A stretch of DNA of 64,000 bases, from positions 1,502,501 to 1,566,500 of the forward strand of contig JACEUQ010000002.1 in NCBI GenBank assembly GCA_024998815.1, read 5' to 3'. Below, in pieces: positions 1 through 64,000 of the stretch. The notes below the pieces were generated by a model that had not been told where the DNA came from, did no database searches, and saw nothing but the letters and a program-made list of their open reading frames with translations. The number at the start of each line of letters is the position of its first letter. Within the stretch, counting starts at the first letter, position 1. Origin of the DNA: Opitutus sp. Its GTDB lineage: Bacteria; Verrucomicrobiota; Verrucomicrobiia; Opitutales; Opitutaceae. A program made the position numbers and the translations under genes.

Positions 1-3000
1 TGCGCATGCACCAACAGCGCCTGGCGCAGCGTGAGGATTTCCCGGAGCAAATCGACCAGGCGCGGCACCAACCCGAGCAGGTCGGCTTTGGTCTTCATGA
101 CCGCGGCGGCGAAGGCGGCGGCGGTGAGGGTTTTAACGCGCGAAGCGGCGCAGGCCCAGTGCCGGAGCGCCTCGTAGGCGTGTTCGCGCAACGTCTCGGT
201 GGTGCCGAGGGTCGCGAGCAGCGCGCCCAGCTCGCGCAGTTGTTTCAAATCTTTGTGCAGGCAGGCCAGCGGGTGCGCGAGTTGCCACTCCATGAGCCGT
301 CCCAGCGCCGGGGCAGTCGCCACAGCCGCCTCTTCAGGGGTTTTAAATAGTCGCAGCGCCACACCGCCGCCCGGACCGTTTTTGAGTCCAGGAAACGCAT
401 ACACCTCCACGCCGGATTGGTCACACACGTGGACGCGCTCGGGCACGTCGCCAAACTTCCACTCCGTCTGCTCGCCCAGTTCGTGTTTGGCGCGGGCGCG
501 GCGCCAGGCGTCGGGGTCTTCTCGCGAAACACTCGCGCTGGCCTCGCGCTGGTGCGCGGCGATGGCGAGGGCGATCTCCGGCAACTCGCGGCTGGCGCAG
601 ATTTCGTGGCCTTCGTCATCGACGACCCGCACGCGTACGCGCAGGTGGTCGGGCAGCGGGCGCTCTTCGGCAAACACGCTGGCGTTGATCTTCAACTTGA
701 GCCGTTCGCCGATCAAAATCGCGAGCGCCTCGGGCAAGGTGTGGCGCTGGGCGGTGAGGCGCGTGTGTTGGGCGGCGGTTTTGGCCAACTGCCGCGCGGC
801 GTCACCGAGCGGCACAAAGTCGCGGCGCAGCTCCTTGGGCAGCGCGCGTAGGTAATGTTCCACCTTGGCCGCGAGGTGGCCGGGCACCGCCCAGTCGAGC
901 GCGGCGGGCGTGAGATCGGCGGCGACGCGCACCGGCACATCGAGGGTAACGCCGTCGTCGGTCTGGCCGGGTTTGTAGGCGTAGTTCAGCGGCAGCGCGG
1001 CTTGCTGGAGCGGCATTGCCTCGGGGTAGGCCTCGGTGTCGGCCTGCAGTTCTTCGGGGTCGCGCAGGTCGTCGGGCGCAAACATGAGGAAACGCGGCTC
1101 GGCGCCTTTGCGCTCGCGGACGAGGTCGACCAACTCGGCGACGGAGGAGACGCCCGCAAACGGGGGATTGGAAGCAGCCTCCAAAGTGGCATGGGCGTCC
1201 CGCCCATGATTGCGATCAGTCGATCCCACGGGCGGGACGCCCGTGCCACGTCGATCCGCTCCGGCGTGGCATGGGCGTCCCCGCCCATGGGTTTGCGTGT
1301 CTGACGTGGCATGGGCGTCCCCGCCCATGTCGGGGCTCGCCGTCGATCCCACGGGCGGGACGCCCGTGCCACTTCCGGCACCTTTGCCGCTTTCAGGAAT
1401 CAGCCGAGCGGCGTAGAACCGGTAAATCCCCTCGTCGAGGTTAAGGTAGCCGCTGTCGCGGGTGCGGGTGAGCAGGTTTTCGACCTCTTCGCGCACGCCC
1501 CGGTTGTGGGCGATAAAATCCAGCGGCCACGTCACCTGGTCGTTAACTAGCGCCTCGCGGATAAATATCTCCGTGGCGTGCACCGGGTTCACCTTGCCGT
1601 AACTGACGGCGCGCGATTCCAGCTCCAGCCCGTAGAGGCGGGTGCGTTGTTTAACCATCACGCGGCCGGCGTCCTGATTCCAGAACGGCTCGCTGTGGGC
1701 AACCTTCACCACGTGCGAGCCTAGATCGAGCGCCCAAAGCGGATCCATCCGCGCGGAGGTGCGGGCAAACAGCCTCGTGGTTTCCATGATCTCCGCCGAC
1801 ATGATCCACCGCGGACTCTTGTTGTTTTTTGAATCGTTTTTTTGACGCGGGTCTTCACCCCGCTTGGAGTGCGATTTCTTCTCGTCGCGCACGAACAAGA
1901 CTGAGCCGGGAAACAGCGCGACGCGGCGGTCGTGAGTCGCCTTGTAGCCACCGTTGTCGTCGTCGCGGGTCGCGATGTTGCCCAACAAACCGGCGAGGAT
2001 GCTGCGGTGAATGGCGCGGTAGCCGGGCGAGGCGAAGGCGGTTTTGTCCGCGTTGATTTTGTCCGCCGGGATGCCATCGAAAATCGAGGTGAATTGAAAA
2101 TCCTTCCGCTGCTCCATCACGTCGAGCAGTTGCGAATGCACGTCGCGCCACTCGCGCATGCGCGTGTAACTCAAAAAGTGGTCTTTGCAGAAGCGGCGCA
2201 GGCGGGCCTGGGACAGGCGGTCGAACTGCTCGTGGTAGGCGTCCCAGATGTTGAGCAACGCCAGGTAATCGGAGTCCGGGTGGTTAAAGCGACGGTGGGC
2301 CAAGTCGGCTTTTTCGCGCGCCTCCATCGGGCGCTCGCGCGGATCCTGAATGCTCAAGCCCGAGGCAATCACCAAGACTTCGCGCACCGCCTTCTCGGTA
2401 CGGGCCTGCAAAATCATGCGGCCCACGGTTGGGTCCACCGGCAGGCGGGCCAGTTCACGTCCCACGGGCGTGAGTTGGCGCGCGGCTTCGGTGGCGTTGG
2501 AATCGAGCGCGCCGATTTCCTCCAGCAGCGCATAGCCGGCGCGAATGGACTTGGCCGCCGGCATGTTGATGAAAGGGAATCGCTCGATGTCGCCCAAGCC
2601 GAAGGCCTTCATGCGCAAGATCACGTCGGCCAGGTTGGCGCGCTGGATCTCGGGCTGGGTGAAGCGCGGGCGCTCGTTAAAATCGGCTTCCGAATACAGG
2701 CGGATGCAGACGCCGTCGGCGACGCGGCCGGCGCGGCCCTTGCGCTGGTCGGCGCTGGACTGGGCGACCGCCTCGATCGGCAGGCGGCGGGTGCGGGCCT
2801 GCGGCGAGTAGCGGCTGATGCGCGCCAGGCCGGTGTCCACGACGTAGCGGATGCCGGGGATGGTGAGGGAGGTTTCCGCGATGTTGGTCGCGAGGATCAG
2901 TTTGCGCCGCTGCGATGAGGCGAACACGCGCTGCTGCTCGGAGTTGGAGAGCCGGCCGAAGAGCGGGACAATTTCGGTATTCGGCAAACGGCGACCTTCG

Positions 3001-3794
3001 AGCAGCTCGGTGGTTTCGCGGATGTCGCGCTCGGCCGGGAGGAAAACCAAAATGTCGCCCGAGGCGCTGTCGCGCAAGATGCGCTCGACGGCCTCGGCCG
3101 CGCCGTCGATGTAGTGCAGCGCCTCGGAGCGCGAGGAACGTTCGTCACCCTCGGCCGCGTCGCTGCCGAGGGAATCGAGCGGGGCGTAGATGACCTCGAC
3201 CGGGTAGGTGCGGCCGGAGACTTGGACGATGGGCGCGCCGTCGAACGCCTTGGAAAACGCTTCGGTGTCGATGGTCGCCGAGGTGACGATGATTTTAAGC
3301 TCGGGGCGCTGATGGCGGAGGTTGCGAAGGTGGCCGAGGAGGAAGTCGATGTTGAGAGAGCGCTCGTGGGCCTCGTCGAGGATGACGGTGTCGTAGGCGC
3401 GCAGCATCGGGTCGTTCTGCACCTCGGCGAGCAGCATGCCATCGGTCATGAACTTGATGACGGTGTCGCGGGTGGTGCGGTCATCGAAGCGGATCTTGCA
3501 GCCGACCGGGCCGCCCCAGGGGACGTTGAGCTCCTCGGCGACGCGGCGGGAAACGGACAAGGCGGCGACGCGGCGCGGCTGGGTGCAGGCGATGACCCCG
3601 CGCACGCCCCGACCGGCGGCGAGACACATTTTGGGGATCTGGGTGGTTTTGCCCGAACCGGTTTCGCCGGCGAGGATGATGACCTGGTGGGCCGCGATCA
3701 GGTCCACGATCTCGGAGGCACGCGAACTGATGGGCAGTTCGGGAGGGAAATCGATGCGGAAAGCAGGCGGAGAACGGTCGTCGGAGCGGGCCAC
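1..3794 (-). CDS. hrpA: ATP-dependent RNA helicase HrpA (DEAH box), 3' end outside window
   Basis: The minus frame stays open from a GTG at 3794 to the window edge, at least 1264 residues, so the C-terminus is missing. A TAA lies two codons upstream of the GTG, so no longer start is possible. The N-terminus reads a Walker A (GETGSGKTTQIPK), then TQPRRVAA, then DEAH (LDEAHERSLNID), the order of DEAH RNA helicases. Further on are the helicase-associated region and the long HrpA-specific C-terminal domain (E. coli HrpA is about 1300 residues). HrpA acts on RNA and on stalled or collided ribosomes. Residues about 808-870 are encoded by palindromic repeats (1186-1372) read through in frame; this looks like an insertion between the motif ending FYAARLIP and the following SSVAELVDLV. 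Function outside that insert looks intact. It is divergent from the LysR-type ORF at 3930. Confidence 0.93.
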   Translation of the reverse strand, partial: MARSDDRSPPAFRIDFPPELPISSRASEIVDLIAAHQVIILAGETGSGKTTQIPKMCLAAGRGVRGVIACTQPRRVAALSVSRRVAEELNVPWGGPVGCKIRFDDRTTRDTVIKFMTDGMLLAEVQNDPMLRAYDTVILDEAHERSLNIDFLLGHLRNLRHQRPELKIIVTSATIDTEAFSKAFDGAPIVQVSGRTYPVEVIYAPLDSLGSDAAEGDERSSRSEALHYIDGAAEAVERILRDSASGDILVFLPAERDIRETTELLEGRRLPNTEIVPLFGRLSNSEQQRVFASSQRRKLILATNIAETSLTIPGIRYVVDTGLARISRYSPQARTRRLPIEAVAQSSADQRKGRAGRVADGVCIRLYSEADFNERPRFTQPEIQRANLADVILRMKAFGLGDIERFPFINMPAAKSIRAGYALLEEIGALDSNATEAARQLTPVGRELARLPVDPTVGRMILQARTEKAVREVLVIASGLSIQDPRERPMEAREKADLAHRRFNHPDSDYLALLNIWDAYHEQFDRLSQARLRRFCKDHFLSYTRMREWRDVHSQLLDVMEQRKDFQFTSIFDGIPADKINADKTAFASPGYRAIHRSILAGLLGNIATRDDDNGGYKATHDRRVALFPGSVLFVRDEKKSHSKRGEDPRQKNDSKNNKSPRWIMSAEIMETTRLFARTSARMDPLWALDLGSHVVKVAHSEPFWNQDAGRVMVKQRTRLYGLELESRAVSYGKVNPVHATEIFIREALVNDQVTWPLDFIAHNRGVREEVENLLTRTRDSGYLNLDEGIYRFYAARLIPESGKGAGSGTGVPPVGSTASPDMGGDAHATSDTQTHGRGRPCHAGADRRGTGVPPVGSTDRNHGRDAHATLEAASNPPFAGVSSVAELVDLVRERKGAEPRFLMFAPDDLRDPEELQADTEAYPEAMPLQQAALPLNYAYKPGQTDDGVTLDVPVRVAADLTPAALDWAVPGHLAAKVEHYLRALPKELRRDFVPLGDAARQLAKTAAQHTRLTAQRHTLPEALAILIGERLKLKINASVFAEERPLPDHLRVRVRVVDDEGHEICASRELPEIALAIAAHQREASASVSREDPDAWRRARAKHELGEQTEWKFGDVPERVHVCDQSGVEVYAFPGLKNGPGGGVALRLFKTPEEAAVATAPALGRLMEWQLAHPLACLHKDLKQLRELGALLATLGTTETLREHAYEALRHWACAASRVKTLTAAAFAAAVMKTKADLLGLVPRLVDLLREILTLRQALLVHA
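1186..1372. repeat. Cluster of GGGCGTCC-type palindromes inside hrpA
   Basis: Five related palindromic units lie side by side at about 1186-1208, 1222-1250, 1266-1289, 1306-1329 and 1344-1372. Units of the type GGCATGGGCGTCCCCGCCC alternate with units of the type CACGGGCGGGACGCCCGTG. Each can fold on itself. Read on the minus strand in the hrpA frame they contain no stop codon and add about 62 residues rich in Gly, Pro, Asp and His. The same unit is not seen elsewhere in the window. Confidence 0.85.
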
Positions 3795-3929
3795 GTTTTT
3801 TTAAAGGAAGCGCACCGTGGCACTGAAGTGCGGCACCCGCGAGGGGTTTTTTGCACCAAGTCTGGCTGAGGCGGCCGGCTGGCTTGGAACGTGCTTTTAA
3901 GGTGACTCCTACTTACGCCCACCTTTCCC

Positions 3930-4205
3930 ATGACGATCCTTCTAGATAGCCGTAAGCTGCTCGCGTTTACCACCCTAGCCCGCGTGGGCAGCTTCACTTT
4001 GGCTGCGCACGAGTTGAACCTCACGCAGTCGGCGATCAGCCACGCGATCAAGGCTTTGGAGGATGATTTATCGTGTCGGCTGTTCGATCGGCTGGGGCGG
4101 CGGGTGACGTTAACCGCGCCCGGCAAACACCTGCTCGATCATGCGCACAAAATCATAGCCGAGATGCAACGCGCCCGCACCGAGCTGGCCACGTGGAGTA
4201 AATAA
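3930..4205 (+). CDS. Short LysR-type HTH protein (DNA-binding domain only)
   Basis: The 91 residues match the N-terminal winged HTH of LysR regulators: LLAFTTLARVGSFTLAAHEL followed by the recognition-helix region LTQSAISHAIKALEDDLSCRLF and then TAPGKHLL. LysR regulators are normally about 300 residues, with a C-terminal effector domain. Here the frame stops with TAA right after the linker helix (RARTELATW), and repeat DNA follows. It is either a truncated relic or a stand-alone HTH protein; no effector-domain remnant is seen downstream. It is transcribed away from hrpA, sharing a 135-bp gap that probably holds both promoters. Confidence 0.75.
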   Translation: MTILLDSRKLLAFTTLARVGSFTLAAHELNLTQSAISHAIKALEDDLSCRLFDRLGRRVTLTAPGKHLLDHAHKIIAEMQRARTELATWSK

Positions 4206-4238
4206 CCCAACGGGCCACGAGGCCCGCCGAAGAAAAAA

Positions 4239-4366
4239 GTAGCGCAGACTTCCAGTCTGCTTGGTGTGGGAGATGGCGAAAGAGAGAGAGTGCGTGTGAA
4301 CGTAGTTAGGCGGATTTTATTTTGGCAGTAACCACGAGGCAGAAGCAGACTGGAAGTCTGCGCTAC
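4239..4366. repeat. Inverted pair of GTAGCGCAGACTTCCAG repeats
   Basis: The two arms, at 4239-4260 and 4344-4366, are reverse complements and are separated by about 85 bp. The arm is itself partly palindromic (CAGACTTCCAGTCTG). The same family occurs at 16909, 48135, 51455 and 56831. It fills the gap between the LysR-type ORF and tRNA-Leu. Confidence 0.85.
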
Positions 4367-4475
4367 TTTCGCAAAACAGGCGCGCTTTCCGCAAAATCTA
4401 TGCCTCGCCAAGGGATCGGTGCATTTTATGTTTGCCTAGGGCGTCCGAGGCCCGTGTGGTTTGCCTCCCTTCCCT

Positions 4476-4560
4476 GCCCGGGTGGTGGAATTGGTAGACA
4501 CGCAGGTCTCAGAAGCCTGTGCCGAAAGGTGTAACGGTTCGAGTCCGTTCCCGGGCACCA
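4476..4560 (+). tRNA. tRNA-Leu (anticodon CAG)
   Basis: An 85-nt class II tRNA folds with acceptor GCCCGGG/CCCGGGC, discriminator A and an encoded CCA at 4558-4560. The anticodon stem CAGGT/GCCTG encloses the loop CTCAGAA, giving anticodon CAG, which reads CUG leucine codons. A variable arm (GCCGAAAGGT) and a T arm with GGTTCGAGTCC follow. Its 3' half is duplicated at 10735, marking it as the integration site of the adjacent element. The tRNA remains intact because the element restores the 3' end. Confidence 0.97.
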
Positions 4561-4571
4561 TTTTTGTAAGT
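4531..4571 (+). other. attL: 41-bp attachment repeat at the tRNA-Leu 3' end
   Basis: The 41 bases from GTAACGGTTC to TTTTGTAAGT are identical to 10735-10775. They cover the T arm, acceptor and CCA of the tRNA plus 11 bases downstream. The flanking bases on both sides differ between the two copies, which defines the ends of the repeat. Confidence 0.95.
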
Positions 4572-4605
4572 GACTATTTACGAGGGAGAAAGAAAAGTGA
4601 GGGTT

Positions 4606-4641
4606 GACCAAAACAGGCCAACTTACAACGCCACTTACAAC
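4606..4641 (+). promoter_or_regulatory. Left arm-type integrase sites (ACTTACAAC x2)
   Basis: GACCAAAAC (4606-4614) is followed by ACTTACAAC at 4621-4629 and 4633-4641, with a 12-bp period. The same arrangement, GACCAAAAC then two TTACAAC motifs at 12-bp spacing, occurs at 10631-10659 beside the integrase start. Pairs like this near both att sites are typical arm-type sites bound by the integrase N-terminal domain. The binding role is inferred; the shared pattern is directly visible. Confidence 0.6.
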
Positions 4642-4686
4642 ACGTCCAGCTTTGTGCTGTTTCGTTTCGTGATGTGTTTGGGCACT

Positions 4687-4713
4687 AAAAAACCGCTCCC
4701 TTTTGAGGAACGG
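4687..4713 (-). terminator. Rho-independent terminator of the element operon
   Basis: On the minus strand CCGTTCC and GGAGCGG form a 7-bp stem with one G-U pair around a 7-nt loop, followed by six T. It lies about 190 bp beyond the primase stop, at the downstream end of the minus-strand gene set. The rest of 4572-4904 holds the arm-type sites and a G-run (4876-4882) but no gene that I can support. Confidence 0.6.
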
Positions 4714-4904
4714 TCGATGGCTTAGGTGATGCCGAGGGGTGCTAATTTGGGTTTTCGGGTGCCGAAACAGGGAAGGAAGTCACTTTTAAAAAATCTATGT
4801 CTAGAAAAGGGTCGGCGCTGGGCAAATCCCCTCCGACATACCCCGGCTTGCGGAGTACCTACCCGAATATTTTAGGGGGGGGGCCTCAGCCGGTGCAGAT
4901 GCAC

Positions 4905-5945
4905 TCATTCCCCGTCGGCCACCTGCGCACGATCAGCCCCGATTTGCTCAGCCGACCAGCTCGGCCAGGTGTAGGTCGTGCAACCGCAGGTAGCGCCGCC
5001 GATGGTGGCAGCGATGCGACGGGACCAGCAGGACGGACACAAACCAGTTGGTGCGGGGGTCGGGCCGATGCGCTCGAGGTGGTCGCTCAGGTCTTTACAT
5101 CCTGCGTCGTAAGTAAACCCGACAACCTCCCGCGCTCCACCAGCGTAAGCCTCCCGCGCCCAACCAGCAGCAGCTTCCCGGCCTGCGGCGTCGGCGTCCT
5201 GGGCGATGGTGACGATCTTTCCTTCGAGTTGATGGGCGATCTCCCCGAGCGCGCAGCCAGCGCCGGTGACGCAGATAAACCCGATCTTCGACAGGTCGCG
5301 TCCGGCCAGGCTCAGCACAACAGCGGCGGCGAGTAAATCGGGCGGACCCTCCACCACCACGATCTCGTCGTGCTCGGGGCCGACGCTGGCGATGGGGTAG
5401 CGGGCCGAGGTGCCGGGCAGGGTCTTGGCCTTGGAGTCGATGCCGACGAACACCTGGCCGTCGAGTCTCCGGGCTTGTGCGTTGCGCCGGGTGGAGTCGG
5501 TGACCACCCAACACGGCCAGGTCGTGCCGTCGTCGTAAATACCGCCGACGAACAGCAGACCGCGCTCCACCAGTACCTCGAGCCCGGCGGCCGATGGCCA
5601 GCGGCGAACGGTGGCGATTTGGCGCAGTTCCTCAGCGGTGGGTCGGCGCAGCTCAGGCAGTGGTCGGGCGGGCTTGCAAACAGGCTTTGGCGGTGCCGGC
5701 CGTGGTGCAGGGCGATAGGCACCACGATCTCGGTGATCGTCGTCCCCGACCAGCTCAGCGATGCGGCGGCGGTGCTCATGGCCAGCGGCTCCAGCGTTGG
5801 CGATGCAGCCCCATTTCCCGCTCTCGAGGATGACAAGGTGCTCACCACTGCGGTCGGTGCCGACTTCAGCGCAGGCCGGGCACCTGGCGGTGGTTTTCCC
5901 GCTCAGTACCCGGATGTGCTCGAGCTTCGATGTGTTGATGCTCAT
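4905..5945 (-). CDS. Zinc-finger/Toprim primase-like protein of the integrated element
   Basis: This 346-residue protein has a DnaG-like layout. An N-terminal zinc finger uses C22 and C25 (CPAC) and C47 (KWGC), with H36 as a likely fourth ligand. A Pro-rich linker follows, then a Toprim fold with E199 in VVVEGPPDLLA and D250/D252 in IAQDADAAGREA, the acidic metal-binding residues of primases and topoisomerases. A helicase domain is absent; the neighbouring DUF3987-type ATPase may supply that role. Such pairs replicate satellites and small elements by priming at their own origin. Its ATG is 11 bp downstream of the ATPase stop, so the two are probably co-transcribed. Confidence 0.8.
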   Translation of the reverse strand: MSINTSKLEHIRVLSGKTTARCPACAEVGTDRSGEHLVILESGKWGCIANAGAAGHEHRRRIAELVGDDDHRDRGAYRPAPRPAPPKPVCKPARPLPELRRPTAEELRQIATVRRWPSAAGLEVLVERGLLFVGGIYDDGTTWPCWVVTDSTRRNAQARRLDGQVFVGIDSKAKTLPGTSARYPIASVGPEHDEIVVVEGPPDLLAAAVVLSLAGRDLSKIGFICVTGAGCALGEIAHQLEGKIVTIAQDADAAGREAAAGWAREAYAGGAREVVGFTYDAGCKDLSDHLERIGPTPAPTGLCPSCWSRRIAATIGGATCGCTTYTWPSWSAEQIGADRAQVADGE

Positions 5946-5956
5946 GGCCGTATAAA

Positions 5957-7546
5957 TCAGCAGGGGGCCGCCGATAAATCTGATTTATCTGACTTATTCG
6001 CTCCATCGGGTAATAAGTCGGATTTATCAGATTTATTGCTGGGGTGCCGCAGGATTTCGCGGGGGCGGCCGGCACCAGTTGGCGCCAACTTTACCAGCTC
6101 CAGCCGACCAGGGCAGGCGGCCAGCGTTGCCTCCACCTGCTTGCGGTCGATACCGTGGTGCCTGCCGAGTTCACCCAACGCAACCGCACCACCGTGCTCT
6201 GCGACGATCTCCAGCAGGCGGGCCAATTCCTTAGCTTTGGCCTGCGACCGGCCGGCGCTCAGGATCGACAGATAGCTGTGGGCACACCAGCGGATCAACG
6301 CGCAGGCACTGGTGGCGATGTCGGAACCAACGGTGGAGGCACCTTCGAGTACGGCGAACAGTCCAGCCACCTTGATTGCATTTTCCCGCCAGCGGCTCAG
6401 CTCACCGTCGAGGTCTTGGAATTGGGTGCGGCCGAGCACCACGCTCTCGTCGTGAAACTTGGCGAACACCTCGCGGGCGTCGTCGTCGGCTTGGATCATC
6501 TCGATTTGGCCGTCGAGGCGGCGGGCGAGTACCTGGCGCAGTAGGTTGTCCCATTCCTCGGTTTCAGCGCGCAGGCTCAGCCGGTCGTCGAGTTGGCGCT
6601 CGGCTCCAGTTTCAAACACCAGACAGCGCGCAGTCAGGCCGCGCTCGATTGCCTCAGGTGAGGCGCAGAGCTCACGCACGACGCAACCCTGGGCCAACCA
6701 TAGCAGCGACAGGCATGGCGCCTTTAAATCAACTGGCGGGCGGCCAGCGCGGTCGAGGCGGACAAACTCCACGCTGTACGCGTTCAACAGCAGGTCGAAG
6801 TCTCCCGAACCGCTTGTATATTTACCCAGGCAGACGCGCAGCGATGCGCCGGCCTCAGCCGAGTACGAGAACAGCGTCTCGTCGGATGCAGCGAGGGCGG
6901 CGGCCAATCCCTCGCTCGTTGAGTTTTGGACCAACAGAGTGGTGCGCTCCCCGTTGAGAGTCTCACGCTCGGCCTCGAGTAGCTGGCGGTGTTTGTGCTC
7001 CAGCTCGTTCTCGGCTTGGTCGCGCTCCAGCCCAGTTTTAGAACAGCAGACCGTCTCCAGCTTGGTGATCTCTTTCTTGAGAATACCCAACCGGCTACGG
7101 GAGAGCGCCAGTGCGCCGTCGTGCTTTAGGCGCAACAGCTCGTTGGCTTCGACGATGGGCCGAGCCAACCGCTCAGCCACGCTACCCTTGCCGCTCCCGC
7201 GCTCGCTGGAGGCAAAGACATAGATGTTGAAGTGCGTGGTCTTGTCCTTGTGGCCGCCGACCAGGGTGGTGCTTTTACCGATGGCACCACTCAGGACCGC
7301 CAGCGCGCTCATGGCGGGCAGGCAGGCCGGGACCTGGTAGGTGGAGCTCATGGACTTGGTGACGGTGCGCAGGACCGCCGGCAGGGCATTTAAGGGGAAG
7401 TTTTCCGGCCGGCCAAAGGTGAGGTCGATGGCCTCAATCGGCTTAGGATAAACAAAGGTAGAAGGCAGAACAGATGACGGTGAAACCGTATCCAGAATAC
7501 CAATAATGGGATTGATTCCATGGGGTGAATTAGTCAGTTTTGACAT
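5957..7546 (-). CDS. DUF3987-type ATPase/helicase-like protein
   Basis: The 529-residue protein resembles DUF3987 replication proteins. It opens with a region typical of the family (FPLNALPAVLRTVTKSMSST, about 50-69), then a P-loop at 117-122 (ERGSGKGS) preceded by a hydrophobic strand (FNIYVFAS). A coiled-coil-like stretch spans about 150-210 (many E, K, L). Further family-like motifs are NSTSEGLAAALA and YSAEAGASL, and a helical C-terminal domain carries an HTH-like region near 450-490. DUF3987 proteins accompany Toprim primases in mobile elements. The extreme C-terminus has two copies of NKSDKSDL encoded by an AT-rich inverted repeat, unlike the rest of the gene. The ATPase role is inferred from the P-loop. 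Confidence 0.75.
   Translation of the reverse strand: MSKLTNSPHGINPIIGILDTVSPSSVLPSTFVYPKPIEAIDLTFGRPENFPLNALPAVLRTVTKSMSSTYQVPACLPAMSALAVLSGAIGKSTTLVGGHKDKTTHFNIYVFASSERGSGKGSVAERLARPIVEANELLRLKHDGALALSRSRLGILKKEITKLETVCCSKTGLERDQAENELEHKHRQLLEAERETLNGERTTLLVQNSTSEGLAAALAASDETLFSYSAEAGASLRVCLGKYTSGSGDFDLLLNAYSVEFVRLDRAGRPPVDLKAPCLSLLWLAQGCVVRELCASPEAIERGLTARCLVFETGAERQLDDRLSLRAETEEWDNLLRQVLARRLDGQIEMIQADDDAREVFAKFHDESVVLGRTQFQDLDGELSRWRENAIKVAGLFAVLEGASTVGSDIATSACALIRWCAHSYLSILSAGRSQAKAKELARLLEIVAEHGGAVALGELGRHHGIDRKQVEATLAACPGRLELVKLAPTGAGRPREILRHPSNKSDKSDLLPDGANKSDKSDLSAAPC
5973..6037. repeat. AT-rich inverted repeat at the 3' end of the DUF3987-type gene
   Basis: Two arms of about 26 bp (5973-5998 and 6012-6037) are near-perfect reverse complements around a 13-bp spacer. 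Each arm is itself close to palindromic (GATAAATCTGATTTATC). On the minus strand both encode NKSDKSDL, so the element reads as a direct repeat in protein and an inverted repeat in DNA. It is strikingly AT-rich in a GC-rich region and lies just before the primase gene. A candidate regulatory hairpin or replication-initiator site. Confidence 0.8.
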
Positions 7547-7564
7547 CGGAGTTAGATGTTTATT

Positions 7565-7597
7565 AAAGCCGGTGGGCGCTGGTGCCTTACCGGCTTT
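7565..7597. terminator. Hairpin between element genes (attenuator-like)
   Basis: AAAGCCGGT (7565-7573) pairs with ACCGGCTTT (7589-7597). The plus-strand arm runs into five T, while on the minus strand, where the genes lie, the tail is only TTT. It sits in the 62-bp gap before the DUF3987-type gene. It may be a weak attenuator for the minus operon; a plus-strand terminator is equally possible. Confidence 0.4.
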
Positions 7598-7608
7598 TTG
7601 TGTTTGGA

Positions 7609-8301
7609 TTAGACGGTGCGCAGGGCCTCAGCAGCGGCTTTGGCGCGCGCTTCGATTTGGGCGAACGATGGCCAGCCGGCGGCGGCTCGAGCTTCGCGCT
7701 GGCGGTCGATTAAGACGATCACCTGGGCTTCGCTCGCCTCAGCGGAGATTCTGGCCGCATCGCGAGCGGAGCTGTGGCCGGTGGCGGTCATCGCCAGCAT
7801 CGGCGCCAGCGCTCCCCAGAGGTGGTGCTGATCGGCGCCGGCCATCTTGGTGAGGTCGGCCAGGCCGCCGAGCGCGCGCTCGAGTGCGTTCTCGAGCTGG
7901 GGCAGGTCTTGGGCGGCGTGCTCCTCCAGGATCGCGCGCATGAGCGAGTTGGAAGCTTGGGGGATGTCGTTGCGGGCCTTCTCCCATGCCGCCGACACGC
8001 GGCTGGCGACTTCCACGGCTGTGGCGAGAGCTGCCAACTTGCGCTCCAGTCCAATGTTTGCGGCCGGTGCGGTGAGTCCAGCGATCTCGGCTTCAACCCT
8101 GCGCTCGAGGTCGGCCAGGCGGTCGGCCTCGATTTGGTCGGCCAGCTGAGAAACCTCGGCTTGGGTGCGGAAGTGCGCCGTGCGGGTGGCGGCTTCGCGT
8201 TGCTTGGCTTCCACGATGGCCTGGCGTCCGGCGAAAATGGCGGCCGAGGGGGCGGTGGATTCGACGATGGGGTCGGTGTGGTCGGTGATGGTAGAGGTCA
8301 T
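7609..8301 (-). CDS. Hypothetical helical protein of the integrated element
   Basis: I do not recognise a family in these 230 residues. The sequence is almost entirely Ala, Glu, Leu, Arg and Gln with heptad-like spacing from about 35 to 120 (AIVEAKQREAATRTAHF, LADQIEADRLADLERRVEAE). It should form long helices or a coiled coil. No cysteine pair, P-loop or membrane segment is seen. It lies 1 bp after the stop of the 86-aa ORF and is co-oriented with the replication genes, so it is probably expressed with them. A structural or accessory replication role would be a guess. Confidence 0.65.
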   Translation of the reverse strand: MTSTITDHTDPIVESTAPSAAIFAGRQAIVEAKQREAATRTAHFRTQAEVSQLADQIEADRLADLERRVEAEIAGLTAPAANIGLERKLAALATAVEVASRVSAAWEKARNDIPQASNSLMRAILEEHAAQDLPQLENALERALGGLADLTKMAGADQHHLWGALAPMLAMTATGHSSARDAARISAEASEAQVIVLIDRQREARAAAGWPSFAQIEARAKAAAEALRTV

Positions 8302-8302
8302 A

Positions 8303-8563
8303 TTAGAGTTTTTTGGAGTTGGGGCCGAACAGGCCGGTGGGGGTGGTGATGTCAGTGGCAGTGGGGCGAACGTAGGAAACGCGGGTGCCCTTGGGCGGAG
8401 TGGCGAGCGCGGTGGTGGCGTCGGTGATGGCGATGGCCTTGGCCTCCAGCCTCTCGGCCGGGGTCAGGGATTTATTGCCTGCGATCTCGGCCAGGTCGGC
8501 CTCGAGCTGTGCAATGGTGAACATGCGGTGGCGGGCCAGGTGGGTGTCGGTGGTGGTGCTCAT
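8303..8563 (-). CDS. Hypothetical 86-aa protein of the integrated element
   Basis: A small soluble protein of unknown family. A helical N-terminal half (FTIAQLEADLAEIAGNKSLTPAERLEAKAIAIT) is followed by a Pro/Thr-rich tail (RVSYVRPTATDITTPTGLF). It is packed between neighbours with gaps of 1 bp and 4 bp, which supports translation as part of the element operon. The predicted ATG is at 8563. No motif gives a function. Confidence 0.55.
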   Translation of the reverse strand: MSTTTDTHLARHRMFTIAQLEADLAEIAGNKSLTPAERLEAKAIAITDATTALATPPKGTRVSYVRPTATDITTPTGLFGPNSKKL

Positions 8564-8567
8564 GGTA

Positions 8568-8813
8568 TTAAGCAGCTAAACCAGCGAGGACCTGGCGGGC
8601 GGCGGCCACCGGGATGGCGACTCGGCCGCGCACGTTGCCGGGGCGGCGGAAGCGGGTCAGGCGGATGAGCCCTTGGGCCTCAATTCCGTACCACCATGAG
8701 CGGCTACGGTTAAACAGCGCGTCTCCACCCTTGGCGGGTATATTTAAAAACTCAGGACAAACGCCAACCGGCGAAGCGGCGGCGGGGGGATTAGTAAGGT
8801 ATGCGGGTTGCAT
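8568..8813 (-). CDS. Small HTH-like protein, candidate excisionase/AlpA-type regulator
   Basis: The 81-residue protein (ATG at 8813; a TTG at 8825 is also possible) has the size of excisionases and AlpA-like regulators. The segment SRSWWYGIEAQGLIRLTRF followed by RPGNVRGRVAIPVAAARQVL resembles the helix-turn-helix, wing and basic patch by which these proteins read DNA. Its place between the integrase side and the replication genes suits a directionality factor. Similarity is by pattern only, so the call is tentative. Confidence 0.5.
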   Translation of the reverse strand: MQPAYLTNPPAAASPVGVCPEFLNIPAKGGDALFNRSRSWWYGIEAQGLIRLTRFRRPGNVRGRVAIPVAAARQVLAGLAA

Positions 8814-8882
8814 AAAACAACCCAACCGCGCACCTGCTAAAATGTCTTTCCGCTTAAAGTGAGGGCATTGAATGCCCGACGC

Positions 8883-9476
8883 CTATTTTAAGGCTCCAGC
8901 GTTTTTCCACGCCATTTTCCGTCGTGCCAGTGCGTTTGCCGATTTGCAGCCATGCGGCTTAGGGCCAATTTTGCGCTCCCCGCACAAGCGATCAAACTGC
9001 ACCCAAACCTTCTCCCTGCCTTTCATGCGCTGCGCTTCTCGGTATGCCGCCACCTCAGCCGCCATTCGGATGGTGGGCGCCTCGGCTTTTTGCCGACGCT
9101 TCCCTGCGGCTCGATTAAATGCTGCGGCGATGTGCGGGCCGTTCACGATCTGGGTGTGGCGGTGTTCCACGCCCATCGTTGAATAAACCACTTCTGCGGC
9201 GCCGGGATGGTCCCGGAGGTAGGCGCGGACCTTGCGCGATTCCTGGAGCAGCATGACGGCGTGATGGCCCGGCTCGTTTATATCCAGCGCGAGCGCCTGC
9301 GGCTTGAATGTCCGGCGCCTACCGTCCCATAGGCCGAGCTTTTTTAAGAGGTCGGAGCTTAGGACCTCGGAGGTGGAGAGGTTGCCGAGTACCATCTCGA
9401 GGTACGGCGCGCTGGTCTGCGGCTTGTCGGGCGTCTGGTAGATGTGCCCGGCGGGCTTGCGATCTTTGCGGGGCAT
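8883..9476 (-). CDS. Hypothetical 197-aa basic protein next to the integrase
   Basis: The protein is unrecognised. It is rich in Lys, Arg and Ala, begins MPRKDRKPAGHIYQ and ends with a basic stretch (KSANALARRKMAWKNAG). A conserved-looking central part reads GVEHRHTQIVNGPHIAAAF. No zinc finger or P-loop is evident; a nucleic-acid-binding role would fit the charge but is unproven. The ATG at 9476 lies 4 bp after the integrase stop, indicating co-transcription with int. Confidence 0.6.
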   Translation of the reverse strand: MPRKDRKPAGHIYQTPDKPQTSAPYLEMVLGNLSTSEVLSSDLLKKLGLWDGRRRTFKPQALALDINEPGHHAVMLLQESRKVRAYLRDHPGAAEVVYSTMGVEHRHTQIVNGPHIAAAFNRAAGKRRQKAEAPTIRMAAEVAAYREAQRMKGREKVWVQFDRLCGERKIGPKPHGCKSANALARRKMAWKNAGALK

Positions 9477-9480
9477 GGGG

Positions 9481-10629
9481 TTATTTTGTGATGTCTGGCA
9501 GCGATTCTACGGCAGCGCGCCGAGCGTCGTCGTCGGTGTGGGTATAGTTGGCGCTCATGGCGGCGGAGTCGTGACCGATAAGGTCCATGGCAACCGACTC
9601 GCTCACGCCTGCTTTTTTCAGCAGCGAGGTGGCGGAGTGGCGCAACGAGTGGAAACTGATCTCGGTTTTGGCGCGGGCACCTTTGCGGCCGACGCCGGTG
9701 GATTGCTTGTTGGCGTCCCTGGCAGTGACCAGACCAGCGACGGCCAGCAGGTCGTGGAATTGCTGAGACAGGGCCGCGCTCCCGTTGGCCTTGATGGCGT
9801 AGGGATGCAGGCCGGGAAAGATGGGCGACTTGGGATCGTCGGTAGATGGTAGTGCCTCCAGGTAGGCGAGCAGCGGGGTGGCAATCGGGATGTGTTGCCG
9901 CCTCCCCGTCTTCGAGGTGGCGAAGCTGATCTGTTTACTCACCAGGTCCACGCTCGCCCATGTAAGGCCAGCCAAGTCTTTTAACCGCTGGCCGGAATAA
10001 AGGCCGGCGAGGATCATCCCTTTCCATTGGTTATCCGCTGCGGCCAGCGCGCGCTTGATCTCCGGGATCGTCAGGGGGCGGCGAGTGGATTCCTCGGTGG
10101 CCAAAATCTTGATCTTCGCGGCGGGGTTGCCGTCTGGCAGCAGACCTTCGCACCAGGCCGCCTGGAAGAATACGCGCAGCACCTTCAACTTGTTGTTGGC
10201 CGTCCTGGGGGTGGCAGCAGAGGCACCGGCGTCCCTCCACGCTGCGACGGTGGCCGGGGTGACGTAGGCAATGGACTGATCTTTCTTGGCCTCCAGATGG
10301 CCGAGGAATGAGCCTAGCGCTCCCCGGTAGGCCGCATGAGTGACCGCGCGAGTCTCCACCTTTTTACGTGCCAGCCATTGGTCGGCGTAGGATTGGACGG
10401 TGGCCGACGATAGTGGGGTGCCGTGGATTTGCTCATGCAGCGATGACAAGACCCGGCGAGTCTGGGCCTCAGTGGCGCGACTACTGGCCACGCCTTCCCA
10501 TGCGGTGACGATCTTCAGCGCGGACTTGCGGTCGGTGCACTTGGTGGACCGCTGGCAGCGCCGACCATTGGCGTCGGTGTAACAGCCGATGAAAAACTTG
10601 GTGCCGGGAAGTCTGCGGAGCGATGCCAT
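9481..10629 (-). CDS. int: Tyrosine recombinase/integrase of the tRNA-Leu element
   Basis: The 382-residue phage-type integrase has an N-terminal arm-binding part (MASLRRLPGTKFFIGCYTDANGRRCQ), a SAM-like core-binding region (about 75-165) and a C-terminal catalytic domain. The catalytic residues can be read: Arg in LYSGQRLKDLAGL, Lys in FATSKTGRRQHI, His-x-x-Arg in HSLRHSATSLL, and His and Tyr in LIGHDSAAMSANYTH. An in-frame ATG at 10665 exists, but I chose 10629. The paired ACTTACAAC sites (10631-10659) sit directly upstream of it and would overlap its promoter or leader, suggesting autoregulation. It would integrate the element at the tRNA-Leu 3' end. Confidence 0.93.
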   Translation of the reverse strand: MASLRRLPGTKFFIGCYTDANGRRCQRSTKCTDRKSALKIVTAWEGVASSRATEAQTRRVLSSLHEQIHGTPLSSATVQSYADQWLARKKVETRAVTHAAYRGALGSFLGHLEAKKDQSIAYVTPATVAAWRDAGASAATPRTANNKLKVLRVFFQAAWCEGLLPDGNPAAKIKILATEESTRRPLTIPEIKRALAAADNQWKGMILAGLYSGQRLKDLAGLTWASVDLVSKQISFATSKTGRRQHIPIATPLLAYLEALPSTDDPKSPIFPGLHPYAIKANGSAALSQQFHDLLAVAGLVTARDANKQSTGVGRKGARAKTEISFHSLRHSATSLLKKAGVSESVAMDLIGHDSAAMSANYTHTDDDARRAAVESLPDITK

Positions 10630-10630
10630 G

Positions 10631-10659
10631 GACCAAAACCTTACAACCGGACTTACAAC
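10631..10659 (+). promoter_or_regulatory. Right arm-type integrase sites overlapping the int leader
   Basis: GACCAAAAC (10631-10639) is followed by CTTACAAC (10640-10647) and ACTTACAAC (10651-10659), again with a 12-bp period. The order and orientation match 4606-4641 at the other end of the element. Because it abuts the int ATG at 10629, integrase binding here could repress int. Confidence 0.6.
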
Positions 10660-10734
10660 ATTCAAGGATGTTTTAGGTTGTCCATACTTTGCTTTTACCT
10701 AGGCAACAGCGATTTATAAAGGAACGGAAACAAG

Positions 10735-10775
10735 GTAACGGTTCGAGTCCGTTCCCGGGCACCATTTTTGTAAGT
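10735..10775 (+). other. attR: 41-bp attachment repeat (tRNA-Leu 3' end copy)
   Basis: An exact copy of 4531-4571. Only the T arm, acceptor 3' strand and CCA of a tRNA-Leu are present; the upstream bases (AACGGAAACAAG) cannot form a tRNA. This is the distal end of the element, not a second tRNA gene. Confidence 0.95.
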
Positions 10776-10821
10776 ACGTGAAGACCTTAGTGGTTTCACC
10801 CCTAACGCAAGAGCCTAGGTA

Positions 10822-10998
10822 GTAATCCAATTCGCGTTCAAGATGCGCTTAATTAACCTGGTTCCTGGAGGAAAAAACACCTTTGGATACACACCCTGAG
10901 CTCACGCTCAAGGCCACGAGGAATGTGTTCGCGAAGCGTGTGGCTTTGAGCGTGAGCTCAAGGATGCCGTAAACCTCAACTTGAACGCTAATGAGTAT
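10822..10998. repeat. MITE-like palindromic repeat, copy 1
   Basis: About 177 bp. The ends are related inverted repeats (ATTCGCGTTCAAGATG at the left, CAACTTGAACGCTAATGAG at the right). The core holds a large palindrome made of GAGCTCACGCTCAAGGCCAC and its complement. No ORF lies inside. Related copies are at 11820, 14917 and 49176, a half copy at 42951, and tandem derivatives at 53766. Confidence 0.8.
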
Positions 10999-11203
10999 TA
11001 AGCGCCGGTCGAAACGCCTGTTGCGTTTACTCCCGCAGCCCCTTTACGCCGCATGCCTCATCGCGACGATGCCCGATCGAAAACAAAAGATCATCCTATG
11101 CCTAGCCCGCGCTGAGGCAGTTAAAAGAATCCCCCGGCTTGGCTGTGGTTTCAGCTGGGGGCTTCTGGCAAGGGCTGTTTCTGGAGATGCCTTCAGGTAT
11201 AAA

Positions 11204-11689
11204 TCAAAACGGCAGCGCCTCTTCTTCATCCGAAGGATGCGAGGCGGGCTCAACAAAAGCCTCGGCCGAGGAACCCGCTTTCGAGGCAGGTGCGCCGCCA
11301 CCGAGCGTGCCCTTATTTTGATGCCAGAGTGTGCGGGCGGCATTGCGCAGGGTGATTTCCTGGGGACGCGCGGGATACGGGTTGCCACTGCTGTCGAGGC
11401 GCGGGGCTTGCTCTTGGGCATACCACGACAGCGAGCGCTCACCCAGTTGCGAAAGAGGCACGCCGTTGTTTTTGCCAAAATGCACCTGAACGTCACCGGG
11501 ATTGGCGATGATTTCGCTCGGCTGCGGAACCACTTCGGCATCACCGGAACTCGGGCGGGATGCGCTGCTGGTGGAGGTGGTCGCACGCGCCGGTGTGCTG
11601 CGCGCGGGAGCCGCTTTGTTGCCGTCAGCGAGGAGCTGGCGGATGGCAACCAATTCTTGGTGGATAGCTTTGAGCAGATCGTCGTTCAT
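11204..11689 (-). CDS. Hypothetical protein with ExoX-C-like motif
   Basis: The 161-residue protein has three parts. A short helical N-terminus (MNDDLLKAIHQELVAIRQLL) is followed by a Ser/Thr/Ala/Pro-rich linker (about 25-55). A conserved-looking block around 65-130 contains VHFGKNNGVPLSQL, SLSWYAQEQ and LRNAARTLWHQ. The FGKNNG...L...SLSWY pattern resembles the small C-terminal domain found in exonuclease X and related DNA-processing proteins. The end is acidic and finishes ALPF, like some SSB-type tails. It stands alone between two MITE-like repeats. The nucleic-acid link is inference. Confidence 0.7.
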   Translation of the reverse strand: MNDDLLKAIHQELVAIRQLLADGNKAAPARSTPARATTSTSSASRPSSGDAEVVPQPSEIIANPGDVQVHFGKNNGVPLSQLGERSLSWYAQEQAPRLDSSGNPYPARPQEITLRNAARTLWHQNKGTLGGGAPASKAGSSAEAFVEPASHPSDEEEALPF

Positions 11690-11819
11690 AAGTGGATTGG
11701 CGAATCAGAGCGCTCGGACTTAACGAGGCAAGGGGCAACCCATGAAATTAAAGTACGCTCCAGCAACTCGCGAGCAGTTAACCACCCAACTTCTTAAACG
11801 GCGTCATTATCGCCAACTC

Positions 11820-12017
11820 ATACCCATTCGCGTTCAAGATGAGCCTCATTAAGAGGGTTCAGGGGGAGCGGGTACCTTTGGGTAAACACCCTGAGCTCAC
11901 GCTCAAGGCCACGATGAGTGTCTACACGAAGGCCACAAGGCGTGTGATCGCGAAGCGTGTGGCCTTGAGCGTGAGCTCAAGGATGCCGTAAACCTCAACT
12001 TGAACGCTAATGCGTAT
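11820..12017. repeat. MITE-like palindromic repeat, copy 2
   Basis: About 198 bp. It begins TACCCATTCGCGTTCAAG and ends CTTGAACGCTAATGCGTAT, an imperfect terminal inverted repeat. The central palindrome GAGCTCACGCTC...GAGCGTGAGCTC is interrupted by an extra GGCCACAAGGCGTG segment, so the core is longer than in copy 1. Confidence 0.8.
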
Positions 12018-12140
12018 CAGCACCACTACGGCGCCCGCTTCGCCAGCTCATTTTGGCGTTTTACGCGCCACCTCCTGCGCATTGAGCTCGATTGATAGGG
12101 CCCACTTCCCTTTGGCTGCCGCTGCGTCCCGCCTGCTCCC

Positions 12141-13970
12141 GTGCCCGAACTTCTCCACACTCTCCACTCCAGCTTCGGTTATCCGGAATTCCGGCCGCTC
12201 CAGCGTGACATCATCGAAACCTCGCTCGCCGGCCGCGACGTCTTCGCTCTGCTCCCCACCGGCGGTGGCAAATCCCTCTGCTTTCAAATCCCCGCCCTGC
12301 ACCGCACCGGGCTAACCATCGTCGTCTCCCCGCTCATCGCGCTGATGAAGGATCAGGTCGACCAGCTCCAGGCCGCCGGCGTCGCCGCCACGTTTCTCAA
12401 CTCCACGCTTTCGCCCGCTGAAGCCCGCTCGCGCCTCGCCGGCCTGCACCGCAACGAATGGAAGCTGCTCTACGTCGCCCCCGAGCGCCTCATGCTCGAT
12501 AATTGGCAGGCTAACTTAAAGGCCTGGAACGTCGCCGCCATCGCCATCGACGAGGCGCACTGCGTTTCCGAATGGGGCCACGACTTCCGCCCCGAGTACC
12601 GCCAGATCGCCAAACTGCGCGAGCTCCTGCCCGACGTGCCGCTGATGGCGCTCACCGCCACAGCCACTGAACGGGTACGCGCCGACATCATTAAACACCT
12701 CAAGCTGCGCGCTCCCGCGGTGTTCGTCGCCTCCTTTAACCGGCCCAACCTCACCTACAAGGTCACGCCCAAGGAAAAACCCGCCGATCAAATCATCGCC
12801 TGGGTAAAAAAGCGCGAGGACGAGAGCGGCATCGTTTACTGCGCCAGCCGCGCCGCCACCGAGCGCGTGGCCGAAGCCCTCGCCGCCAAAGGTTACAGCG
12901 CTCGCCCCTACCACGCCGGCCTGCCCGCCGACGAACGCGCCCGTAATCAGGAGCTGTTTCTGCGCGACGAGGTGCACATCATGTGCGCGACGATCGCCTT
13001 CGGCATGGGTATCAACAAACCCAACGTGCGCTGGGTCATCCACTACGACCTGCCCAAAAACATCGAGGGCTACTACCAAGAAACTGGCCGCGCGGGCCGC
13101 GACGGTCTGCCGGGCGATTGCCTGCTGTTGTTCTCCGCCGGCGACGCCGCCAAGCAGACCCACTTCATCGACGAGATGACCAACGAGCAGGAGGCGCAAG
13201 TTGCCCGCAATCAGCTCCGCCAAATCCTGCGCTACGCCGACGGCTCCAACTGCCGCCGCAGCGAACTGCTCGCCTACTTCGGCGAAAAGTTCCCCCTCGA
13301 TAACTGCGGTGCCTGCGACAACTGCCAAGAGCCTCGAGACACCTACGACGGCACCATTGTTGCCCAAAAATTCCTCTCCTGCGTTTACCGCATCAACGCC
13401 GCCAGCCGCTTCGGCGTGGGCATCAACCACGTAGGCGAAGTGCTCACCGGCGCCGACACCGACAAAATCCGCCGCTGGGACCACGACCGGCTCACCACCT
13501 ACGGGATTGGCAAAGACCTCTCGCGCCCCGCCTGGACCGCCATCGGCCGCGACCTGCTCCGCCTCGGCCTGCTCGCGCAAAGTCAAGGCGAATTCCCCAC
13601 CCTCCAGCTCACCGCCGAGGGCCTCGACGCGCTCAAAACCCGCCGCCCCATCACGCTCACCAAGCCCATGGAAGCGCCCAAAGTCCGCAAGGTCGTGCGC
13701 CGCCAGGGCGACATTGAGTGCGACGAGATTTTGTTCAACCGCCTGCGCGACCTGCGCAAAAAGCTGGCCGACGAGCGCAAGGTCCCCGCGTACGTTATCT
13801 TTGGCGACGCCACGCTGCGCCAGATGGCCCGCGAGTATCCGCAAGGCGACGACGCCATGGCGCACATCTTCGGCATGGGTGCGAAGAAACGCGCCGAGTT
13901 CAGCGAGCTGTTCGCCCGCGAGATCTCGACTTTCCTTCAGGATAACTCGCGACAAACTTTTAACGACTGA
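12141..13970 (+). CDS. recQ: ATP-dependent DNA helicase RecQ
   Basis: The 609 residues match the usual bacterial RecQ length. Walker A is at about 39-45 (PTGGGKSLCFQ), DEAH at 137-140 (IDEAHCVSEWGHDFRPEY), motif III is TATATERV, and motifs V/VI read AFGMGINKPNVRWVIH and QETGRAGRDG. The zinc-binding cysteines of the RQC domain follow (NCRR...NCGACDNC), then the winged helix, and a C-terminal HRDC domain (about 525-605; RLRDLRKKLADERKVPAYVIF). RecQ unwinds DNA 3' to 5' in recombination and fork repair. The start is GTG at 12141; the ORF has no closer upstream ATG that keeps the RecQ N-terminus. It stands alone, downstream of repeat DNA. Confidence 0.95.
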   Translation: MPELLHTLHSSFGYPEFRPLQRDIIETSLAGRDVFALLPTGGGKSLCFQIPALHRTGLTIVVSPLIALMKDQVDQLQAAGVAATFLNSTLSPAEARSRLAGLHRNEWKLLYVAPERLMLDNWQANLKAWNVAAIAIDEAHCVSEWGHDFRPEYRQIAKLRELLPDVPLMALTATATERVRADIIKHLKLRAPAVFVASFNRPNLTYKVTPKEKPADQIIAWVKKREDESGIVYCASRAATERVAEALAAKGYSARPYHAGLPADERARNQELFLRDEVHIMCATIAFGMGINKPNVRWVIHYDLPKNIEGYYQETGRAGRDGLPGDCLLLFSAGDAAKQTHFIDEMTNEQEAQVARNQLRQILRYADGSNCRRSELLAYFGEKFPLDNCGACDNCQEPRDTYDGTIVAQKFLSCVYRINAASRFGVGINHVGEVLTGADTDKIRRWDHDRLTTYGIGKDLSRPAWTAIGRDLLRLGLLAQSQGEFPTLQLTAEGLDALKTRRPITLTKPMEAPKVRKVVRRQGDIECDEILFNRLRDLRKKLADERKVPAYVIFGDATLRQMAREYPQGDDAMAHIFGMGAKKRAEFSELFAREISTFLQDNSRQTFND

Positions 13971-14097
13971 CCGCCCGCCAGCACGCCCCGCAAGCCAACA
14001 CGGCCCGCCGCAAATACGGGACGCCCCTGATCTGCCCCCGCCCCCATTTTCTTCGTATCCCCTCACGCCACACCCAACGCCGCTTCATTTCTACCCC

Positions 14098-14916
14098 ATG
14101 AACTCCCGCTGCCTCGCCCTGCTGATCACCGCCCTCCTCCCCCTCTCGACCCAGGCCGCCGTTGAAACATGGACCGGGCCCGACGGGCTGCCCATCCAGG
14201 CCGAGTTTATCCGCAGGAGCAGCGATTACATCACGTTTCAAAAATCCTCGGGCGCCCGCTACCTGCTGCCTTACAGTAAACTCTCCGAAGCCGATCGCGT
14301 CCGGATCGATGCACTCACCGGCCGCAACGCCCCCGCTGAGGCCCCCGGTGCCGTAGCCGCCACAGGGGCTGCTGCACCCGTGACCGCGTCAACGCCTGCG
14401 GCCGCAGTCGAACCCAAGGATGATTCCGCTGCACCAGCCGCATCAACTAAGGCAGGCAAAGTGATCGCACCGCTTATCGGCAAACTCGTTCACCTCAAAG
14501 GTTCGTCGCTGGCTCCCGTGCCACAGGCGCCACTAGCCGGCATCCGCTATGTGGCGTTTTATTATTCCGCGCACTGGTGCCCGCCCTGCCGCGCGTTCAC
14601 GCCCCAACTCGTCTCGGCGTACAAATCGATCAAGGCCGCTCACCCCGAGTTTGAGGTGATTTTTGTCAGCAGCGACCAAGACGAGGACTCGATGAAAAGC
14701 TACATGCGCGAAAGCCTCATGCCCTGGCCAGCAGTGCGTTTCGACCAAAAGGACAACGTCCGAACCCTCCAGCGGCCGGGCAATGAAAGCGGCATCCCCA
14801 ACCTCGTGTTCATGACCGCCGACGGCAAAGAACTCGCCACGACCTACACTTCCAGTGGCACCTACACCGGCCCCGGAGCCGTGCTCGCGACGATACAGAA
14901 GCATTTTAAGAAGTGA
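14098..14916 (+). CDS. SHD1-thioredoxin-like fusion protein, exported
   Basis: The 272-residue protein starts at the ATG at 14098 with a signal peptide (MNSRCLALLITALLPLSTQAA). An SHD1-like module follows at about 22-74 (TWTGPDGLPIQAEFIRRSSD...LLPYSKLSEADRVRI). Next is a low-complexity Ala/Pro linker (75-125), then a TlpA/nucleoredoxin-type thioredoxin domain with the redox motif WCPPC at 160-164 and the strand VIFVSSDQDEDSM. It probably acts in thiol-disulfide exchange outside the cytoplasm. SHD1 next to thioredoxin is a combination seen in Planctomycetes and Verrucomicrobia. The same frame is open far upstream but overlaps recQ and is not coding there. Confidence 0.85.
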   Translation: MNSRCLALLITALLPLSTQAAVETWTGPDGLPIQAEFIRRSSDYITFQKSSGARYLLPYSKLSEADRVRIDALTGRNAPAEAPGAVAATGAAAPVTASTPAAAVEPKDDSAAPAASTKAGKVIAPLIGKLVHLKGSSLAPVPQAPLAGIRYVAFYYSAHWCPPCRAFTPQLVSAYKSIKAAHPEFEVIFVSSDQDEDSMKSYMRESLMPWPAVRFDQKDNVRTLQRPGNESGIPNLVFMTADGKELATTYTSSGTYTGPGAVLATIQKHFKK

Positions 14917-15085
14917 TGCTAATTAGCGTTCAAACTGGGAGGCATCCCTGAGCTCACGCTCAAGGCCACACGCTTCGCGAACACATTCCTCGTGGCCTTG
15001 AGCGTGAGCTCAGGGTGTTTGCCAAAGGTATGCCCCCCGCGCAGGAACCGATTCAGTTAAGCTCATCTTGAACGCGAATGGGTAT
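14917..15085. repeat. MITE-like palindromic repeat, copy 3 (inverted)
   Basis: About 169 bp, in opposite orientation to copies 1 and 2. It begins TGCTAATTAGCGTTCAA immediately after the thioredoxin-protein stop and ends CTTGAACGCGAATGGGTAT. The core is CTGAGCTCACGCTCAAGGCC paired with its complement. Confidence 0.8.
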
Positions 15086-15175
15086 AACCGAGGTTACGCA
15101 AAAACGCTGCGGCAGGTTCCGGATAACCGAGCCGCTTGCAGCCCGACCGTGCTTCGGCACACTGACCTCTTTTCC

Positions 15176-16912
15176 GTGCGCTTCCGTCCCTCCACATCCT
15201 CCACTGCCGCTGACCGCGTGACGGCTTCGGCCACTGCGGCCGCAGGCAGCGACTCCGACGCCTCTGATTTGCCGACGTCGTCCTGGGTGAACCGCCACGC
15301 GCAACACCTGTGGGCGGCCGGGGTCTTCGTCGCCACGGTGGTGTTAACCGTACTGTCGTTCCCGCCCTCCCCCACCCCGGAGTTCGCCTACGCGTTTGCC
15401 GTTCCCGCCTTGTTCTGGGCCTACCTGCGCCCCTCGCTGCGGCTTTACGCGGCGACGATTCTCGGCGCCCAGGCGGTCGCGTGGACGATCCTGCTCGGCT
15501 GGTTGCACAACGTCACCGTCGGCGGGCTGCTCCTGCTCGGGCCCATTATCGGCATGTGGATCGGGGTGTGGTTCATCGCCGCGCATTGGGCGCTGCCCCG
15601 CATGCTCGGACGCGCCACGCCCGTGCGAATCGCCGCGCTCTTCGGCCTGGCCGGACTGTGGGTGATCGGCGAATGGACGCGCACCTGGATGCTCAGCGGC
15701 TTCCCGTGGATGCCGCTCGCCGCGAGCCAGTGGCAACGCATGACCATCCTGCAAATCGCCGCGTTCACCGGCGCGGGCGGGGTGTCGTTTATCCTGATCG
15801 CCATGAACCTCGGCTTTGCCGCCTACGCGCACCGCCTCCTGCGCGAAGGCCGAGCCGGTTTGGGCAAACGCTGCCCGGAGTTTTTCGCCGCGATGTTTTT
15901 GCTGGTGATCTGCGTGGCCACCCGGCTCCAGGAAACCTTTAACCGCCACCGTTTTTCCGCGCCGCTGGGACGCGTGGCCTTTGTGCAGCCCTACATCCCA
16001 CAAACCGTGAAATGGGACAACGCCCAGGGCCCTGCCATCCTCAAAGTCCTCGAAGACCTCACCCTAGCCGCCGGCGCGACCAAGCCCGATTTGATCCTGT
16101 GGCCCGAAGCGACCACCCCGTGGGCGGTGAAAGGCGACGACGCCATGCGCGGCTGGGTCGAGCAATTGGTGGCGCGCACCGGCACCCCGCTGATGCTCGG
16201 CTCCATCGCCCGCGAAGCCTCCCCAGTTAACCCGGCCGAGGACGACTGGCGCAACGGCGTGTTCACCGTCGATCCCGCCACCGGCCTGCAGCCGAAGTTT
16301 TACGCCAAACGAAAACTGGTGCCGTTTGGGGAATTCGTACCGTTGCGCCCCGTGCTCGGCTGGCTCGAAAAGTTCGTTCCCATCGGTGAGGACTTCCAGC
16401 GCGGCAACGATCCGTCGCTTTTAACGGTTAACCTCAACGGCCGTCCCGTGGCGCTGGGACCGCTGCTGTGTTACGAGGATATTTTCCCGCAAACGGTGCG
16501 AGCCAGCGTGCTCGCCGGGGCCGATGTGCTGGTGGTCCACACCAACAACGGCTGGTTCGGCGAGGGCGGCGCGGCGTACCAACACGCGTCCAATTCCGTG
16601 CTGCGCGCCGTCGAAACCCGCCGCCCGGTGCTGCGCTGCGGCAACGGCGGCTGGAGCGGCTGGATCGACGAGTTTGGCAGTATCCGCGCCGTGCTCACCC
16701 GCGATCCGGAGAGCGGAAAACTCTCCACGGCCAGCCCCAAACTCGCCCCGCACGGCTCGGTGTATTTCCGCGGCACCCAGACGGTCGCCGTGAACGTCGA
16801 TGCGCGCTGGATCGGCCGCCCGAGTTTTTATGTGCAGCACGGCGATTGGCTCGTCGTGGTGAGCGCAGGCTTGGTGCTCGTCGCATTCCTGCTGCTACGC
16901 CGCCTGAAGTAG
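15176..16912 (+). CDS. lnt: Apolipoprotein N-acyltransferase
   Basis: Lnt adds the third acyl chain to lipoproteins in the inner membrane. About six hydrophobic segments occupy the first 250 residues (AGVFVATVVLTVLSF, LLLLGPIIGMWIGVWFIAA and others). A carbon-nitrogen hydrolase domain follows, with the triad visible as Glu in LILWPEATTPWAV, Lys in AKRKLVPFGEFVPLR and Cys in LLCYEDIFPQTV. A last membrane helix closes the protein (LVVVSAGLVLVAFLLL). The frame is open from an ATG at 15068, but that lies inside a repeat. GTG at 15176 is preferred, giving 578 residues; GTG at 15149 is also possible. The TAG stop (16910-16912) is supplied by the next repeat. It serves the lipoproteins encoded nearby. 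Confidence 0.9.
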   Translation: MRFRPSTSSTAADRVTASATAAAGSDSDASDLPTSSWVNRHAQHLWAAGVFVATVVLTVLSFPPSPTPEFAYAFAVPALFWAYLRPSLRLYAATILGAQAVAWTILLGWLHNVTVGGLLLLGPIIGMWIGVWFIAAHWALPRMLGRATPVRIAALFGLAGLWVIGEWTRTWMLSGFPWMPLAASQWQRMTILQIAAFTGAGGVSFILIAMNLGFAAYAHRLLREGRAGLGKRCPEFFAAMFLLVICVATRLQETFNRHRFSAPLGRVAFVQPYIPQTVKWDNAQGPAILKVLEDLTLAAGATKPDLILWPEATTPWAVKGDDAMRGWVEQLVARTGTPLMLGSIAREASPVNPAEDDWRNGVFTVDPATGLQPKFYAKRKLVPFGEFVPLRPVLGWLEKFVPIGEDFQRGNDPSLLTVNLNGRPVALGPLLCYEDIFPQTVRASVLAGADVLVVHTNNGWFGEGGAAYQHASNSVLRAVETRRPVLRCGNGGWSGWIDEFGSIRAVLTRDPESGKLSTASPKLAPHGSVYFRGTQTVAVNVDARWIGRPSFYVQHGDWLVVVSAGLVLVAFLLLRRLK

Positions 16913-16963
16913 CGCAGACTTCCAGTCTGCTCATGAGAAAAGCAGGCTAGAAGCCTGCGCTAC
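16909..16963. repeat. Inverted pair of GTAGCGCAGACTTCCAG repeats
   Basis: Arms at 16909-16931 and about 16941-16963 face each other across a short spacer, able to form a strong hairpin right at the end of lnt. The TAG of the first arm is the lnt stop codon. It may also act as a transcription end, although no T-run follows. Confidence 0.85.
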
Positions 16964-17027
16964 GTCGAGCCGATCTCGGCTATAATATTATTTTCGGTGC
17001 ACGCTAGAGCGTTTCAACCGGAAGTGT

Positions 17028-17110
17028 AGCCGCAAAAGAACGCAGAGACCGCAAAGAGGAATCAGATTAAATCTTTTCTTTGCGATCCTTGCGTTCTTTT
17101 GCGGCTAAAA
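17028..17110. repeat. Inverted repeat of the AGCCGCAAAAGAACGCA family
   Basis: AGCCGCAAAAGAACGCAGAG at the left is mirrored by TTGCGTTCTTTTGCGGCT at the right, around an A/T-rich centre (AATCAGATTAAATC). The same family is at 19200, 46926 and 52001, with a decayed copy near 44900-44990. Confidence 0.85.
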
Positions 17111-17276
17111 TCCGATTCCGGTATGGCTATAGTTTCCCAGAAAACACGCTAACGCTTCGCCACCCGCCCAAAACCGGAAAAATCGCGTACCGCGCTGTTC
17201 GAGGCTTTGTTTTCTCGCCCCAACCCGATTGAAACGGGTACGCAGTCACATGAAAATTGTCGGATTGAGTTCTGAG

Positions 17277-17355
17277 GTAGTGCGGTGCTTTAGCCCGCAG
17301 GTTTACACCGGATTCCCTCCTGCAATTACCGATGCGGGCTAAAGCACCGCGCTAC
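17277..17355. repeat. Inverted repeat of the GTGCGGTGCTTTAGCCCGC family
   Basis: The left arm (17277-17300) and right arm (17331-17355) are reverse complements around about 30 bp. A second locus of this family is at 19357-19433. The arm ends about 40 bp before the DUF1653 start. Together with the two repeats upstream it occupies most of the gap 16913-17395; nothing else is recognisable there. Confidence 0.85.
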
Positions 17356-17395
17356 TTTCGATCCGACACCTTAATTGCTACTCACTACTCACCGC

Positions 17396-17659
17396 ATGTC
17401 CGCGCTCAACCCCACCGCCATTCCCCCGCTTGCCGAGCACCCCGACGGCCCCCGCCCCGGCCGCTACCGCCACTACAAGGGCAACCCGTACCTCGTGCTC
17501 GGGGTCGCGCGCCACTCCGAAACGACCGAGGAACTGGTGGTTTATCGCATGCTCTACGGCGACTTCAGCCTGTGGATACGGCCCCGCGCCATGTTCATGG
17601 AAACCGTTGTGATCAACGGCCAAACTTTGCCCCGCTTTGCCTACGTCGGCCCGGAATAA
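17396..17659 (+). CDS. DUF1653 domain protein
   Basis: The 87-residue protein starts at the ATG at 17396 (MSALNPTAIPPL). The DUF1653 core is clear: PGRYRHYKGNPYLVLGVARHSETTEELVVYRMLYGDFSLWIRPRAMFMETV. These small soluble proteins often use KGxxY and WxRP motifs and are of unknown function. Its TAA overlaps by a base with an ATG at 17659 that could extend the next frame. It is probably co-transcribed with the NamZ-like gene. Confidence 0.9.
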   Translation: MSALNPTAIPPLAEHPDGPRPGRYRHYKGNPYLVLGVARHSETTEELVVYRMLYGDFSLWIRPRAMFMETVVINGQTLPRFAYVGPE

Positions 17660-17721
17660 TGCCCCTCGGCAGGATTCCGCCTCGACCCACTCCACTCTCG
17701 GTTAAACTCTCCACCCTGCGC

Positions 17722-19128
17722 ATGTCCGGACTCCCTCGCCCCCCCTCTGCAACGCTGCTGCTGGTATTCGCCGCCACCCTGATCGGGCTGGCCGGCTGTT
17801 CGTCGAACAAGGCACATGCTCAACCAAAGCCCCAGCGCACCCCCGCCGTCGCTGCACCGGCCAAACCCGCCGCAGCTCCCGCCCCCACCGCTGTTGCCCC
17901 TAAAGCGGCACCTGCGCCCGTGGTTGCCAAACCGGTGGTTGAATTCCCCGTCATGCTCGGGGTGGACGTGCTGGAGTCCGCCGGCTTTCGCGCCCTTGCC
18001 GGCAAACGCATCGGCCTGCTCACCCACCCCGCCGGCGTCAACCGCCGCGGCGAGAGCACCATCACGGTTTTACGCCGCGCGCCCAACGCCAAACTCACCT
18101 GCCTATTCTCCCCCGAACACAGCTTGAGCGGGGACGTGAAAGCCTCCGTCAACGTCGATGACAGCATCGATTCTGTGACCAAGCTGCCGGTCTATTCGCT
18201 GCACGGCAAAAACCGCAAGCCCACCCCCGCCCAGCTCAAAACCATCGATGCCCTGGTCATCGACCTGCAGGACATCGGAGTGCGTTCCTACACCTACAAC
18301 GTGGTCATGCGCTACGCGATGGACGCGTGTTTCGAGGCGGGCGTCGAAGTGATCGTGCTCGACCGCCCCAACCCGCTGGGCGGCCTGAAGGTGGACGGCC
18401 CCAGCCTCGACCGCGAATGGTTCAGTGGCGTGGGAGCCTTTCAAATGCCCTACGTTCACGGGTTGACGATGGGCGAACTCGCGCGCTGGGCCGCCAGCGA
18501 ACCCGGGGTTCTCGCCGTCGCTGAAAACATCCGCGGCAAAGGTAAACTCACGGTGATTTCCATGCGCGGCTGGAAACGCTCGATGCTCTGGCCGGAGACC
18601 GGGCTGAAGTTTATCCCGACATCCCCAATGGTGCGCGATTTCCCCACAGTCATGGGTTATGCGATGACCGGCCTTGGCTGCGAATACAGCGGCTTTAAAC
18701 ACGGGATCGGCTCGCAGTATCCATTCCGTGGAATCGCCTTCAAAGGGGTGACCGCCGATCGCCTCATCAAAGACCTAAAGGCACTCAAAATCGCCGGCCT
18801 CAGCTACCGCAAAATCACCGGTCCCGACCTGGACGGGAAACCCAAGGAAGGCGTTTACGTAGACGTGAGTAATTACGCCGCGTGGCGCCCCACCCAGCTG
18901 AGCTTCGAACTCATGCGCCTGGCCTGCCGCTATGATCCGCCCAACCCCTTTGTTAAAATCGACGCGAAAAGCATGCGCAGTTTCAACATTCACGTCGGCT
19001 CGACCGCCTGGTGGGAAGCGCTCAAACGCGACGGCGCGCGAGTGGACGTCAGCGGCAACCTAGCCGCGTGGAACGTCAAGGCGCTCGCCTACCAGCAGGC
19101 CACGCGCAAATACTGGCTTTACCAATAA
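17722..19128 (+). CDS. NamZ-type (DUF1343) exo-beta-N-acetylmuramidase, lipoprotein
   Basis: The 468-residue product starts at the ATG at 17722, chosen because it gives a lipoprotein signal (SGLPRPPSATLLLVFAATL, then the lipobox LAGC). An Ala/Pro linker (about 35-75) leads to the DUF1343/NamZ domain: LLTHPAGVNRRGESTI, LFSPEHSL, DLQDIGVRSYTYN, VLDRPNPLGG, DREWFSGVGAFQMPYVHGLTMGELA and PTSPMVRDF. Characterised NamZ enzymes release terminal MurNAc from peptidoglycan fragments, so this protein probably recycles cell-wall sugars at the envelope. The frame extends upstream to 17332 only as a shadow of the DUF1653 gene. Confidence 0.88.
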   Translation: MSGLPRPPSATLLLVFAATLIGLAGCSSNKAHAQPKPQRTPAVAAPAKPAAAPAPTAVAPKAAPAPVVAKPVVEFPVMLGVDVLESAGFRALAGKRIGLLTHPAGVNRRGESTITVLRRAPNAKLTCLFSPEHSLSGDVKASVNVDDSIDSVTKLPVYSLHGKNRKPTPAQLKTIDALVIDLQDIGVRSYTYNVVMRYAMDACFEAGVEVIVLDRPNPLGGLKVDGPSLDREWFSGVGAFQMPYVHGLTMGELARWAASEPGVLAVAENIRGKGKLTVISMRGWKRSMLWPETGLKFIPTSPMVRDFPTVMGYAMTGLGCEYSGFKHGIGSQYPFRGIAFKGVTADRLIKDLKALKIAGLSYRKITGPDLDGKPKEGVYVDVSNYAAWRPTQLSFELMRLACRYDPPNPFVKIDAKSMRSFNIHVGSTAWWEALKRDGARVDVSGNLAAWNVKALAYQQATRKYWLYQ

Positions 19129-19199
19129 TCCACGACCAAGGGCCGCAGCGGCGGCGGCCGACTTCGGGCCGACAAAATCGACAGAATCCATCGATCCGT

Positions 19200-19278
19200 T
19201 TAGCCGCGAAAGATCGCAGAGAACGCATAGAAACACAGGGTCTGTTCTTTGCGATCCTTGCGTTCTTTCGCGGCTAAA
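19200..19278. repeat. Inverted repeat of the TTAGCCGCGAAAGAACGCA family
   Basis: TTAGCCGCGAAAGATCGCAG at the left is mirrored by TTGCGTTCTTTCGCGGCTAA at the right, with a centre GGGTCTGTTC. It begins 71 bp after the NamZ-like gene. Confidence 0.85.
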
Positions 19279-19356
19279 CTGCCTTGGCTTCATCCGCTAG
19301 GTTTCAGGTTACGACCCACTACGCGGCAGTAACACTCAAAGGAACGGATCGAAAGG

Positions 19357-19433
19357 AGTGCGGTGCTTTAGCCCGCATCGGCCGATTGTGAGGGAAATTC
19401 AATACAAACCTGCGGGCTAAAGCACCGCACTAC
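19357..19433. repeat. Inverted repeat of the AGTGCGGTGCTTTAGCCCGC family
   Basis: Arms at about 19357-19379 and 19411-19433. It is the second copy of the family at 17277. With the preceding repeat it accounts for most of the 410-bp gap 19129-19539; the last 100 bp probably carry the promoter of the GT2 gene, but I see no clear motif. Confidence 0.85.
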
Positions 19434-19539
19434 CTCAGAGCGTGGCGCGGACTTGTATTATCCGTTGAAATCCCATCCGTTTCACCACCGCTGAATCGGC
19501 CGCCAGAGCCGTATAAACCGTTACCCCCTTTTTCTCCGC

Positions 19540-20508
19540 ATGTCCGATCCCCAAACACCGTCGCCATCCGCCACCCTGCCCCTGCTGTGCGTTGTTATCC
19601 CCGTTTTTAACGAAGAGCCGGTTGTACCAGAATTGCTAGAGCGGTTGCAGCGGGTTTTGGGCAGCCTGACGACCGTGCGCTGGGAAGTGGTGTTTGTGGA
19701 CGACGGGTCGCGCGACCGCACCGCCTCAATGCTGGCGGCGGCAGCCGTACTCGAACCGCGTTTTCAGCTGGTGCGCCTGTCGCGGAATTTTGGACACCAA
19801 CCCGCTCTGACCGCCGGACTGGCGCAGGCCGGGCTGGCCGATGCGGTGGTGACGATGGACGCCGACCTGCAAGACCCGCCCGAGCTCATCCCCGAATTGG
19901 TAAAAGCGTGGCAAGCCGGTGCCGAAGTGGTGCTGGCGGTGCGCCGCTCGCGCCAAGACGCGGGCCTGCGTCGGGTGGGCTTCGACGTCTTTCACCGCTG
20001 GTTTCAGCGGGTGAGTGATTTCAAGATCGAAGCCAACACCGGGACCTTCGGCCTCTTGGCCCGCCCGGCGGTGGCGGCGATCAACGCGCTGGAGGAGCAC
20101 CACCGCTTTTTCCCCGGGCTACGGGCGTGGGTTGGTTTTAAACAAGCCGAGGTGATCTACGACCGCCAAGAGCGGGCAGCGGGCACCCCGGGGCAAACCC
20201 TGCGCCGACTGGTGCGCTACGCGTTGGACGGGATTTTCAGTTTTTCATATTTCCCACTGCGGATGATGACCTACACGGGCATGTTCATCGCCGGCCTAGG
20301 CTTCGCGGTGGGAGCGTTTTTCGTGATGCGCCGGCTGCTCGGGCAGGAGGTGGCCTTCACGGGGTTCACGACATTGGTGACGCTGATCTTGTTTTTAGGC
20401 GGAGTGCAGCTGATCGGCATCGGCATTTTAGGCGAATACCTCGGACGCATTTATGACGAGGCGAAGCGCCGGCCGCTGTATGTGCTGAGACCGCCGGCTG
20501 AATCGTGA
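19540..20508 (+). CDS. GT2 family polyprenol-phosphate sugar synthase (DPM1/ArnC-like)
   Basis: The 322-residue inner-membrane glycosyltransferase has a GT-A domain at about 10-230: VVIPVFNEEPVVPELLERL, FVDDGSRDRT and the acidic MDADLQDPPEL that binds the metal and nucleotide sugar. RNFGHQPALTAGLAQA is typical of the dolichol-phosphate mannose synthase-like group. Two C-terminal membrane helices follow (MFIAGLGFAVGAFFVM and FTTLVTLILFLGGVQLIGIG), then LGEYLGRIYDEAKRRPLYVL. It would load a sugar onto undecaprenyl phosphate for the GT-C enzymes next to it. It overlaps the next gene by ATGA. Confidence 0.9.
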   Translation: MSDPQTPSPSATLPLLCVVIPVFNEEPVVPELLERLQRVLGSLTTVRWEVVFVDDGSRDRTASMLAAAAVLEPRFQLVRLSRNFGHQPALTAGLAQAGLADAVVTMDADLQDPPELIPELVKAWQAGAEVVLAVRRSRQDAGLRRVGFDVFHRWFQRVSDFKIEANTGTFGLLARPAVAAINALEEHHRFFPGLRAWVGFKQAEVIYDRQERAAGTPGQTLRRLVRYALDGIFSFSYFPLRMMTYTGMFIAGLGFAVGAFFVMRRLLGQEVAFTGFTTLVTLILFLGGVQLIGIGILGEYLGRIYDEAKRRPLYVLRPPAES

Positions 20509-22604
20509 TGAAACGCCGCCTCGGGGAAACGCTCGGCTGGATCGGTTTGCTGGGGGCGCTCGCTGGGCTCGGCTGGGTGCTGATCGCCACCTCCTTCATG
20601 GTCTACGATGACGAAGGCTATGTGCTCATGTCGGTGCGGCAGTTTTGCGACGGCAAGCCGCTGTACACCGAGGTTTTCAGCCAGTACGGGCCGGCATTTT
20701 TCCTGTTTTATCGCGGCCTGCATGCGCTCACCGGACTAGTCTACGATCATGAGGTTGGCAGGCTTCTGACGCTCGGTTACTGGCTGACGACGGCGGGGGT
20801 CATCGGCTGGTTAACGCGAAGGCTGACCGCCTCCGTGATCACCGGCTGGACGGCGACGGCGCTGGGGTTTGTTGCCCTGACCCCCAACATCAACGAGCCG
20901 TTTCACCCCGGCAGTTTACTGGTTTTATTAAGCGTGGTGGCAACCTGGGCGGGTGCGGAATGTATCCTACGAGGCTGGAGCAAGCGCATGGGGGTGGTGA
21001 TGGGCGCCATCGGAGCCGCCATGCTCTTGATCAAAATCAACGTGGGCCTGTTTTTGCTCTGCGCGTGGGGCAGTTGGTGGCTCGCCCAAGAGGTGCAGTG
21101 CTCCCGCTGGCGGCATTATCTGGGATGGGCAATAAGTGTGAGCGTGATCGCGGCTCCGCTGGTGCTGATGCGGCTTCATTTAACGGAGCCTTGGGCGCTG
21201 GGTTTTGCCTGGATATTCAGCGCCGGGGCCCTCGGGTTATGGTGGCAAATCGTACGATCGCAGGGGCGCGATGAAAACGCAGCCGGCTGGGCTTGGCTGG
21301 GGGCGGTCGGGGTGGTGATCGGAACCGTCGTCGCGGGCATGGCGGCGCTCGGCACTTCACCGGCCGCGCTGCTGGAAGGCGGCTTGCTGGCACCGTTGCG
21401 CCACCCCCAAATGTACACCTTTCCGGCGCGCACCCCCTTGGTGGTCGGCGGTGTGGCCTGGGTTTCACTCCTCGCCTTTTGGTTGACGACGCGCAGTCGC
21501 CTCGGCGGCTGGCGCACATCGATCATTGTGGCGGTAAGGTTAACGGGGGTGGCGGGCTACTTTTGGCACATGAAAGCCCCGCATAATCAGTGGGGGTTAT
21601 ACGACTACGCCTTGGCCTGGGGGCCAGCGCTGGCCGGATGGATGCTTATTCCGTTAACCGAGCACTCCTCCCGGCAGCTGCGCGCACGCTGGTGGCTCGG
21701 GTGGATTTTTGTCTGGCAACTGTTACAGGCTTACCCGGTGGCTGGATCGCAAGTGACCTGGGGTGGGGCCTTGTGGGTGGTCATTGCCGGGGTCGGCTGC
21801 GTGGACCTAGGGCGCTGGGCCAGCGTGCGCTGGCGGTGGGCGCCCGCGGTGGGTGCGCTGGCTTGGGCCGGGGTGGCCTTAACCACGACGGGGATCGTGG
21901 TGCGCGGCGCCCACAACTGGTGGATGGACAGCACACCGCTGCAACTGCCGGGCGCCCGGTGGCTGCGACCGCCGCCCGACATTACCCGTCCGCTGCAAAT
22001 CCTGCAGACGAACCTCCAGCGTGACGCCGGGGTGGTTTTTAGCCTGCCGGGTATGTTCAGCCTGAACCTATGGAGCGGCAGGCCGACCCCGACGGCGGCC
22101 AATACCACGCACTGGTTCAGCCTGCTCAATGAGCCTCAACAGACGGAGATTATAAAGGTTCTGGCGGCTGACCCAAAGGCCATGCTCGTGGTTCAGCGTG
22201 ATTTATTAAGACTGCTTTACCAAAATGGCTACGGCCCCTCGGGACTGCTGGCGGATTATCTCCGTACAGCCTTTGCACCTGCGATCCGTGTAGGCGGCTA
22301 CGACCTCTGCGTGAAGCGGGGGCGCCGGATTGCGGCCTATGACACGTTTCGGGTCGAAAATGACCGGTTGGTTGCAATGGTGGTGCGCCCCAGCGGTCCG
22401 GCCCCGATCCGGCTACGCGCCCCCGCCCGATCGGATTGGCTTGGCATATGCCTCACGTCAGCAACGTGGAGCCAACAGGACGCAACGACCTGGCACATTG
22501 AGGCGTCGCTACCCAACGACTGGCCGAAAGGGGTACAGCGGGAAATCGCCATCGGGGAGATCTCGGTGCAGGTGATCCCGGAGAACGCCCTGCCGGCCGA
22601 CTAA
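20505..22604 (+). CDS. Large GT-C-like membrane glycosyltransferase (unassigned)
   Basis: The 699-residue protein has ten or more hydrophobic segments in its first 480 residues and a soluble C-terminal part (about 480-699). Near the N-terminus, ATSFMVYDDEGYVLMSVRQ carries an acidic pair in the first extracytoplasmic loop, the place where GT-C enzymes such as ArnT and PMT keep the catalytic Asp. FSQYGPAFFLFYRGLHALTGL resembles the FSQYGPLTTYFQAL stretch of the proteins at 25387 and 29069, so they are related. It starts at the ATG at 20505, inside the GT2 stop, indicating translational coupling. It probably transfers the polyprenol-linked sugar made by the GT2; acceptor unknown. Confidence 0.75.
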   Translation: MMKRRLGETLGWIGLLGALAGLGWVLIATSFMVYDDEGYVLMSVRQFCDGKPLYTEVFSQYGPAFFLFYRGLHALTGLVYDHEVGRLLTLGYWLTTAGVIGWLTRRLTASVITGWTATALGFVALTPNINEPFHPGSLLVLLSVVATWAGAECILRGWSKRMGVVMGAIGAAMLLIKINVGLFLLCAWGSWWLAQEVQCSRWRHYLGWAISVSVIAAPLVLMRLHLTEPWALGFAWIFSAGALGLWWQIVRSQGRDENAAGWAWLGAVGVVIGTVVAGMAALGTSPAALLEGGLLAPLRHPQMYTFPARTPLVVGGVAWVSLLAFWLTTRSRLGGWRTSIIVAVRLTGVAGYFWHMKAPHNQWGLYDYALAWGPALAGWMLIPLTEHSSRQLRARWWLGWIFVWQLLQAYPVAGSQVTWGGALWVVIAGVGCVDLGRWASVRWRWAPAVGALAWAGVALTTTGIVVRGAHNWWMDSTPLQLPGARWLRPPPDITRPLQILQTNLQRDAGVVFSLPGMFSLNLWSGRPTPTAANTTHWFSLLNEPQQTEIIKVLAADPKAMLVVQRDLLRLLYQNGYGPSGLLADYLRTAFAPAIRVGGYDLCVKRGRRIAAYDTFRVENDRLVAMVVRPSGPAPIRLRAPARSDWLGICLTSATWSQQDATTWHIEASLPNDWPKGVQREIAIGEISVQVIPENALPAD

Positions 22605-22823
22605 CAAACGACATAGGCGTTTGTGGCTTTCCCCGAAATTGTTGCCTTAAAAATTAAGCCTCTCCCGCTCCACCACCAACGGGCGCTTGGTTACCTTGGT
22701 ATGAATCGCGCCAATATACTCACCCAACACGCCAATAAAAAAGAGTTGGACTGAGCCGATAAAAAAAAGCCCTACCACCACCGGTGCGGTGCCTAGGGAA
22801 AAACTGTCCCAGTTGAGTAGTTT

Positions 22824-24632
22824 AGAGCCTGTCCCAAATTTCCGGATTTTTAAAAAGTGCGCAGAGGTCCATTGGGATTGCGGGCGAACGAGGTGGCACG
22901 AATCACCCCAGCGACGTTAAACGGCGGCCCGAATCGATTTTTCCCGCCCCCAAGCGCGGTAGTAAGGTACGGCAAAGCCGGGGCGAGCCCCAGGGTTATT
23001 CACATTTTTGCCGGAAAATTGAATTAAGCGGCCAGCGGAAGTGTTATTTCCTCGGCAAGGATTCGTGACACCAGCCAGAGGTTGTGACCGAGTACACTCC
23101 AACCCACCGAACGGTAGCGGTTGGCAAACCCTTTACAGCGCAAGCGTCCGCCGAGGCGTTGTTTGAGGATCGCAATGCGCGCTTCGGTCGCCGAACGGCG
23201 CCGCTGCAATTGGGCGAAGCGTTTTTCGCTCAAACGCTCCTTGAGCGCGTGCGGATCACGCGGGCATACCGCATCGTAAACGTCTTGTTGCTTGAGCATT
23301 GCGGAAGTTTTTTTGGTGGCGAAGCCGCGGTCGGTGCCGACCGCGCTAATCGGCGCACTCAGGTCAAAGCGGTTCTGCCGCGCCAGGCTTTCCTCGAGTT
23401 GGCACCATTCTGCCGGAGCCGCGCCCTGGTAGAGTTGCCAGTCGGTGATTAAACCGGAGAGCGCCTCGCTCAACAGCAACGAGTTGCCAAACTCGACTTG
23501 GCTCCCTGCTTTGCCGCGAACCAGTACGTTCACATCAAGTTCATGCACGCTGAGGATCTTTTGGTCGTTGGGCACCGGGCGTCCGCCGATGATGCGCTCG
23601 TGGGCCTGCTTGATGACGGCGGGCAGTTGGCCGAGCATAGCGTCGATGCGGGTGGTTATCCGCTTGGTTTGGCGTTGGCTGTAATGGGTTTGGCTATACT
23701 TCTGCGCCAACAGGTCGCGGTGGCGGCGGGCATGTTCTCCGATCGTGCGTAACAGCGTCTTCATCTTGCGCAGGATCTGTTTACGCGCGCGCTTGGCGTC
23801 GTTGCGGCGGCCTGCGTGGGTCATTGACATGCACAACTTGTTCATCTGCTTGGCAAAGCACTCCGGCTCTTCAGGCATACGGTGGAGCAGTCCAGCGCGG
23901 CGGATTAAAATCATGGCCTTGAGCAAAGTCTTGGACACATCACGCAACAGCACCCAGTCCACCGGGAAGTGGATGTTGGTCTCCAAGCACGTGCCGTCGA
24001 TGAGGCAAACATCCATGTCCAGCGGCGCGCTCAACCCGAGTTCAGTGGCGCGATCCTTCTCGCCGCACATCTCCACCAACACTTGCCCCATCCAGCGCAC
24101 CTGTTCGGCGGTGAAAAACTTCGAGGCCCGCTCCAGCACACTTTTGGACGCCCCCTTGATTCCCTCAAGCGTGCGAACACCGCAAAAATCCGCCAGTAAA
24201 TCACTTGAGGCAATGCTACGGGAAAGCTCGCGAAAGGATATGTTGCCCAAATGCACCCGCAACACTTCAAAGCGTAACGCTTTGAGCGCAAACTCCATAC
24301 GCTGGCGTAGTTGTGCGACACTGGCTTGGCCTGCCCCCGCCTTGGCAAAGTCCATCGCCATCGTCTCCAAGTGGCTGCCACGCAACAACGCGTCGAGTCC
24401 TTCCAATTGCTGGCGAAACTCGGCGTAATCTTTATTGGCACCGACTGGCGTTAGCGCCGGACGCAACCAGCGTTGCAGGGCAATGGCCGAGGTGGCGGAT
24501 ACGGGTTTTGACTTCATGGCCGATTATAGCGGCTTTTTTTTGACCAAAACCAGGGAATTACCCCTCTTTAGGCATCATTAAACTTATGCTAATAGTTCAC
24601 TGCTAGGTTTTTATGCTTTCGGGACAGGCTCT
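22824..24632 (-). mobile_element. Insertion sequence copy A (1809 bp)
   Basis: It is bounded by the inverted repeat AGAGCCTGTCCC (right end GGGACAGGCTCT at 24621-24632) and flanked by the 5-bp target duplication AGTTT at 22819-22823 and 24633-24637. It carries one transposase on the minus strand. It has the same length as copy B at 27260 and encodes an identical transposase. It is inserted inside a GT2 gene. Confidence 0.96.
23024..24517 (-). CDS. DDE-type transposase, IS copy A
   Basis: The 497-residue protein is identical to the one in copy B. Its catalytic core shows Asp in DVCLIDGTCLETNIHFPVDW, a second Asp in AVGTDRGFATKKTS and a likely Glu in the C-terminal helix (RRSATEARIAILKQRLGG), the order of DDE transposases. 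The motif DGTxxExNIHFPxD is shared by IS5/IS1182/ISNCY-like groups; I cannot settle the family by eye. The long helical region between the first and second Asp (about 200-330) is rich in Arg and Lys. It is intact, so the element may be active. Confidence 0.9.
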   Translation of the reverse strand: MKSKPVSATSAIALQRWLRPALTPVGANKDYAEFRQQLEGLDALLRGSHLETMAMDFAKAGAGQASVAQLRQRMEFALKALRFEVLRVHLGNISFRELSRSIASSDLLADFCGVRTLEGIKGASKSVLERASKFFTAEQVRWMGQVLVEMCGEKDRATELGLSAPLDMDVCLIDGTCLETNIHFPVDWVLLRDVSKTLLKAMILIRRAGLLHRMPEEPECFAKQMNKLCMSMTHAGRRNDAKRARKQILRKMKTLLRTIGEHARRHRDLLAQKYSQTHYSQRQTKRITTRIDAMLGQLPAVIKQAHERIIGGRPVPNDQKILSVHELDVNVLVRGKAGSQVEFGNSLLLSEALSGLITDWQLYQGAAPAEWCQLEESLARQNRFDLSAPISAVGTDRGFATKKTSAMLKQQDVYDAVCPRDPHALKERLSEKRFAQLQRRRSATEARIAILKQRLGGRLRCKGFANRYRSVGWSVLGHNLWLVSRILAEEITLPLAA

Positions 24633-25386
24633 AGTTTATACGTAAAGTAAGCCACCCCCACTCCAAAACAAAACAGCGCCATGGAAAAACCCACCATGGA
24701 GGCCAGGCGCAGCGGAACCTTGGTGTGATTGGTAAACCCAAGCATCGCTATATCAAATAGCGTATAAAAATTATTCTTGGTAAACCCCCGCTTGCGCAAT
24801 GGCTGGACGAACGGAACCCGCACCACCGGATACCCCAACTCCGAGATCTGCCCCCGCAAATAAGGATAGGGGTCTTCGGCCGCGCGCAAATGATCCACCA
24901 CTTCGCGGTCATAAAGCCCGAAGCCGGTGAAATTCGTAAGCAAATCCACGTCAGCCAAGCGCGCCACCGTACGGTAGTAAGCCTTGCGGACCATAAAAAA
25001 CAGGGGCGACTCCTCGCTCTGCTCCTTGATGGCAGCGACCACCTTCGTGCCCGTCTCCCATGGGGAAATGAACTTTTCGATTAACTCGGGCGGGTCCTGC
25101 AGATCCGAAGCCATAAAGATAACCGCATCGCCCCGTGCTTGGTGAATCCCGTGATTAGGCGAACGGATGTGGCCGAAATTACGGATATTAAAAATGACTT
25201 TAAGCCGCGGCTCCAGCGTGGCCGCCGCCCGCAGCCGCTCCTGGGTGCCGTCCGTCGAACAGTTATCAATCACCAGCAACTCCCAGTTATACTGAGAAAA
25301 CCCGGCGGTGACCGCCCAGACGCGACGGAAGAATTCATCGAGGTTATCCGCTTCATTATAGCAGCCGGAAACGATGGTGATGGTTT

Positions 25387-27135
25387 TCATGGACGAGAGG
25401 AAGCAGCTGACGCTGAGGAAATAGGCAGGGCGACCCACAGATACAGCTCGGGGGCCTTGTAAACGATTTGATAATCTACGGCCCGTAGCAGTGCCTGCAC
25501 CTCGTCCTCCTTTTGCAGATGCAGCAATAAAACTGGCCGCCGCTCCACCAGAAAGCGGATTCGTTGCAGCTGATCGGCTGAACTCAGCAGGCCGCCCCAC
25601 GTCACATAAAAGGGCGAAGCATTTTCCGTGTTTTAAAACCAAGTGAGGTAAAGCGCATCATCGCCGTAGAGCATCCCAGGCTGGGCCGGATTGGCGGCCA
25701 GCAAAGGCTGCAGCACCTGATCCAACCGCTGAAGTGCTTGGCCCCGCTCCGGGGTGGTCCGCATACCCCGCAGCACCGAGGGGGATTCAAGGGTGATAGC
25801 CGGCAGGCCCAGAGTATACTGTCCCCAGCGAAATTTGTCGTAGCCGAGTGGCAGCAGCAACAACCCGACGAGCAGACTGCAGACCCATACCTCTGCCCGC
25901 GACCACCGCCAGCACAGGTAAACAAATAGTCCCAACCCAGGGGCAAGGGCCCAGTAGATGTGGTTGCCGCAGGGCACAGGATAGATTTGCGCCGCCGAGC
26001 CCAGCGCCACGCCCGTCATCGCCGCGAGCAAATATCCGTCCGCCCGCTCACCGGTCCGCGCAGGGTCGATGCGGACCACGACAACCCACAGCGCCTGTAG
26101 CACGATCAGGCCGATGATCAGGGCGTTCCAGCCGCCCTCGGGTAACAATAGCCAAGGACGAACCAGAGCGCGGGCAAAACCGAAGTAGGCGGCCACCCCC
26201 ACCCCCAGCCAAACTAGGTCGGCCCAGCGGGGAAGACCCGACCAAGCTCGGCGAATAATGGCAGGCACAAACCCCGCACAAAACAGCCCCAGCAACCCCA
26301 ACATAGGCGCGAGCGACAGGTTTCGGGGCGCAAACCATGTGAACAGAAACTTGTCCGCATGCTGGGCCCAGCGCTTGGGCCAGAGGATATTCTGCTCCCA
26401 CCACGCCCCGAACGCACCATGGGTCGCAAGGTGCCCGAGGATCAGCACGGTGACGACGCCAAAGCCTGCGGCGACCCGGCCCCAGACCCTCCCGGTGGCC
26501 CCGTCCGGGATCCGCCAGCCTTTCACGTGTAAGGCGATCGCAATCACCCCCACACTCGCCGTCAGGATGATGCCCACCGGCTGTCGGCACCAGAGGGTGC
26601 AGGCGCATGCGATTCCCAGCCCCCAAGCCCAAACCGGATGCGCACGGCCGGCGACGATGCGCATGAGGGACAACACCGCCCACGACTGAAAAAACAAAGC
26701 CAGTGCCGACGACCACGGCAGCATCGGCCAGTCGGGGTGGTAAAATGGTGCGTAGACGACGAAAAATAAACAGGCGACCAAACTGAGTGAACGGGGCAGC
26801 ATCGCGCGCCACGCCAAGTAAAGAAATCCGAGGCTGCCGGCATAGGCCAATACCGTAAGAATCCGCAGACTGTAGAGCGTCGGACTCACCGCCAAGGCCA
26901 GCGCCTGAAAGTAAGTGGTGAGTGGTCCGTATTGGCTAAAGGTGTCGCGAAACAGCACCTGGCCGGAGAGTACATCCATGGCCGGCTTGAGCATGATGCC
27001 GTCGTGGTGAGGATCCACGCCGATGGCCGCGAACGGGTAAAAAATCACCCCCGCCACTAGCGTGAGCAATGACGCAATCCATGCGTCTGATTTGAGCGGG
27101 TTCCAAATGAAGTTTCTTAGATCCAGCATAAACAT
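25387..27135 (-). pseudogene. GT-C-like membrane protein gene with in-frame TAA
   Basis: From the ATG at 27135 the frame runs 500 codons to TAA at 25633-25635, then stays open in the same frame to TGA at 25387. The paralogue at 29069-30665 reads WFDNRFNPSPYFVTW where this copy reads WF-stop-NTENASPFYVTW, so the stop is a nonsense change, not the natural end. The protein has about ten membrane segments and begins with IGVDPHHDGIMLKPAMDVL, whose Asp/His cluster suits a GT-C active site, then FSQYGPLTTYFQALAL. The lost tail is about 82 residues. The 500-residue product might still be made. The distal stop overlaps the next ATG. Confidence 0.85.
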
Positions 27136-27259
27136 TAATTGAAGCAGTGAAGCGGATAACTAGAGCCCACCGTCGGCGATACTGTTGCGAGGGACCATAA
27201 TGCGCAGTGAAAGGGCGGGTTCTTGGTGAACCACCTCATAATCAATCGGAACATAACTT

Positions 27260-29068
27260 AGAGCCTGTCCCGAAAGCATAAAAACCTAGCAGTGAACTAT
27301 TAGCATAAGTTTAATGATGCCTAAAGAGGGGTAATTCCCTGGTTTTGGTCAAAAAAAAGCCGCTATAATCGGCCATGAAGTCAAAACCCGTATCCGCCAC
27401 CTCGGCCATTGCCCTGCAACGCTGGTTGCGTCCGGCGCTAACGCCAGTCGGTGCCAATAAAGATTACGCCGAGTTTCGCCAGCAATTGGAAGGACTCGAC
27501 GCGTTGTTGCGTGGCAGCCACTTGGAGACGATGGCGATGGACTTTGCCAAGGCGGGGGCAGGCCAAGCCAGTGTCGCACAACTACGCCAGCGTATGGAGT
27601 TTGCGCTCAAAGCGTTACGCTTTGAAGTGTTGCGGGTGCATTTGGGCAACATATCCTTTCGCGAGCTTTCCCGTAGCATTGCCTCAAGTGATTTACTGGC
27701 GGATTTTTGCGGTGTTCGCACGCTTGAGGGAATCAAGGGGGCGTCCAAAAGTGTGCTGGAGCGGGCCTCGAAGTTTTTCACCGCCGAACAGGTGCGCTGG
27801 ATGGGGCAAGTGTTGGTGGAGATGTGCGGCGAGAAGGATCGCGCCACTGAACTCGGGTTGAGCGCGCCGCTGGACATGGATGTTTGCCTCATCGACGGCA
27901 CGTGCTTGGAGACCAACATCCACTTCCCGGTGGACTGGGTGCTGTTGCGTGATGTGTCCAAGACTTTGCTCAAGGCCATGATTTTAATCCGCCGCGCTGG
28001 ACTGCTCCACCGTATGCCTGAAGAGCCGGAGTGCTTTGCCAAGCAGATGAACAAGTTGTGCATGTCAATGACCCACGCAGGCCGCCGCAACGACGCCAAG
28101 CGCGCGCGTAAACAGATCCTGCGCAAGATGAAGACGCTGTTACGCACGATCGGAGAACATGCCCGCCGCCACCGCGACCTGTTGGCGCAGAAGTATAGCC
28201 AAACCCATTACAGCCAACGCCAAACCAAGCGGATAACCACCCGCATCGACGCTATGCTCGGCCAACTGCCCGCCGTCATCAAGCAGGCCCACGAGCGCAT
28301 CATCGGCGGACGCCCGGTGCCCAACGACCAAAAGATCCTCAGCGTGCATGAACTTGATGTGAACGTACTGGTTCGCGGCAAAGCAGGGAGCCAAGTCGAG
28401 TTTGGCAACTCGTTGCTGTTGAGCGAGGCGCTCTCCGGTTTAATCACCGACTGGCAACTCTACCAGGGCGCGGCTCCGGCAGAATGGTGCCAACTCGAGG
28501 AAAGCCTGGCGCGGCAGAACCGCTTTGACCTGAGTGCGCCGATTAGCGCGGTCGGCACCGACCGCGGCTTCGCCACCAAAAAAACTTCCGCAATGCTCAA
28601 GCAACAAGACGTTTACGATGCGGTATGCCCGCGTGATCCGCACGCGCTCAAGGAGCGTTTGAGCGAAAAACGCTTCGCCCAATTGCAGCGGCGCCGTTCG
28701 GCGACCGAAGCGCGCATTGCGATCCTCAAACAACGCCTCGGCGGACGCTTGCGCTGTAAAGGGTTTGCCAACCGCTACCGTTCGGTGGGTTGGAGTGTAC
28801 TCGGTCACAACCTCTGGCTGGTGTCACGAATCCTTGCCGAGGAAATAACACTTCCGCTGGCCGCTTAATTCAATTTTCCGGCAAAAATGTGAATAACCCT
28901 GGGGCTCGCCCCGGCTTTGCCGTACCTTACTACCGCGCTTGGGGGCGGGAAAAATCGATTCGGGCCGCCGTTTAACGTCGCTGGGGTGATTCGTGCCACC
29001 TCGTTCGCCCGCAATCCCAATGGACCTCTGCGCACTTTTTAAAAATCCGGAAATTTGGGACAGGCTCT
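27260..29068 (+). mobile_element. Insertion sequence copy B (1809 bp)
   Basis: Same inverted repeats (AGAGCCTGTCCC) and length as copy A but in the opposite orientation. It is flanked by its own duplication AACTT at 27255-27259 and 29069-29073. Different target duplications mean two independent insertions rather than one composite event. The 2.6 kb between the copies can in principle be inverted by recombination between them. Confidence 0.96.
27375..28868 (+). CDS. DDE-type transposase, IS copy B
   Basis: Identical in sequence and length (497 aa) to the transposase of copy A. A perfect TATAAT lies at 27364-27369, only five bases before the ATG at 27375. If used, transcription would start at or next to the ATG and give an almost leaderless mRNA; no good Shine-Dalgarno sequence is seen. 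Upstream, a run of A (27351-27358) follows GGTTTTGGTC. The next in-frame ATG is more than 50 codons inside. Confidence 0.92.
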   Translation: MKSKPVSATSAIALQRWLRPALTPVGANKDYAEFRQQLEGLDALLRGSHLETMAMDFAKAGAGQASVAQLRQRMEFALKALRFEVLRVHLGNISFRELSRSIASSDLLADFCGVRTLEGIKGASKSVLERASKFFTAEQVRWMGQVLVEMCGEKDRATELGLSAPLDMDVCLIDGTCLETNIHFPVDWVLLRDVSKTLLKAMILIRRAGLLHRMPEEPECFAKQMNKLCMSMTHAGRRNDAKRARKQILRKMKTLLRTIGEHARRHRDLLAQKYSQTHYSQRQTKRITTRIDAMLGQLPAVIKQAHERIIGGRPVPNDQKILSVHELDVNVLVRGKAGSQVEFGNSLLLSEALSGLITDWQLYQGAAPAEWCQLEESLARQNRFDLSAPISAVGTDRGFATKKTSAMLKQQDVYDAVCPRDPHALKERLSEKRFAQLQRRRSATEARIAILKQRLGGRLRCKGFANRYRSVGWSVLGHNLWLVSRILAEEITLPLAA

Positions 29069-30677
29069 AACTTAAGGCCTCTGAAGCCGACTCAGCGAGG
29101 AGTAATACAGGTCGCGTCCCCATCAAATACGCAGTTCTTTTATGCTGCTCTGCTTCGGGAACCAAACGATCCCACGTAACAAAATAGGGCGACGGATTAA
29201 ACCGATTATCAAACCACTCCAGGCAAAGCGGACTGTTCCCATACAACACAACCGGTCGATTCTGATGCCGCGCAAGCAGCCCCCGCACAACCGTGTCCGT
29301 GCGCATGATCGCCCCGGCGAAGTCTGAATCAACACGCATCCCCACTAAAACCGAAGGACTGGACAACGCCACAGTGGGCCGCGTAAAATTATACAAGCCC
29401 CACCTAAACTTGTCATATATTGCCGGAGCAAGGAGGAGCAACAGCCCCAAACAGCAATACAGCGAAGGCAACCGCAGGCATCTGTAGACAAAATAGACAA
29501 AAACCCCAAACCCTGGAGCGAGCGCCCAATAAACGTGATCAACGCAGGCCACTGGATAAATCTGGGCCGCACTGCCGATGGCCAATCCACTCAGCACCGA
29601 CACCCGGTAAAACTCATTGCCGTGAGACTCCCCCCATTTTTTTATGAACGCACAAATGATAACCAGCAGCACTTGCAGTCCAGTGAGAGCAAGTACGAGG
29701 ACGCCCCACCCGCCGGTATAAATCAGTAGGTAAGGCCGCACCGTCGGACCCGCAACTGTGCAATATAAAACCACCAGGAACATCCACCAGGAGAGATCAA
29801 CGAAGAGGGGCAGCCGAGTGAAAACGAGCCGTAATAAAGCGGGCGAAAATGCGACCAACAGGATGCTGGGAAAGATCAGCGTGTTGTTGGGTGTGAGGTA
29901 AAAACAAAATGATACGATCGTGCCCGACTTAGCCCATTTCCATGGCCATAAGACGGTCTGCTCCCACCAAGGTGCGACTGCACCATTCATCATCAGGTAA
30001 CCCAGGACCAAGATCGTGACGCACACAAATCCAACGGCTGCTCGCACCCATACGCGGCTCACTTCACCGGGGGCCAATCGCCACCCTGTGAGGTGTAGTG
30101 CCACTGCGATCACTCCTACACTCGCAGTTAAGATAATGCCTACCGGCTGGCGGCACCAGAGGGTCGAGGCGCAGGCCAAGCCCAACACCCACGCCCAAAC
30201 CGCGGGCCGGTCACCGGCAACGATCCGCACCAATGCGAGGATGGCTATGGATTGAAACCCCAGCGCCATGACGGACGACCATGGGTGCATCGGCCAATTT
30301 GGGTGAAAAAACGGGGCGTAGCCGACAAACACAAGGGAAGCGATCAGACTGAGCGAACGCGGCAGCAGCGCGCGCCAGGCCAAGTAGAGAAATCCGAGGC
30401 TTCCGGCATAGGCCAATACAGTAAGAATCCGCAGACTGTGGAGCGTCGGACTCACGGCCAAAGCCAGCGCCTGAAAGTAAGTGGTGAGTGGTCCGTATTG
30501 GCTAAAGGTGTCGCGAAACAGCACCTGGCCGGAGAGTACATCCATGGCCGGCTTGAGCATGATGCCGTCGTGGTGAGAATCCACCCCGATGGCAGCGAAG
30601 GGGTAAAAAATTAGCCCAGCCACGAGGGCGATTAGCGCGGCGATAAAAACATCAAATTTAGTCATGCTCGGGGCGAA

Positions 30678-31415
30678 TCAGCGGCGGCGGGCAACCAGGA
30701 GTAAACTGACGCCAAACGGAAAGGGGATGCGGCAAAACGCCAGCCCGACAAACAGTCGATGCAACAGGCGATTCAACCACGGGGCGGGCTGGCGGTCTTC
30801 AGCCCGGGGAGCGTCGGCGCGGGCCGGGAACCAGCGGCGCCACTTCCTCAACAGCCAGACCGCCGGGAAGGCCGGCACGTTGGTGTAATTAACATAAACC
30901 GTCTCCCACTCGCCGTTGGGGAAAAGCGCCTGCAGCTGCCCCCGTGAATAGCGCCGGTAATGATGCAGCCCGACGTCCCAATCGCTCCACAGAGCCATAC
31001 TGGCCGGCACCGTGATCACCGCCAACCCACCCGGGCGCAGCAGGCGGCGAAACCCCTTCACCACCGCGGTGTCATCGGGGGTGTGTTCAAGCACGTCGAG
31101 GGCCGTGAGGTAATCGAGCGAAGCGTCGGGTAACGGCACGCTGCCGTCAGCTCCGAGGCTGAGCACGCACTCGGCCGGAAAGCGCTGGCGCAGCAGGCGC
31201 AGTGACTCCTCGTGGTCGTCGAGCACGAAGACTCGGCAGTGGGGAGCCATTTCTAGGCCAAAGCGCCCGGTGCCGGCACCGCAGTCGAGCAGGGTGTCGT
31301 CGGGTTGGGGCGGGCGAACGCGCTGAATCCAACGCCGAACGAGTTCACGTTTACCGGCATAGTACCAATGGGATTGCTCCACGCGGTCGAGATTGGCGTA
31401 TTCTTCAGGATTCAT
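30678..31415 (-). CDS. Class I SAM-dependent methyltransferase
   Basis: The 245-residue protein has a Rossmann fold with motif I TLLDCGAGTGRFGLEMA at about 41-57, an acidic end of strand 2 (FVLDDHEESLRLL), GADGSVPLPDASLDYLTALDVLEH for motifs II/III, and FRRLLRPGGLAVITVPAS. It resembles UbiE/Methyltransf_11 proteins found in polysaccharide clusters, often followed by a C-terminal membrane-associated tail. Here that tail is LFVGLAFCRIPFPFGVSLLLVARRR. It opens the minus-strand set 31415-22647, 12 bp before the GT-C gene, and is divergent from the gene at 31459. The substrate is unknown, perhaps a lipid-linked sugar. Confidence 0.85.
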   Translation of the reverse strand: MNPEEYANLDRVEQSHWYYAGKRELVRRWIQRVRPPQPDDTLLDCGAGTGRFGLEMAPHCRVFVLDDHEESLRLLRQRFPAECVLSLGADGSVPLPDASLDYLTALDVLEHTPDDTAVVKGFRRLLRPGGLAVITVPASMALWSDWDVGLHHYRRYSRGQLQALFPNGEWETVYVNYTNVPAFPAVWLLRKWRRWFPARADAPRAEDRQPAPWLNRLLHRLFVGLAFCRIPFPFGVSLLLVARRR

Positions 31416-31458
31416 GCCGGAAAGTTCTGCACGTCACCCGATAACCCCCGCCCCGTCC

Positions 31459-33483
31459 ATGCAAATGCGGCGGCGCTCGGGCTGGCTAGTCGCGCTGTTA
31501 ATCGCAGCCCATGCGGTGATGGCGTGGAGCGTCTCACCCCAGGTCGGAATGACGGCGGACGAACCGGTGCACATCGTCTCCGGGCTGTATTACTGGCAGA
31601 CGGGCGACTTCCGCTTTCAGCCGGAAAACGGCAACTTCCCGCAACGCTGGGTGGCACTGCCCTGGGTGCTGGCGGGTGTCGAGGTGCCTGCCAAATCGGG
31701 AGCCGCATGGGAACACGCCGACATCTGGGCCCTCGGCCACCAGTTGCTGGATACGGCGGGCCCGCGACGCACGGCGTTGCTGGCGGCCAGCCGAGCCATG
31801 ACCGTGCTGCTCGGCTGCGGGTTGCTGCTGGTGATCTACGCCTGGTCAGCCGGGCTGTGGGGACGGCGGGGCGGCTTGGTGTCGGTGGCGGCGGCGGCGT
31901 TTTGCTCGAATCTTTTGGCTCACGCCGGACTGGCCACCTCCGACACGGCGGGAGCACTGGGATTTCTGGCCGCCGTATTGGCAGGCTGGCGACTGTGCCA
32001 CCGGATCACCCTCGGACGCGTGGCGATGGCCGGGCTGGCGGCAGGATTTTTGGCGATCGCGAAGTTTTCCGCAGTGCTACTGCCGGCGGTCATAGCCGGG
32101 CTACTGGTGGTGCGCGTCGTCCGGCCTGCGCCGTTACCGTGGTCGCTGCCGGGACTGGGCGCAGGCCGACTCCGCCACCGCAGCGGCCGGATTTGGGCGC
32201 TGGGCGGGGCCTGGTTGGCGGCGATCCTGGTGGCGTGGGTCATCGTCTGGTCCGCCTATGGGTTTCGGTTCGCCGCAGCGCCGGCAGGCGGCACCTGGAT
32301 GAAGAACTGGGACACGATCCTGATCACCCAACCGCAAAAGGTAGGGCTACCGCAATTGTGCGAGCCGGCGGAGGCCCACCAAGTTCAATTACAGGCCGGG
32401 GCCTTGCAACAGGGTCTGCGCTGGGCCCGGGATCACCGCTTACTGCCGGAGGCATGGCTTTATGGGATGGGATTCGTGGCCTACCACTCGCACTCGCGGT
32501 TGGCGTTTTTCGCCGGCGAACATGGCACCACCGGATGGTGGCTGTATTTCCCCTTGGCGTGGTGGTGGAAGAGCACGCTCGCAGGAATCCTGCTGCTGGT
32601 GGTGGCTGTGGCCACGGTCGCACTGGGGAGGGAGCGCGGACGGCACGCTTATCGCCTGGCGCCCTTGATCGCGCTGGGGGCGGTTTACGGAGGCGTTTCC
32701 ATCGCGGGCAACCTGAACATCGGCTTGCGCCATGAACTACCCTTGATCGCCGCAGGGTGGGTGCTGACCGGAGCGGTGGCCACCCTCGGCACGACCAAAT
32801 TCCGGAGGGCACGGCGCTGGGCGGTGGAAGGCGCGGTGGTGGCACTGCTCGCTGCGCACGCTTGGGCCAGTATCGCGGCCCGGCCCCATTACCTGGCCTA
32901 TTTCAACCTCCTGGCCGGCCCCGCCGAACAACACCACCGCCTGCTGGTGGATAGCAATCTGGACTGGGGGCAGGGCTTGCCGGAGCTGGCCACCTGGTTG
33001 CAAGAAAACCAGCAGGGGCGGAGTGTTTATCTCAGTTATTTTGGCTCCGATGACCCGGCGTTTTACCCCGAGCTGAGCGACGTGGTGCGCTGGGGCGACC
33101 TGCCCTTCAGCCGAAAACCCCGCGCCCTGCCGACGTCCTTGGGTCCCGGTCTATATGTGTTCGGCTCAACCCAGTTTGAGCGGGTCTACAGCTATGTGCG
33201 CGGGCCCTGGACTGCGGAGCGGGAACGGCTGTATCTGGATCTGAACGCCTGGCTACCGGCGCAAGGAGCCCGGCGGCCAGGAGCGACGATCACCGGCCCG
33301 ACAGGCCGGTTGTTAACCCCCGAAGAAGCCGACCTGGCGCGGGCCGATTACGATGCGCTGACGTTGGGACGAGTCACCCACCAGTTACACAGGCGAAAAC
33401 CGTTGGCCGTGCTCGCCGGCGGTGCGCTGCTGGTGTTCGAACTGCAAGCCGCAGATTGCCCACCGACTTCAGGTATTAAGTGA
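31459..33483 (+). CDS. Polytopic GT-C-like glycosyltransferase
   Basis: The 674-residue protein begins at the ATG at 31459 (MQMRRRSGWLVALLIAAHAV); an upstream ATG at 31393 would overlap the divergent methyltransferase. After the first helix comes VGMTADEPVHIVSGLYYWQTGDF, with the Asp-Glu pair expected in the first loop of PMT/ArnT-like GT-C enzymes, then NFPQRWVALPW. Ten or more helices follow, then a soluble C-terminal domain from about 480 (LVDSNLDWGQGLPELATWL, VYLSYFGSDDPAFYPEL). That DSNLDWGQ block recurs in uncharacterised glycosyltransferase family 39-like proteins. It ends 8 bp inside the convergent gene. Confidence 0.8.
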   Translation: MQMRRRSGWLVALLIAAHAVMAWSVSPQVGMTADEPVHIVSGLYYWQTGDFRFQPENGNFPQRWVALPWVLAGVEVPAKSGAAWEHADIWALGHQLLDTAGPRRTALLAASRAMTVLLGCGLLLVIYAWSAGLWGRRGGLVSVAAAAFCSNLLAHAGLATSDTAGALGFLAAVLAGWRLCHRITLGRVAMAGLAAGFLAIAKFSAVLLPAVIAGLLVVRVVRPAPLPWSLPGLGAGRLRHRSGRIWALGGAWLAAILVAWVIVWSAYGFRFAAAPAGGTWMKNWDTILITQPQKVGLPQLCEPAEAHQVQLQAGALQQGLRWARDHRLLPEAWLYGMGFVAYHSHSRLAFFAGEHGTTGWWLYFPLAWWWKSTLAGILLLVVAVATVALGRERGRHAYRLAPLIALGAVYGGVSIAGNLNIGLRHELPLIAAGWVLTGAVATLGTTKFRRARRWAVEGAVVALLAAHAWASIAARPHYLAYFNLLAGPAEQHHRLLVDSNLDWGQGLPELATWLQENQQGRSVYLSYFGSDDPAFYPELSDVVRWGDLPFSRKPRALPTSLGPGLYVFGSTQFERVYSYVRGPWTAERERLYLDLNAWLPAQGARRPGATITGPTGRLLTPEEADLARADYDALTLGRVTHQLHRRKPLAVLAGGALLVFELQAADCPPTSGIK

Positions 33484-34738
33484 CACTGGCGCTACCGACC
33501 GCCGAGGGGGGAACCAGCGAGCGAAGTCGGCGCCACCCCCAACCCAGTAATAACCAAGCAACCAAGCCGGTGGTCAGCAGAACACTGTTCTGCGTGGCCC
33601 CCAGCACGAACAGCCAAAGCGACTCATACTTGCCCGGATGCGGTTCGACCAAGGTGTGGTAACACTGCCATTGAATCCACCAGAGCCACAAAAAACACAG
33701 CAGGCAACCGATCAGCGCCCGGCAGGCGGCAGGTCGCATCGCTCCGGTCGCCGCCACCCAAGCCAGCAGCGGCAGCACCCACACAGAACGATAAGGATAG
33801 CTCGGGTTCGCCAGCAAACATCCCACCCAGATGGACGCGGAACTAACGGTAAAAAACGCCCACGGCCCCGTCAAAGGCAGCCCATGCCAGTAGTCACGCC
33901 AGTACCGCCAGACCATTGCGGTAAACCCCACTGCGACGAGCAGCGCCCCCGCCCACGCCCAGCCGCGGCCGCCCGCCCCCCCGACTGAAATCCAAAAAGC
34001 ATAGCGCAGGTCATAGGAAAAAACCGACTGCTCAACGGGGACATTTTTGAGCAACCGCAAGTAGTCGAAGGCGTAGAGCGCAAACCCGGTCACGGTCAGC
34101 AAACCCCATAAAATTAGCCGTTCGACCGCCAAGCGGAAACCACCCGGCAAGGTGAGTAACGCAAGACCGGCAACCAGCGGGTAAATCTTAAGCCATGCGG
34201 CGCTGGCCAAGAGCAGGGTAACCCCCAGCGTTGAGAGCCTCTCATCACGTCGGCTGAGCAGTGCCGCAAACGAGATCAACGTCAGAATAAAGAGGTCGTT
34301 GTTGGCGCGCTCCAAACCGAGCAAAATCGATGGAGCCAGCATCACTGCGAGTGCACCGGCAGCCATCCGCGCATTGTGTGGGCGGAACCAGTAAGCCAAT
34401 CCCCCCAAAAAAACCATGAGCAATAGCACGCCAAACTCAGCGATATGCGCCACGGTAAAGCCAAACAGACCAGTGAGTAACCAAGCAGGACCGTAAATAT
34501 GCGGGCGGCCAAACGAATCGAAGTGATTGGGCGTGAGGTAGGGGTCATGTCCCGCAACCCAGGCCTCACCCGCCGCCAGCAGCGCCTCCATGTCGGAAAA
34601 GGCGGGGGGCGAGGCCCCCACCCCTAGAACCCGCCAAAGTACTGGATAAAGAATGCCGCCGCTGATGAGCCCAAAAATCGTCGCGCCGACGAATAACGAC
34701 CAGCGCCAACGCATCCAAAGGAGATTGAAGGAAAACAT
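33476..34738 (-). CDS. GT87/DUF2029-type membrane mannosyltransferase-like protein
   Basis: The 420-residue protein has about ten membrane helices over its whole length and no large soluble tail. The first loop has AWVAGHDPYLTPNHFDSFGRPHIYGPAWLL, and a later segment GLERANNDLFILTLISFAALL. The GxDPY and ERxNND motifs are typical of the DUF2029/GT87 group, which includes polyprenol-phosphate-mannose-dependent mannosyltransferases. The ATG is at 34738. It is last of the minus-strand block 42310-33476 and lies 12 bp after the gene upstream. The acceptor glycan is not known. Confidence 0.8.
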   Translation of the reverse strand: MFSFNLLWMRWRWSLFVGATIFGLISGGILYPVLWRVLGVGASPPAFSDMEALLAAGEAWVAGHDPYLTPNHFDSFGRPHIYGPAWLLTGLFGFTVAHIAEFGVLLLMVFLGGLAYWFRPHNARMAAGALAVMLAPSILLGLERANNDLFILTLISFAALLSRRDERLSTLGVTLLLASAAWLKIYPLVAGLALLTLPGGFRLAVERLILWGLLTVTGFALYAFDYLRLLKNVPVEQSVFSYDLRYAFWISVGGAGGRGWAWAGALLVAVGFTAMVWRYWRDYWHGLPLTGPWAFFTVSSASIWVGCLLANPSYPYRSVWVLPLLAWVAATGAMRPAACRALIGCLLCFLWLWWIQWQCYHTLVEPHPGKYESLWLFVLGATQNSVLLTTGLVAWLLLGWGWRRLRSLVPPSAVGSASVT

Positions 34739-34750
34739 CCGGGAAAGAGG

Positions 34751-37087
34751 TCAATGGGAGCTAAGCCGATCCTGCAGCTGCAACCGAGTTAAAACCGGGC
34801 GACTGCCAGCGGGTAATTGAAAATAGAGGCGCCGAGGCAGCATCGCCGCCGATAACTGCAGGGTGAAACCATGCCCCGCAACCGAGTTCTCCTGCCAGCT
34901 CAAGGTGAGGGGCTGATCGTGGCCCGTGATTTCGTCTTTCCACCCCACCCGCAATTGCTCACGCGGGGCCCCCAATAGAGTGCAACGCAACTCGCCGCCA
35001 CTGGGCAGCGGTGGCAGCACAATCGCAGCCGTGTCCTCCGTAAAAATACAGGCCGGTAAAATTGGCCCGGCAGGGGTTTGCACGTGCGCCAACTGCAGCC
35101 CGCTAGCGAGTCGCCAACCAGCGAAAGTGGGCAGGACGTCCAACCCGCCCCGTGCGACCACTTGGGCGAGCGGCAAATAAACGCCTCCACTGGATAATCC
35201 CACTCCCACCAGGCGCCAATCGGTGCGGCCGGCGTACTCGCGCCAAAGCGGCTGCACCTGACCGCATTCCATCAGCACCAGTGCTTCAGCCGAAAGCGCC
35301 GGAGCCCCTCGACGAGGCACCTCCGCGAAAACGATTTCAGGATTAGCCACCCGCAAGGCACGCATGAGCGGATAGGCCACATCATGCACATTCGGAATGA
35401 TCACGCTGCGGGCGCCGCTGACGATGACCGTACGCGCCAATCCATCCACTCGCTTCACCACCCCGTCTACTCGACTAAAATAGTTGGCATCACGGCTCTC
35501 TGAAAAAAGTGAATGAGCACCCCAAAGCCGACGCCCGTCGGTCTCTCGCCCCGGCCACCAGGCGCCCACCAGTCCAACGAGCACGATGCCCAAGGCAACG
35601 CGCGCCCACCCCTTAGCCATCAGGGGCTGCCAGGAAGCGGCAACAGCAGCGATACCGGCAAAAAACAAACCTTGATGTAATCGCGCCAACCAAGGCTGCC
35701 ATTTGAGGACCAACACCAATCCGAATGCGCCGATAATGACAGCAACCGCACACCAGCGCGCGCGCCGTCGCCCCGGCAAGACTGCTGCCAGTATAAGCAA
35801 GGGAACGCCCACCCCGAAGTGGCCTGGAGCGCCAGCCTGAGACTCCCAATCCGGGTGATAGACCGGATCAAACGACAGCGTCCAGAGCGTGGTCCGTCGG
35901 TCCTCCGCATCGACACCGAGGATACGGTGGGCGTCACGTACGCCCGCCAGCAACGTCTCGTTCCATGCCGGCCAGGGCAGCAGCAGGTGGACGGTGGCAT
36001 GACGCAGCAAATTGGAGGTACCCAGCGCTGGGGAGCAGGCGGCGTTGGCTTGGGCACCGCCATCCTCGGCCCGGTGCAGGCCGAGCGGAGTGCCGTAGTA
36101 GGCGATGTTGCGCAAATGAAACGGCGCGACGCAGAGCAGGAGCACGCCGATGGCCAAAAGTGCGGGAACGAACAACCGGCGAAAGGCCGCGCGGGCCGGC
36201 CACACGAGAGCCACCCCGGCGCACAACACGAGCACCGGAGCGATGACCATCGTGGTACTCTTGGTCAACCAAGCGGCACTCAACGCCAACGCTGGCCACA
36301 GCCCATCGCGAGGCCTTAGGCGAGTCAGGCCGCGACGAACCAGCCAAGCCAGTTCCACAGCGAAACAAAGCATCCAGAACCCGGCGAGGAGGTCGTTTTT
36401 ACCACTGGAAGCCTCGTGATGACTCATCGGTACCAGCAGCACCGCCACCCCAGCGGCAGCGGCCAACAACCGACGCGCCCCGAGCAGACGCGCCAGTATA
36501 CCGACAGCCCACGCGGAGCCCAGATAAGCGGCCCACTCGACTAGATTAGCCCAACGATCATCGCCGGTGATTGCCAAAAACTGCAGGCCAAGCACCTCGG
36601 CCAAGGGCGGCATCATATTTTCCCGGTCGTTGATTGTTGGATAAAAATCCAACGAGCCTTGCTGCAACCAAAGCAACTGGCGCGGCAGGTGGTAGCTGAG
36701 TACATCCACGGTGTTCGGCGGCGAAACGAAAGCGCGCACCAAGGCTAGTCCCAGCAAAGGCACCGCCAGTCCGAAGAGCCAACGCACCCCTGGTTCACGC
36801 GGCAGCCAACCGCCGTCGATGCCGTTAGCCGGACGCTCAGCGCGCTGATTCCAGCCGTAGAAAGCAACGCCAGCGAACGCGGCGACCCAAGCCAGTCGCA
36901 GAGGCCCAGGCGCCAGCGCGTGCCCCAAGCCTAGCAGCTGGCTCACGCCCCAAATCCCGATGCCCCAGCCGACGACACACCGCGCCAGCGCGAGCGGGCC
37001 TGCCCGGCGGCGGTGGCTTTGCCAGATCAACAGCCCCAACACCGACCAGGGAATCACCCCCCAAAGAAAAGCTCCGATTTCAGCCAT
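34751..37087 (-). CDS. Large polytopic membrane protein, probable GT-C glycosyltransferase
   Basis: The 778-residue product has about twelve membrane helices (1-500) and a soluble C-terminal part of some 270 residues. The loop VSPPNTVDVLSYHLPRQLLWLQQGSLDFYPTINDRENMMPPLAEVLGL, with Asp, His and Arg residues, is the likely catalytic first loop; this pattern is seen in uncharacterised glycosyltransferase family proteins of exosortase-containing bacteria. The C-terminal part has a beta-rich end (LTLSWQENSVAGHGFTLQLS, RRLYFQLPAGSRPVLTRLQL) that could bind carbohydrate. It follows the fusion gene by 15 bp and precedes the GT87-like gene, all on the minus strand. Confidence 0.75.
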   Translation of the reverse strand: MAEIGAFLWGVIPWSVLGLLIWQSHRRRAGPLALARCVVGWGIGIWGVSQLLGLGHALAPGPLRLAWVAAFAGVAFYGWNQRAERPANGIDGGWLPREPGVRWLFGLAVPLLGLALVRAFVSPPNTVDVLSYHLPRQLLWLQQGSLDFYPTINDRENMMPPLAEVLGLQFLAITGDDRWANLVEWAAYLGSAWAVGILARLLGARRLLAAAAGVAVLLVPMSHHEASSGKNDLLAGFWMLCFAVELAWLVRRGLTRLRPRDGLWPALALSAAWLTKSTTMVIAPVLVLCAGVALVWPARAAFRRLFVPALLAIGVLLLCVAPFHLRNIAYYGTPLGLHRAEDGGAQANAACSPALGTSNLLRHATVHLLLPWPAWNETLLAGVRDAHRILGVDAEDRRTTLWTLSFDPVYHPDWESQAGAPGHFGVGVPLLILAAVLPGRRRARWCAVAVIIGAFGLVLVLKWQPWLARLHQGLFFAGIAAVAASWQPLMAKGWARVALGIVLVGLVGAWWPGRETDGRRLWGAHSLFSESRDANYFSRVDGVVKRVDGLARTVIVSGARSVIIPNVHDVAYPLMRALRVANPEIVFAEVPRRGAPALSAEALVLMECGQVQPLWREYAGRTDWRLVGVGLSSGGVYLPLAQVVARGGLDVLPTFAGWRLASGLQLAHVQTPAGPILPACIFTEDTAAIVLPPLPSGGELRCTLLGAPREQLRVGWKDEITGHDQPLTLSWQENSVAGHGFTLQLSAAMLPRRLYFQLPAGSRPVLTRLQLQDRLSSH

Positions 37088-37102
37088 AAAACCACGCGAC
37101 GC

Positions 37103-38605
37103 TTAAACCACAGAAACGGTGCGCGCCGGATCGCTCGCGCAGGACGCCACTCGCATCGAATAACAGCGCAGGTGGCGCAGACCAAACCAGGTCATGCGCA
37201 GCAAAATCCAGCCGTGGCGGAAGCGGGAAATGTTGGTCTCGCCGTAAGTGCGGTCCTTGTAGCGCACCGGCACGTCGCGGATTTTCAGGTCGAGCAACGA
37301 AGACCCAAACAGTAGATTAAAATCCCCAAACGGGTCGAAGTCGCCAAAGGGCGCGATGCGTTGCAGCAGGCGCTCGTAGTCGGAGCGCAGCAGCATTTTC
37401 GTGCCGCACAGGCTGTCCTTGACCGGCTGGCCGAGCACGAAGGACAGGGCCAAGGCGAAAAACTTATTGCCCAGCAAATTCAAGAAGCGCATGGCCCGGC
37501 TTTCCATCGGGTAAACCAGGCGGCTGCCGTTGGCGAACTCGGCCGCCCCCGAGGCGATCACACGGAAAAACTTGGGCAAATCCTCAGGCGGAGCGGTGAG
37601 GTCGGCGTCCTGAATCACCAACACGTCGCCGGTGGCCACGGCGAAACCGGCGTGGACTGCGTCCCACTTGCCCTTGCCGGGCTGGCGCAGGCAGCGCACC
37701 CGATGCGGCCCGGTGTAGGCGGCGACTTCGCGCTCGATCACCTCCCAGGTGTCGTCACGGCTGTGGCCCTCGACAAAGATCACCTCGGTGCCCGCTCCGA
37801 GCACGGGGATGCGCTCCAGCGCGGGGCGGATGTTACCGGACTCATTGCGGGCGGGTACGATCACCGAGCAGGTCAGTCGCCGAGCGGCGTCGGGTAACGG
37901 CGGAGTGCGCAGACGGGCGGTGAAAGCCAGGGTAATCCCGAGGTGGCGCAGCCCGGGCAGGCGGACGAGAAAGCGGTTGCACAGGGCGGCCAGACCGGGA
38001 ATGGCCCAGGGGCAAAGTTGGAGGCGCTCAAAGCGGACGACCTCCCAGCCGGAGAGCTCCAACAAGTTAAGCAGATCACTGTCGGCCAGCCAGGCGCTGG
38101 GCGGCTGAGGCATCACCCGGCCAGTGGCGGAGGCCAACCGCAGGGCGGGCGTCCACAGGGTGTTGAGCGAAGTCAGGTGCAGCCGGGTGCGGGGATGGGC
38201 GCAGGCCCGGAGGCGTTCGAGCACCGCCTGAATGTCGTCGAGGTAACCGGTGATGTAATCGAGGATGATGTGGTCGAAGGTTTCGCCCTCGGGCACCTGC
38301 GCTGCGTCGGCGACACGGAATTCCAAGGTGGGGCTGCCGACGTGGCGAACGCGGGCCTTGGCAATCATGGCGGGGCTGAAGTCCAATCCGAGGCCGCGCA
38401 CCGGTTGGAGAGCGGCGAGCAAGTCGCCCGTGCCGCAGCCGAGTTCGAGCACCCGGCTGCCGGCGGGAATGTGGTGGCGGAAGTGAGCCAGCAACTGGGC
38501 GTGGAAACCGCGCTGGGCGCGGCGGGCGCGGGCGTCGTGCATGGCGACCCAGTCGAAGTGGGTGACCAGGGAGGCAGAGGATGGGTCAATTTCCGGCGAT
38601 GGCAT
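37103..38605 (-). CDS. Methyltransferase-GT2 glycosyltransferase fusion
   Basis: The 500 residues hold two enzymes. Residues about 15-225 are a class I methyltransferase: SRVLELGCGTGDLLAALQPVRGLGLDFSPAMI (motif I) and FDHIILDYITGYLDDIQAVLERL. Residues about 240-490 are a GT2 domain: SVIVPARNESGNIRPALERI, VIFVEGHSRDDTWEVI, QPGKGKWDAVHAGFAVATGD, the acidic IQDADLTAPPEDL, and NRLxxPM-like GSRLVYPMESRAMRFLNLLGN. No membrane helix follows, unlike the other GT2 genes here. The pairing suggests a sugar is transferred and methylated in one pathway. It overlaps the upstream gene by 20 bp. Confidence 0.88.
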   Translation of the reverse strand: MPSPEIDPSSASLVTHFDWVAMHDARARRAQRGFHAQLLAHFRHHIPAGSRVLELGCGTGDLLAALQPVRGLGLDFSPAMIAKARVRHVGSPTLEFRVADAAQVPEGETFDHIILDYITGYLDDIQAVLERLRACAHPRTRLHLTSLNTLWTPALRLASATGRVMPQPPSAWLADSDLLNLLELSGWEVVRFERLQLCPWAIPGLAALCNRFLVRLPGLRHLGITLAFTARLRTPPLPDAARRLTCSVIVPARNESGNIRPALERIPVLGAGTEVIFVEGHSRDDTWEVIEREVAAYTGPHRVRCLRQPGKGKWDAVHAGFAVATGDVLVIQDADLTAPPEDLPKFFRVIASGAAEFANGSRLVYPMESRAMRFLNLLGNKFFALALSFVLGQPVKDSLCGTKMLLRSDYERLLQRIAPFGDFDPFGDFNLLFGSSLLDLKIRDVPVRYKDRTYGETNISRFRHGWILLRMTWFGLRHLRCYSMRVASCASDPARTVSVV

Positions 38606-40442
38606 GAGTAAGGGAGGTGGTGGCTGCGGTGGGCGGACTGGGCTTGGCGGACGGGGCGGCGGGCACGGGCGGCGGCGGGGTTATGGCCACGACCCGACTG
38701 ATCCGTTGTAACTTCACCCCGAAGCGGCGTTCCGCCAGGGGATCCAAGGTGATGCCCGCCGGAATGCGCGAGTCGGGCTCAGGCGCCCACCCTCCCTCAG
38801 CTCCGAGCGGAGCAAAGCGCTGAATGACGATGATCTCCTGAAACGAATGGGCCCGCCAATGGTAAGCGATTCCCTCCGCACACAGAACCGACCGGAAACA
38901 AGACGTCGCGCCCATTCCCTGCGCGAACCAAAACAAGGCACTTTTATCCGTAAGCACCAGACGCGTAGCTGGGGGGAGCCGCTCGATCACAGAAAGCTCC
39001 CAGCGCTGAGCGGTTTCCACCTGGTTACCATCCGGCTGGTTTTGGGTTACGCGCGCGCCCCACACGCCGTAGCAAACCAGCGCACCAATCATCACAGGAC
39101 CCGCCAATCGCCAAGAGCGATGCGCCTCGAGTGTCCCCACAGCACCGCCAATCGCCAGGGCGAGCAAGGCATGCAAGGGCAACGACAACCGTGACACAAT
39201 CGGGTCGCTCAAATCCCCCCAATAATAGGCAAGAAGCAGGACGAGATTAACCGTAACGCCAACGGCGAGCGCCACACAGGCTTGGCTGGCTGGCGACAAA
39301 TCCCCCCAGCGTAAGTGGCGCCGAAATGCCACGCTCGCCAGCCCAATAAGTGCGGCTCCGCCGGCCCCCGTAAGCCAAGGCGAGTTGGCAATGTTCGGCC
39401 CAACGTTAAGAAAGAAATCGTAGGCAAAATCGATATTAGCCGCGAGGTAATCGACTGAAAAGCGATGCTGCAGGCCCTCGCGCAGCTCCCAGAGGATGGG
39501 CGTGGCCGTGAGGTAGCGGTTGTGCAAGGCGTAGGGGATGAGCAACAGCGGCCCTGCCAGGGCTCCCCACGACAACAGGGGCCGACCTGCGCGGGCCCAG
39601 CCAGCCACCACGATCAATGCGGTCGAGCCGACGTAGATACTCGACTCATAGCGCGTGCTGGCCAACAGGACACTGGTAAGCACCAGAAGATCGAGCCGTT
39701 GAGTATCTGGTCGCGCCAAGTACGCTCCCCCGCTCACAACCAAACCCAAAAACAGGGCGAGATTGAGCATCTCTAGGCCTGCCCCGGTGGCATTGAGCAG
39801 GACCAAAGAAAAGGATCCCAGCGAAACGAGTGCGACCAGCCCCGCGCGAGTGCCCGCCAACGCCCGCCCTCCCGCATAAGTCAGCACAAGGACCACCGGC
39901 AGCAGGGCGGTGTTGAGGATAAAGGCATTGGCTTCCCGCCAACCGATCAGGTCGTGCAGCAGCGAAACCAAAAAAGGAAAAAAATAGGGACGCTTGTCGA
40001 GGTACGGCTGGAGAATCTGCAGCGCCCCCTCATAATTGTAGGCGCGACCGATCGCCCCCACTTCGCGCTGCCAGTGCATGGTAGTTGCCGTGCTTTGGAT
40101 CACCACTTCGTCGTAGAGGACCCTGTAAAGGTAGGGCGCGGAGACCAACGCGAGCAGCGTAAATCCCGCCGCTGCGGCCAACACCCAACGACCTTCACCA
40201 ACCACCCACCCACGAATCTCGGCCCGCGCCGGGCGCAGGCGCCAGAGAGCTGCCAGCCAAAGACCAAAGGTGAGCGCGATTACCGGATACCCCCAGTAGC
40301 GTAAAATCCACGCATCTTGCGCTGGCGTGAACGTAGCAAAACCGATCTGAACAGCCGCCAGGGATGTCAGTATAAGTAGCACCAACCGCCGACGCGTGTC
40401 GGGCTCAGCAGGCCGCAGCCAGGCGGGGATCACGGGAATCAT
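38586..40442 (-). CDS. Polytopic GT-C-like membrane protein (paralogue of the next gene)
   Basis: The start chosen is ATG 40442 (MIPVIPAWLRPAEPD), 5 bp after the upstream stop; the frame is also open to 40469. The 618 residues carry about ten helices. The first loop reads YLYRVLYDEVVIQSTATTMHWQREVGAIGRAYN, with Asp-Glu followed later by YLDKRPYFFPFLVSLLHDLIGWREANAF. The same order (SDEIVMLGTSQNMH, VLDKRPLLYPFLVSVLHDWTGYRPANAF) occurs in the protein at 40448, so they are paralogues. A C-terminal soluble part contains LSVIERLPPATRLVLTDKSALFWFAQ. It is part of a tight minus-strand operon. Confidence 0.78.
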   Translation of the reverse strand: MIPVIPAWLRPAEPDTRRRLVLLILTSLAAVQIGFATFTPAQDAWILRYWGYPVIALTFGLWLAALWRLRPARAEIRGWVVGEGRWVLAAAAGFTLLALVSAPYLYRVLYDEVVIQSTATTMHWQREVGAIGRAYNYEGALQILQPYLDKRPYFFPFLVSLLHDLIGWREANAFILNTALLPVVLVLTYAGGRALAGTRAGLVALVSLGSFSLVLLNATGAGLEMLNLALFLGLVVSGGAYLARPDTQRLDLLVLTSVLLASTRYESSIYVGSTALIVVAGWARAGRPLLSWGALAGPLLLIPYALHNRYLTATPILWELREGLQHRFSVDYLAANIDFAYDFFLNVGPNIANSPWLTGAGGAALIGLASVAFRRHLRWGDLSPASQACVALAVGVTVNLVLLLAYYWGDLSDPIVSRLSLPLHALLALAIGGAVGTLEAHRSWRLAGPVMIGALVCYGVWGARVTQNQPDGNQVETAQRWELSVIERLPPATRLVLTDKSALFWFAQGMGATSCFRSVLCAEGIAYHWRAHSFQEIIVIQRFAPLGAEGGWAPEPDSRIPAGITLDPLAERRFGVKLQRISRVVAITPPPPVPAAPSAKPSPPTAATTSLTHAIAGN

Positions 40443-40447
40443 GCGGG

Positions 40448-42310
40448 TCAGGGCAACTGCTTGATCCAATTATCCATATAGGCTCGCCGAGCGGCCTCCG
40501 TTTGCTCGGCAGGCAGGTTAACCGCCGGACGCGTAGGGGTCGGCCAGGTGGGTTGCGCCACCACCTTGTCTCCCTCGCGAATCGCCGTTACCCGACTGAT
40601 CCGAGCCATATGCCCAATCGTCAACCGGAGCTGAGCCACGGGCGTGAGCTCAAAAGCCGGGCTCAGGCTATCCTCGGGGTAAACCGCCTCAATCCCAGTT
40701 GCCTCGTCATACTTGAAACACTGAAACACGAAAATATCCGCAAAGCTGCGGTTGCGCAGGTGGAAGGCGATACCCTCCTTGCGCACCTCGGCTTGGGCTA
40801 CTGGGGTGGCCGCGATCTTTTGGGTAATCCAAAATTGGGTGTCACGATCAATCACCAACACCTGCCGCTCGGCGATTTGGTGGAGGAACTGCTCGCGCCA
40901 GGCATAGGCGAGGCCGGGAGTATAAGTGTGCCCGTACGCATTTTTTGCCATCACCGGCAGACTCCATCCCAGCAAGGTGGCGATGGCGACCAACGCCGCC
41001 GCTTTCCACAGCCATTGACGATAGGGAACCATCCGACCAAGAACCACGAGCAGCGCCACCAACATAAGCAATTGCGTGGGCAAGCTGAGGCGATGGATCA
41101 CGGGGTGATCGAATTGACCCCAAAAATACAGCATCAACAGTGCCGATCCGCCCCACAACCCAAGGCAAGACCAAGCAAGGGCGAGATCCGCCGGCGCAGC
41201 TTGACGCGGCGCTCGCCACACGCGTAACGACCAAAGAAGAAAAAGCGGCAACGCCAGTAACCCCAAGACACCAAAAACCAATGAGTTAGGCTGATAACCA
41301 TCGGTGGCAAGAAAGTGCGCCGCCGCGTGCCCCAAATTATCAGGAACATAGGAAAGCGAAAAAACCGAATCAGCCCCCTTGGAGGCCATCTCCCAGCGGC
41401 CTGCATCGACATCAAAGGTGGCATGGAGCCAGAGCGAAGGCAGCAACAACACCGGTGCTAGCACCGTCGCGGGCGTAATCAAAATCGTCCGACTGCGCCG
41501 CCAGGCAAAGCCAACCAGCAGTGCAGTCGGAACCAGATAAAGGAGCGACTCATAACGGGTACAGGCCAACAACACCGCAGTGAGCACAAAGGCGTCTTGG
41601 CGCACGCCATCAACGTCCTCCAAGTATGTAATTCCCTGCCACAACCAAGCCGTTAGCAGAGTGAGGTTCAGCAACTCGAACCCACCGCCGGAGGCCTGCT
41701 GCGCCAACAATGGAATTCCCCCGGCAATCAGCACGGCGACATGGCCCGCCGAGCGATGGCGACCGATCTTAGCCCCAAGCCCATGCAGCAACACCAAGAA
41801 GCCCACACCGATGCCGGCATTGAGCCAAAAGGCATTGGCCGGCCGGTAACCCGTCCAGTCGTGCAGGACAGACACCAAAAAGGGATACAGCAGCGGGCGC
41901 TTATCGAGCACGCATTGAAGCAACTCAAATGGCCCGCGCACATCGGTGGCGCGAATACCATAACCGACATCACGGCCGAGATGCATGTTTTGCGAGGTCC
42001 CCAACATCACAATCTCGTCGCTGAGGACCTTAAAGCCGAACCGCTCCTGAGCGTGCCAACAGGCGCTCACCGCCAAAATCACTACCACCGTTAGCCCCGT
42101 GGGGCGGTTAACAACCGCACACTGCTGGAAGAGTCGCCAAAAAGACACACCGGCAAGGATGACCGCCGCCAGCGTCCACCAATACCCGAGCGAAATCACC
42201 GCATTCAGCGCCAGTCCGGGTGGCAATAGCCACCGCCCCAAGGCCAGCACCAGCAAGCACAGCACAATAAGAAGCAATAAGGCTCGATTTGCGGATAACG
42301 AACGAATCAT
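40448..42310 (-). CDS. Polytopic GT-C-like membrane protein
   Basis: The first gene of the minus operon 42310-33476. I prefer the ATG at 42310 (MIRSLSANRALLLLIVLCLL), because it places a hydrophobic helix at the N-terminus; the frame extends to 42397 through hairpins that belong to the pilin terminator region. The 620 residues have about ten helices. A catalytic-type loop reads FGFKVLSDEIVMLGTSQNMHLGRDVGYG, and the soluble C-terminal part reads QIAERQVLVIDRDTQFWITQKI. Its neighbour at 38586 shares the same architecture. Substrate and acceptor are unknown. Confidence 0.78.
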   Translation of the reverse strand: MIRSLSANRALLLLIVLCLLVLALGRWLLPPGLALNAVISLGYWWTLAAVILAGVSFWRLFQQCAVVNRPTGLTVVVILAVSACWHAQERFGFKVLSDEIVMLGTSQNMHLGRDVGYGIRATDVRGPFELLQCVLDKRPLLYPFLVSVLHDWTGYRPANAFWLNAGIGVGFLVLLHGLGAKIGRHRSAGHVAVLIAGGIPLLAQQASGGGFELLNLTLLTAWLWQGITYLEDVDGVRQDAFVLTAVLLACTRYESLLYLVPTALLVGFAWRRSRTILITPATVLAPVLLLPSLWLHATFDVDAGRWEMASKGADSVFSLSYVPDNLGHAAAHFLATDGYQPNSLVFGVLGLLALPLFLLWSLRVWRAPRQAAPADLALAWSCLGLWGGSALLMLYFWGQFDHPVIHRLSLPTQLLMLVALLVVLGRMVPYRQWLWKAAALVAIATLLGWSLPVMAKNAYGHTYTPGLAYAWREQFLHQIAERQVLVIDRDTQFWITQKIAATPVAQAEVRKEGIAFHLRNRSFADIFVFQCFKYDEATGIEAVYPEDSLSPAFELTPVAQLRLTIGHMARISRVTAIREGDKVVAQPTWPTPTRPAVNLPAEQTEAARRAYMDNWIKQLP

Positions 42311-42395
42311 AAGGCAATAAGATGCAGTAACTAGATTAGGGGCACAGCGAAATCGAGTAAGGAATCCGATACGTGCCCATTCCAGCGGAATGGGC

Positions 42396-42427
42396 ACAAA
42401 AAAGCCGCTCCCGTTACTGGGAGCGGC
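42396..42427 (-). terminator. Rho-independent terminator of the pilin gene
   Basis: On the minus strand GCCGCTCCC and GGGAGCGGC form a strong stem with a short loop, followed by seven T (42397-42403 on the plus strand are A). It lies 30 bp after the pilin stop. A second perfect hairpin, GTGCCCATTCC/GGAATGGGCAC at 42373-42397, adjoins it. Confidence 0.85.
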
Positions 42428-42456
42428 GAAAGACAGCCAAGCGAACGCAGTGTCGC

Positions 42457-42813
42457 TTAGTTATTATACGTGACGGTACGAGCACCACCCACGCCCGTAG
42501 CGGTGAGGGCAATACCCTGCGTCAAGTTGACCGGATAGGTCTCGTTGGCCACGGTAGCCAGCACTTTGATGTACTGGGAGGAGTTGGTACCAATCAGATC
42601 AGCGGCAAGGACGGTGGAAACACCGGCTTCCAGGAAGTACTGGTCAGCGGCAGCCGAGAGCTGGCGAAGGTTGTTCGTCACGGCCTTGTCTTGCGAGGCG
42701 GAGCGCACCTTTTGGAAGGCGGGGATGGCCATGGCGGCGAGCAGGCCGATGATGACCACGACAATCATGATTTCGACGAGGGTGAAGCCCTTGCTGGAAC
42801 GGAGGTTTTTCAT
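42457..42813 (-). CDS. Type IV pilin / type II pseudopilin-like protein
   Basis: The 118-residue prepilin has a short basic leader (MKNLRSSKG) cut before F10 of FTLVEIMIVVVIIGLLAAMAIPAF, with the conserved Glu at mature position 5. The hydrophobic helix continues into KVRSASQDKAVTNNLRQLSAAADQYFLEAG, the usual alpha-1 spine of GspG/PilA-like proteins. The small C-terminal domain has no cysteine pair. It would be inserted in the inner membrane, processed by a prepilin peptidase and assembled into a pilus or pseudopilus. It is monocistronic, with its own terminator and a possible sigma-54 promoter. Confidence 0.9.
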   Translation of the reverse strand: MKNLRSSKGFTLVEIMIVVVIIGLLAAMAIPAFQKVRSASQDKAVTNNLRQLSAAADQYFLEAGVSTVLAADLIGTNSSQYIKVLATVANETYPVNLTQGIALTATGVGGARTVTYNN

Positions 42814-42856
42814 AGCAGTTTTACGTTTGGATTTAAGAAAGGCTCAAAGGTGAGCA

Positions 42857-42875
42857 GTTGCCAAAACTTGGCCAT
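42857..42875 (-). promoter_or_regulatory. Candidate sigma-54 promoter of the pilin gene
   Basis: On the minus strand ATGGCCAAGTTTTGGCAAC has GG and GC separated by ten bases, the -24/-12 spacing of sigma-54 promoters. Transcription would start near 42848, about 35 bases before the ATG at 42813. Pilin genes of several bacteria use sigma-54. The match to the full consensus is partial. Confidence 0.4.
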
Positions 42876-42950
42876 GCACCCGAGCCTCTTGCAATGCTTA
42901 TTTCAGGCAGGAACACCCCGTATCCATTAGGGGGAATCCCCTAGGGCTGA

Positions 42951-43302
42951 TACCCATTCGCGTTCAAGATGAGCTTAACTCAATCGATTCTTGATGACGG
43001 AGGCCTTTGGGCGGCATCCCTTATTCCAAAGCTGATTGGTGTAACCGCTTCGGTTCCTCGACGTTTCCGGTGGGTTGCGAGGTAGAAAATCAGACCGCCG
43101 GAGTGTATCACAGAGCCGAGCCGGAGCGCCGACACAGAGTTTGAAGACAGGAAGACCGCATAGACTCCGTTGGTTCAGAAGCATTCGAACTCCCTTCCGT
43201 CTGGGTTCCTTACTCCTTCCGAGTATTGAGATTAACGATTTCCCCGCTGCTGCGGATCGAACTCTGTGCTCTCTGTGTCGGCGCTCTGGCTTGGCTCTGT
43301 GA
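42951..43302. repeat. Half MITE-like repeat and a long inverted repeat between pilin and rsfS
   Basis: TACCCATTCGCGTTCAAG (42951-42968) is one end of the MITE-like family with no partner. Further on, TCACAGAGCCGAGCCGGAGC (43108...) and its near reverse complement at 43271-43302 (CTCTGTGTCGGCGCTCTGGC...) form a 190-bp inverted repeat with an inner region matching GACTCCGTTGGTTCAG. The whole gap 42814-43490 holds no supported gene; an ORF on the minus strand here is repeat-derived. Confidence 0.65.
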
Positions 43303-43490
43303 CACCCATCCGTTTCCTCGTTCGTTGTTTGGCTTTCCACCCACTGAAACTGTCGAAGAACCACCGCTTCGCTGGGGCAATGAAGCGTGCCACGGGCGCG
43401 GGCGGCAGGCCTTCGCTCCCCCCGCACGCCCTACCACCGCCGCGCGTTACGCTTCACGCGCCACGCGCCTACCGCCGGCCCCAGCCCTAC

Positions 43491-44144
43491 TCACTTGCTC
43501 CGCTTCTTCGCCACGACCTTCTTCACGGCTGCCTTCTTCACGACTGCTTTTTTAACAACTTTCTTGGCGACGACCGCTTTCTTCGCGACGGCAACCTTCT
43601 TGACGGCGACGGGCTTCTTTACGGCGACGGCCTTCACGACCTTCTTAACCGCGGTTTTCTTCGCGACCGCCTTAACCGCTTTCTTCACCACCGCTTTTTT
43701 AGCCACAGGCTTGGCTGCGACGACAACTTCGACCGCCGGCGTGGCCACGGACTTAACCGCCTTCGGCTCTTCGATCAGCTTAGAAATATTGATCGACTCC
43801 GCATCTTTCCACAGGCGCTCCAACGCGTAATTGCCGCGCTGCTCCGGGGTGAAAATGTGCGCCATGATCTGGTAGGCGTCGACCACCGTCCAGCCGCTGC
43901 CGTAGCCGCCCACTTCCATGCCGCAGATGGGGTGCTTCACCTCATCCAACACCCGCTCCACCTCGATGCGCAGCGCGCGCAGATGCGGATCCGAGTTACC
44001 GGTGGCCAGCACGAGATAATCGGTGATCGTGGACTTTCCACTCACTTTGAGCACGCGCAGATCCTCGGCTTTTTTATCGGCGAGGGCGCGGACCATCTGC
44101 TGAACTAACGTGAAAATGGGATCGGGTGTAGGCGTGTTCGACAT
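43491..44144 (-). CDS. rsfS: Ribosome silencing factor RsfS with long Lys/Ala/Val tail
   Basis: Residues 1-115 (from ATG 44144, MSNTPTPDPIF) are the RsfS/Iojap domain: ALADKKAEDLRVLKVSGKSTITDYLVLATGNSDPHLRALRIEVERVL, GYGSGWTVVDAYQIMAHIFTPEQRGNYALERLWKDA. RsfS binds ribosomal protein uL14 and blocks subunit joining when nutrients are low. The usual length is about 110-120; this protein has about 95 further residues built almost only of Lys, Ala and Val (KKAVVKKAVKAVAKK type). These resemble histone H1-like or nucleic-acid-binding tails and may strengthen binding to rRNA. It follows nadD by 1 bp, the common nadD-rsfS pairing. Confidence 0.92.
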   Translation of the reverse strand: MSNTPTPDPIFTLVQQMVRALADKKAEDLRVLKVSGKSTITDYLVLATGNSDPHLRALRIEVERVLDEVKHPICGMEVGGYGSGWTVVDAYQIMAHIFTPEQRGNYALERLWKDAESINISKLIEEPKAVKSVATPAVEVVVAAKPVAKKAVVKKAVKAVAKKTAVKKVVKAVAVKKPVAVKKVAVAKKAVVAKKVVKKAVVKKAAVKKVVAKKRSK

Positions 44145-44145
44145 G

Positions 44146-44736
44146 TTATTTTTGGCGATAGAGGGAGTTTTCCCGGATATACTCAACCGTCTTGTGCGGA
44201 ATCATGTAATCTATCGGCAAGCCCCGTGCCACGCGTTGCCGCACCTCGGTGGAACTGAGCTCCACTTGGTGCCCCTCACACCACTGAAGCCGTACCCCCA
44301 GCCCGGCAATCCCCGCGTCATGGCTCCCGCTCCAGCCTGGACGGGCCAAGGCGATGAACTCAACCTTCTGCGCCAATGCGCCGATCTCGCTCCACTTGTT
44401 GAGTTGCGCGACTTGATCAGCCCCGATCACCCAGCACAGCTCGGCCCCCGGATACTGCGTCTCTAGATAACGCACCGTATCGATCGTGTAGTTAACCCCT
44501 CCCCGGCGCACCTCGTAATCGCACACGGCGAACCGCTCGTCACCCTCCACCGCCGCGCGCACCATCGCCAGCCGCGACTCGGCCGAAGCTTGCGGCGTAT
44601 CCGGTTTTAGCGGCGCTTGTGCGGCCGGAACCCAAACCAGCCGGTCGAGCCCCGCCTGCTCGTAGGCGTCCTGCGCCGCCAACAGGTGACCAAAGTGCAC
44701 GGGATCAAAACTCCCGCCCATAAAACCAATCTTCAT
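44146..44736 (-). CDS. nadD: Nicotinate-nucleotide adenylyltransferase
   Basis: NadD makes nicotinate adenine dinucleotide from NaMN and ATP in NAD synthesis. The 196 residues start at the ATG at 44736 with the nucleotidyltransferase motif KIGFMGGSFDPVHFGHLLAA (H-x-G-H type). WVPAAQAPLKP, CWVIGADQVAQLNKWSEI and the C-terminal LSSTEVRQRVARGLPIDYMIPHKTVEYI (SSTxxR) are all family motifs. The open frame upstream to 44805 lacks support. It lies just before rsfS and probably shares its transcript. Confidence 0.95.
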   Translation of the reverse strand: MKIGFMGGSFDPVHFGHLLAAQDAYEQAGLDRLVWVPAAQAPLKPDTPQASAESRLAMVRAAVEGDERFAVCDYEVRRGGVNYTIDTVRYLETQYPGAELCWVIGADQVAQLNKWSEIGALAQKVEFIALARPGWSGSHDAGIAGLGVRLQWCEGHQVELSSTEVRQRVARGLPIDYMIPHKTVEYIRENSLYRQK

Positions 44737-45237
44737 GCCGCAAAACAAAACGCGCCCACCGCGCCCCGCAAGGCCGCGTTTGACTCCCCCAAAAACCAGC
44801 CTCAAGCGCAGCCCCGTAGGCTCATCTTCAAAACAAGCGATCGCAGAGGGCAGGAAGCCAAGCCATGTTCAGCAAGCCTCCGACTCCAAAGACGGCGGGT
44901 GGCCGCAAAGAGGCTCAAGGGGGGCAAAAAATCGGAGTGCTTCCGGAGGTGGTTTCCTTTTGCGACTCCTGCGCTTTTTTGCGGCTCAATCATCCGATAT
45001 TTATCCCCGAAGCAATGGCCGTGGATGGGGCTTTTTGTGTCATTTGGTGTTTTTTGTGGCCAATGGATGAGTGTGCTATCCACCGAAAACGTCGAGGAAC
45101 CCTGCCTTTGCGACCCTCGCGGTCCTAGGAGCCCTTTGCGTTAAAAAAATTCAACGAATGGCCTTTATTCAAAAACGGAGACGCCCCCGTTTTGAGGTTT
45201 GCCCGCCGCCCCGCCTCTGTCCGTCTTAGCGACAATC
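44737..45237. other. Intergenic region between nadD and the MalY/PatB-type gene
   Basis: Divergent promoters must lie here, but I see no clear -35/-10 pair. A decayed copy of the AGCCGCAAAAGAACGCA repeat family occupies about 44898-44990 (GGCCGCAAAGAGGCTC ... CGCTTTTTTGCGGCTC). No conserved ORF is supported in the remaining sequence. Confidence 0.5.
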
Positions 45238-46407
45238 ATGAGCTTCGACTTCGACACCGTCCCGCAGCGCCTCGGCACCGACTCGCAAAAATGGCAAAAA
45301 TACGCCGGCCGCGACATCCTCCCACTCTGGGTCGCCGACATGGATTTCCGCTCCTCGCCCGCCATCATCGCCGCCCTTCATGAGCGCGTGGAGCACGGCA
45401 TTTTTGGCTACGCCCGCCCGACCGCCGCCACCGTGTCCGCCGTCACTGACGCCCTCACCGCGCGCTACGGCTGGACCATCGATCCGACCTGGATCGTCTG
45501 GCTACCGGGACTGGTCTGCGGGCTCAACGTCACCGCCCAAGCCTTCGCGCAACCCGGCGAAGAGGTGCTGACCCTCACCCCCGTTTACCCGCCCTTCATG
45601 ACCGCGCCAAAAAACAGTGGCCGCGTCTCGGTAACGGTGCCCTTCGTCCTCGACGCCACCAGCCAACCCAGCCGCTGGACGATCGACTGGGACGCCCTGG
45701 AAAAAGCCGTCACGCCCCAGACCAAACTCTTCTTTCTCTGTAACCCCCACAACCCGCTCGCCCGGGTGTGGCGTCGCGAAGAACTGGAGAAACTCGGCGA
45801 GTTCTGCACCCGCCACGACCTCGTACTCTGCTCCGACGAAATCCACTGCGACCTCATCCTCGATCCCGCGCTGCCGCACATCCCCGCCGCCACGCTTTCA
45901 CCGGCCTTGGCCGAGCGCACCGTGACGCTCATGGCGCCGAGCAAAACCTACAACGTCCCCGGGCTTGGCACCTCCTTTGCGATCATCCCCTCCCCCACCC
46001 TGCGCGCACGCTTTGTCCGTGCGACCACCGGCATCGTCGCCGAGGTCACCACGCTGGGCTTCGCCGCCTGCGAGGCCGCCTACCGCGACAGCGAAGGCTG
46101 GCGCCAGGACCTACTCGCCTACCTGCGCGGCAACCGCGACTTCCTGCTCGATTTTCTCGCCCGCGAATTACCCGGCCTACGAATCGACGCCCCCATGGAG
46201 GCCACCTACCTGGCGTGGATCAACATTGAGACGCTGAACCTCACCGACCCGATCGCCCACTTTGAAAGCCACGGCGTCGGCCTGAGCGAGTGCGCCTTCT
46301 TTGGGGCCAAACGCGGCAGTCACGTGCGCATCAATATCGGCTGCCCCCGCGCCACCCTCGCCGAGGCCCTGCGCCGCCTCAAACTCGCCGTCGGCGCGCT
46401 CGGTTAA
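45238..46407 (+). CDS. MalY/PatB-family PLP aminotransferase (probable cystathionine beta-lyase)
   Basis: The 389-residue fold-type I PLP enzyme starts at ATG 45238. It shows the MalY/PatB signature near the N-terminus (DILPLWVADMDFRSSPAIIAAL, then HGIFGYARP). PQTKLFFLCNPHNPLARVW carries the substrate-binding region, DEIHCDLIL the PLP-ring Asp, and LMAPSKTYNVPGLGTSF the Schiff-base Lys. Members cleave cystathionine or cysteine to pyruvate, ammonia and a thiol; some also act as regulators. It is convergent with the DCC gene, their stops overlapping by a few bases. Which sulfur substrate it prefers cannot be read from sequence. Confidence 0.9.
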   Translation: MSFDFDTVPQRLGTDSQKWQKYAGRDILPLWVADMDFRSSPAIIAALHERVEHGIFGYARPTAATVSAVTDALTARYGWTIDPTWIVWLPGLVCGLNVTAQAFAQPGEEVLTLTPVYPPFMTAPKNSGRVSVTVPFVLDATSQPSRWTIDWDALEKAVTPQTKLFFLCNPHNPLARVWRREELEKLGEFCTRHDLVLCSDEIHCDLILDPALPHIPAATLSPALAERTVTLMAPSKTYNVPGLGTSFAIIPSPTLRARFVRATTGIVAEVTTLGFAACEAAYRDSEGWRQDLLAYLRGNRDFLLDFLARELPGLRIDAPMEATYLAWINIETLNLTDPIAHFESHGVGLSECAFFGAKRGSHVRINIGCPRATLAEALRRLKLAVGALG

Positions 46408-46829
46408 TCCAAAATCCGCCGCGCCCAATCCGGATTGGGCAGCGGCTTCGGCTCCGAGTGCCCAAAAATCCGATACCGCAGGCGGGCCACCAGCCGATAG
46501 CCCGCGTCAAGCCACACCACCGGCACCACGGCCAACAGCCGCCCCAGTAACCGCCACCCGCCGCCCAGTTCCCTCAATGCGGCTAAAACCCCGGCCGTTC
46601 GCTGGTAAAAAGCCGCGTCCGTCCGCGCCAGATTCACAGCGAATACCAGACTATCGAAGTCGGTCGTGTTTAACCCATGACTGCGCAAAAAAACCTGTGC
46701 CGTTTTCCCCTGAAGCGGGGCGAAACACAACACGCCGCGTCGATCGACTCGGAGCATCAGACGTACAAGGGACTGGCATAACCCGCATTCGCCATCGTAA
46801 AGGAGCACCGGCGTGCGAAGTGTTGCCAT
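46404..46829 (-). CDS. DCC family (DUF393) thiol-disulfide oxidoreductase-like protein
   Basis: The defining motif DGECGLC lies at 12-18 after a beta strand (TPVLLYDGECGLC), followed by LVRLMLRVDRRGVLCFAPLQGKTAQVFL, the normal DUF393 core. A C-terminal amphipathic or membrane-near part contains WRLLGRLLAVVPVVWLDAGYRLVARLRYRIFG. I chose ATG 46829 (141 residues, normal for the family); the frame also has ATGs at 46871 and 46919 that would add a non-conserved leader. The function is not firmly known; a redox role is presumed from the CxxC. Confidence 0.85.
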   Translation of the reverse strand: MATLRTPVLLYDGECGLCQSLVRLMLRVDRRGVLCFAPLQGKTAQVFLRSHGLNTTDFDSLVFAVNLARTDAAFYQRTAGVLAALRELGGGWRLLGRLLAVVPVVWLDAGYRLVARLRYRIFGHSEPKPLPNPDWARRILD

Positions 46830-46925
46830 GGATTCAACTAGGAAGCCCAAACGCGCACGGGCCAACGCCATTTTTAGAACTGTCGGATCTTCCTCCTCTG
46901 TAAAATCAACGCCAAACATCGATCC

Positions 46926-47005
46926 TTTTAGCCGCGAAAGAACGCAGCGAACACATAGAAATACAGGCTTGTTCTTTGCGCTCCTTGCGTTCTTTTGCGG
47001 CTAAA
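46926..47005. repeat. Inverted repeat of the TTAGCCGCGAAAGAACGCA family
   Basis: TTTAGCCGCGAAAGAACGCA at the left and TTGCGTTCTTTTGCGGCTAA at the right face each other around ATACAGGCTTG. It lies in the gap 46830-47154; the rest of the gap shows no feature. Confidence 0.85.
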
Positions 47006-47154
47006 CGGCCTTGGTTTAACCCGACAAGATCATGCTACTGCCTGCTAGCGTCGAAATCGCGGCGAAGGACAAAGACCACCCGACGCACGGGCAGGCACGG
47101 CAACAGCGCCGGAATACTTGCGCAACGCCCCGCATGCGTTTTGCCTGACGCCCC

Positions 47155-48090
47155 ATGATCGCCCCTGCCCCCACGCCCGCCTCAGCCGCCCGCCCGTGGG
47201 ACCTCGGCCGCTGGATTGCAGTGGGCGTGCTCGTGTGCAGCGGCGTGGCTTTTTGGCCCATCACCCGCTGGCTGGCGCAGGAGGTCACCGGAAGCGCCCA
47301 GATCCGCCAGTCCTTCGTGCTACTCGGCGCGGCCACCGGCTTGGTGATCTGGCAGCACCTGCGCGAATGGCGGCTGGTGCTGGAGGTGAGTAACCGCGCG
47401 CTGCTCCTGCTGATTGCCGCCTACCTGTGCGTGGTCGCTGCGTGGTGGTTAAACCAACCGCTGCTCGCGCTGCCTGCCTTCGTGTTGGGTTTGGCCGGAT
47501 GCCTGCACGTGGTCGCAGGCGCGGATGCCTCGCGGTTTCTCCGCCCGTTGTTCACCGGCTTCATCGGCTGCCTCGGGGTCATTCTCCTCTTCCCGGTGCT
47601 CGACTGGCCCTTGCGGCAGATGGCCGGATTGAACGCCGCGCGCCTGCTCCAAGGCATCGGTTTTACGCCGCAACTGGCGGTCATCCTGCAACCCGCGCCC
47701 AAGCTCATGCTCAACACCGGGCGTAACATTTTCGAGGTCGCCACCGAGTGCAACGGCTTCGGCCTGATCACCAGCGGGGCGGTGCTCGCAGTGCTGGCAG
47801 CGGGCATCGCCGGACGGCGGGCGGGCGCGCTGCTCTGGTTGGTGCCGTTGGCTCTGGCGCTCGGCTTCGGCTTCAATCTCCTGCGCATCCTGATCATCTG
47901 CGTGCTGGCCCCCTTTTTCCCGCAACACTACTACGCGCTGCATGAGACCGCCGGCGTGCTCATGCTGTGGACCGGGCTCGGACTGGTCGGCTGGCTCGCG
48001 TGGCGTCCGCCGGTGGCGGCCCACGCGGACTCGGCGAAACCGGAAACTCAACCCCATCCCTCTGAGTTTTTAACCCCTAATGAACACTAA
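47155..48090 (+). CDS. Exosortase/archaeosortase family protein
   Basis: The 311-residue protein has about eight membrane helices. The exosortase catalytic triad is in place: C199 in EVATECNGFGLITSGAV, R244 in GFNLLRILIICVLAP and H263 in YYALHETAGVLMLWTG. Exosortases cleave C-terminal PEP-CTERM-like sorting tails and attach proteins to the surface. No substrate with such a tail is seen in the window, so it is an orphan here, although the nearby glycosylation cluster is a usual companion. The last residues (FLTPNEH) and the stop lie in a repeat, so the natural C-terminus may have been changed. Confidence 0.9.
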   Translation: MIAPAPTPASAARPWDLGRWIAVGVLVCSGVAFWPITRWLAQEVTGSAQIRQSFVLLGAATGLVIWQHLREWRLVLEVSNRALLLLIAAYLCVVAAWWLNQPLLALPAFVLGLAGCLHVVAGADASRFLRPLFTGFIGCLGVILLFPVLDWPLRQMAGLNAARLLQGIGFTPQLAVILQPAPKLMLNTGRNIFEVATECNGFGLITSGAVLAVLAAGIAGRRAGALLWLVPLALALGFGFNLLRILIICVLAPFFPQHYYALHETAGVLMLWTGLGLVGWLAWRPPVAAHADSAKPETQPHPSEFLTPNEH

Positions 48091-48125
48091 TCCGCACTAA
48101 GTTTCGGATATTCAGATTAGTGACC
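48067..48125. repeat. Repeat of the TTTAACCNCTAATGAACAC family at the exosortase 3' end
   Basis: TTTTTAACCCCTAATGAACA starts inside the exosortase ORF and its TAA (48088-48090) is the stop. A weak inverted partner (GATTAGTGACC) lies at the right. Fuller copies are at 55173-55268 and 58049-58147. Confidence 0.65.
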
Positions 48126-48134
48126 ATGAGTGAC

Positions 48135-48191
48135 GTAGCGCAGGCTTCCAGCCTGCATTTCCCCATCGGGCAGACTGGAAGTCTGCGCTAC
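48135..48191. repeat. Inverted pair of GTAGCGCAGGCTTCCAG repeats
   Basis: Arms at 48135-48157 and 48170-48191. The left arm is a variant (CAGGCTTCCAGCCTG) with compensating changes that keep its inner palindrome, which suggests that the fold matters. Confidence 0.8.
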
Positions 48192-48220
48192 TTTTTAATC
48201 CCACAGCCCCCCACCATTTC

Positions 48221-49180
48221 ATGTCGCCCCAGCGCCCCTCGCTCCCGCCCGTCCTGCGCCGCTTCAGCCGCACCAGTTTGCTCGGCTTGCTGCTGCTCAG
48301 CGCCTGCGCCCAGCCGCCGCCTTACGGGCCGCCGGAGCGCACCGGCACGTTGCCCAAAATCCTCATTGAATCGAGCGGGCTAGCCGCCTCTCACCGCGAC
48401 TCCAAACTGCTTTGGGCCCACAACGACAGCGGCGGCCAACCCGTGCTTTATGCGCTCGATCCCAACGGCACCCGCCGGGGCGATCTGCGTATTCAGGGCG
48501 TGGCTAACCGCGACTGGGAAGACATCGCCTCCTTCGAGCTCGACGGGCGCGCCTGGCTGTTGGTCGCCGACACCGGCGACAACGACAGCCACCGCACCGA
48601 TTGCGCGCTTTACGTGGTCGCCGAACCTGATCCGGCGGAGCTCTCGACCGACCGCGAAACCACGGGGAAAGTCGCCTGGAAAATCCCGGTGCGTTACCTC
48701 GACGGCCCGCGCGACTGCGAAGCGGTGGCCGTGGACGCGCGCGCCGGCCTGGTTTACCTGCTAGCCAAACGCACCTCGCCGCACGGGCTGTACACGTTGC
48801 CGCTGCGCCTGCCGGCCGATGGCGTTCTGCCTGCGGCGATGCCGGTGGCGCAACTGCCCGAAAGCCACTTCCCGCAGCCCTCCGGCACCCAGCACCTGTT
48901 GCCAATCCCGACCGGGCGTTATCGGGCGCAACCCACCGGCATGGATTTCGCCGCCGATGGCACGGCGGCAGTGGTGGTAACCTACGGCGACGTGTTATTG
49001 TTTAACCGCAAGCCGGCCGAGCGCTGGGCTGATGCGCTGAGACGCGCGCCGGAGGTGCTGGCGCCGCACGGTTTGGTGCAGGCCGAGGCGGTGGCGTTCG
49101 GCGCCGACGGCAAAACGATCTACGTGACCTCGGAACGCGAAGGCAGCGCGATCGTGCGCTACCGGGCGACCGCACCCTGA
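48221..49180 (+). CDS. Lipoprotein, predicted beta-propeller-like, unknown function
   Basis: The 319-residue product has a lipoprotein signal: a basic N-terminus (RRFSRTS), LLGLLLL and the lipobox LSAC. The mature part has beta-propeller-like repeats: ESSGLAASHRDSKLLWAHNDSGGQPVLYALD, WEDIASFELDGRAWLLVADTGDN, ARDCEAVAVDARAGLVYLLAK-like segments and EAVAFGADGKTIYVTSE. NDSGG...DWEDI...DTGDN is typical of a widespread family of esterase-like or SdiA-regulated-type propellers with no settled function. The TGA stop (49178-49180) comes from the GAGCTCACGCTC repeat that follows, so the last residues may not be original. Confidence 0.8.
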   Translation: MSPQRPSLPPVLRRFSRTSLLGLLLLSACAQPPPYGPPERTGTLPKILIESSGLAASHRDSKLLWAHNDSGGQPVLYALDPNGTRRGDLRIQGVANRDWEDIASFELDGRAWLLVADTGDNDSHRTDCALYVVAEPDPAELSTDRETTGKVAWKIPVRYLDGPRDCEAVAVDARAGLVYLLAKRTSPHGLYTLPLRLPADGVLPAAMPVAQLPESHFPQPSGTQHLLPIPTGRYRAQPTGMDFAADGTAAVVVTYGDVLLFNRKPAERWADALRRAPEVLAPHGLVQAEAVAFGADGKTIYVTSEREGSAIVRYRATAP

Positions 49181-49269
49181 GCTCACGCTCAAGGCCACGC
49201 GGCGTGTATTCGTGAAGCAGCGGAGTGGGTTCGCGAAGCGTGTGGCCTTGAGCGTGAGCTCAAGGATGC
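49176..49269. repeat. Palindrome of the GAGCTCACGCTCAAGGCCAC family
   Basis: CCCTGAGCTCACGCTCAAGG at the left is mirrored by CCTTGAGCGTGAGCTCAAGG at the right. The MITE-like ends are absent, so only the core of the family is present. It supplies the stop codon of the lipoprotein gene. Confidence 0.8.
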
Positions 49270-49291
49270 CGCAGAACGCCAAACCGCCGCG

Positions 49292-50107
49292 CTACCCGCG
49301 CTGACGCACCGCTTCGAATAACGTAATAATCGTAGCCATCGCCACGTTGAGCGAATCCGCCTGGCCCGCCATGGGGATCACCACCCGCGCATCGGCCTCT
49401 TTTAACCAGTAATCGCTCAGCCCGTATTGCTCGCTGCCCATCACGATCGCCAGCGGGCCGCGCAGATCGGTGTCCGTGTAAAAATCGGTCGCCGAGGGCG
49501 TCGTCGCCACCGAGCGAATCTGGTTTGCACGCAGCCATTCGCGTACCTCCGCGCTGCTGGCGATCACCACCGGCACGGAAAACAACACACCGGTGGAGGC
49601 GCGCACCACGTTGGGATTAAACAGATCCGTCACCGGGTCGCAGACGATGAGCGCGTCCACGCCCGCCGCGTCCGCACTGCGCAAAATGGTGCCGAGGTTA
49701 CCCGGTTTTTCGATCGCCTCGACGACCAGTAAAAAGGGCGCTTTGCCCGCCGCCGGAGCCGGGATGTCGGCCAGCCCGCGCCGCCATTGCGGGGCCACGG
49801 CCAGCAGGCCGTCGGGGCGTTCACGATAGGCGACCTTGGCGAACGCCTCCTTGGACAACTCGAACACCTGCGCCCCGGCAGCCTGCGCCTGGGCGATGAG
49901 CGCTGGCTCGTTTCCCCCCAAATACCACTCCGGCGAAATGTAGAGCTCGGTGAGCGTGATTTTTTTCTCCAGCGCGCGGCGGATCTGGCGGTAACCCTCG
50001 ACGAGGAAAACCCCGGCTTCGTCGCGCGGACGGCGGTCGCGCAGTTTGACGAGCTGCTTGATGCGCGGATTCTGGAGGCTGGATATTTTTTCGGTTGGTG
50101 TGCCCAC
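49292..50107 (-). CDS. TrmH/SpoU family RNA 2'-O-methyltransferase (RlmB-like)
   Basis: The 271-residue SPOUT enzyme has an N-terminal substrate-binding domain (SSLQNPRIKQLVKLRDRRPRDEAGVFLVEGYRQIRRAL), then the knotted domain with three signature motifs: EKPGNLGTILRSADAAG, LAIVMGSEQYGLSDYWL and IPMAGQADSLNVAMATIITLFE. It would methylate a ribose in rRNA or tRNA using SAM; the exact target is not certain. I placed the start at GTG 50107, where similarity begins. The frame is open to 50407 only because it overlaps the divergent gene. It shares a 100-bp divergent promoter region with the RlmD-like gene. Confidence 0.88.
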   Translation of the reverse strand: MGTPTEKISSLQNPRIKQLVKLRDRRPRDEAGVFLVEGYRQIRRALEKKITLTELYISPEWYLGGNEPALIAQAQAAGAQVFELSKEAFAKVAYRERPDGLLAVAPQWRRGLADIPAPAAGKAPFLLVVEAIEKPGNLGTILRSADAAGVDALIVCDPVTDLFNPNVVRASTGVLFSVPVVIASSAEVREWLRANQIRSVATTPSATDFYTDTDLRGPLAIVMGSEQYGLSDYWLKEADARVVIPMAGQADSLNVAMATIITLFEAVRQRG

Positions 50108-50206
50108 GGACCACACGGAACACACAGAAAACCGGCAAAAGACAAAATTCTTTTCCGCGCCGTGCTTTTCCTCGCCGTGGGCGTTTCCGTGTATTCCGTG
50201 GGAAGC

Positions 50207-51454
50207 GTGGGTAGAAATAACAAAAAGTTCAACGACCGTCCTTTCGGCTATCACCAAGAAATCGAGCTGGAGATTGCCACGCTGACCAACCTGGGCGTGG
50301 GCCTGGGCCGCGTGCCGCATCCGCAAGATCCCGCAGGCAAGTGGGTGGTCATGGTGCCGTTCACCCTGCCCGGCGAACGGGTGCGCGTGCGCGTGTTCCG
50401 CAACCACAAGAATTTCTCAGAGGCCGACATCGTCACCATCCTGACCCCGTCGCCCAAACGCATCGCCCCGCCCTGCCCCGCCTTCGGCACCTGCGGCGGT
50501 TGCCAATACCAGAACCTCGCCTACGACGAGCAGCTCCTGTGGAAGCGCCGTCAGGTCGAGGAGTTGCTCAAGTACATGGCCGACACCGTATTCCCGGTGT
50601 CACCCGTGATCGGTTCGCCGGTCGAGTACGGTTACCGCTCGAAAATCACGCCGCATTTCAACGCCCCGCGCGGCGACGGCAAACCGTTGCCCATCGGCTT
50701 CCTGCGGCAGGGCACGCGCTTCGACATCATCGACGTGCCGCGCTGCGTCATCGCCACCGACGCGATCAACGCCCGCCTGGCCGAGGCCCGCGCAACAGTG
50801 CGCACCAAGGCTGAAAACGGCGACTATGCGCGTGGTGGCACCCTGTTGTTGCGCGACGCGTCCGGCGTAGTGACGACCAACTACGACGACATCGTCACCG
50901 AGACGGTCGGCGACCTGAAATTAAAGTTCCTCGCTCGCGATTTTTTCCAAAACAACCCGTTTATCCTACCGGCTTTTACCGGTTACGCGCGCGACCAAGC
51001 CGCCGCCAGCGGGGCGCGCTTCATGGTGGACGCCTACTGTGGCAGCGGCCTGTTTGCGCTCACGGCGGCACCGGCGTTTGAGCAGGTGGCCGGCATCGAG
51101 ATCAGCGACAGCAGCATCGTTTTCGCCAAACAAAACGCGGCGGCCAACGGGTTAACCAACGTGACGTTCCAAGCGGGTGACGCGGCGGCGATTTTCGCCG
51201 GGCTAACGTTCCCGGCGGACGACACGGTGGTCTTGATCGATCCGCCGCGCAAAGGCTGCGACGAGTCGTTCCTGACGCAGTTGTTTAACTATGGACCGCG
51301 GGCGGTGGTGTACGTGAGTTGCGACCCGGCCACGCAGATGCGCGATTTGAAAGCGTTCCTCGCAGCCGGCTACGAACTGACCGCGGTGCAGCCCTTCGAC
51401 CTATTCCCGCAAACGCGCCACCTGGAGTGCGTGATCACGCTGCGGAAGAAGTGA
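50207..51454 (+). CDS. 23S rRNA (uracil-5)-methyltransferase, RlmD/RumA-like
   Basis: The 415 residues begin with a TRAM-like domain (about 15-80, LTNLGVGLGRV...GERVRVRVFRN). Iron-sulfur cysteines follow: C90, C96 and C99 (CPAFGTCGGCQYQ), with the next Cys in DVPRCVIAT. FLARDFFQNNPFILP precedes the Rossmann domain MVDAYCGSGLFALTAA, then LIDPPRKGCDESFL and VVYVSCDPATQMRDL with the catalytic Cys. Such enzymes methylate U747/U1939 of 23S rRNA or U54 of tRNA; the specific site is not clear. The start is GTG 50207 or a nearby GTG, because no ATG lies before the TRAM domain. The long extension upstream is antisense to the TrmH gene. Confidence 0.88.
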   Translation: MGRNNKKFNDRPFGYHQEIELEIATLTNLGVGLGRVPHPQDPAGKWVVMVPFTLPGERVRVRVFRNHKNFSEADIVTILTPSPKRIAPPCPAFGTCGGCQYQNLAYDEQLLWKRRQVEELLKYMADTVFPVSPVIGSPVEYGYRSKITPHFNAPRGDGKPLPIGFLRQGTRFDIIDVPRCVIATDAINARLAEARATVRTKAENGDYARGGTLLLRDASGVVTTNYDDIVTETVGDLKLKFLARDFFQNNPFILPAFTGYARDQAAASGARFMVDAYCGSGLFALTAAPAFEQVAGIEISDSSIVFAKQNAAANGLTNVTFQAGDAAAIFAGLTFPADDTVVLIDPPRKGCDESFLTQLFNYGPRAVVYVSCDPATQMRDLKAFLAAGYELTAVQPFDLFPQTRHLECVITLRKK

Positions 51455-51537
51455 GTAGCGCAGACTTCCTGTCTGCTTCGGGTGCAAGGCCTGTGCGGCC
51501 GACTTGAGGCGCCGAGCAGACTGGAAGTCTGCGCTAC
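51455..51537. repeat. Inverted pair of GTAGCGCAGACTTCC repeats
   Basis: It begins directly after the TGA of the RlmD-like gene (arms about 51455-51477 and 51515-51537). The left arm has CTGTCTGC in place of CAGTCTGC, a one-base decay. Confidence 0.8.
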
Positions 51538-51597
51538 TTTGCGGCGCTCGGCACGGACGACACGGAGGTCGTCCCTCCGACATTCGCTTAACCCGCC

Positions 51598-51867
51598 TCA
51601 CACATACCGGCTGGGTTCGGGCTCGGCGTCGTGTTTGCCCTCGTAGGCGTGGACACTCGCGGCCGAGTCGCTCCAGAGCGGCAGGTTGTGGTGCCGCCAC
51701 TGGCTGGTTTCGCTGATGTCTTTCTCCACCTCGGGATCGCGGGCATTGAGCATCAATCGGTTGAGGGCGGCGTAGGCGACGTCCTCGGCTTTAACATTGA
51801 GCGACTTGGCGTAACGCTCGACGGCGTCGATTTCGGCCATTTCCAGGTGAATTTTGATAGCAGACAT
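51598..51867 (-). CDS. Small hypothetical protein, possible ribbon-helix-helix regulator
   Basis: The 89 residues start at ATG 51867. The N-terminal half, IKIHLEMAEIDAVERYAKSLNVKAEDVAYAALNRLML, has the strand-helix-helix pattern of CopG/Arc-like proteins or antitoxins. The C-terminal half is polar (DISETSQWRHHNLPLWSDSA) and could be a partner-binding tail. No toxin gene adjoins it, so an antitoxin role is not supported by context. It stands alone between two repeats. Confidence 0.6.
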   Translation of the reverse strand: MSAIKIHLEMAEIDAVERYAKSLNVKAEDVAYAALNRLMLNARDPEVEKDISETSQWRHHNLPLWSDSAASVHAYEGKHDAEPEPSRYV

Positions 51868-52000
51868 AGGGCCTCCGTGGGGTTGGGAGTTTGCGGTTGC
51901 GCGGACGAACGCAGCCTAGGCGCGTTTGCCTCAATCGGCAAGGGACGCAGGTGAACAAGTAGGCCGTAATATGAAAGGCGTCGGATCAACCCAGGGCAGT

Positions 52001-52080
52001 TTAGCCGCGAAAGAACGCAAGGAGCGCAAAGAACAATCCCTGTATTTTTATGCGTTCTCTGCGTTCTTTCGCGGCTAAAA
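52001..52080. repeat. Inverted repeat of the TTAGCCGCGAAAGAACGCA family
   Basis: TTAGCCGCGAAAGAACGCAA and its mirror GCGTTCTCTGCGTTCTTTCG-type right arm enclose CCCTGTATTTTT. The gap 51868-52225 holds this repeat and no supported gene. Confidence 0.85.
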
Positions 52081-52225
52081 GGATCGAAGTATTTCGTCGA
52101 TTTTGCAGTACCGGCACATCCGTTAATTCGGAGGGTACGGCCTATTAGGCGCGTGTCTCTCGAAGCTCCGCCGGCGCTACTTTCGATTGCCGCCGCGCTT
52201 TCCTCGTTCAACTTCGCCCCGGTCC

Positions 52226-53026
52226 ATGATTCCCAATGTCCTTAGTATCGCCGGCGTCGACCCTTCGGGGGGCGCGGGGCTTTTCGCCGATTTAAAAACC
52301 TTCGCCGCCCTCGGCGCCTACGGCACCGGTGTCGTCGCCGCCCTCACCGCGCAAAACACCCAGGGCGTCACTGGCGTTTTCCCCGTACCTGTCGCATTCA
52401 TCGCCCAGCAAATCGACACCCTGTTGGCCGACGTGCGCATCGACGCGGTCAAACTCGGCATGTTGGGCAACGCCGAGGTCGTCACCACCGTGGCCGCCGC
52501 CGTACGCCGCCACGCATTTCGACACCTGGTTCTCGACCCCGTGATGGTTTCCACCAGCGGACACCGCCTGATCGAACCCGACGCGGTCGACGCCCTGCGC
52601 CGCGAACTGGTGCCGCTCGCCGAAATCATCACGCCCAACCTGCCCGAAGCCGAGGTGCTGCTCAATTGCCCGCCCCTGCGCACCCTCGCCGACATGCGTG
52701 TCGCCGCGCGGGCGTTGCACCAACTCGGCCCGCGCCTCGTCGTGCTCAAAGGCGGCCACCTCGACGGCGAAACCAGCGTCGACGTGGTGGATGACGGCGT
52801 GACCCAGGTGGAACTGCCTGCGGTGCGAATTATTACAAAAAACACACACGGCACCGGTTGCACGCTCTCGGCGGCCATCGCGGCGCTATTGCCGCGTCAC
52901 GACCAGCCGCTCGACGCGATCCGCGCCGCCAAAGCCTACCTCACCGCCGCGCTGGCCGCCGCCGACCAATTAAATATCGGGAAAGGTCACGGACCGGTTC
53001 ATCATTTTCATCATTTGTGGCGATAA
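52226..53026 (+). CDS. thiD: Hydroxymethylpyrimidine/phosphomethylpyrimidine kinase
   Basis: ThiD phosphorylates HMP and then HMP-P for thiamine synthesis. The 266 residues start at ATG 52226 and match throughout: LSIAGVDPSGGAGLFADLKTF, ALTAQNTQGVTGVFPVP, DPVMVSTSGHRLIEPDAVDALR, TPNLPEAEVLL, VVLKGGHLDGE and the anion-hole and catalytic-base loop TKNTHGTGCTLSAAIAALL. No thi gene is adjacent and I see no TPP riboswitch upstream. It precedes clpP by 66 bp on the same strand. Confidence 0.95.
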   Translation: MIPNVLSIAGVDPSGGAGLFADLKTFAALGAYGTGVVAALTAQNTQGVTGVFPVPVAFIAQQIDTLLADVRIDAVKLGMLGNAEVVTTVAAAVRRHAFRHLVLDPVMVSTSGHRLIEPDAVDALRRELVPLAEIITPNLPEAEVLLNCPPLRTLADMRVAARALHQLGPRLVVLKGGHLDGETSVDVVDDGVTQVELPAVRIITKNTHGTGCTLSAAIAALLPRHDQPLDAIRAAKAYLTAALAAADQLNIGKGHGPVHHFHHLWR

Positions 53027-53092
53027 GTAGCCTGCCCGGCATCGCGCCTGAGCACTTGCCAAGCCCCTTCACACCTACACATTCCACCACCT

Positions 53093-53758
53093 ATGCATTT
53101 CGATAACCTCCAGCCCGGTCTGAGCGCTCCCCTGCCCCGCCTCGATGACGACGAGGATGAAGACGAAAATGACGACAAGGCGTGCGATAAAGCCGCCAAG
53201 AAGTCCTCCGCCCCCGTTGCCATGCTCATCCAGAAAAAGTTTCTCGATGATCGTAAACTTTTTCTCTGGGGCGCGGTGACCGACGAAACCGCCAAGGACA
53301 TCACCGAAAAGCTCCTCTACCTCGACGCCATCGGCCCGGGTAAAGAGATCTATTTTTACATCAACACTCCCGGCGGTTCCATCACCGCGGGCATGGCGGT
53401 GTACGACACCATGCAGATGATTTCCTCGCCGATCACGGTCATCGTGACCGGCATGGCGGCCTCCATGGGCTCGATTTTGCTCTCCGGCGCGCCCAAAGGC
53501 CGTCGCCTGCTGTTCCCGCACTCGCGCGTGCTCATCCACCAACCGCTCATCTCGGGTCGCATGGTCGGCCCTGCAACCGACATCAACATTCAGGCCAAAG
53601 AGATGGAAAAACTCCGCTTTGAACTGAACGAGATTTTGGCCAAGGCTTCGGGCCAGCCGATCGAAGTGATCAACCGCGACACGGACCGCGATTTCTACCT
53701 CAACGCCCAAGAGGCGATCGCCTACGGTTTGGCCGACAAGATCGTCGACAAACTGTAA
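53093..53758 (+). CDS. clpP: ATP-dependent Clp protease proteolytic subunit
   Basis: The 221-residue ClpP has the triad Ser124 (GMAASMGS), His149 (PHSRVLIHQP) and Asp198, with the Ser-His distance of 25 residues as in E. coli ClpP. KKFLDDRKLFLWGAVTDETAKDI and YFYINTPGGSITAGMAVYDTM are typical. An unusual acidic stretch lies in the N-terminal extension at about 18-30 (DDDEDEDENDD), followed by a Lys-rich patch; this would be near the axial pore or be removed as a propeptide. No clpX or clpA is adjacent, so the ATPase partner is encoded elsewhere. Confidence 0.95.
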   Translation: MHFDNLQPGLSAPLPRLDDDEDEDENDDKACDKAAKKSSAPVAMLIQKKFLDDRKLFLWGAVTDETAKDITEKLLYLDAIGPGKEIYFYINTPGGSITAGMAVYDTMQMISSPITVIVTGMAASMGSILLSGAPKGRRLLFPHSRVLIHQPLISGRMVGPATDINIQAKEMEKLRFELNEILAKASGQPIEVINRDTDRDFYLNAQEAIAYGLADKIVDKL

Positions 53759-53765
53759 GGGTGAA

Positions 53766-54235
53766 GCGTGCGGCATCCTTGAGCTCACGCTCAAGGCCAC
53801 ACGCTTCGCGAGCACACTCATGGCATCCTTGAGCTCACGCTCAAGGCCACACGCTACTCGAGGACACTCCGCGTGGCCTTGAGCGTGAGCTCAAGGTGTT
53901 TGCCCTGGGGTAGCCGCTGCCCCACGAACCGATTTCATTAAGCTCATAAGTTGAGGCGTGCGGCATCCTTGAGCTCACGCTCAAGGCCACACGCTTCGCG
54001 AGCACACTCATGGCATCCTTGAGCTCACGCTCAAGGCCACACGCTACTCGAGGACACTCCGCGTGGCCTTGAGCGTGAGCTCAAGGTGTTTGCCCTGGGG
54101 TAGCCGCTGTCCCACGAACCGATTTCATTAAGCTCATAAGTTGAGGCGTGCGGCATCCTTGAGCTCACGCTCAAGGCCACACGCTTCGCGAGCACACTCA
54201 TGGCAGACTTGAGCTCACGCTCAAGGCCACACCCG
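53766..54235. repeat. 190-bp tandem repeat array, about 2.5 units
   Basis: Units start at 53766, 53956 and 54146, with a constant 190-bp period. Units 1 and 2 differ by one visible base (GCTGCCCCACG versus GCTGTCCCACG). Each unit holds three GAGCTCACGCTCAAGGCCAC-type segments (two in one orientation and one inverted) and ends GATTTCATTAAGCTCATAAG. It is derived from the MITE-like family. No ORF is supported inside. Confidence 0.92.
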
Positions 54236-54257
54236 TGGTGAACACACGCCCCGTATA

Positions 54258-54710
54258 TTACGGGGTGTTAACCAGACCGGTGCACAAGCTCTTGAGGGTG
54301 ATTACGTCCTGTTCGGCGAGGGTCACGTGAAGGGCGCTCTTCACTTGGGCATGCACCACACCGGGATTGTTTTGCAGGTAGTCTTGCGCGGCCAAGGTGA
54401 CCTTGGGGCTGAGCACAATGCTGTGCGCCACCGTGCCTAGCGGGGGCAGGCCAATCGGCTCCTCGTCATCAATGGTGCCCATGGATTTTTCGCCCAACAT
54501 GAGCTTGTGGGTGGAACTGCTCGCCACCAGCGGCACCGGGTTCGGGTTGGTAAAACACAGCCAGAGCACTCCGCATTCGCCGGTCATACCCAAGCCCTCA
54601 ATGCGCGCAGTCGGGGGCACAATTTCGGCCTCCCGCGCGGTTTGGCAGCCAGCCAAACTCAACGCCGACGACAACCCAACGAGAAGAATCCCGGTGCGCA
54701 TGGGACGCAA
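54258..54710 (-). CDS. Small lipoprotein, LEA14/WHy-like
   Basis: The 150 residues have a lipoprotein signal (MRPMRTGILLVGLSSALS, lipobox LAGC). The mature part, VLWLCFTNPNPVPLVASSSTHKLMLGEKSMGTIDDEEPIGLPPLGTVAHSIVLSPKV, has the pattern of LEA type 2/WHy domains: an NPNP motif followed by a strand, an added-charge loop and a hydrophobic strand. Such domains are linked to desiccation or envelope stress, which here is only inferred. The ATG is 54710. It may share a transcript with the small membrane-protein ORF upstream at 55027. Confidence 0.75.
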   Translation of the reverse strand: MRPMRTGILLVGLSSALSLAGCQTAREAEIVPPTARIEGLGMTGECGVLWLCFTNPNPVPLVASSSTHKLMLGEKSMGTIDDEEPIGLPPLGTVAHSIVLSPKVTLAAQDYLQNNPGVVHAQVKSALHVTLAEQDVITLKSLCTGLVNTP

Positions 54711-54754
54711 TCAACGCGTCCTTCCCACGAGCGCAAACGAGGCACTAGATTTTC

Positions 54755-55027
54755 CTAAAAGAAAGCCAGCGCTCTGGCGCTTTCCAGCGCCACCCAACCC
54801 GCACCCAACGCAGCCGTCAGCACGACCACGACGCGGGTGAGCTTTTGCAGGCGCAAGCGCCGATCGTAGCGGTCGGAATTGCGACTGTGGCTGCCCTGCA
54901 GCGCCATAAAACTGGCGAATTTACCGTTGTGCACGGGCGTGTTCCAGTCGCGCTCATCCCGCCCCAAGCCGCGAACAAAGGTCGGCAGGCGGAGATAACG
55001 CAGGAGTTGGAGCAAGGCACGAATCAC
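54755..55027 (-). CDS. Small hypothetical membrane protein
   Basis: The 90 residues have no recognised family. A basic N-terminal half (LRLPTFVRGLGRDERDWNTPVHNGKF) is followed by a single C-terminal membrane helix (VVVVLTAALGAGWVALESA). It is 44 bp upstream of the lipoprotein gene in the same direction. The start at 55027 is the first possible ATG-type start in the frame, but support is moderate. Confidence 0.5.
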   Translation of the reverse strand: MIRALLQLLRYLRLPTFVRGLGRDERDWNTPVHNGKFASFMALQGSHSRNSDRYDRRLRLQKLTRVVVVLTAALGAGWVALESARALAFF

Positions 55028-55172
55028 GATGCACTCAACATCAGCGCGTCTTGCGCAATCTCAAGTGGGAACTCGGCGACGTGCTCATTTTAACCGTTAA
55101 TTCGCAGGCCCGCCGCGACCCGTCCACACGGCGGTCCACTTCATACCCTGTCGCACGCAAAGACATAAAAAC

Positions 55173-55268
55173 GAACCGGTTTACCGCTAATGGCCGCTAA
55201 TGAAAAACAGTGATCCAGTGCTTCTGAATTAGCGTATCTTAGCGTTCATTAGCGGTTAAAAATTCCGT
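55173..55268. repeat. Inverted repeat of the TTAACCGCTAATGAACACTAA family
   Basis: The left arm GGTTTACCGCTAATGGCCGC and the right arm GCGTTCATTAGCGGTTAAAA enclose AGTGATCCAGTGCTTCTGAA. It occupies the centre of the gap 55028-55427. The rest of the gap shows no riboswitch or gene. Confidence 0.8.
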
Positions 55269-55427
55269 TGCTCGATGGTTGTAGGCTTGGTTGCTGATGC
55301 GGTGAGCCTGAATTGTTGCCCAGTTTTTATGCGTAAGAATGAAAAAGGCATAAGTCCTCGACGTGCTGAAAATTTGAGTGGTTTTCCCGCAGCAGACTCG
55401 GCAATTTCGCCCGCTTTAACGACTGCC

Positions 55428-56735
55428 ATGCACCACTTCCACTACACCGCCTCCAACCTTCACTGTGAATCCGTCGATCTCGCCGAGATCGTCCACCTTT
55501 ACGGTACGCCGACCTACGTCTACAGCGCCGCAACCATGGCGGATAACTACAACCGCCTAGCCAAGAGCATGGCCGGTCTGGATTTGCAGATCTGCTACGC
55601 GATGAAGGCCAACTCCAACATCGCCCTGCTGCGGCATTTTTCCAACCTCGGCGCGGGCTTCGATTTGGTGAGCGGCGGCGAGATCCAGCGCGTGCTGGCG
55701 GCGGGCGCCAACGTGAAGACCAGCGTGTTCGCCGGCATCGGCAAAACCGAGGCGGAGATCCAGCTCGCCCTCGAAAACGGGATTTTCTCGTTCCACGTTG
55801 AGAGCGAGCCGGAGCTGGCGCGCATCAACCACGTCGCCGGCAAACTGGGTGTTAAGGCGCCGATCGCCATCCGGGTGAACCCCGACGTGGACGCCAAAAC
55901 CCACGCCAAAATCACCACCGGCAAGAGTGACAACAAGTTTGGCATCCCGCTGCAAAACGCCGCCGCCGCCTACGCCGCCGCCGCCCAGTATCCGCACATC
56001 ACCATCAAGGGCGTTCAGATGCACATCGGCTCCCAGCTCACCTCGGTCGCCCCGTTCGTCGAGGCGGTGAAGAAGATCACGCCGTTCGTCGAGCAGCTCA
56101 AGGCCACCTACGGCATCACCTATTTCTCGATCGGCGGGGGCATGGGTATCGTTTACAAGGACGCCCTCGCCAGCGGCCAGCAGGCGTGGTGGGACGCTCA
56201 GCCCGTCGAGCAGCGCCCGCTCACCCCGGAAACCTACGGTGAGGCGCTGGTGCCGTTGCTGCAGCCGCTGGGCCTTAAAATCGTGCTCGAGCACGGTCGC
56301 TTCATGGTGGGCAACGCCGGCGCGCTGATCGCCGAGGTCGAGCACCTCAAGCAGGGCGCGAGCAAAAACTTCCTCATCGTCGACGCCGCCATGAACGACC
56401 TGGTGCGCCCGGCGATGTACGACAGTTTCCACGAGATCGTGCCCTTGCAGCGCGACACCACCCGCCGCGCCCTGGTGGCCGACGTGGTCGGCCCGATCTG
56501 CGAAAGCGGCGACTGTTTTGCCAAGGACCGCCAGTTGCAGGCTGTCGGCGAGGGTGAACACATCGCCTTCCTGAGTGCCGGCGCCTACGGTTTCACCATG
56601 GCCAGCCGCTACAACACCCGCTCCATGGCTGCCGAGGTGCTCGTCCAGGGCGCAACCTTCGAGCTGATCAACGCCCGCGAAACCTTCGCCCAACAAATCG
56701 CCAACGAGACGATTCCGGCGTTCCTCAAGCGCTGA
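55428..56735 (+). CDS. lysA: Diaminopimelate decarboxylase
   Basis: LysA makes lysine from meso-diaminopimelate. The 435 residues start at ATG 55428 (MHHFHYTASNLHCESVDLAEI); an ORF extension to 55275 passes the repeat edge and lacks similarity. The PLP Lys is in LQICYAMKANSNIALL. GAGFDLVSGGEIQR, RVNPDVDAKTHAKITTGKSDNKFGI, GVQMHIGSQL and SIGGGMGI line the active site, and the partner-subunit motif CESGDCFAKDR is complete, followed by GAYGFTMASRYNTR. Normal length. Likely monocistronic or with gpsA 224 bp downstream across a repeat. Confidence 0.95.
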   Translation: MHHFHYTASNLHCESVDLAEIVHLYGTPTYVYSAATMADNYNRLAKSMAGLDLQICYAMKANSNIALLRHFSNLGAGFDLVSGGEIQRVLAAGANVKTSVFAGIGKTEAEIQLALENGIFSFHVESEPELARINHVAGKLGVKAPIAIRVNPDVDAKTHAKITTGKSDNKFGIPLQNAAAAYAAAAQYPHITIKGVQMHIGSQLTSVAPFVEAVKKITPFVEQLKATYGITYFSIGGGMGIVYKDALASGQQAWWDAQPVEQRPLTPETYGEALVPLLQPLGLKIVLEHGRFMVGNAGALIAEVEHLKQGASKNFLIVDAAMNDLVRPAMYDSFHEIVPLQRDTTRRALVADVVGPICESGDCFAKDRQLQAVGEGEHIAFLSAGAYGFTMASRYNTRSMAAEVLVQGATFELINARETFAQQIANETIPAFLKR

Positions 56736-56830
56736 GTTAGGTGCCCACGGAACACACGGACTAGACGGAAGAATCGGAGCGGTGCGCTGCGGTAGGCCGA
56801 AAGGCACGACGCTGCATTTAGCTCCGAAAA

Positions 56831-56887
56831 GTAGCGCAGACTTCCAGTCTGCAGTCGCGTTCGGAGCAGACTGGAAGTCTGCGCTAC
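56831..56887. repeat. Inverted pair of GTAGCGCAGACTTCCAG repeats
   Basis: Arms 56831-56853 and 56865-56887 with a short spacer (AGTCGCGTTCGG). It lies between lysA and gpsA. A GTGCCCACGGAACACACGGA motif at 56741 recurs in variant form at 50100-50120. Confidence 0.85.
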
Positions 56888-56959
56888 TTTTTATGGCCGC
56901 GATGGCCCCCGTTGTTTTTTCCGTGTGTTCGGCGAGTTACGCGGGCTAATTCTTTGCCC

Positions 56960-57958
56960 ATGAATTTTGCCATCATCGGTGCCGGAGCCTGGGGTACGGC
57001 GGTTGCCATCCATCTGACGCGTCTTAACCACACGGTCACCTTGGTGCCGCGCCGCTTCGAACAGGCGCTCGCCCTCGCCTCCACCCGCGAAAACTCCGAC
57101 TACCTGCCAGGCATCGCTTTGCCGCTCAGCCTGCAACTCGGCCACGAGCTCACGCCCGTCCTTATGGAGGCGGACGTCATCCTGCTCGCCTGCCCTTCCC
57201 AGGCGTTGCGCGAAACCTGCGAACGGGTCCGCCAAAACCTCGGCCTCGCCACCCAGCTCAAGCTGGTCGTGTCGTTGGTCAAAGGCCTGGAATTGGGCAC
57301 CCACTTGCGGCCCAGCGAGGTCATCGCGGCCGTGCTGCCGCAGGTCGCCGTCGGCGTGCTCAGCGGCCCCACCAACGCCGCCGAAGTCGCCCGCGGTCGC
57401 CCCGCCGCCATGGTGCTCGCCGCGAAGAAGACCGATGCGTTTCTCGCCGAGGTGCAGGCCGCGTTGAGCGGGCCGACGTTGCGCGTCTACACCAGCGACG
57501 ACGTGGCCGGAGTGGAGTTCGGCGGCTGCCTTAAAAACGTCTATGCGATCGCCGCCGGCTGCTGCGACGGGCTGAAGCTCGGCGACAACGCCAGGGCCGC
57601 ACTGCTCACCCGCGCGTTGGCCGAAATGGTACGAGTCGGCTTGGCGTTGGGCGCAAAGGCGGAGACCTTTTACGGGCTGGGCGGGTTCGGGGATTTGGTG
57701 GCCACGTGCACGGGCGCGTGGAGCCGCAACCGCACATTTGGACAACGCCTCGGCGAGGGCGCCAAAGCGGTCGATTTGTTGGCCGGCAGCAAGGCGGTCG
57801 TCGAGGGCTACCGCACCACCGCGTCGTTTTACGGACTTTGCCGGGAACGCGGCATCGACGCGCCGATTTTGAAGGAAGGCTACCGCATCCTTTACGAGGG
57901 CAAACCGCCGGCCGAAGCGCTCATGGCCCTCATGAGCCGCGAACTGCGCCGGGAGTGA
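56960..57958 (+). CDS. gpsA: NAD(P)-dependent glycerol-3-phosphate dehydrogenase
   Basis: GpsA makes sn-glycerol-3-phosphate for phospholipids. The 332 residues begin at ATG 56960 with the nucleotide fold NFAIIGAGAWGTAVAIHL. ILLACPSQALRETCERV, the catalytic Lys region LVVSLVKGLELG, LSGPTNAAEVARGRPAAMVLA and VAGVEFGGCLKNVYAIAAGCCDGL all match, as does the substrate motif SRNRTFGQRLGEG. Complete and of typical length. The frame is open up to 56912, but only this start gives the fold at residue 2. Confidence 0.95.
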   Translation: MNFAIIGAGAWGTAVAIHLTRLNHTVTLVPRRFEQALALASTRENSDYLPGIALPLSLQLGHELTPVLMEADVILLACPSQALRETCERVRQNLGLATQLKLVVSLVKGLELGTHLRPSEVIAAVLPQVAVGVLSGPTNAAEVARGRPAAMVLAAKKTDAFLAEVQAALSGPTLRVYTSDDVAGVEFGGCLKNVYAIAAGCCDGLKLGDNARAALLTRALAEMVRVGLALGAKAETFYGLGGFGDLVATCTGAWSRNRTFGQRLGEGAKAVDLLAGSKAVVEGYRTTASFYGLCRERGIDAPILKEGYRILYEGKPPAEALMALMSRELRRE

Positions 57959-58693
57959 GGCTAGTGCCGGCGGAAAAGCCTGGGGCCGAGCCATTAGACG
58001 GACTTGCGCTCTGATACCATTTCGCGATCAAAGAAATACAAACGAACCATTTTAACCACTAATGAACACGAATTTCCACTAATAAAAACAAGGGATTCGT
58101 CGCTTCTTGATTAGTGTATCTTAGTGTTCATTAGTGGTTAAAAATCCGGTTGTTTTAAGGTTGGATGATGGGTCGCTACTGACGTGATCACGGTAGTGGT
58201 CGGGTTTTAATGCGTTTGAATGCAAAAGGGTATGAGGTCGAAATAGTAGTTGGTCGCCGCATTCGCCGGCTGCCCCACGGCCAAAGCCAGAGCGGTAGCC
58301 ACCTTCAGCCCAAAAGGGCATACCCTCCAAAACCACTGGTTTTGCCTCACACCTCAACCGCCTTCCATTTTTTCAAAAAAACCTAATCCATAAGCCTTTA
58401 CAAAAAAATAATGCAACAAAACCAATGGAAACATTAATCGCCTGAAGCCTAATTGATTGCCGTAATTTTCCGCAAAAAAAGCGTGACTGAGCAGGTTCGC
58501 AGCGGTCCTCCGCATCAAAATCCAAAACGGCCTAAATCAGGACACCCGCGAGGCATCCCGGCGTGATGCGTTGCGCGTTCAGGTTAAAACGGGATTTCAG
58601 CCCATCCCAGATGACAAGGTGAACGTTGTGATTAACGTCGGCGCGCTCCGCTTCCGTTGGCTCCCCGCACCGCACGCACATTTAAAAATCTTC
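57959..58693. other. Intergenic region gpsA-photolyase with a repeat at 58049-58147
   Basis: The gap is 735 bp. It contains an inverted repeat (left arm TTTTAACCACTAATGAACAC, right arm GTTCATTAGTGGTTAAAA) enclosing AAACAAGGGATTCGTCGC. From 58370 to 58450 it is AT-rich (AAAAAAATAATGCAAC), unlike the surroundings, and could hold the photolyase promoter. No gene is supported. Confidence 0.6.
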
Positions 58694-60280
58694 ATGCGCT
58701 CCCTCGTTCTGGTTCTTGGCGACCAACTCAACGCCGACTCCTCGGCCTTCGACGGCTTTGATCCCGCGTTCGATGCGGTCTGGATGGCGGAGGTCGCCGA
58801 GGAATCCGAGCACGTGCCCTCAACCCAGCCGCGCATCGCGATCTTCCTGGCCGCCATGCGCCACCACCGCGAGTCACTGCTGGCGCGCGGGGTTACCGTC
58901 CACTACACCCCGCTCGACCACCCCGCCAACACCCAGACGCTCGCCGGCGAAATCGGCCGCGCCGCCCGCCACCTTGCGCCCGCGCGGCTCATCCTGACCG
59001 AGCCCGGCGAACACCGGGTTCGCCTTGCAATCGAAACGGCCGCCGCGTCCATCGGGCTCCCGCTGGAAATCCGCCCCGACCGCCATTTCCTGTGCTCGCT
59101 GGAGCGCTTTCGCCAACACGCGGCGGAGCGCAAACTGCTGCGCATGGAGTTTTTTTATCGCGACATGCGCCGTCTGCACGGCGTGTTGCTCACCGCTGAG
59201 GACGAACCTGAGGGAGGCCAATGGAATTTCGACCACGACAACCGGGGCAGTTTCCCCAAAAGCGGGCCGGAGCCGTTGCCCGCTCCCGTCGCGTTTCCAC
59301 CCGACCCGATCACCGCTGAGGTGCTCACGCTGGTCGGCACGCGATTCGCCCGCCACGCGGGCAGCCTTGCGAGTTTCGACTGGCCGCTCACCCCGGCTCA
59401 GGCACAGCTCGCACTGGCGGATTTCATCGCCCATCGGCTCGCGTTGTTTGGCCAGTATCAGGACGCGATTTGGACCGGCGAACCCTGGCTTTACCACTCG
59501 CGCCTGTCGGCGGCCCTGAACCTCAAACTGCTCGATCCGCGCGACGTGATCCGAGCGGCCGAAACCGCCTACCGCGAGGGCCGCGTCAGCCTGGCCAGCG
59601 CCGAGGGATTTATCCGCCAAATCCTCGGCTGGCGCGAGTATGTGCGCGGGATTTATTGGCTGAAAATGCCTACGTACGGCGAACTCAACGCGCTCGGGGC
59701 CGACCAGCCGTTGCCGGGGTTTTATTGGACGGGCAAAACCGAAATGGCCTGCCTGCGCGACGCCATCGGTCAGACCCTCCAGCACGGTTATGCGCACCAC
59801 ATCCAGCGGCTGATGGTGACCGGGCTTTACTCGCTGCTGCTGGGGGTGCGGCCGAAGGAAATCTGCGCGTGGTACCTCGGGGTGTATGTCGATGCGGTCG
59901 AGTGGGTGGAGTTGCCCAACACCCTCGGCATGTCGCAATACGCCGACGGCGGGCTGATGGCCTCGAAACCCTATGTGGCCACGGGCAATTACATCGACCG
60001 CATGAGTAACGCCTGCGCCGGCTGCCGCTTCGACCCGGCCCTGCGCGTGGGCGAAACGGCGTGCCCCGTAACCACGTTGTACTGGGACTTTTTGCTTCGC
60101 CACGAACGCCTGCTTGCGGGCAACCCACGCATGAGTTTGCAGGTTAAAAATCTCGCCCGCCTGAGCCCCGCCGAAGTGGGCGCTATCCAAACGCGCGCCG
60201 CCGAAATCCGCGCGCTTGGCGGCGCGCCGCAACCCGCCCAGCCCGCCCTGGGCGAGCCGGGCGATTGGTTTAGCCGGTGA
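58694..60280 (+). CDS. Iron-sulfur bacterial cryptochrome/(6-4) photolyase (PhrB type)
   Basis: The 528-residue flavoprotein starts at ATG 58694 (MRSLVLVLGDQLNADSSAFDGF). It belongs to the photolyase-related group that binds FAD, a lumazine antenna and a [4Fe-4S] cluster. The four cluster cysteines are C353, C441, C444 and C457 (CLRDAIG; CAGC; ETACPVT), exactly three more than in Agrobacterium PhrB (350, 438, 441, 454). FAD-site features include ILGWREYVRGIYW, YAHHIQRLMVTGLYSLLLG and YVDAVEWVELPNTLGMSQYADGG. It would repair UV-induced (6-4) photoproducts with blue light. DUF2256, its common companion, follows. Confidence 0.93.
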   Translation: MRSLVLVLGDQLNADSSAFDGFDPAFDAVWMAEVAEESEHVPSTQPRIAIFLAAMRHHRESLLARGVTVHYTPLDHPANTQTLAGEIGRAARHLAPARLILTEPGEHRVRLAIETAAASIGLPLEIRPDRHFLCSLERFRQHAAERKLLRMEFFYRDMRRLHGVLLTAEDEPEGGQWNFDHDNRGSFPKSGPEPLPAPVAFPPDPITAEVLTLVGTRFARHAGSLASFDWPLTPAQAQLALADFIAHRLALFGQYQDAIWTGEPWLYHSRLSAALNLKLLDPRDVIRAAETAYREGRVSLASAEGFIRQILGWREYVRGIYWLKMPTYGELNALGADQPLPGFYWTGKTEMACLRDAIGQTLQHGYAHHIQRLMVTGLYSLLLGVRPKEICAWYLGVYVDAVEWVELPNTLGMSQYADGGLMASKPYVATGNYIDRMSNACAGCRFDPALRVGETACPVTTLYWDFLLRHERLLAGNPRMSLQVKNLARLSPAEVGAIQTRAAEIRALGGAPQPAQPALGEPGDWFSR

Positions 60281-60297
60281 TTTCAGCCGATCCGCCG

Positions 60298-60474
60298 ATG
60301 CCCAAAATGCGCCAAAAATCCGATCTGCCAGTGAAAACGTGTGCCGTATGCGCACGCCCGTTTAGTTGGCGCAAGAAATGGGAAAAGGTCTGGGACGAGG
60401 TGAAATACTGTTCCGACGGCTGCCGAAAACGAAGTCGAGGGGCTAAAAACGTCCAGCCCATCAGGCATCCTTGA
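60298..60474 (+). CDS. DUF2256 zinc-finger-like small protein
   Basis: The 58 residues (ATG 60298) have the DUF2256 pattern: KTCAVCARPFSWRKKWEKVWDEVKYCSDGCRKRSRG, with CxxC...CxxxC, likely zinc binding. Genes of this family very often follow iron-sulfur photolyases, as here, 17 bp after the stop. GTG 60277, overlapping the photolyase stop, is an alternative start. The stop TGA (60472-60474) lies in a GAGCTCACGCTCAAGGCCAC repeat half-site (60471-60492), so the tail PIRHP may be partly repeat-derived. Confidence 0.85.
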   Translation: MPKMRQKSDLPVKTCAVCARPFSWRKKWEKVWDEVKYCSDGCRKRSRGAKNVQPIRHP

Positions 60475-60603
60475 GCTCACGCTCAAGGCCACGTCCAGCA
60501 GCGCATGTACGCGTCAACCGAAACGACGCCCGCCACGCACTTCATGCCCTACGTGCCCCAAAAACCAGCCCCCACCCACCCCCGCCCCCGCGTTTTGATA
60601 AAA

Positions 60604-60640
60604 CAAAAAAGCCCGTAAATCCTTCGATTTACGGGCTTTT
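60604..60640 (-). terminator. Rho-independent terminator next to the tRNA fragment
   Basis: GCCCGTAAAT and ATTTACGGGC (60611-60636) form a 10-bp stem with a 6-nt loop, with T-runs on both sides, so it could stop transcription in both directions. On the minus strand it lies 10 bp after the tRNA 3' end, the usual place for a tRNA terminator. Confidence 0.85.
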
Positions 60641-60646
60641 AGAAAC

Positions 60647-60671
60647 TGGCGTCCCCACGGGGATTCGAACC
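60647..60671 (-). other. tRNA 3'-end fragment: probable attachment site of a second element
   Basis: On the minus strand GGTTCGAATCCCCGTGGGGA continues as CGCCA: a T loop (TTCGAAT), the 3' side of the T stem, a 7-nt acceptor strand and CCA. The upstream minus-strand sequence (right of 60671) cannot form the 5' T stem, anticodon arm or 5' acceptor. A tRNA 3' end with its terminator but without its 5' half is the mark of an element inserted in a tRNA gene. The full tRNA is expected at the far end, outside the window. Confidence 0.7.
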
Positions 60672-60871
60672 ACTCCCAAGTAAATAGCGAAAAGCCTTCG
60701 TTTAGTGTGCTTTATATTGGTATTTAGTGGTTTGAGACAGGAAGGAAACTAACCCTAACTGCGCCTAAGTGAAGCCAGAAACACCTTTGCTGGCAAATCG
60801 CTGACAAATAATTTCGGGGGCATAAGAGGGAGGGCTGCGATTCAGGGGACGCAATCAGCGGGCAACCCTCC

Positions 60872-61470
60872 GTGCCTAAACAATCGACAAAATACGGGCT
60901 GGGTCGCGATCCGGACGACCTTCCCTTCACCCTCTTTGGGCATGAATTCATCACGCAAAAAAAACTACTCGTCAGCCCCAGTGCGCCGCGTGCGGTACAC
61001 CGTTTATTCCTGAGCCGCGTGCGGCCGGTCGGCAAAAATACTGCACCCGGCCCGCGTGCCAAAAAGTCAGCCATCAGCTGAGTCAAAAGCGTTGGCTCAA
61101 AAACAAGAAGGGCCAAGACTACCACGCCGGTTCCGCCGCTCTCAACCGCGTTCAGGAATGGCGGAAAAACAATCCGAAATACTGGCAACGGCACCTTCCG
61201 CATGCTGACACCTCCACGGATCAATCCCCTGATTTACGCTCCTTGCTGGCAGCGTTCTTTCCGCGAGATTCCTGCGCTGTGTTACAAGATTCCTGGCCAC
61301 CACAAGTCGTTGCTCTCGTTGGGATCATCGGGTGGCTCCGGGGCCATGCGTTACAAGATGTCATCGCCGCCGACTTGAACGAAATCATGGTGCGCGGAAA
61401 TGCGATCCTGCACCCCAGCCCTGCCTCGACTTCTCAACGCAAAACCCGGTCCACTCGGGCTCCTGGCTAA
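60872..61470 (+). pseudogene. Zinc-ribbon protein ORF with a frameshift at A8, upstream of the recombinase
   Basis: From GTG 60872 the frame reads MPKQSTKYGLGRDPDDLPFT as far as ITQKK, then runs into a shadow. Shifting -1 at the run of eight A (60957-60964) opens a frame with CAACGTPF...KYCTRPACQKVSHQ, a CxxC...CxxxxC zinc ribbon, then RWLKNKKGQDYHAGSA and a helical end (PPQVVALVGIIGWLRGHALQDVIAADLNEIMVRG) to TAA at 61470. The second frame has no ATG, GTG or TTG before 61243 and a stop at 60943, so it needs the first frame. Either a decayed gene or a programmed -1 shift on A_AAA_AAA. It ends 21 bp before the recombinase. Confidence 0.6.
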
Positions 61471-61491
61471 AACCCTCCTCCTGTCTTAATC

Positions 61492-63057
61492 ATGGGCGGG
61501 CCTACGCAACTCCCGCTCCCTTCGACGGGCGCCGCCGCGATCCCCGCGGCGGCCTACGTCCGCATGTCCACCGAGCATCAGCAGTACTCCACCGAGAACC
61601 AGCTCGACCGTATCAAAGAATACGCCGCCCGCCGGGGCATGGAGATCGTCCGCGTGTTCGAGGACGCGGGTAAAAGCGGCCTCAACGTGCGCGGGCGCGA
61701 GAGCCTGCGCCGGATGATCGACGAGGTCGAAAAGGGCATGGCAGACTTCAAATGCATTCTCGCCTACGACGTCAGCCGGTGGGGCCGGTTTCAAGATGCC
61801 GACGAGAGCGGCTATTACGAATACATCTGCAAGCGCGCCGGCATCACCGTCCACTACTGCGCCGAGCAGTTCGAGAACGACGGCTCCCCCACTTCGAACA
61901 TCATCAAAAGCGTCAAACGCTCGATGGCCGGCGAATACAGCCGCGAGCTTTCGACCAAGGTTTTCCAGGGGGCCTGCCGGTTGATTCAGCTCGGTTATAA
62001 GCAGGGCGGCACGGCGGGCTATGGGCTGCGCCGAATGCTGGTCGATCAGGCAGGGCAGCCCAAGGGAGTCTTGGCCGTGGGTGAACATAAAAGCCTGCAA
62101 ACCGACCGCGTCGTTCTGGCGTTGGGGCCGGATGAAGAGGTCGCGGTGGTGCGCGGGGTGTATCGTGCCTTTTTGGACGAAAGCGTGGCGGAGCAGGAAA
62201 TCGCCGACCGGCTCAATGGTCGCGGACTGAAAACCGACCTTGGACGACCGTGGACGCGGGGCACCGTGCATCAACTCCTCACCAACGAAAAATACCTAGG
62301 CAACAACGTCTATCACCGGACTTCGTTTAAGCTGAAACGGAAACATGTGCAAAACCCGCCGGACATGTGGATCCGCGTTCAGGGGGCGTTTCCGGCCATC
62401 GTGTCGGCCGAGGATTTCACCCGGGTGCAGGAGGTGATTATCGCCCGGGCGAAGCGCTTCAGCGACGATGAGATGTTGGACAAACTCAGGGATGTGCTGC
62501 GCCAACACGGGCACATTTCAGGGGTGATCATCGACGAGCGGGAGGACTTGCCGTCGAGTGCGGCTTTTAGAAACCGCTTTGGCAGCTTGGTGAGGGCCTA
62601 TCAACTGATTGGTTACGTGCCGGAAACGGATTTTAGCTTTATCGAGGTCAATCGATTCCTGCGGCAAAAACATCCGGAAGTGGTGCAAGAGGTGATCACG
62701 GAATTGGCGAAGATCGGGGTGCGGGTTCAGCGTGACCCGGAGACGGAATTATTGGTGCTGGATCAGGAGCTGGTCGTGTCGCTGGTGTTGTCCCGGTGCC
62801 TGCGCACGGAGGCGGGGTCGACGCGCTGGCTGGTGCGCTTCGAGGCAAGTAACCGGCCGGATATCACGGTTGTGGCCCGGATGGATGAAACGAATCAGGC
62901 AATTAAAGATTACTACCTGTTCCCAGCGCTCGATCAGCTGGCGTTGCGGCTACGGTTGGCCGAGTGCAACGACGCCCTGCTCGATGCCTACCGGTTCGAT
63001 GACTTGGCTTTCTTTTACGAGATGACGGAGCGGATATCAATTGAGGAGGTAGCATGA
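61492..63057 (+). CDS. Large serine recombinase
   Basis: The 521-residue site-specific recombinase has the resolvase catalytic domain at about 19-165: AAAYVRMSTEHQQYSTENQLDRIKEYAARRG with the nucleophile Ser26, then LNVRGRESLRRMIDEVEKG and ILAYDVSRWGRFQDADES. The recombinase domain follows (VRGVYRAFLDESVAEQEIADRLNGRGLKTDLGRPWTRGTVHQLLTNEKYLGNNVYHR), then a C-terminal part without the zinc cysteines of phiC31-type integrases. The ATG is 61492. It overlaps the ParB-like gene by ATGA, so the two proteins are made together. Probably moves or resolves the element. Confidence 0.92.
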   Translation: MGGPTQLPLPSTGAAAIPAAAYVRMSTEHQQYSTENQLDRIKEYAARRGMEIVRVFEDAGKSGLNVRGRESLRRMIDEVEKGMADFKCILAYDVSRWGRFQDADESGYYEYICKRAGITVHYCAEQFENDGSPTSNIIKSVKRSMAGEYSRELSTKVFQGACRLIQLGYKQGGTAGYGLRRMLVDQAGQPKGVLAVGEHKSLQTDRVVLALGPDEEVAVVRGVYRAFLDESVAEQEIADRLNGRGLKTDLGRPWTRGTVHQLLTNEKYLGNNVYHRTSFKLKRKHVQNPPDMWIRVQGAFPAIVSAEDFTRVQEVIIARAKRFSDDEMLDKLRDVLRQHGHISGVIIDEREDLPSSAAFRNRFGSLVRAYQLIGYVPETDFSFIEVNRFLRQKHPEVVQEVITELAKIGVRVQRDPETELLVLDQELVVSLVLSRCLRTEAGSTRWLVRFEASNRPDITVVARMDETNQAIKDYYLFPALDQLALRLRLAECNDALLDAYRFDDLAFFYEMTERISIEEVA

Positions 63058-63941
63058 AGCCCGGCGACGAAAAGGAAGTCGTGATGGTGCCGGTGAAGGC
63101 GGTGCGGGTGGGTAATCCGCGTGTCCGGGACCCACGCAAGTTTGAGCTGATTGTGCAGAACATCGGTGCGGTGGGCCTCAAGAGGCCGATCACCGTGACA
63201 GAGGGGCCGACGGATGAGGCGGGGCAACCGACCTATGAGCTGGTGTGTGGTCAGGGACGGCTGGAGGCGTTCATCGCGCTGGGGCAGACGGAAATCCCCG
63301 CCTTGATAAGGACGATGACGAAAACGGACAGCTTGGTTGCGAGTCTGGTGGAGAATATCGCCCGGCGGCGCATCCGCGCAGTGGACCAAATTCGCATGAT
63401 TCAGTGGATGCAGGGTCAGGGTAATTCGGTCGCGGACATCGCGCGCAAGACCGGCCTCGCCGAGGGATATCTGAGTGGCATCATCAAACTCCTGGAAAGT
63501 GGCGAGGAGCGGGTGCTGGATGCGGTGCTACAGGGGCGCCTGCCGATCACCATTGCGGTGCCGATCGCCGGTGCCGATGACGAGGAGAGCCAACGCGTTT
63601 TGCTTGAAGCCTATGAACGCAAGGAGATGAACCAGAAAACCTTGCTCACTTTTAAGCGGTTAATGGATCAACGGAAGAGTTTTGGCCGTAGTTTTACACG
63701 AGACTCACGACAGAGAGTCCGCACTCGCACCAGTGCCGACGGACTGATTCTTGCCTATAAAAAAGAAACCCAGCGGCAACGCTTGCTGGTACGAAAGGCG
63801 CAGATCGTCGAGACGCGCCTGCTCTCGCTGACGGCGGCGTTCAAGGCGCTGCTGGCGGACGAGAATTTCTCAACTCTGTTGCGCGCGGAGGCGCTCCAGA
63901 CGCTGCCTAAATTTATGGTGGAGCGGGTTCGTCAATCATGA
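63054..63941 (+). CDS. ParB/RepB-like protein coupled to the recombinase
   Basis: The 295 residues begin with a ParB N-terminal domain: MVPVKAVRVGNPRVRDPRKFELIVQNIGAVGLKRPITV, box II-like LVCGQGRLEAFIALGQTEIPALI and SLVENIARRRIRAVDQIRMI. An HTH follows (NSVADIARKTGLAEGYLSGIIKLL). The C-terminal part (SADGLILAYKKETQRQRLLVRKAQI) resembles RepB-type plasmid partition proteins. There is no ParA gene here, so classical partition is doubtful; it may bind sites used by the recombinase. The start overlaps the recombinase stop, and its own stop overlaps the next ATG. Confidence 0.85.
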   Translation: MKPGDEKEVVMVPVKAVRVGNPRVRDPRKFELIVQNIGAVGLKRPITVTEGPTDEAGQPTYELVCGQGRLEAFIALGQTEIPALIRTMTKTDSLVASLVENIARRRIRAVDQIRMIQWMQGQGNSVADIARKTGLAEGYLSGIIKLLESGEERVLDAVLQGRLPITIAVPIAGADDEESQRVLLEAYERKEMNQKTLLTFKRLMDQRKSFGRSFTRDSRQRVRTRTSADGLILAYKKETQRQRLLVRKAQIVETRLLSLTAAFKALLADENFSTLLRAEALQTLPKFMVERVRQS

Positions 63942-64000
63942 AGAGTACCGCAAAGAAAATCCTGATCGGGTTTGAAAAGCAGGCCATTGAACTGCCGTTA
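63938..64000 (+). CDS. Start of a further cassette gene, cut by the window end
   Basis: An ATG at 63938 overlaps the ParB-like stop by ATGA and opens MKSTAKKILIGFEKQAIELPL to the window edge. The opening (IxIGFEKQAIELPL) looks like the start of a second ParB/RepB-type protein, which would fit recombinase cassettes with two ParB-like genes. Only 21 residues are visible, so the family is a guess. Confidence 0.5.
   Translation, partial: MKSTAKKILIGFEKQAIELPL

Follow-up and report, generated by a model that had tools for sequence, protein, structure and literature searches.

A locus in which a large serine recombinase gene is joined to genes of the ParB type raises the question of what DNA-partition proteins might contribute to recombination. 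Such a locus lies at the right-hand end of a 64,000-nucleotide stretch of an Opitutus sp. genome (contig JACEUQ010000002.1; the whole stretch is termed the window). The sequence-only reading of this region proposed that a zinc-ribbon gene, a recombinase, a ParB-like gene and a further gene form one coupled cassette. The features are listed in Table 1.

Table 1. Features of the recombinase-ParB locus; coordinates are window positions unless stated otherwise.
Feature	Position	Strand	Remarks
Left end of tRNA-Glu island	60605-60820		nearly identical second copy (216 bp, 95.8%) elsewhere in the genome, C2:872.6 kb
Exact 32-bp copy of tRNA-Glu 3' end region	60640-60671	-	partner overlaps intact tRNA-Glu (C2:1602564-1602640, minus strand)
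Cassette block	60886-64000 in window	+	viral contig L124 matches at 96.7% identity across 60886-64995 (4,111 bp)
ATG 60942, 12 nt, A8 run 60957-60964	60942-60964	+	candidate programmed frameshift or transcriptional slippage site
Zinc-ribbon protein frame	60946-61470	+	named by eye from CxxC pairs; purifying selection
Large serine recombinase	61492-63057	+	521 aa; open ORF; Resolvase and Recombinase domains
ParB1 (ParB/RepB protein)	63054-63941	+	295 aa; ParB_N and RepB domains
ParB2 (RepB)	63938-64825 (L002:4439-5326)	+	295 aa; first 63 bases inside window (63938-64000)

The ATGA overlaps at both junctions, recombinase/ParB1 and ParB1/ParB2, are read directly from the sequence, as had been claimed; by themselves they suggest translational coupling only, which falls short of the fixed protein proportion that had been proposed. 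Both downstream open reading frames are open, but the "further gene" encodes a second ParB/RepB protein, giving two ParB proteins instead of one.

The coupled cassette is borne out by gene order, overlaps and correlated protein distances across related loci. ParB1 and then ParB2 follow the recombinase in every untruncated, unbroken copy among 168 recombinase loci. The exceptions to this order (L034, L091 and L174) look broken, and one ParB is split between frames in five loci (L062, L065, L078, L084 and L166). At least one ParB open reading frame is present in 159 loci and two or more in 146. When the ends of the upstream genes are scored, the recombinase gene ends in ATGA in 103 of the 159 and in GTGA in 20, and the first ParB gene ends in ATGA in 102 of the 146. 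Since related loci repeat this gene order, the layout is not a chance arrangement. Pairwise distances of the recombinase, ParB1 and ParB2 are correlated in 92 non-redundant triplets (r 0.77–0.86), with a maximum of 0.17 in 500 permutations per protein pair. The three genes are inherited together as a fixed unit. It is found in Verrucomicrobiota, Pseudomonadota and Planctomycetota, and is matched in 658 of 5,426 complete E. coli genomes (about one in eight), BL21(DE3) among them. The description of the system as a poorly described one agrees with the open-access literature, where no account of the trio was found (PMC12839542, PMC10853773 and PMC3710099 included); many subscription papers and preprints lie outside this scope.

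The zinc-ribbon frame ends 21 bp ahead of the recombinase start, in agreement with the earlier claim, but the start at 60872 assigned to it belongs to an open reading frame in a different frame. It opens immediately 3' of a TGA that overlaps the ATG at 60942, and ATG, GTG and TTG are all absent ahead of its first CxxC. Its start is placed at ATG 60942, with a frame shift needed at the A8 run, the candidate site in Table 1; this ATG-TGA-A8 layout is conserved in four sequences. A family search with the zinc-ribbon protein gave no match. As a part of the cassette it is present just upstream of the trio in the window, but elsewhere it is one among several alternative upstream partners and is outside the universal core.

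Resolvase (PF00239) and Recombinase (PF07508) domains are present in all 41 recombinases analyzed, and R24, S26, D93, R96 and R99, which we take to be the catalytic positions, are invariant in the 41. Serine integrase complexes are the top matches in a fold search. The four families matched by the 41 sequences (E ≤ 0.01) do not include the zinc-ribbon recombinase domain (PF13408) with coiled coil. In their place the protein has a helical part, where 9 of the 41 show a match to the homing-endonuclease repeat PF18780, and a beta-rich end.

ParB1 has a ParB_N domain and a helix-turn-helix, with a match to Noc (1.5e-11). The usual CTP-pocket motifs of ParB proteins are GERR and ENxQR; the conserved motifs of ParB1 (NPRxR, CGxGR and ENxARR) are close to these and not identical with them. 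In ParB2 the conserved residues form an unusual set (DGHxR, C, D, TYN, R and QEHxM), in which the QEHxM pattern takes the position of box II. Its predicted model is closest to a CDP-bound ParB (E = 2.6e-9, with a TM-score of only 0.32 over the query), and KorB is also near. The absence of a nearby ParA, asserted from the window, extends to L002, which reaches 14.7 kb past ParB2 and has no ParA-like open reading frame. ParA-like frames occur in only 2 of the 168 loci, at 4.3 and 7.2 kb from the recombinase; the ParA gene next to ParB, as in ParABS partition systems, was not found in the trio loci.

Some lineages have the trio as a separate block, delimited by sharp ends or matched by empty sites. 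Agrobacterium carries a 3.9-kb unit in two contexts (96.9% identity), with 21-bp direct repeats bounding each, and cassette-free plasmids that have one of the flanks display a 21-bp-type site at the junction. These terminal direct repeats suggest recombination at att sites. The 21-bp site is similar to a tRNA T-arm, is oriented and is dispersed along the plasmid arms. As a general rule for cassette ends, a tRNA T-arm motif fails: over all loci it is no commoner within 1 kb of the cassette than 1.5–3 kb away. Sphingobium plasmids provide empty sites, where both flanks are found without a 5.6-kb insert; the repeat there could serve homologous recombination. In beta-proteobacteria, a block of approximately 5.45 kb stops at one common right-hand sequence in seven loci. 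Its left end is less sharp, because in 2 of 21 locus pairs the match extends further left (7.0 and 7.3 kb) and several pairs have additional left-flank genes in common.

Terminal direct repeats exceed both controls in 9 of 146 loci (at least 20 of 22 matches, controls 18 or fewer) and differ between lineages. Those of L170 and L171 look like chance GC-rich matches, and in four of the nine, all from E. coli, an integrase fragment follows ParB2. In E. coli H5 and E16 this 3' fragment (245 and 175 bp matched) is 80% and 84% identical, respectively, to the upstream integrase; a search for a clean empty site of an insertion inside E. coli tyrosine integrase genes found none. The E. coli copies that were opened and have a readable site are in ssrA or tRNA-Arg islands. 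In BL21(DE3) all three genes are annotated intact next to ssrA, and no trio appears in the 9-kb ssrA stretch of E. coli K-12 MG1655. Across the 168 loci, of which 122–157 have sequence in the 3 kb upstream of the recombinase, 28 tyrosine integrase open reading frames lie in that interval.

The window copy shows no terminal direct repeat above its control (16 of 22, equal to the control). The cassette blocks of the window and L124 have unrelated left flanks, and type I restriction-modification genes are common to their right flanks at lower identity. The ends of L124 carry a direct repeat, ATCCATGTAACG. It was not taken as the attachment site, because it is abundant in the genome that contains the window (32 copies, allowing up to two mismatches) and, among cassette loci, is carried only by the window and L124, with a degenerate match in L088.

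Because the partner of the 32-bp copy in Table 1 overlaps the intact tRNA-Glu, the island in the window is approximately 39.4 kb, and the trio is located just inside one end of it. At the other end, beside the intact tRNA-Glu, there is a tyrosine-integrase-like open reading frame (L003:19285-19989, read by eye). The trio thus need not be the integrase of this island. This assignment is similarly weakened in the 9.1-kb island L032, which also has a tyrosine integrase and where the trio is just inside the tRNA end. Fragments resembling tRNA are also found in L120 and L124. The Opitutales trio may be a fixed part of islands rather than a self-mobile unit, since it is seated inside the tRNA end of tyrosine-integrase islands.

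The surroundings of the trio were scanned in 53 loci, using, upstream and downstream alike, the two closest genes that encode at least 180 aa (106 per side), with upstream genes taken from 500 bp or more away from the recombinase frame; with three proteins of >1,300 aa and L128:15457-19179 left out, 103 downstream and 105 upstream proteins were compared. Many different defence systems are found on both flanks, each listed family being matched by one or two proteins (best 25 of 265 and best 25 of 230 PADLOC families in the two lists). The link between trio and defence genes is descriptive; such genes cluster in islands anyway.

The trio probably moves or rearranges DNA in islands of anti-phage genes. 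We hold, with even confidence for and against, the reading that the recombinase and both ParB-like proteins work together as a single recombination machine, a compact mobile module. The large serine recombinase would perform strand exchange, and ParB1 and ParB2, products of the same operon, would attach to the DNA flanking the recombination sites, probably as clamps that depend on CTP. The pair may decide which sites are paired or the direction of recombination (site choice, synapsis or direction), a job done elsewhere by the large serine recombinase's own zinc-ribbon and coiled-coil region. The module, about 4–5.5 kb with variable small upstream partners, would insert in or beside genomic islands with anti-phage systems and move itself or neighbouring cargo; in the window it would ride near the tRNA end of an anti-phage island. 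We infer that its own recombinase made the observed insertions, and each ParB step likewise.

A different arrangement, which we consider rather unlikely, is that the trio stays in the island and, through its sites, inserts, excises or inverts defence modules next to it, by which anti-phage genes would be exchanged between islands. The variety of defence systems on both flanks fits this, as does the position of the trio, which adjoins the integrase or att end in the window, in L032 and in the ssrA islands of E. coli. The BL21 and H5 sequences differ directly after ParB2, and copies of the Agrobacterium end motif are not confined to the cassette: of 41 in four At plasmids, four are cassette ends. 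However, the cassette is the only module seen in different contexts at such sites, and the clustering of defence genes is expected in any case.

An ordinary island or prophage integrase with two partition-type genes carried along is improbable. The recombinase matches a PHROG integrase (7.5e-60) and has 103 relatives in viral contigs, many of the best 80 of these 103 near a contig end. Every complete copy nevertheless keeps both ParB genes, with correlated distances, and the window, L032 and the E. coli ssrA islands already have a tyrosine integrase.

We give still less credence to the trio being itself an anti-phage or anti-plasmid system, in which ParB-like nucleases and the recombinase would cut or loop invading DNA. 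Its location among defence genes and the unusual conserved residues of ParB2 are consistent with such a function, but none of the four window proteins (recombinase, ParB1, ParB2 and zinc ribbon) matches a PADLOC model at E ≤ 1e-3, and some lineages have the module as a movable block.

It is very improbable that the trio serves to partition or stabilise an excised island, with ParB working in the absence of a dedicated ParA and a resolvase splitting multimers: the ParB folds and 61 plasmid records with the recombinase (E ≤ 1e-60) are in its favour, but all 659 E. coli places are chromosomal and ParA-like frames are scarce.

It is an open question how anti-phage genes come together in islands and pass from strain to strain, and the recombinase-ParB module is one candidate engine that is directly testable in E. 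coli, given its presence in the laboratory strain BL21(DE3) and many other genomes. If the ParB proteins steer the recombinase, this would give ParB clamps a new role, and large serine recombinases, enzymes that serve genome engineering, a new means of control.

The trio recombinase resembles the large serine recombinases phiC31, Bxb1, TP901-1 and TnpX in its two domains, invariant Ser/Arg residues and fold. Unlike these, it has a helical part and a beta-rich end in place of a matched zinc-ribbon domain (41 sequences), and two constant ParB partners. CcrB, of the SCC recombinases CcrA/B/C, is its nearest curated NCBIfam model (E = 1.1e-15); however, the scores are 57.3 bits against a cut-off of 900 for CcrB and 33.3 against 900 for CcrC, and the trio differs in its two ParB proteins and in its hosts. 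SCC elements have a type I restriction-modification system beside the ccr genes, and such a system also adjoins the window trio. The ParB proteins share ParB_N and helix-turn-helix with the CTPase clamps Spo0J/ParB, Noc and KorB, but lack ParA, are in an operon with a recombinase and, in ParB2, have QEHxM replacing box II. Serine transposases of the IS607 family are likewise serine recombinases in small mobile units; their partner is a TnpB-like gene, whereas the trio has ParB partners, and it scores 34.7 bits against a cut-off of 110. The oriented, dispersed terminal motif of the Agrobacterium At plasmids is reminiscent of integrons. A serine-recombinase counterpart of these, in which the recombinase and a ParB1-ParB2 clamp pair would capture and shuffle whole defence modules at short oriented sites and so build defence islands, seems to us a long shot. 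Integrons use a tyrosine recombinase, the Agrobacterium sites form no compact array, and the link to gene capture is putative.

The window corresponds to C2:1502501-1566500 of its genome (G000), and its final 3 kb holds a large serine recombinase gene, a ParB gene (ParB1) and the beginning of a second one (ParB2), the remainder of which was read in a stretch reaching beyond the window end. The sequence-only reading had described a zinc-ribbon frame, a recombinase, a ParB-like gene and a further ORF as one cassette, and this gene cassette is real: one ATGA overlap joins recombinase and ParB1, and another joins ParB1 and ParB2. 3′ of the window's trio are a helix-turn-helix protein and then a type I restriction-modification (RM) operon whose subunit genes are interspersed with FRG and TIR genes. 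Beyond this operon lie further genes, then what reads by eye, in ORF translations, as head and replication genes of a prophage together with a tyrosine integrase.

Features of the cassette and its upstream frame (window positions)
Feature	Position	Basis
Zinc-ribbon gene including start and A8 run	60942-61470	
Zinc-ribbon frame	ends 21 bp before recombinase	named by eye
Large serine recombinase, 521 aa	61492-63057	ORF reading
ParB1, ParB/RepB protein, 295 aa	63054-63941	ORF reading
ParB2, second ParB/RepB protein, 295 aa	63938-64825	start in window, remainder read beyond it

A recombinase profile yielded at least 594 candidate stretches in species genomes (559 confirmed, 80 taken) and 103 relatives in viral contigs (80 taken). 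Together with seven phylum-search loci and the window this gives 168 recombinase loci, and 159 of them have at least one ParB ORF. Eight of the nine others end at a contig end and one (L034) is broken. ParB1 stands alone in 13 loci, 11 of which end at or near a contig end and two of which (L091, L174) appear broken; one ParB is divided between frames in five more (L062, L065, L078, L084, L166). The distances of recombinase, ParB1 and ParB2 correlate at 0.77-0.86 over 92 non-redundant triplets, versus at most 0.17 when permuted (500 permutations per pair). The trio is a fixed unit. A nearby ParA, which would have pointed to an ordinary partition system, does not overturn the finding: ParA-like ORFs occur in two of the 168 loci, 4.3 and 7.2 kb away. 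In L034 (genome G283) the recombinase N-terminus and ParB2 C-terminus are oppositely oriented, as if rearranged.

The upstream partners vary. Among 110 recombinase groups, 26 have a zinc ribbon as the gene directly upstream, 25 have a divergent small protein that looks HTH-like by eye, and 12 have a different zinc-finger protein of ~204 aa (by eye). The core is therefore recombinase, ParB1 and ParB2.

In the window, in the viral contig L124 with a near-identical cassette, and in loci L032 and L120, no ATG, GTG or TTG precedes the first CxxC of the zinc-ribbon frame. All four display the same layout: an ATG/GTG overlapping the closing TGA, 12 nt, A8 and the zinc-ribbon frame. Omega of this frame is 0.22 for the window and L124 and 0.39-0.52 for the remaining pairs. 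Read in either of the other frames, the window-L124 pair has values of 1.13 and 1.28. These values indicate purifying selection on the zinc-ribbon frame. Because of the missing usual start, the conserved layout and the low omega, the A8 run is a candidate programmed frameshift or slippage site: synthesis of the protein probably involves either a +1 shift of the ribosome or slippage during transcription, although a rare start codon may serve instead.

The trio is widespread and probably acts as a recombination module. Matches are present in 658 of 5,426 complete E. coli genomes, 620 with at least 80% query coverage, at 659 places, every one chromosomal. All three genes adjoin ssrA in BL21(DE3), and the trio is absent from the 9-kb ssrA stretch of K-12 MG1655. 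The recombinase is found in 61 plasmid records at E <= 1e-60. In the window's phylum, 20 of 387 genomes have a ParB2 match (E <= 1e-3), eight at E < 1e-25, own genome included. A search of the open-access literature found no account of the trio. E. coli H5 (NZ_CP010169.1, L203 18422-18646) and E16 (NZ_CP119726.1, L204 18422-18646) each have a 3′ fragment of a tyrosine integrase gene immediately after ParB2.

Positions 60640-60671 carry a 32-bp copy of a tRNA-Glu 3′ end region, which is matched at the intact tRNA-Glu (C2:1602564-1602640). The two copies delimit an island of 39.4 kb, with the cassette ~0.3 kb in from one end and the tyrosine integrase at the other. L032 repeats this plan in 9.1 kb, with 39-bp repeats (97%) at tRNA-Gly and the trio adjoining the fragment; the frame beside its intact tRNA matches the tyrosine integrase gene of L124 (71% over ~0.8 kb). 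L120 and L124 display tRNA-like fragments at the same distance from the cassette, and no whole tRNA was found in either. In Opitutales the trio thus seems to be resident in islands that have a tyrosine integrase.

The window's genome (G000) has no further recombinase of the trio's kind. A second copy of the island's left end is present at C2:872.6 kb (L206 6571-6786). Its surroundings, as read by eye, include a regulator-like ORF, IS-like genes and, at L206 10248-10805, an orphan ORF that resembles the zinc ribbon. Elsewhere, C2:968753-984597 (L231, L239) has ~20 same-strand copies of the repeat ATCCATGTAACGTCCCGACCCC that alternate with small ORFs, some of which resemble toxin-antitoxin genes by eye. 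The arrangement resembles a cassette array. A full integron integrase is located apart from it, at C1:1715052.

Self-mobility of the trio is moderately supported. An Agrobacterium unit (L212 9440-13342) of a small divergent gene, recombinase, ParB1 and ParB2 is found again in L216 at 96.9% identity with different flanks, and 21-bp direct repeats bound both copies. In L217 and L218, which lack the cassette, one of these flanks is present with a site at the junction; L218 has an additional site 1.6 kb away. In Sphingobium, a 5.6-kb segment with the trio (L213) is absent between the same flanks in L214, and an equally short span is seen in search rows H313-H327 (H316 alone aligned). The segment ends fall in an imperfect repeat of ~75 bp. 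Seven beta-proteobacterial loci share a ~5.45-kb block (80-95%). On the right it ends alike in repeated ATTTCGC-like units, with variation in L079 and L114, and past this end the sequence differs. Their left flanks are partly common to several pairs, and two of 21 pairs match farther left. The window and L124 are 96.7% identical over 4.1 kb, then share RM genes at 87-93%, so that the cassette block is more alike than its neighbours; the two islands are nevertheless related as a whole. Counted against self-mobility are the residence in Opitutales tyrosine-integrase islands and the outcome of an unbiased scan for terminal direct repeats, in which 9 of 146 loci exceed both controls and four of the nine are E. 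coli integrase fragments.

A 21-bp tRNA-T-arm-like motif has 41 copies in four plasmids (NC_003064.2, NZ_CP032928.1, NZ_CP109970.1, NZ_CP124965.1), where a reversed-pattern control has none; in two plasmids every copy is on a single strand, and in the other two the copies form strand-specific groups along the record. The right ends of L094, L105, L131 and L126 display an imperfect inverted repeat, GCCGCTG...ACGAATG...CAGCGGC (by eye).

At 53 loci the scan took in, on each side, the closest two genes that encode 180 aa or more (103 downstream, 105 upstream). Downstream, PADLOC matches at E <= 1e-10 include BREX, Wadjet, Hma, Dpd, DISARM, Iet, mads, Argonaute, DarG and type I/IIG restriction genes; upstream they include Gabija, AbiEii, a DRT helicase, mads and type IIG. 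Among the matches listed (25 of 265 downstream and 25 of 230 upstream families) each family has one or two proteins and no single defence system dominates; the tally is descriptive.

We infer that ParB1 and ParB2 would load near the cassette ends, and that the loaded pair would license or orient synapsis by the recombinase. The recombinase has catalytic and recombinase domains, residues R24, S26, D93, R96 and R99 are invariant, and its best fold matches are serine integrase complexes. In other serine integrases a zinc-ribbon domain helps control synapsis and direction; unlike these, the trio recombinase has no recognised zinc-ribbon domain (0 of 41). ParB1 can be aligned to Noc and Spo0J and retains NPRxR, CGxGR and ENxARR. 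The predicted ParB2 model (pLDDT 88) resembles CDP-bound ParB and KorB, with TM-scores over the query near 0.3, but ParB2 has a conserved set of its own (DGHxR, TYN, QEHxM).
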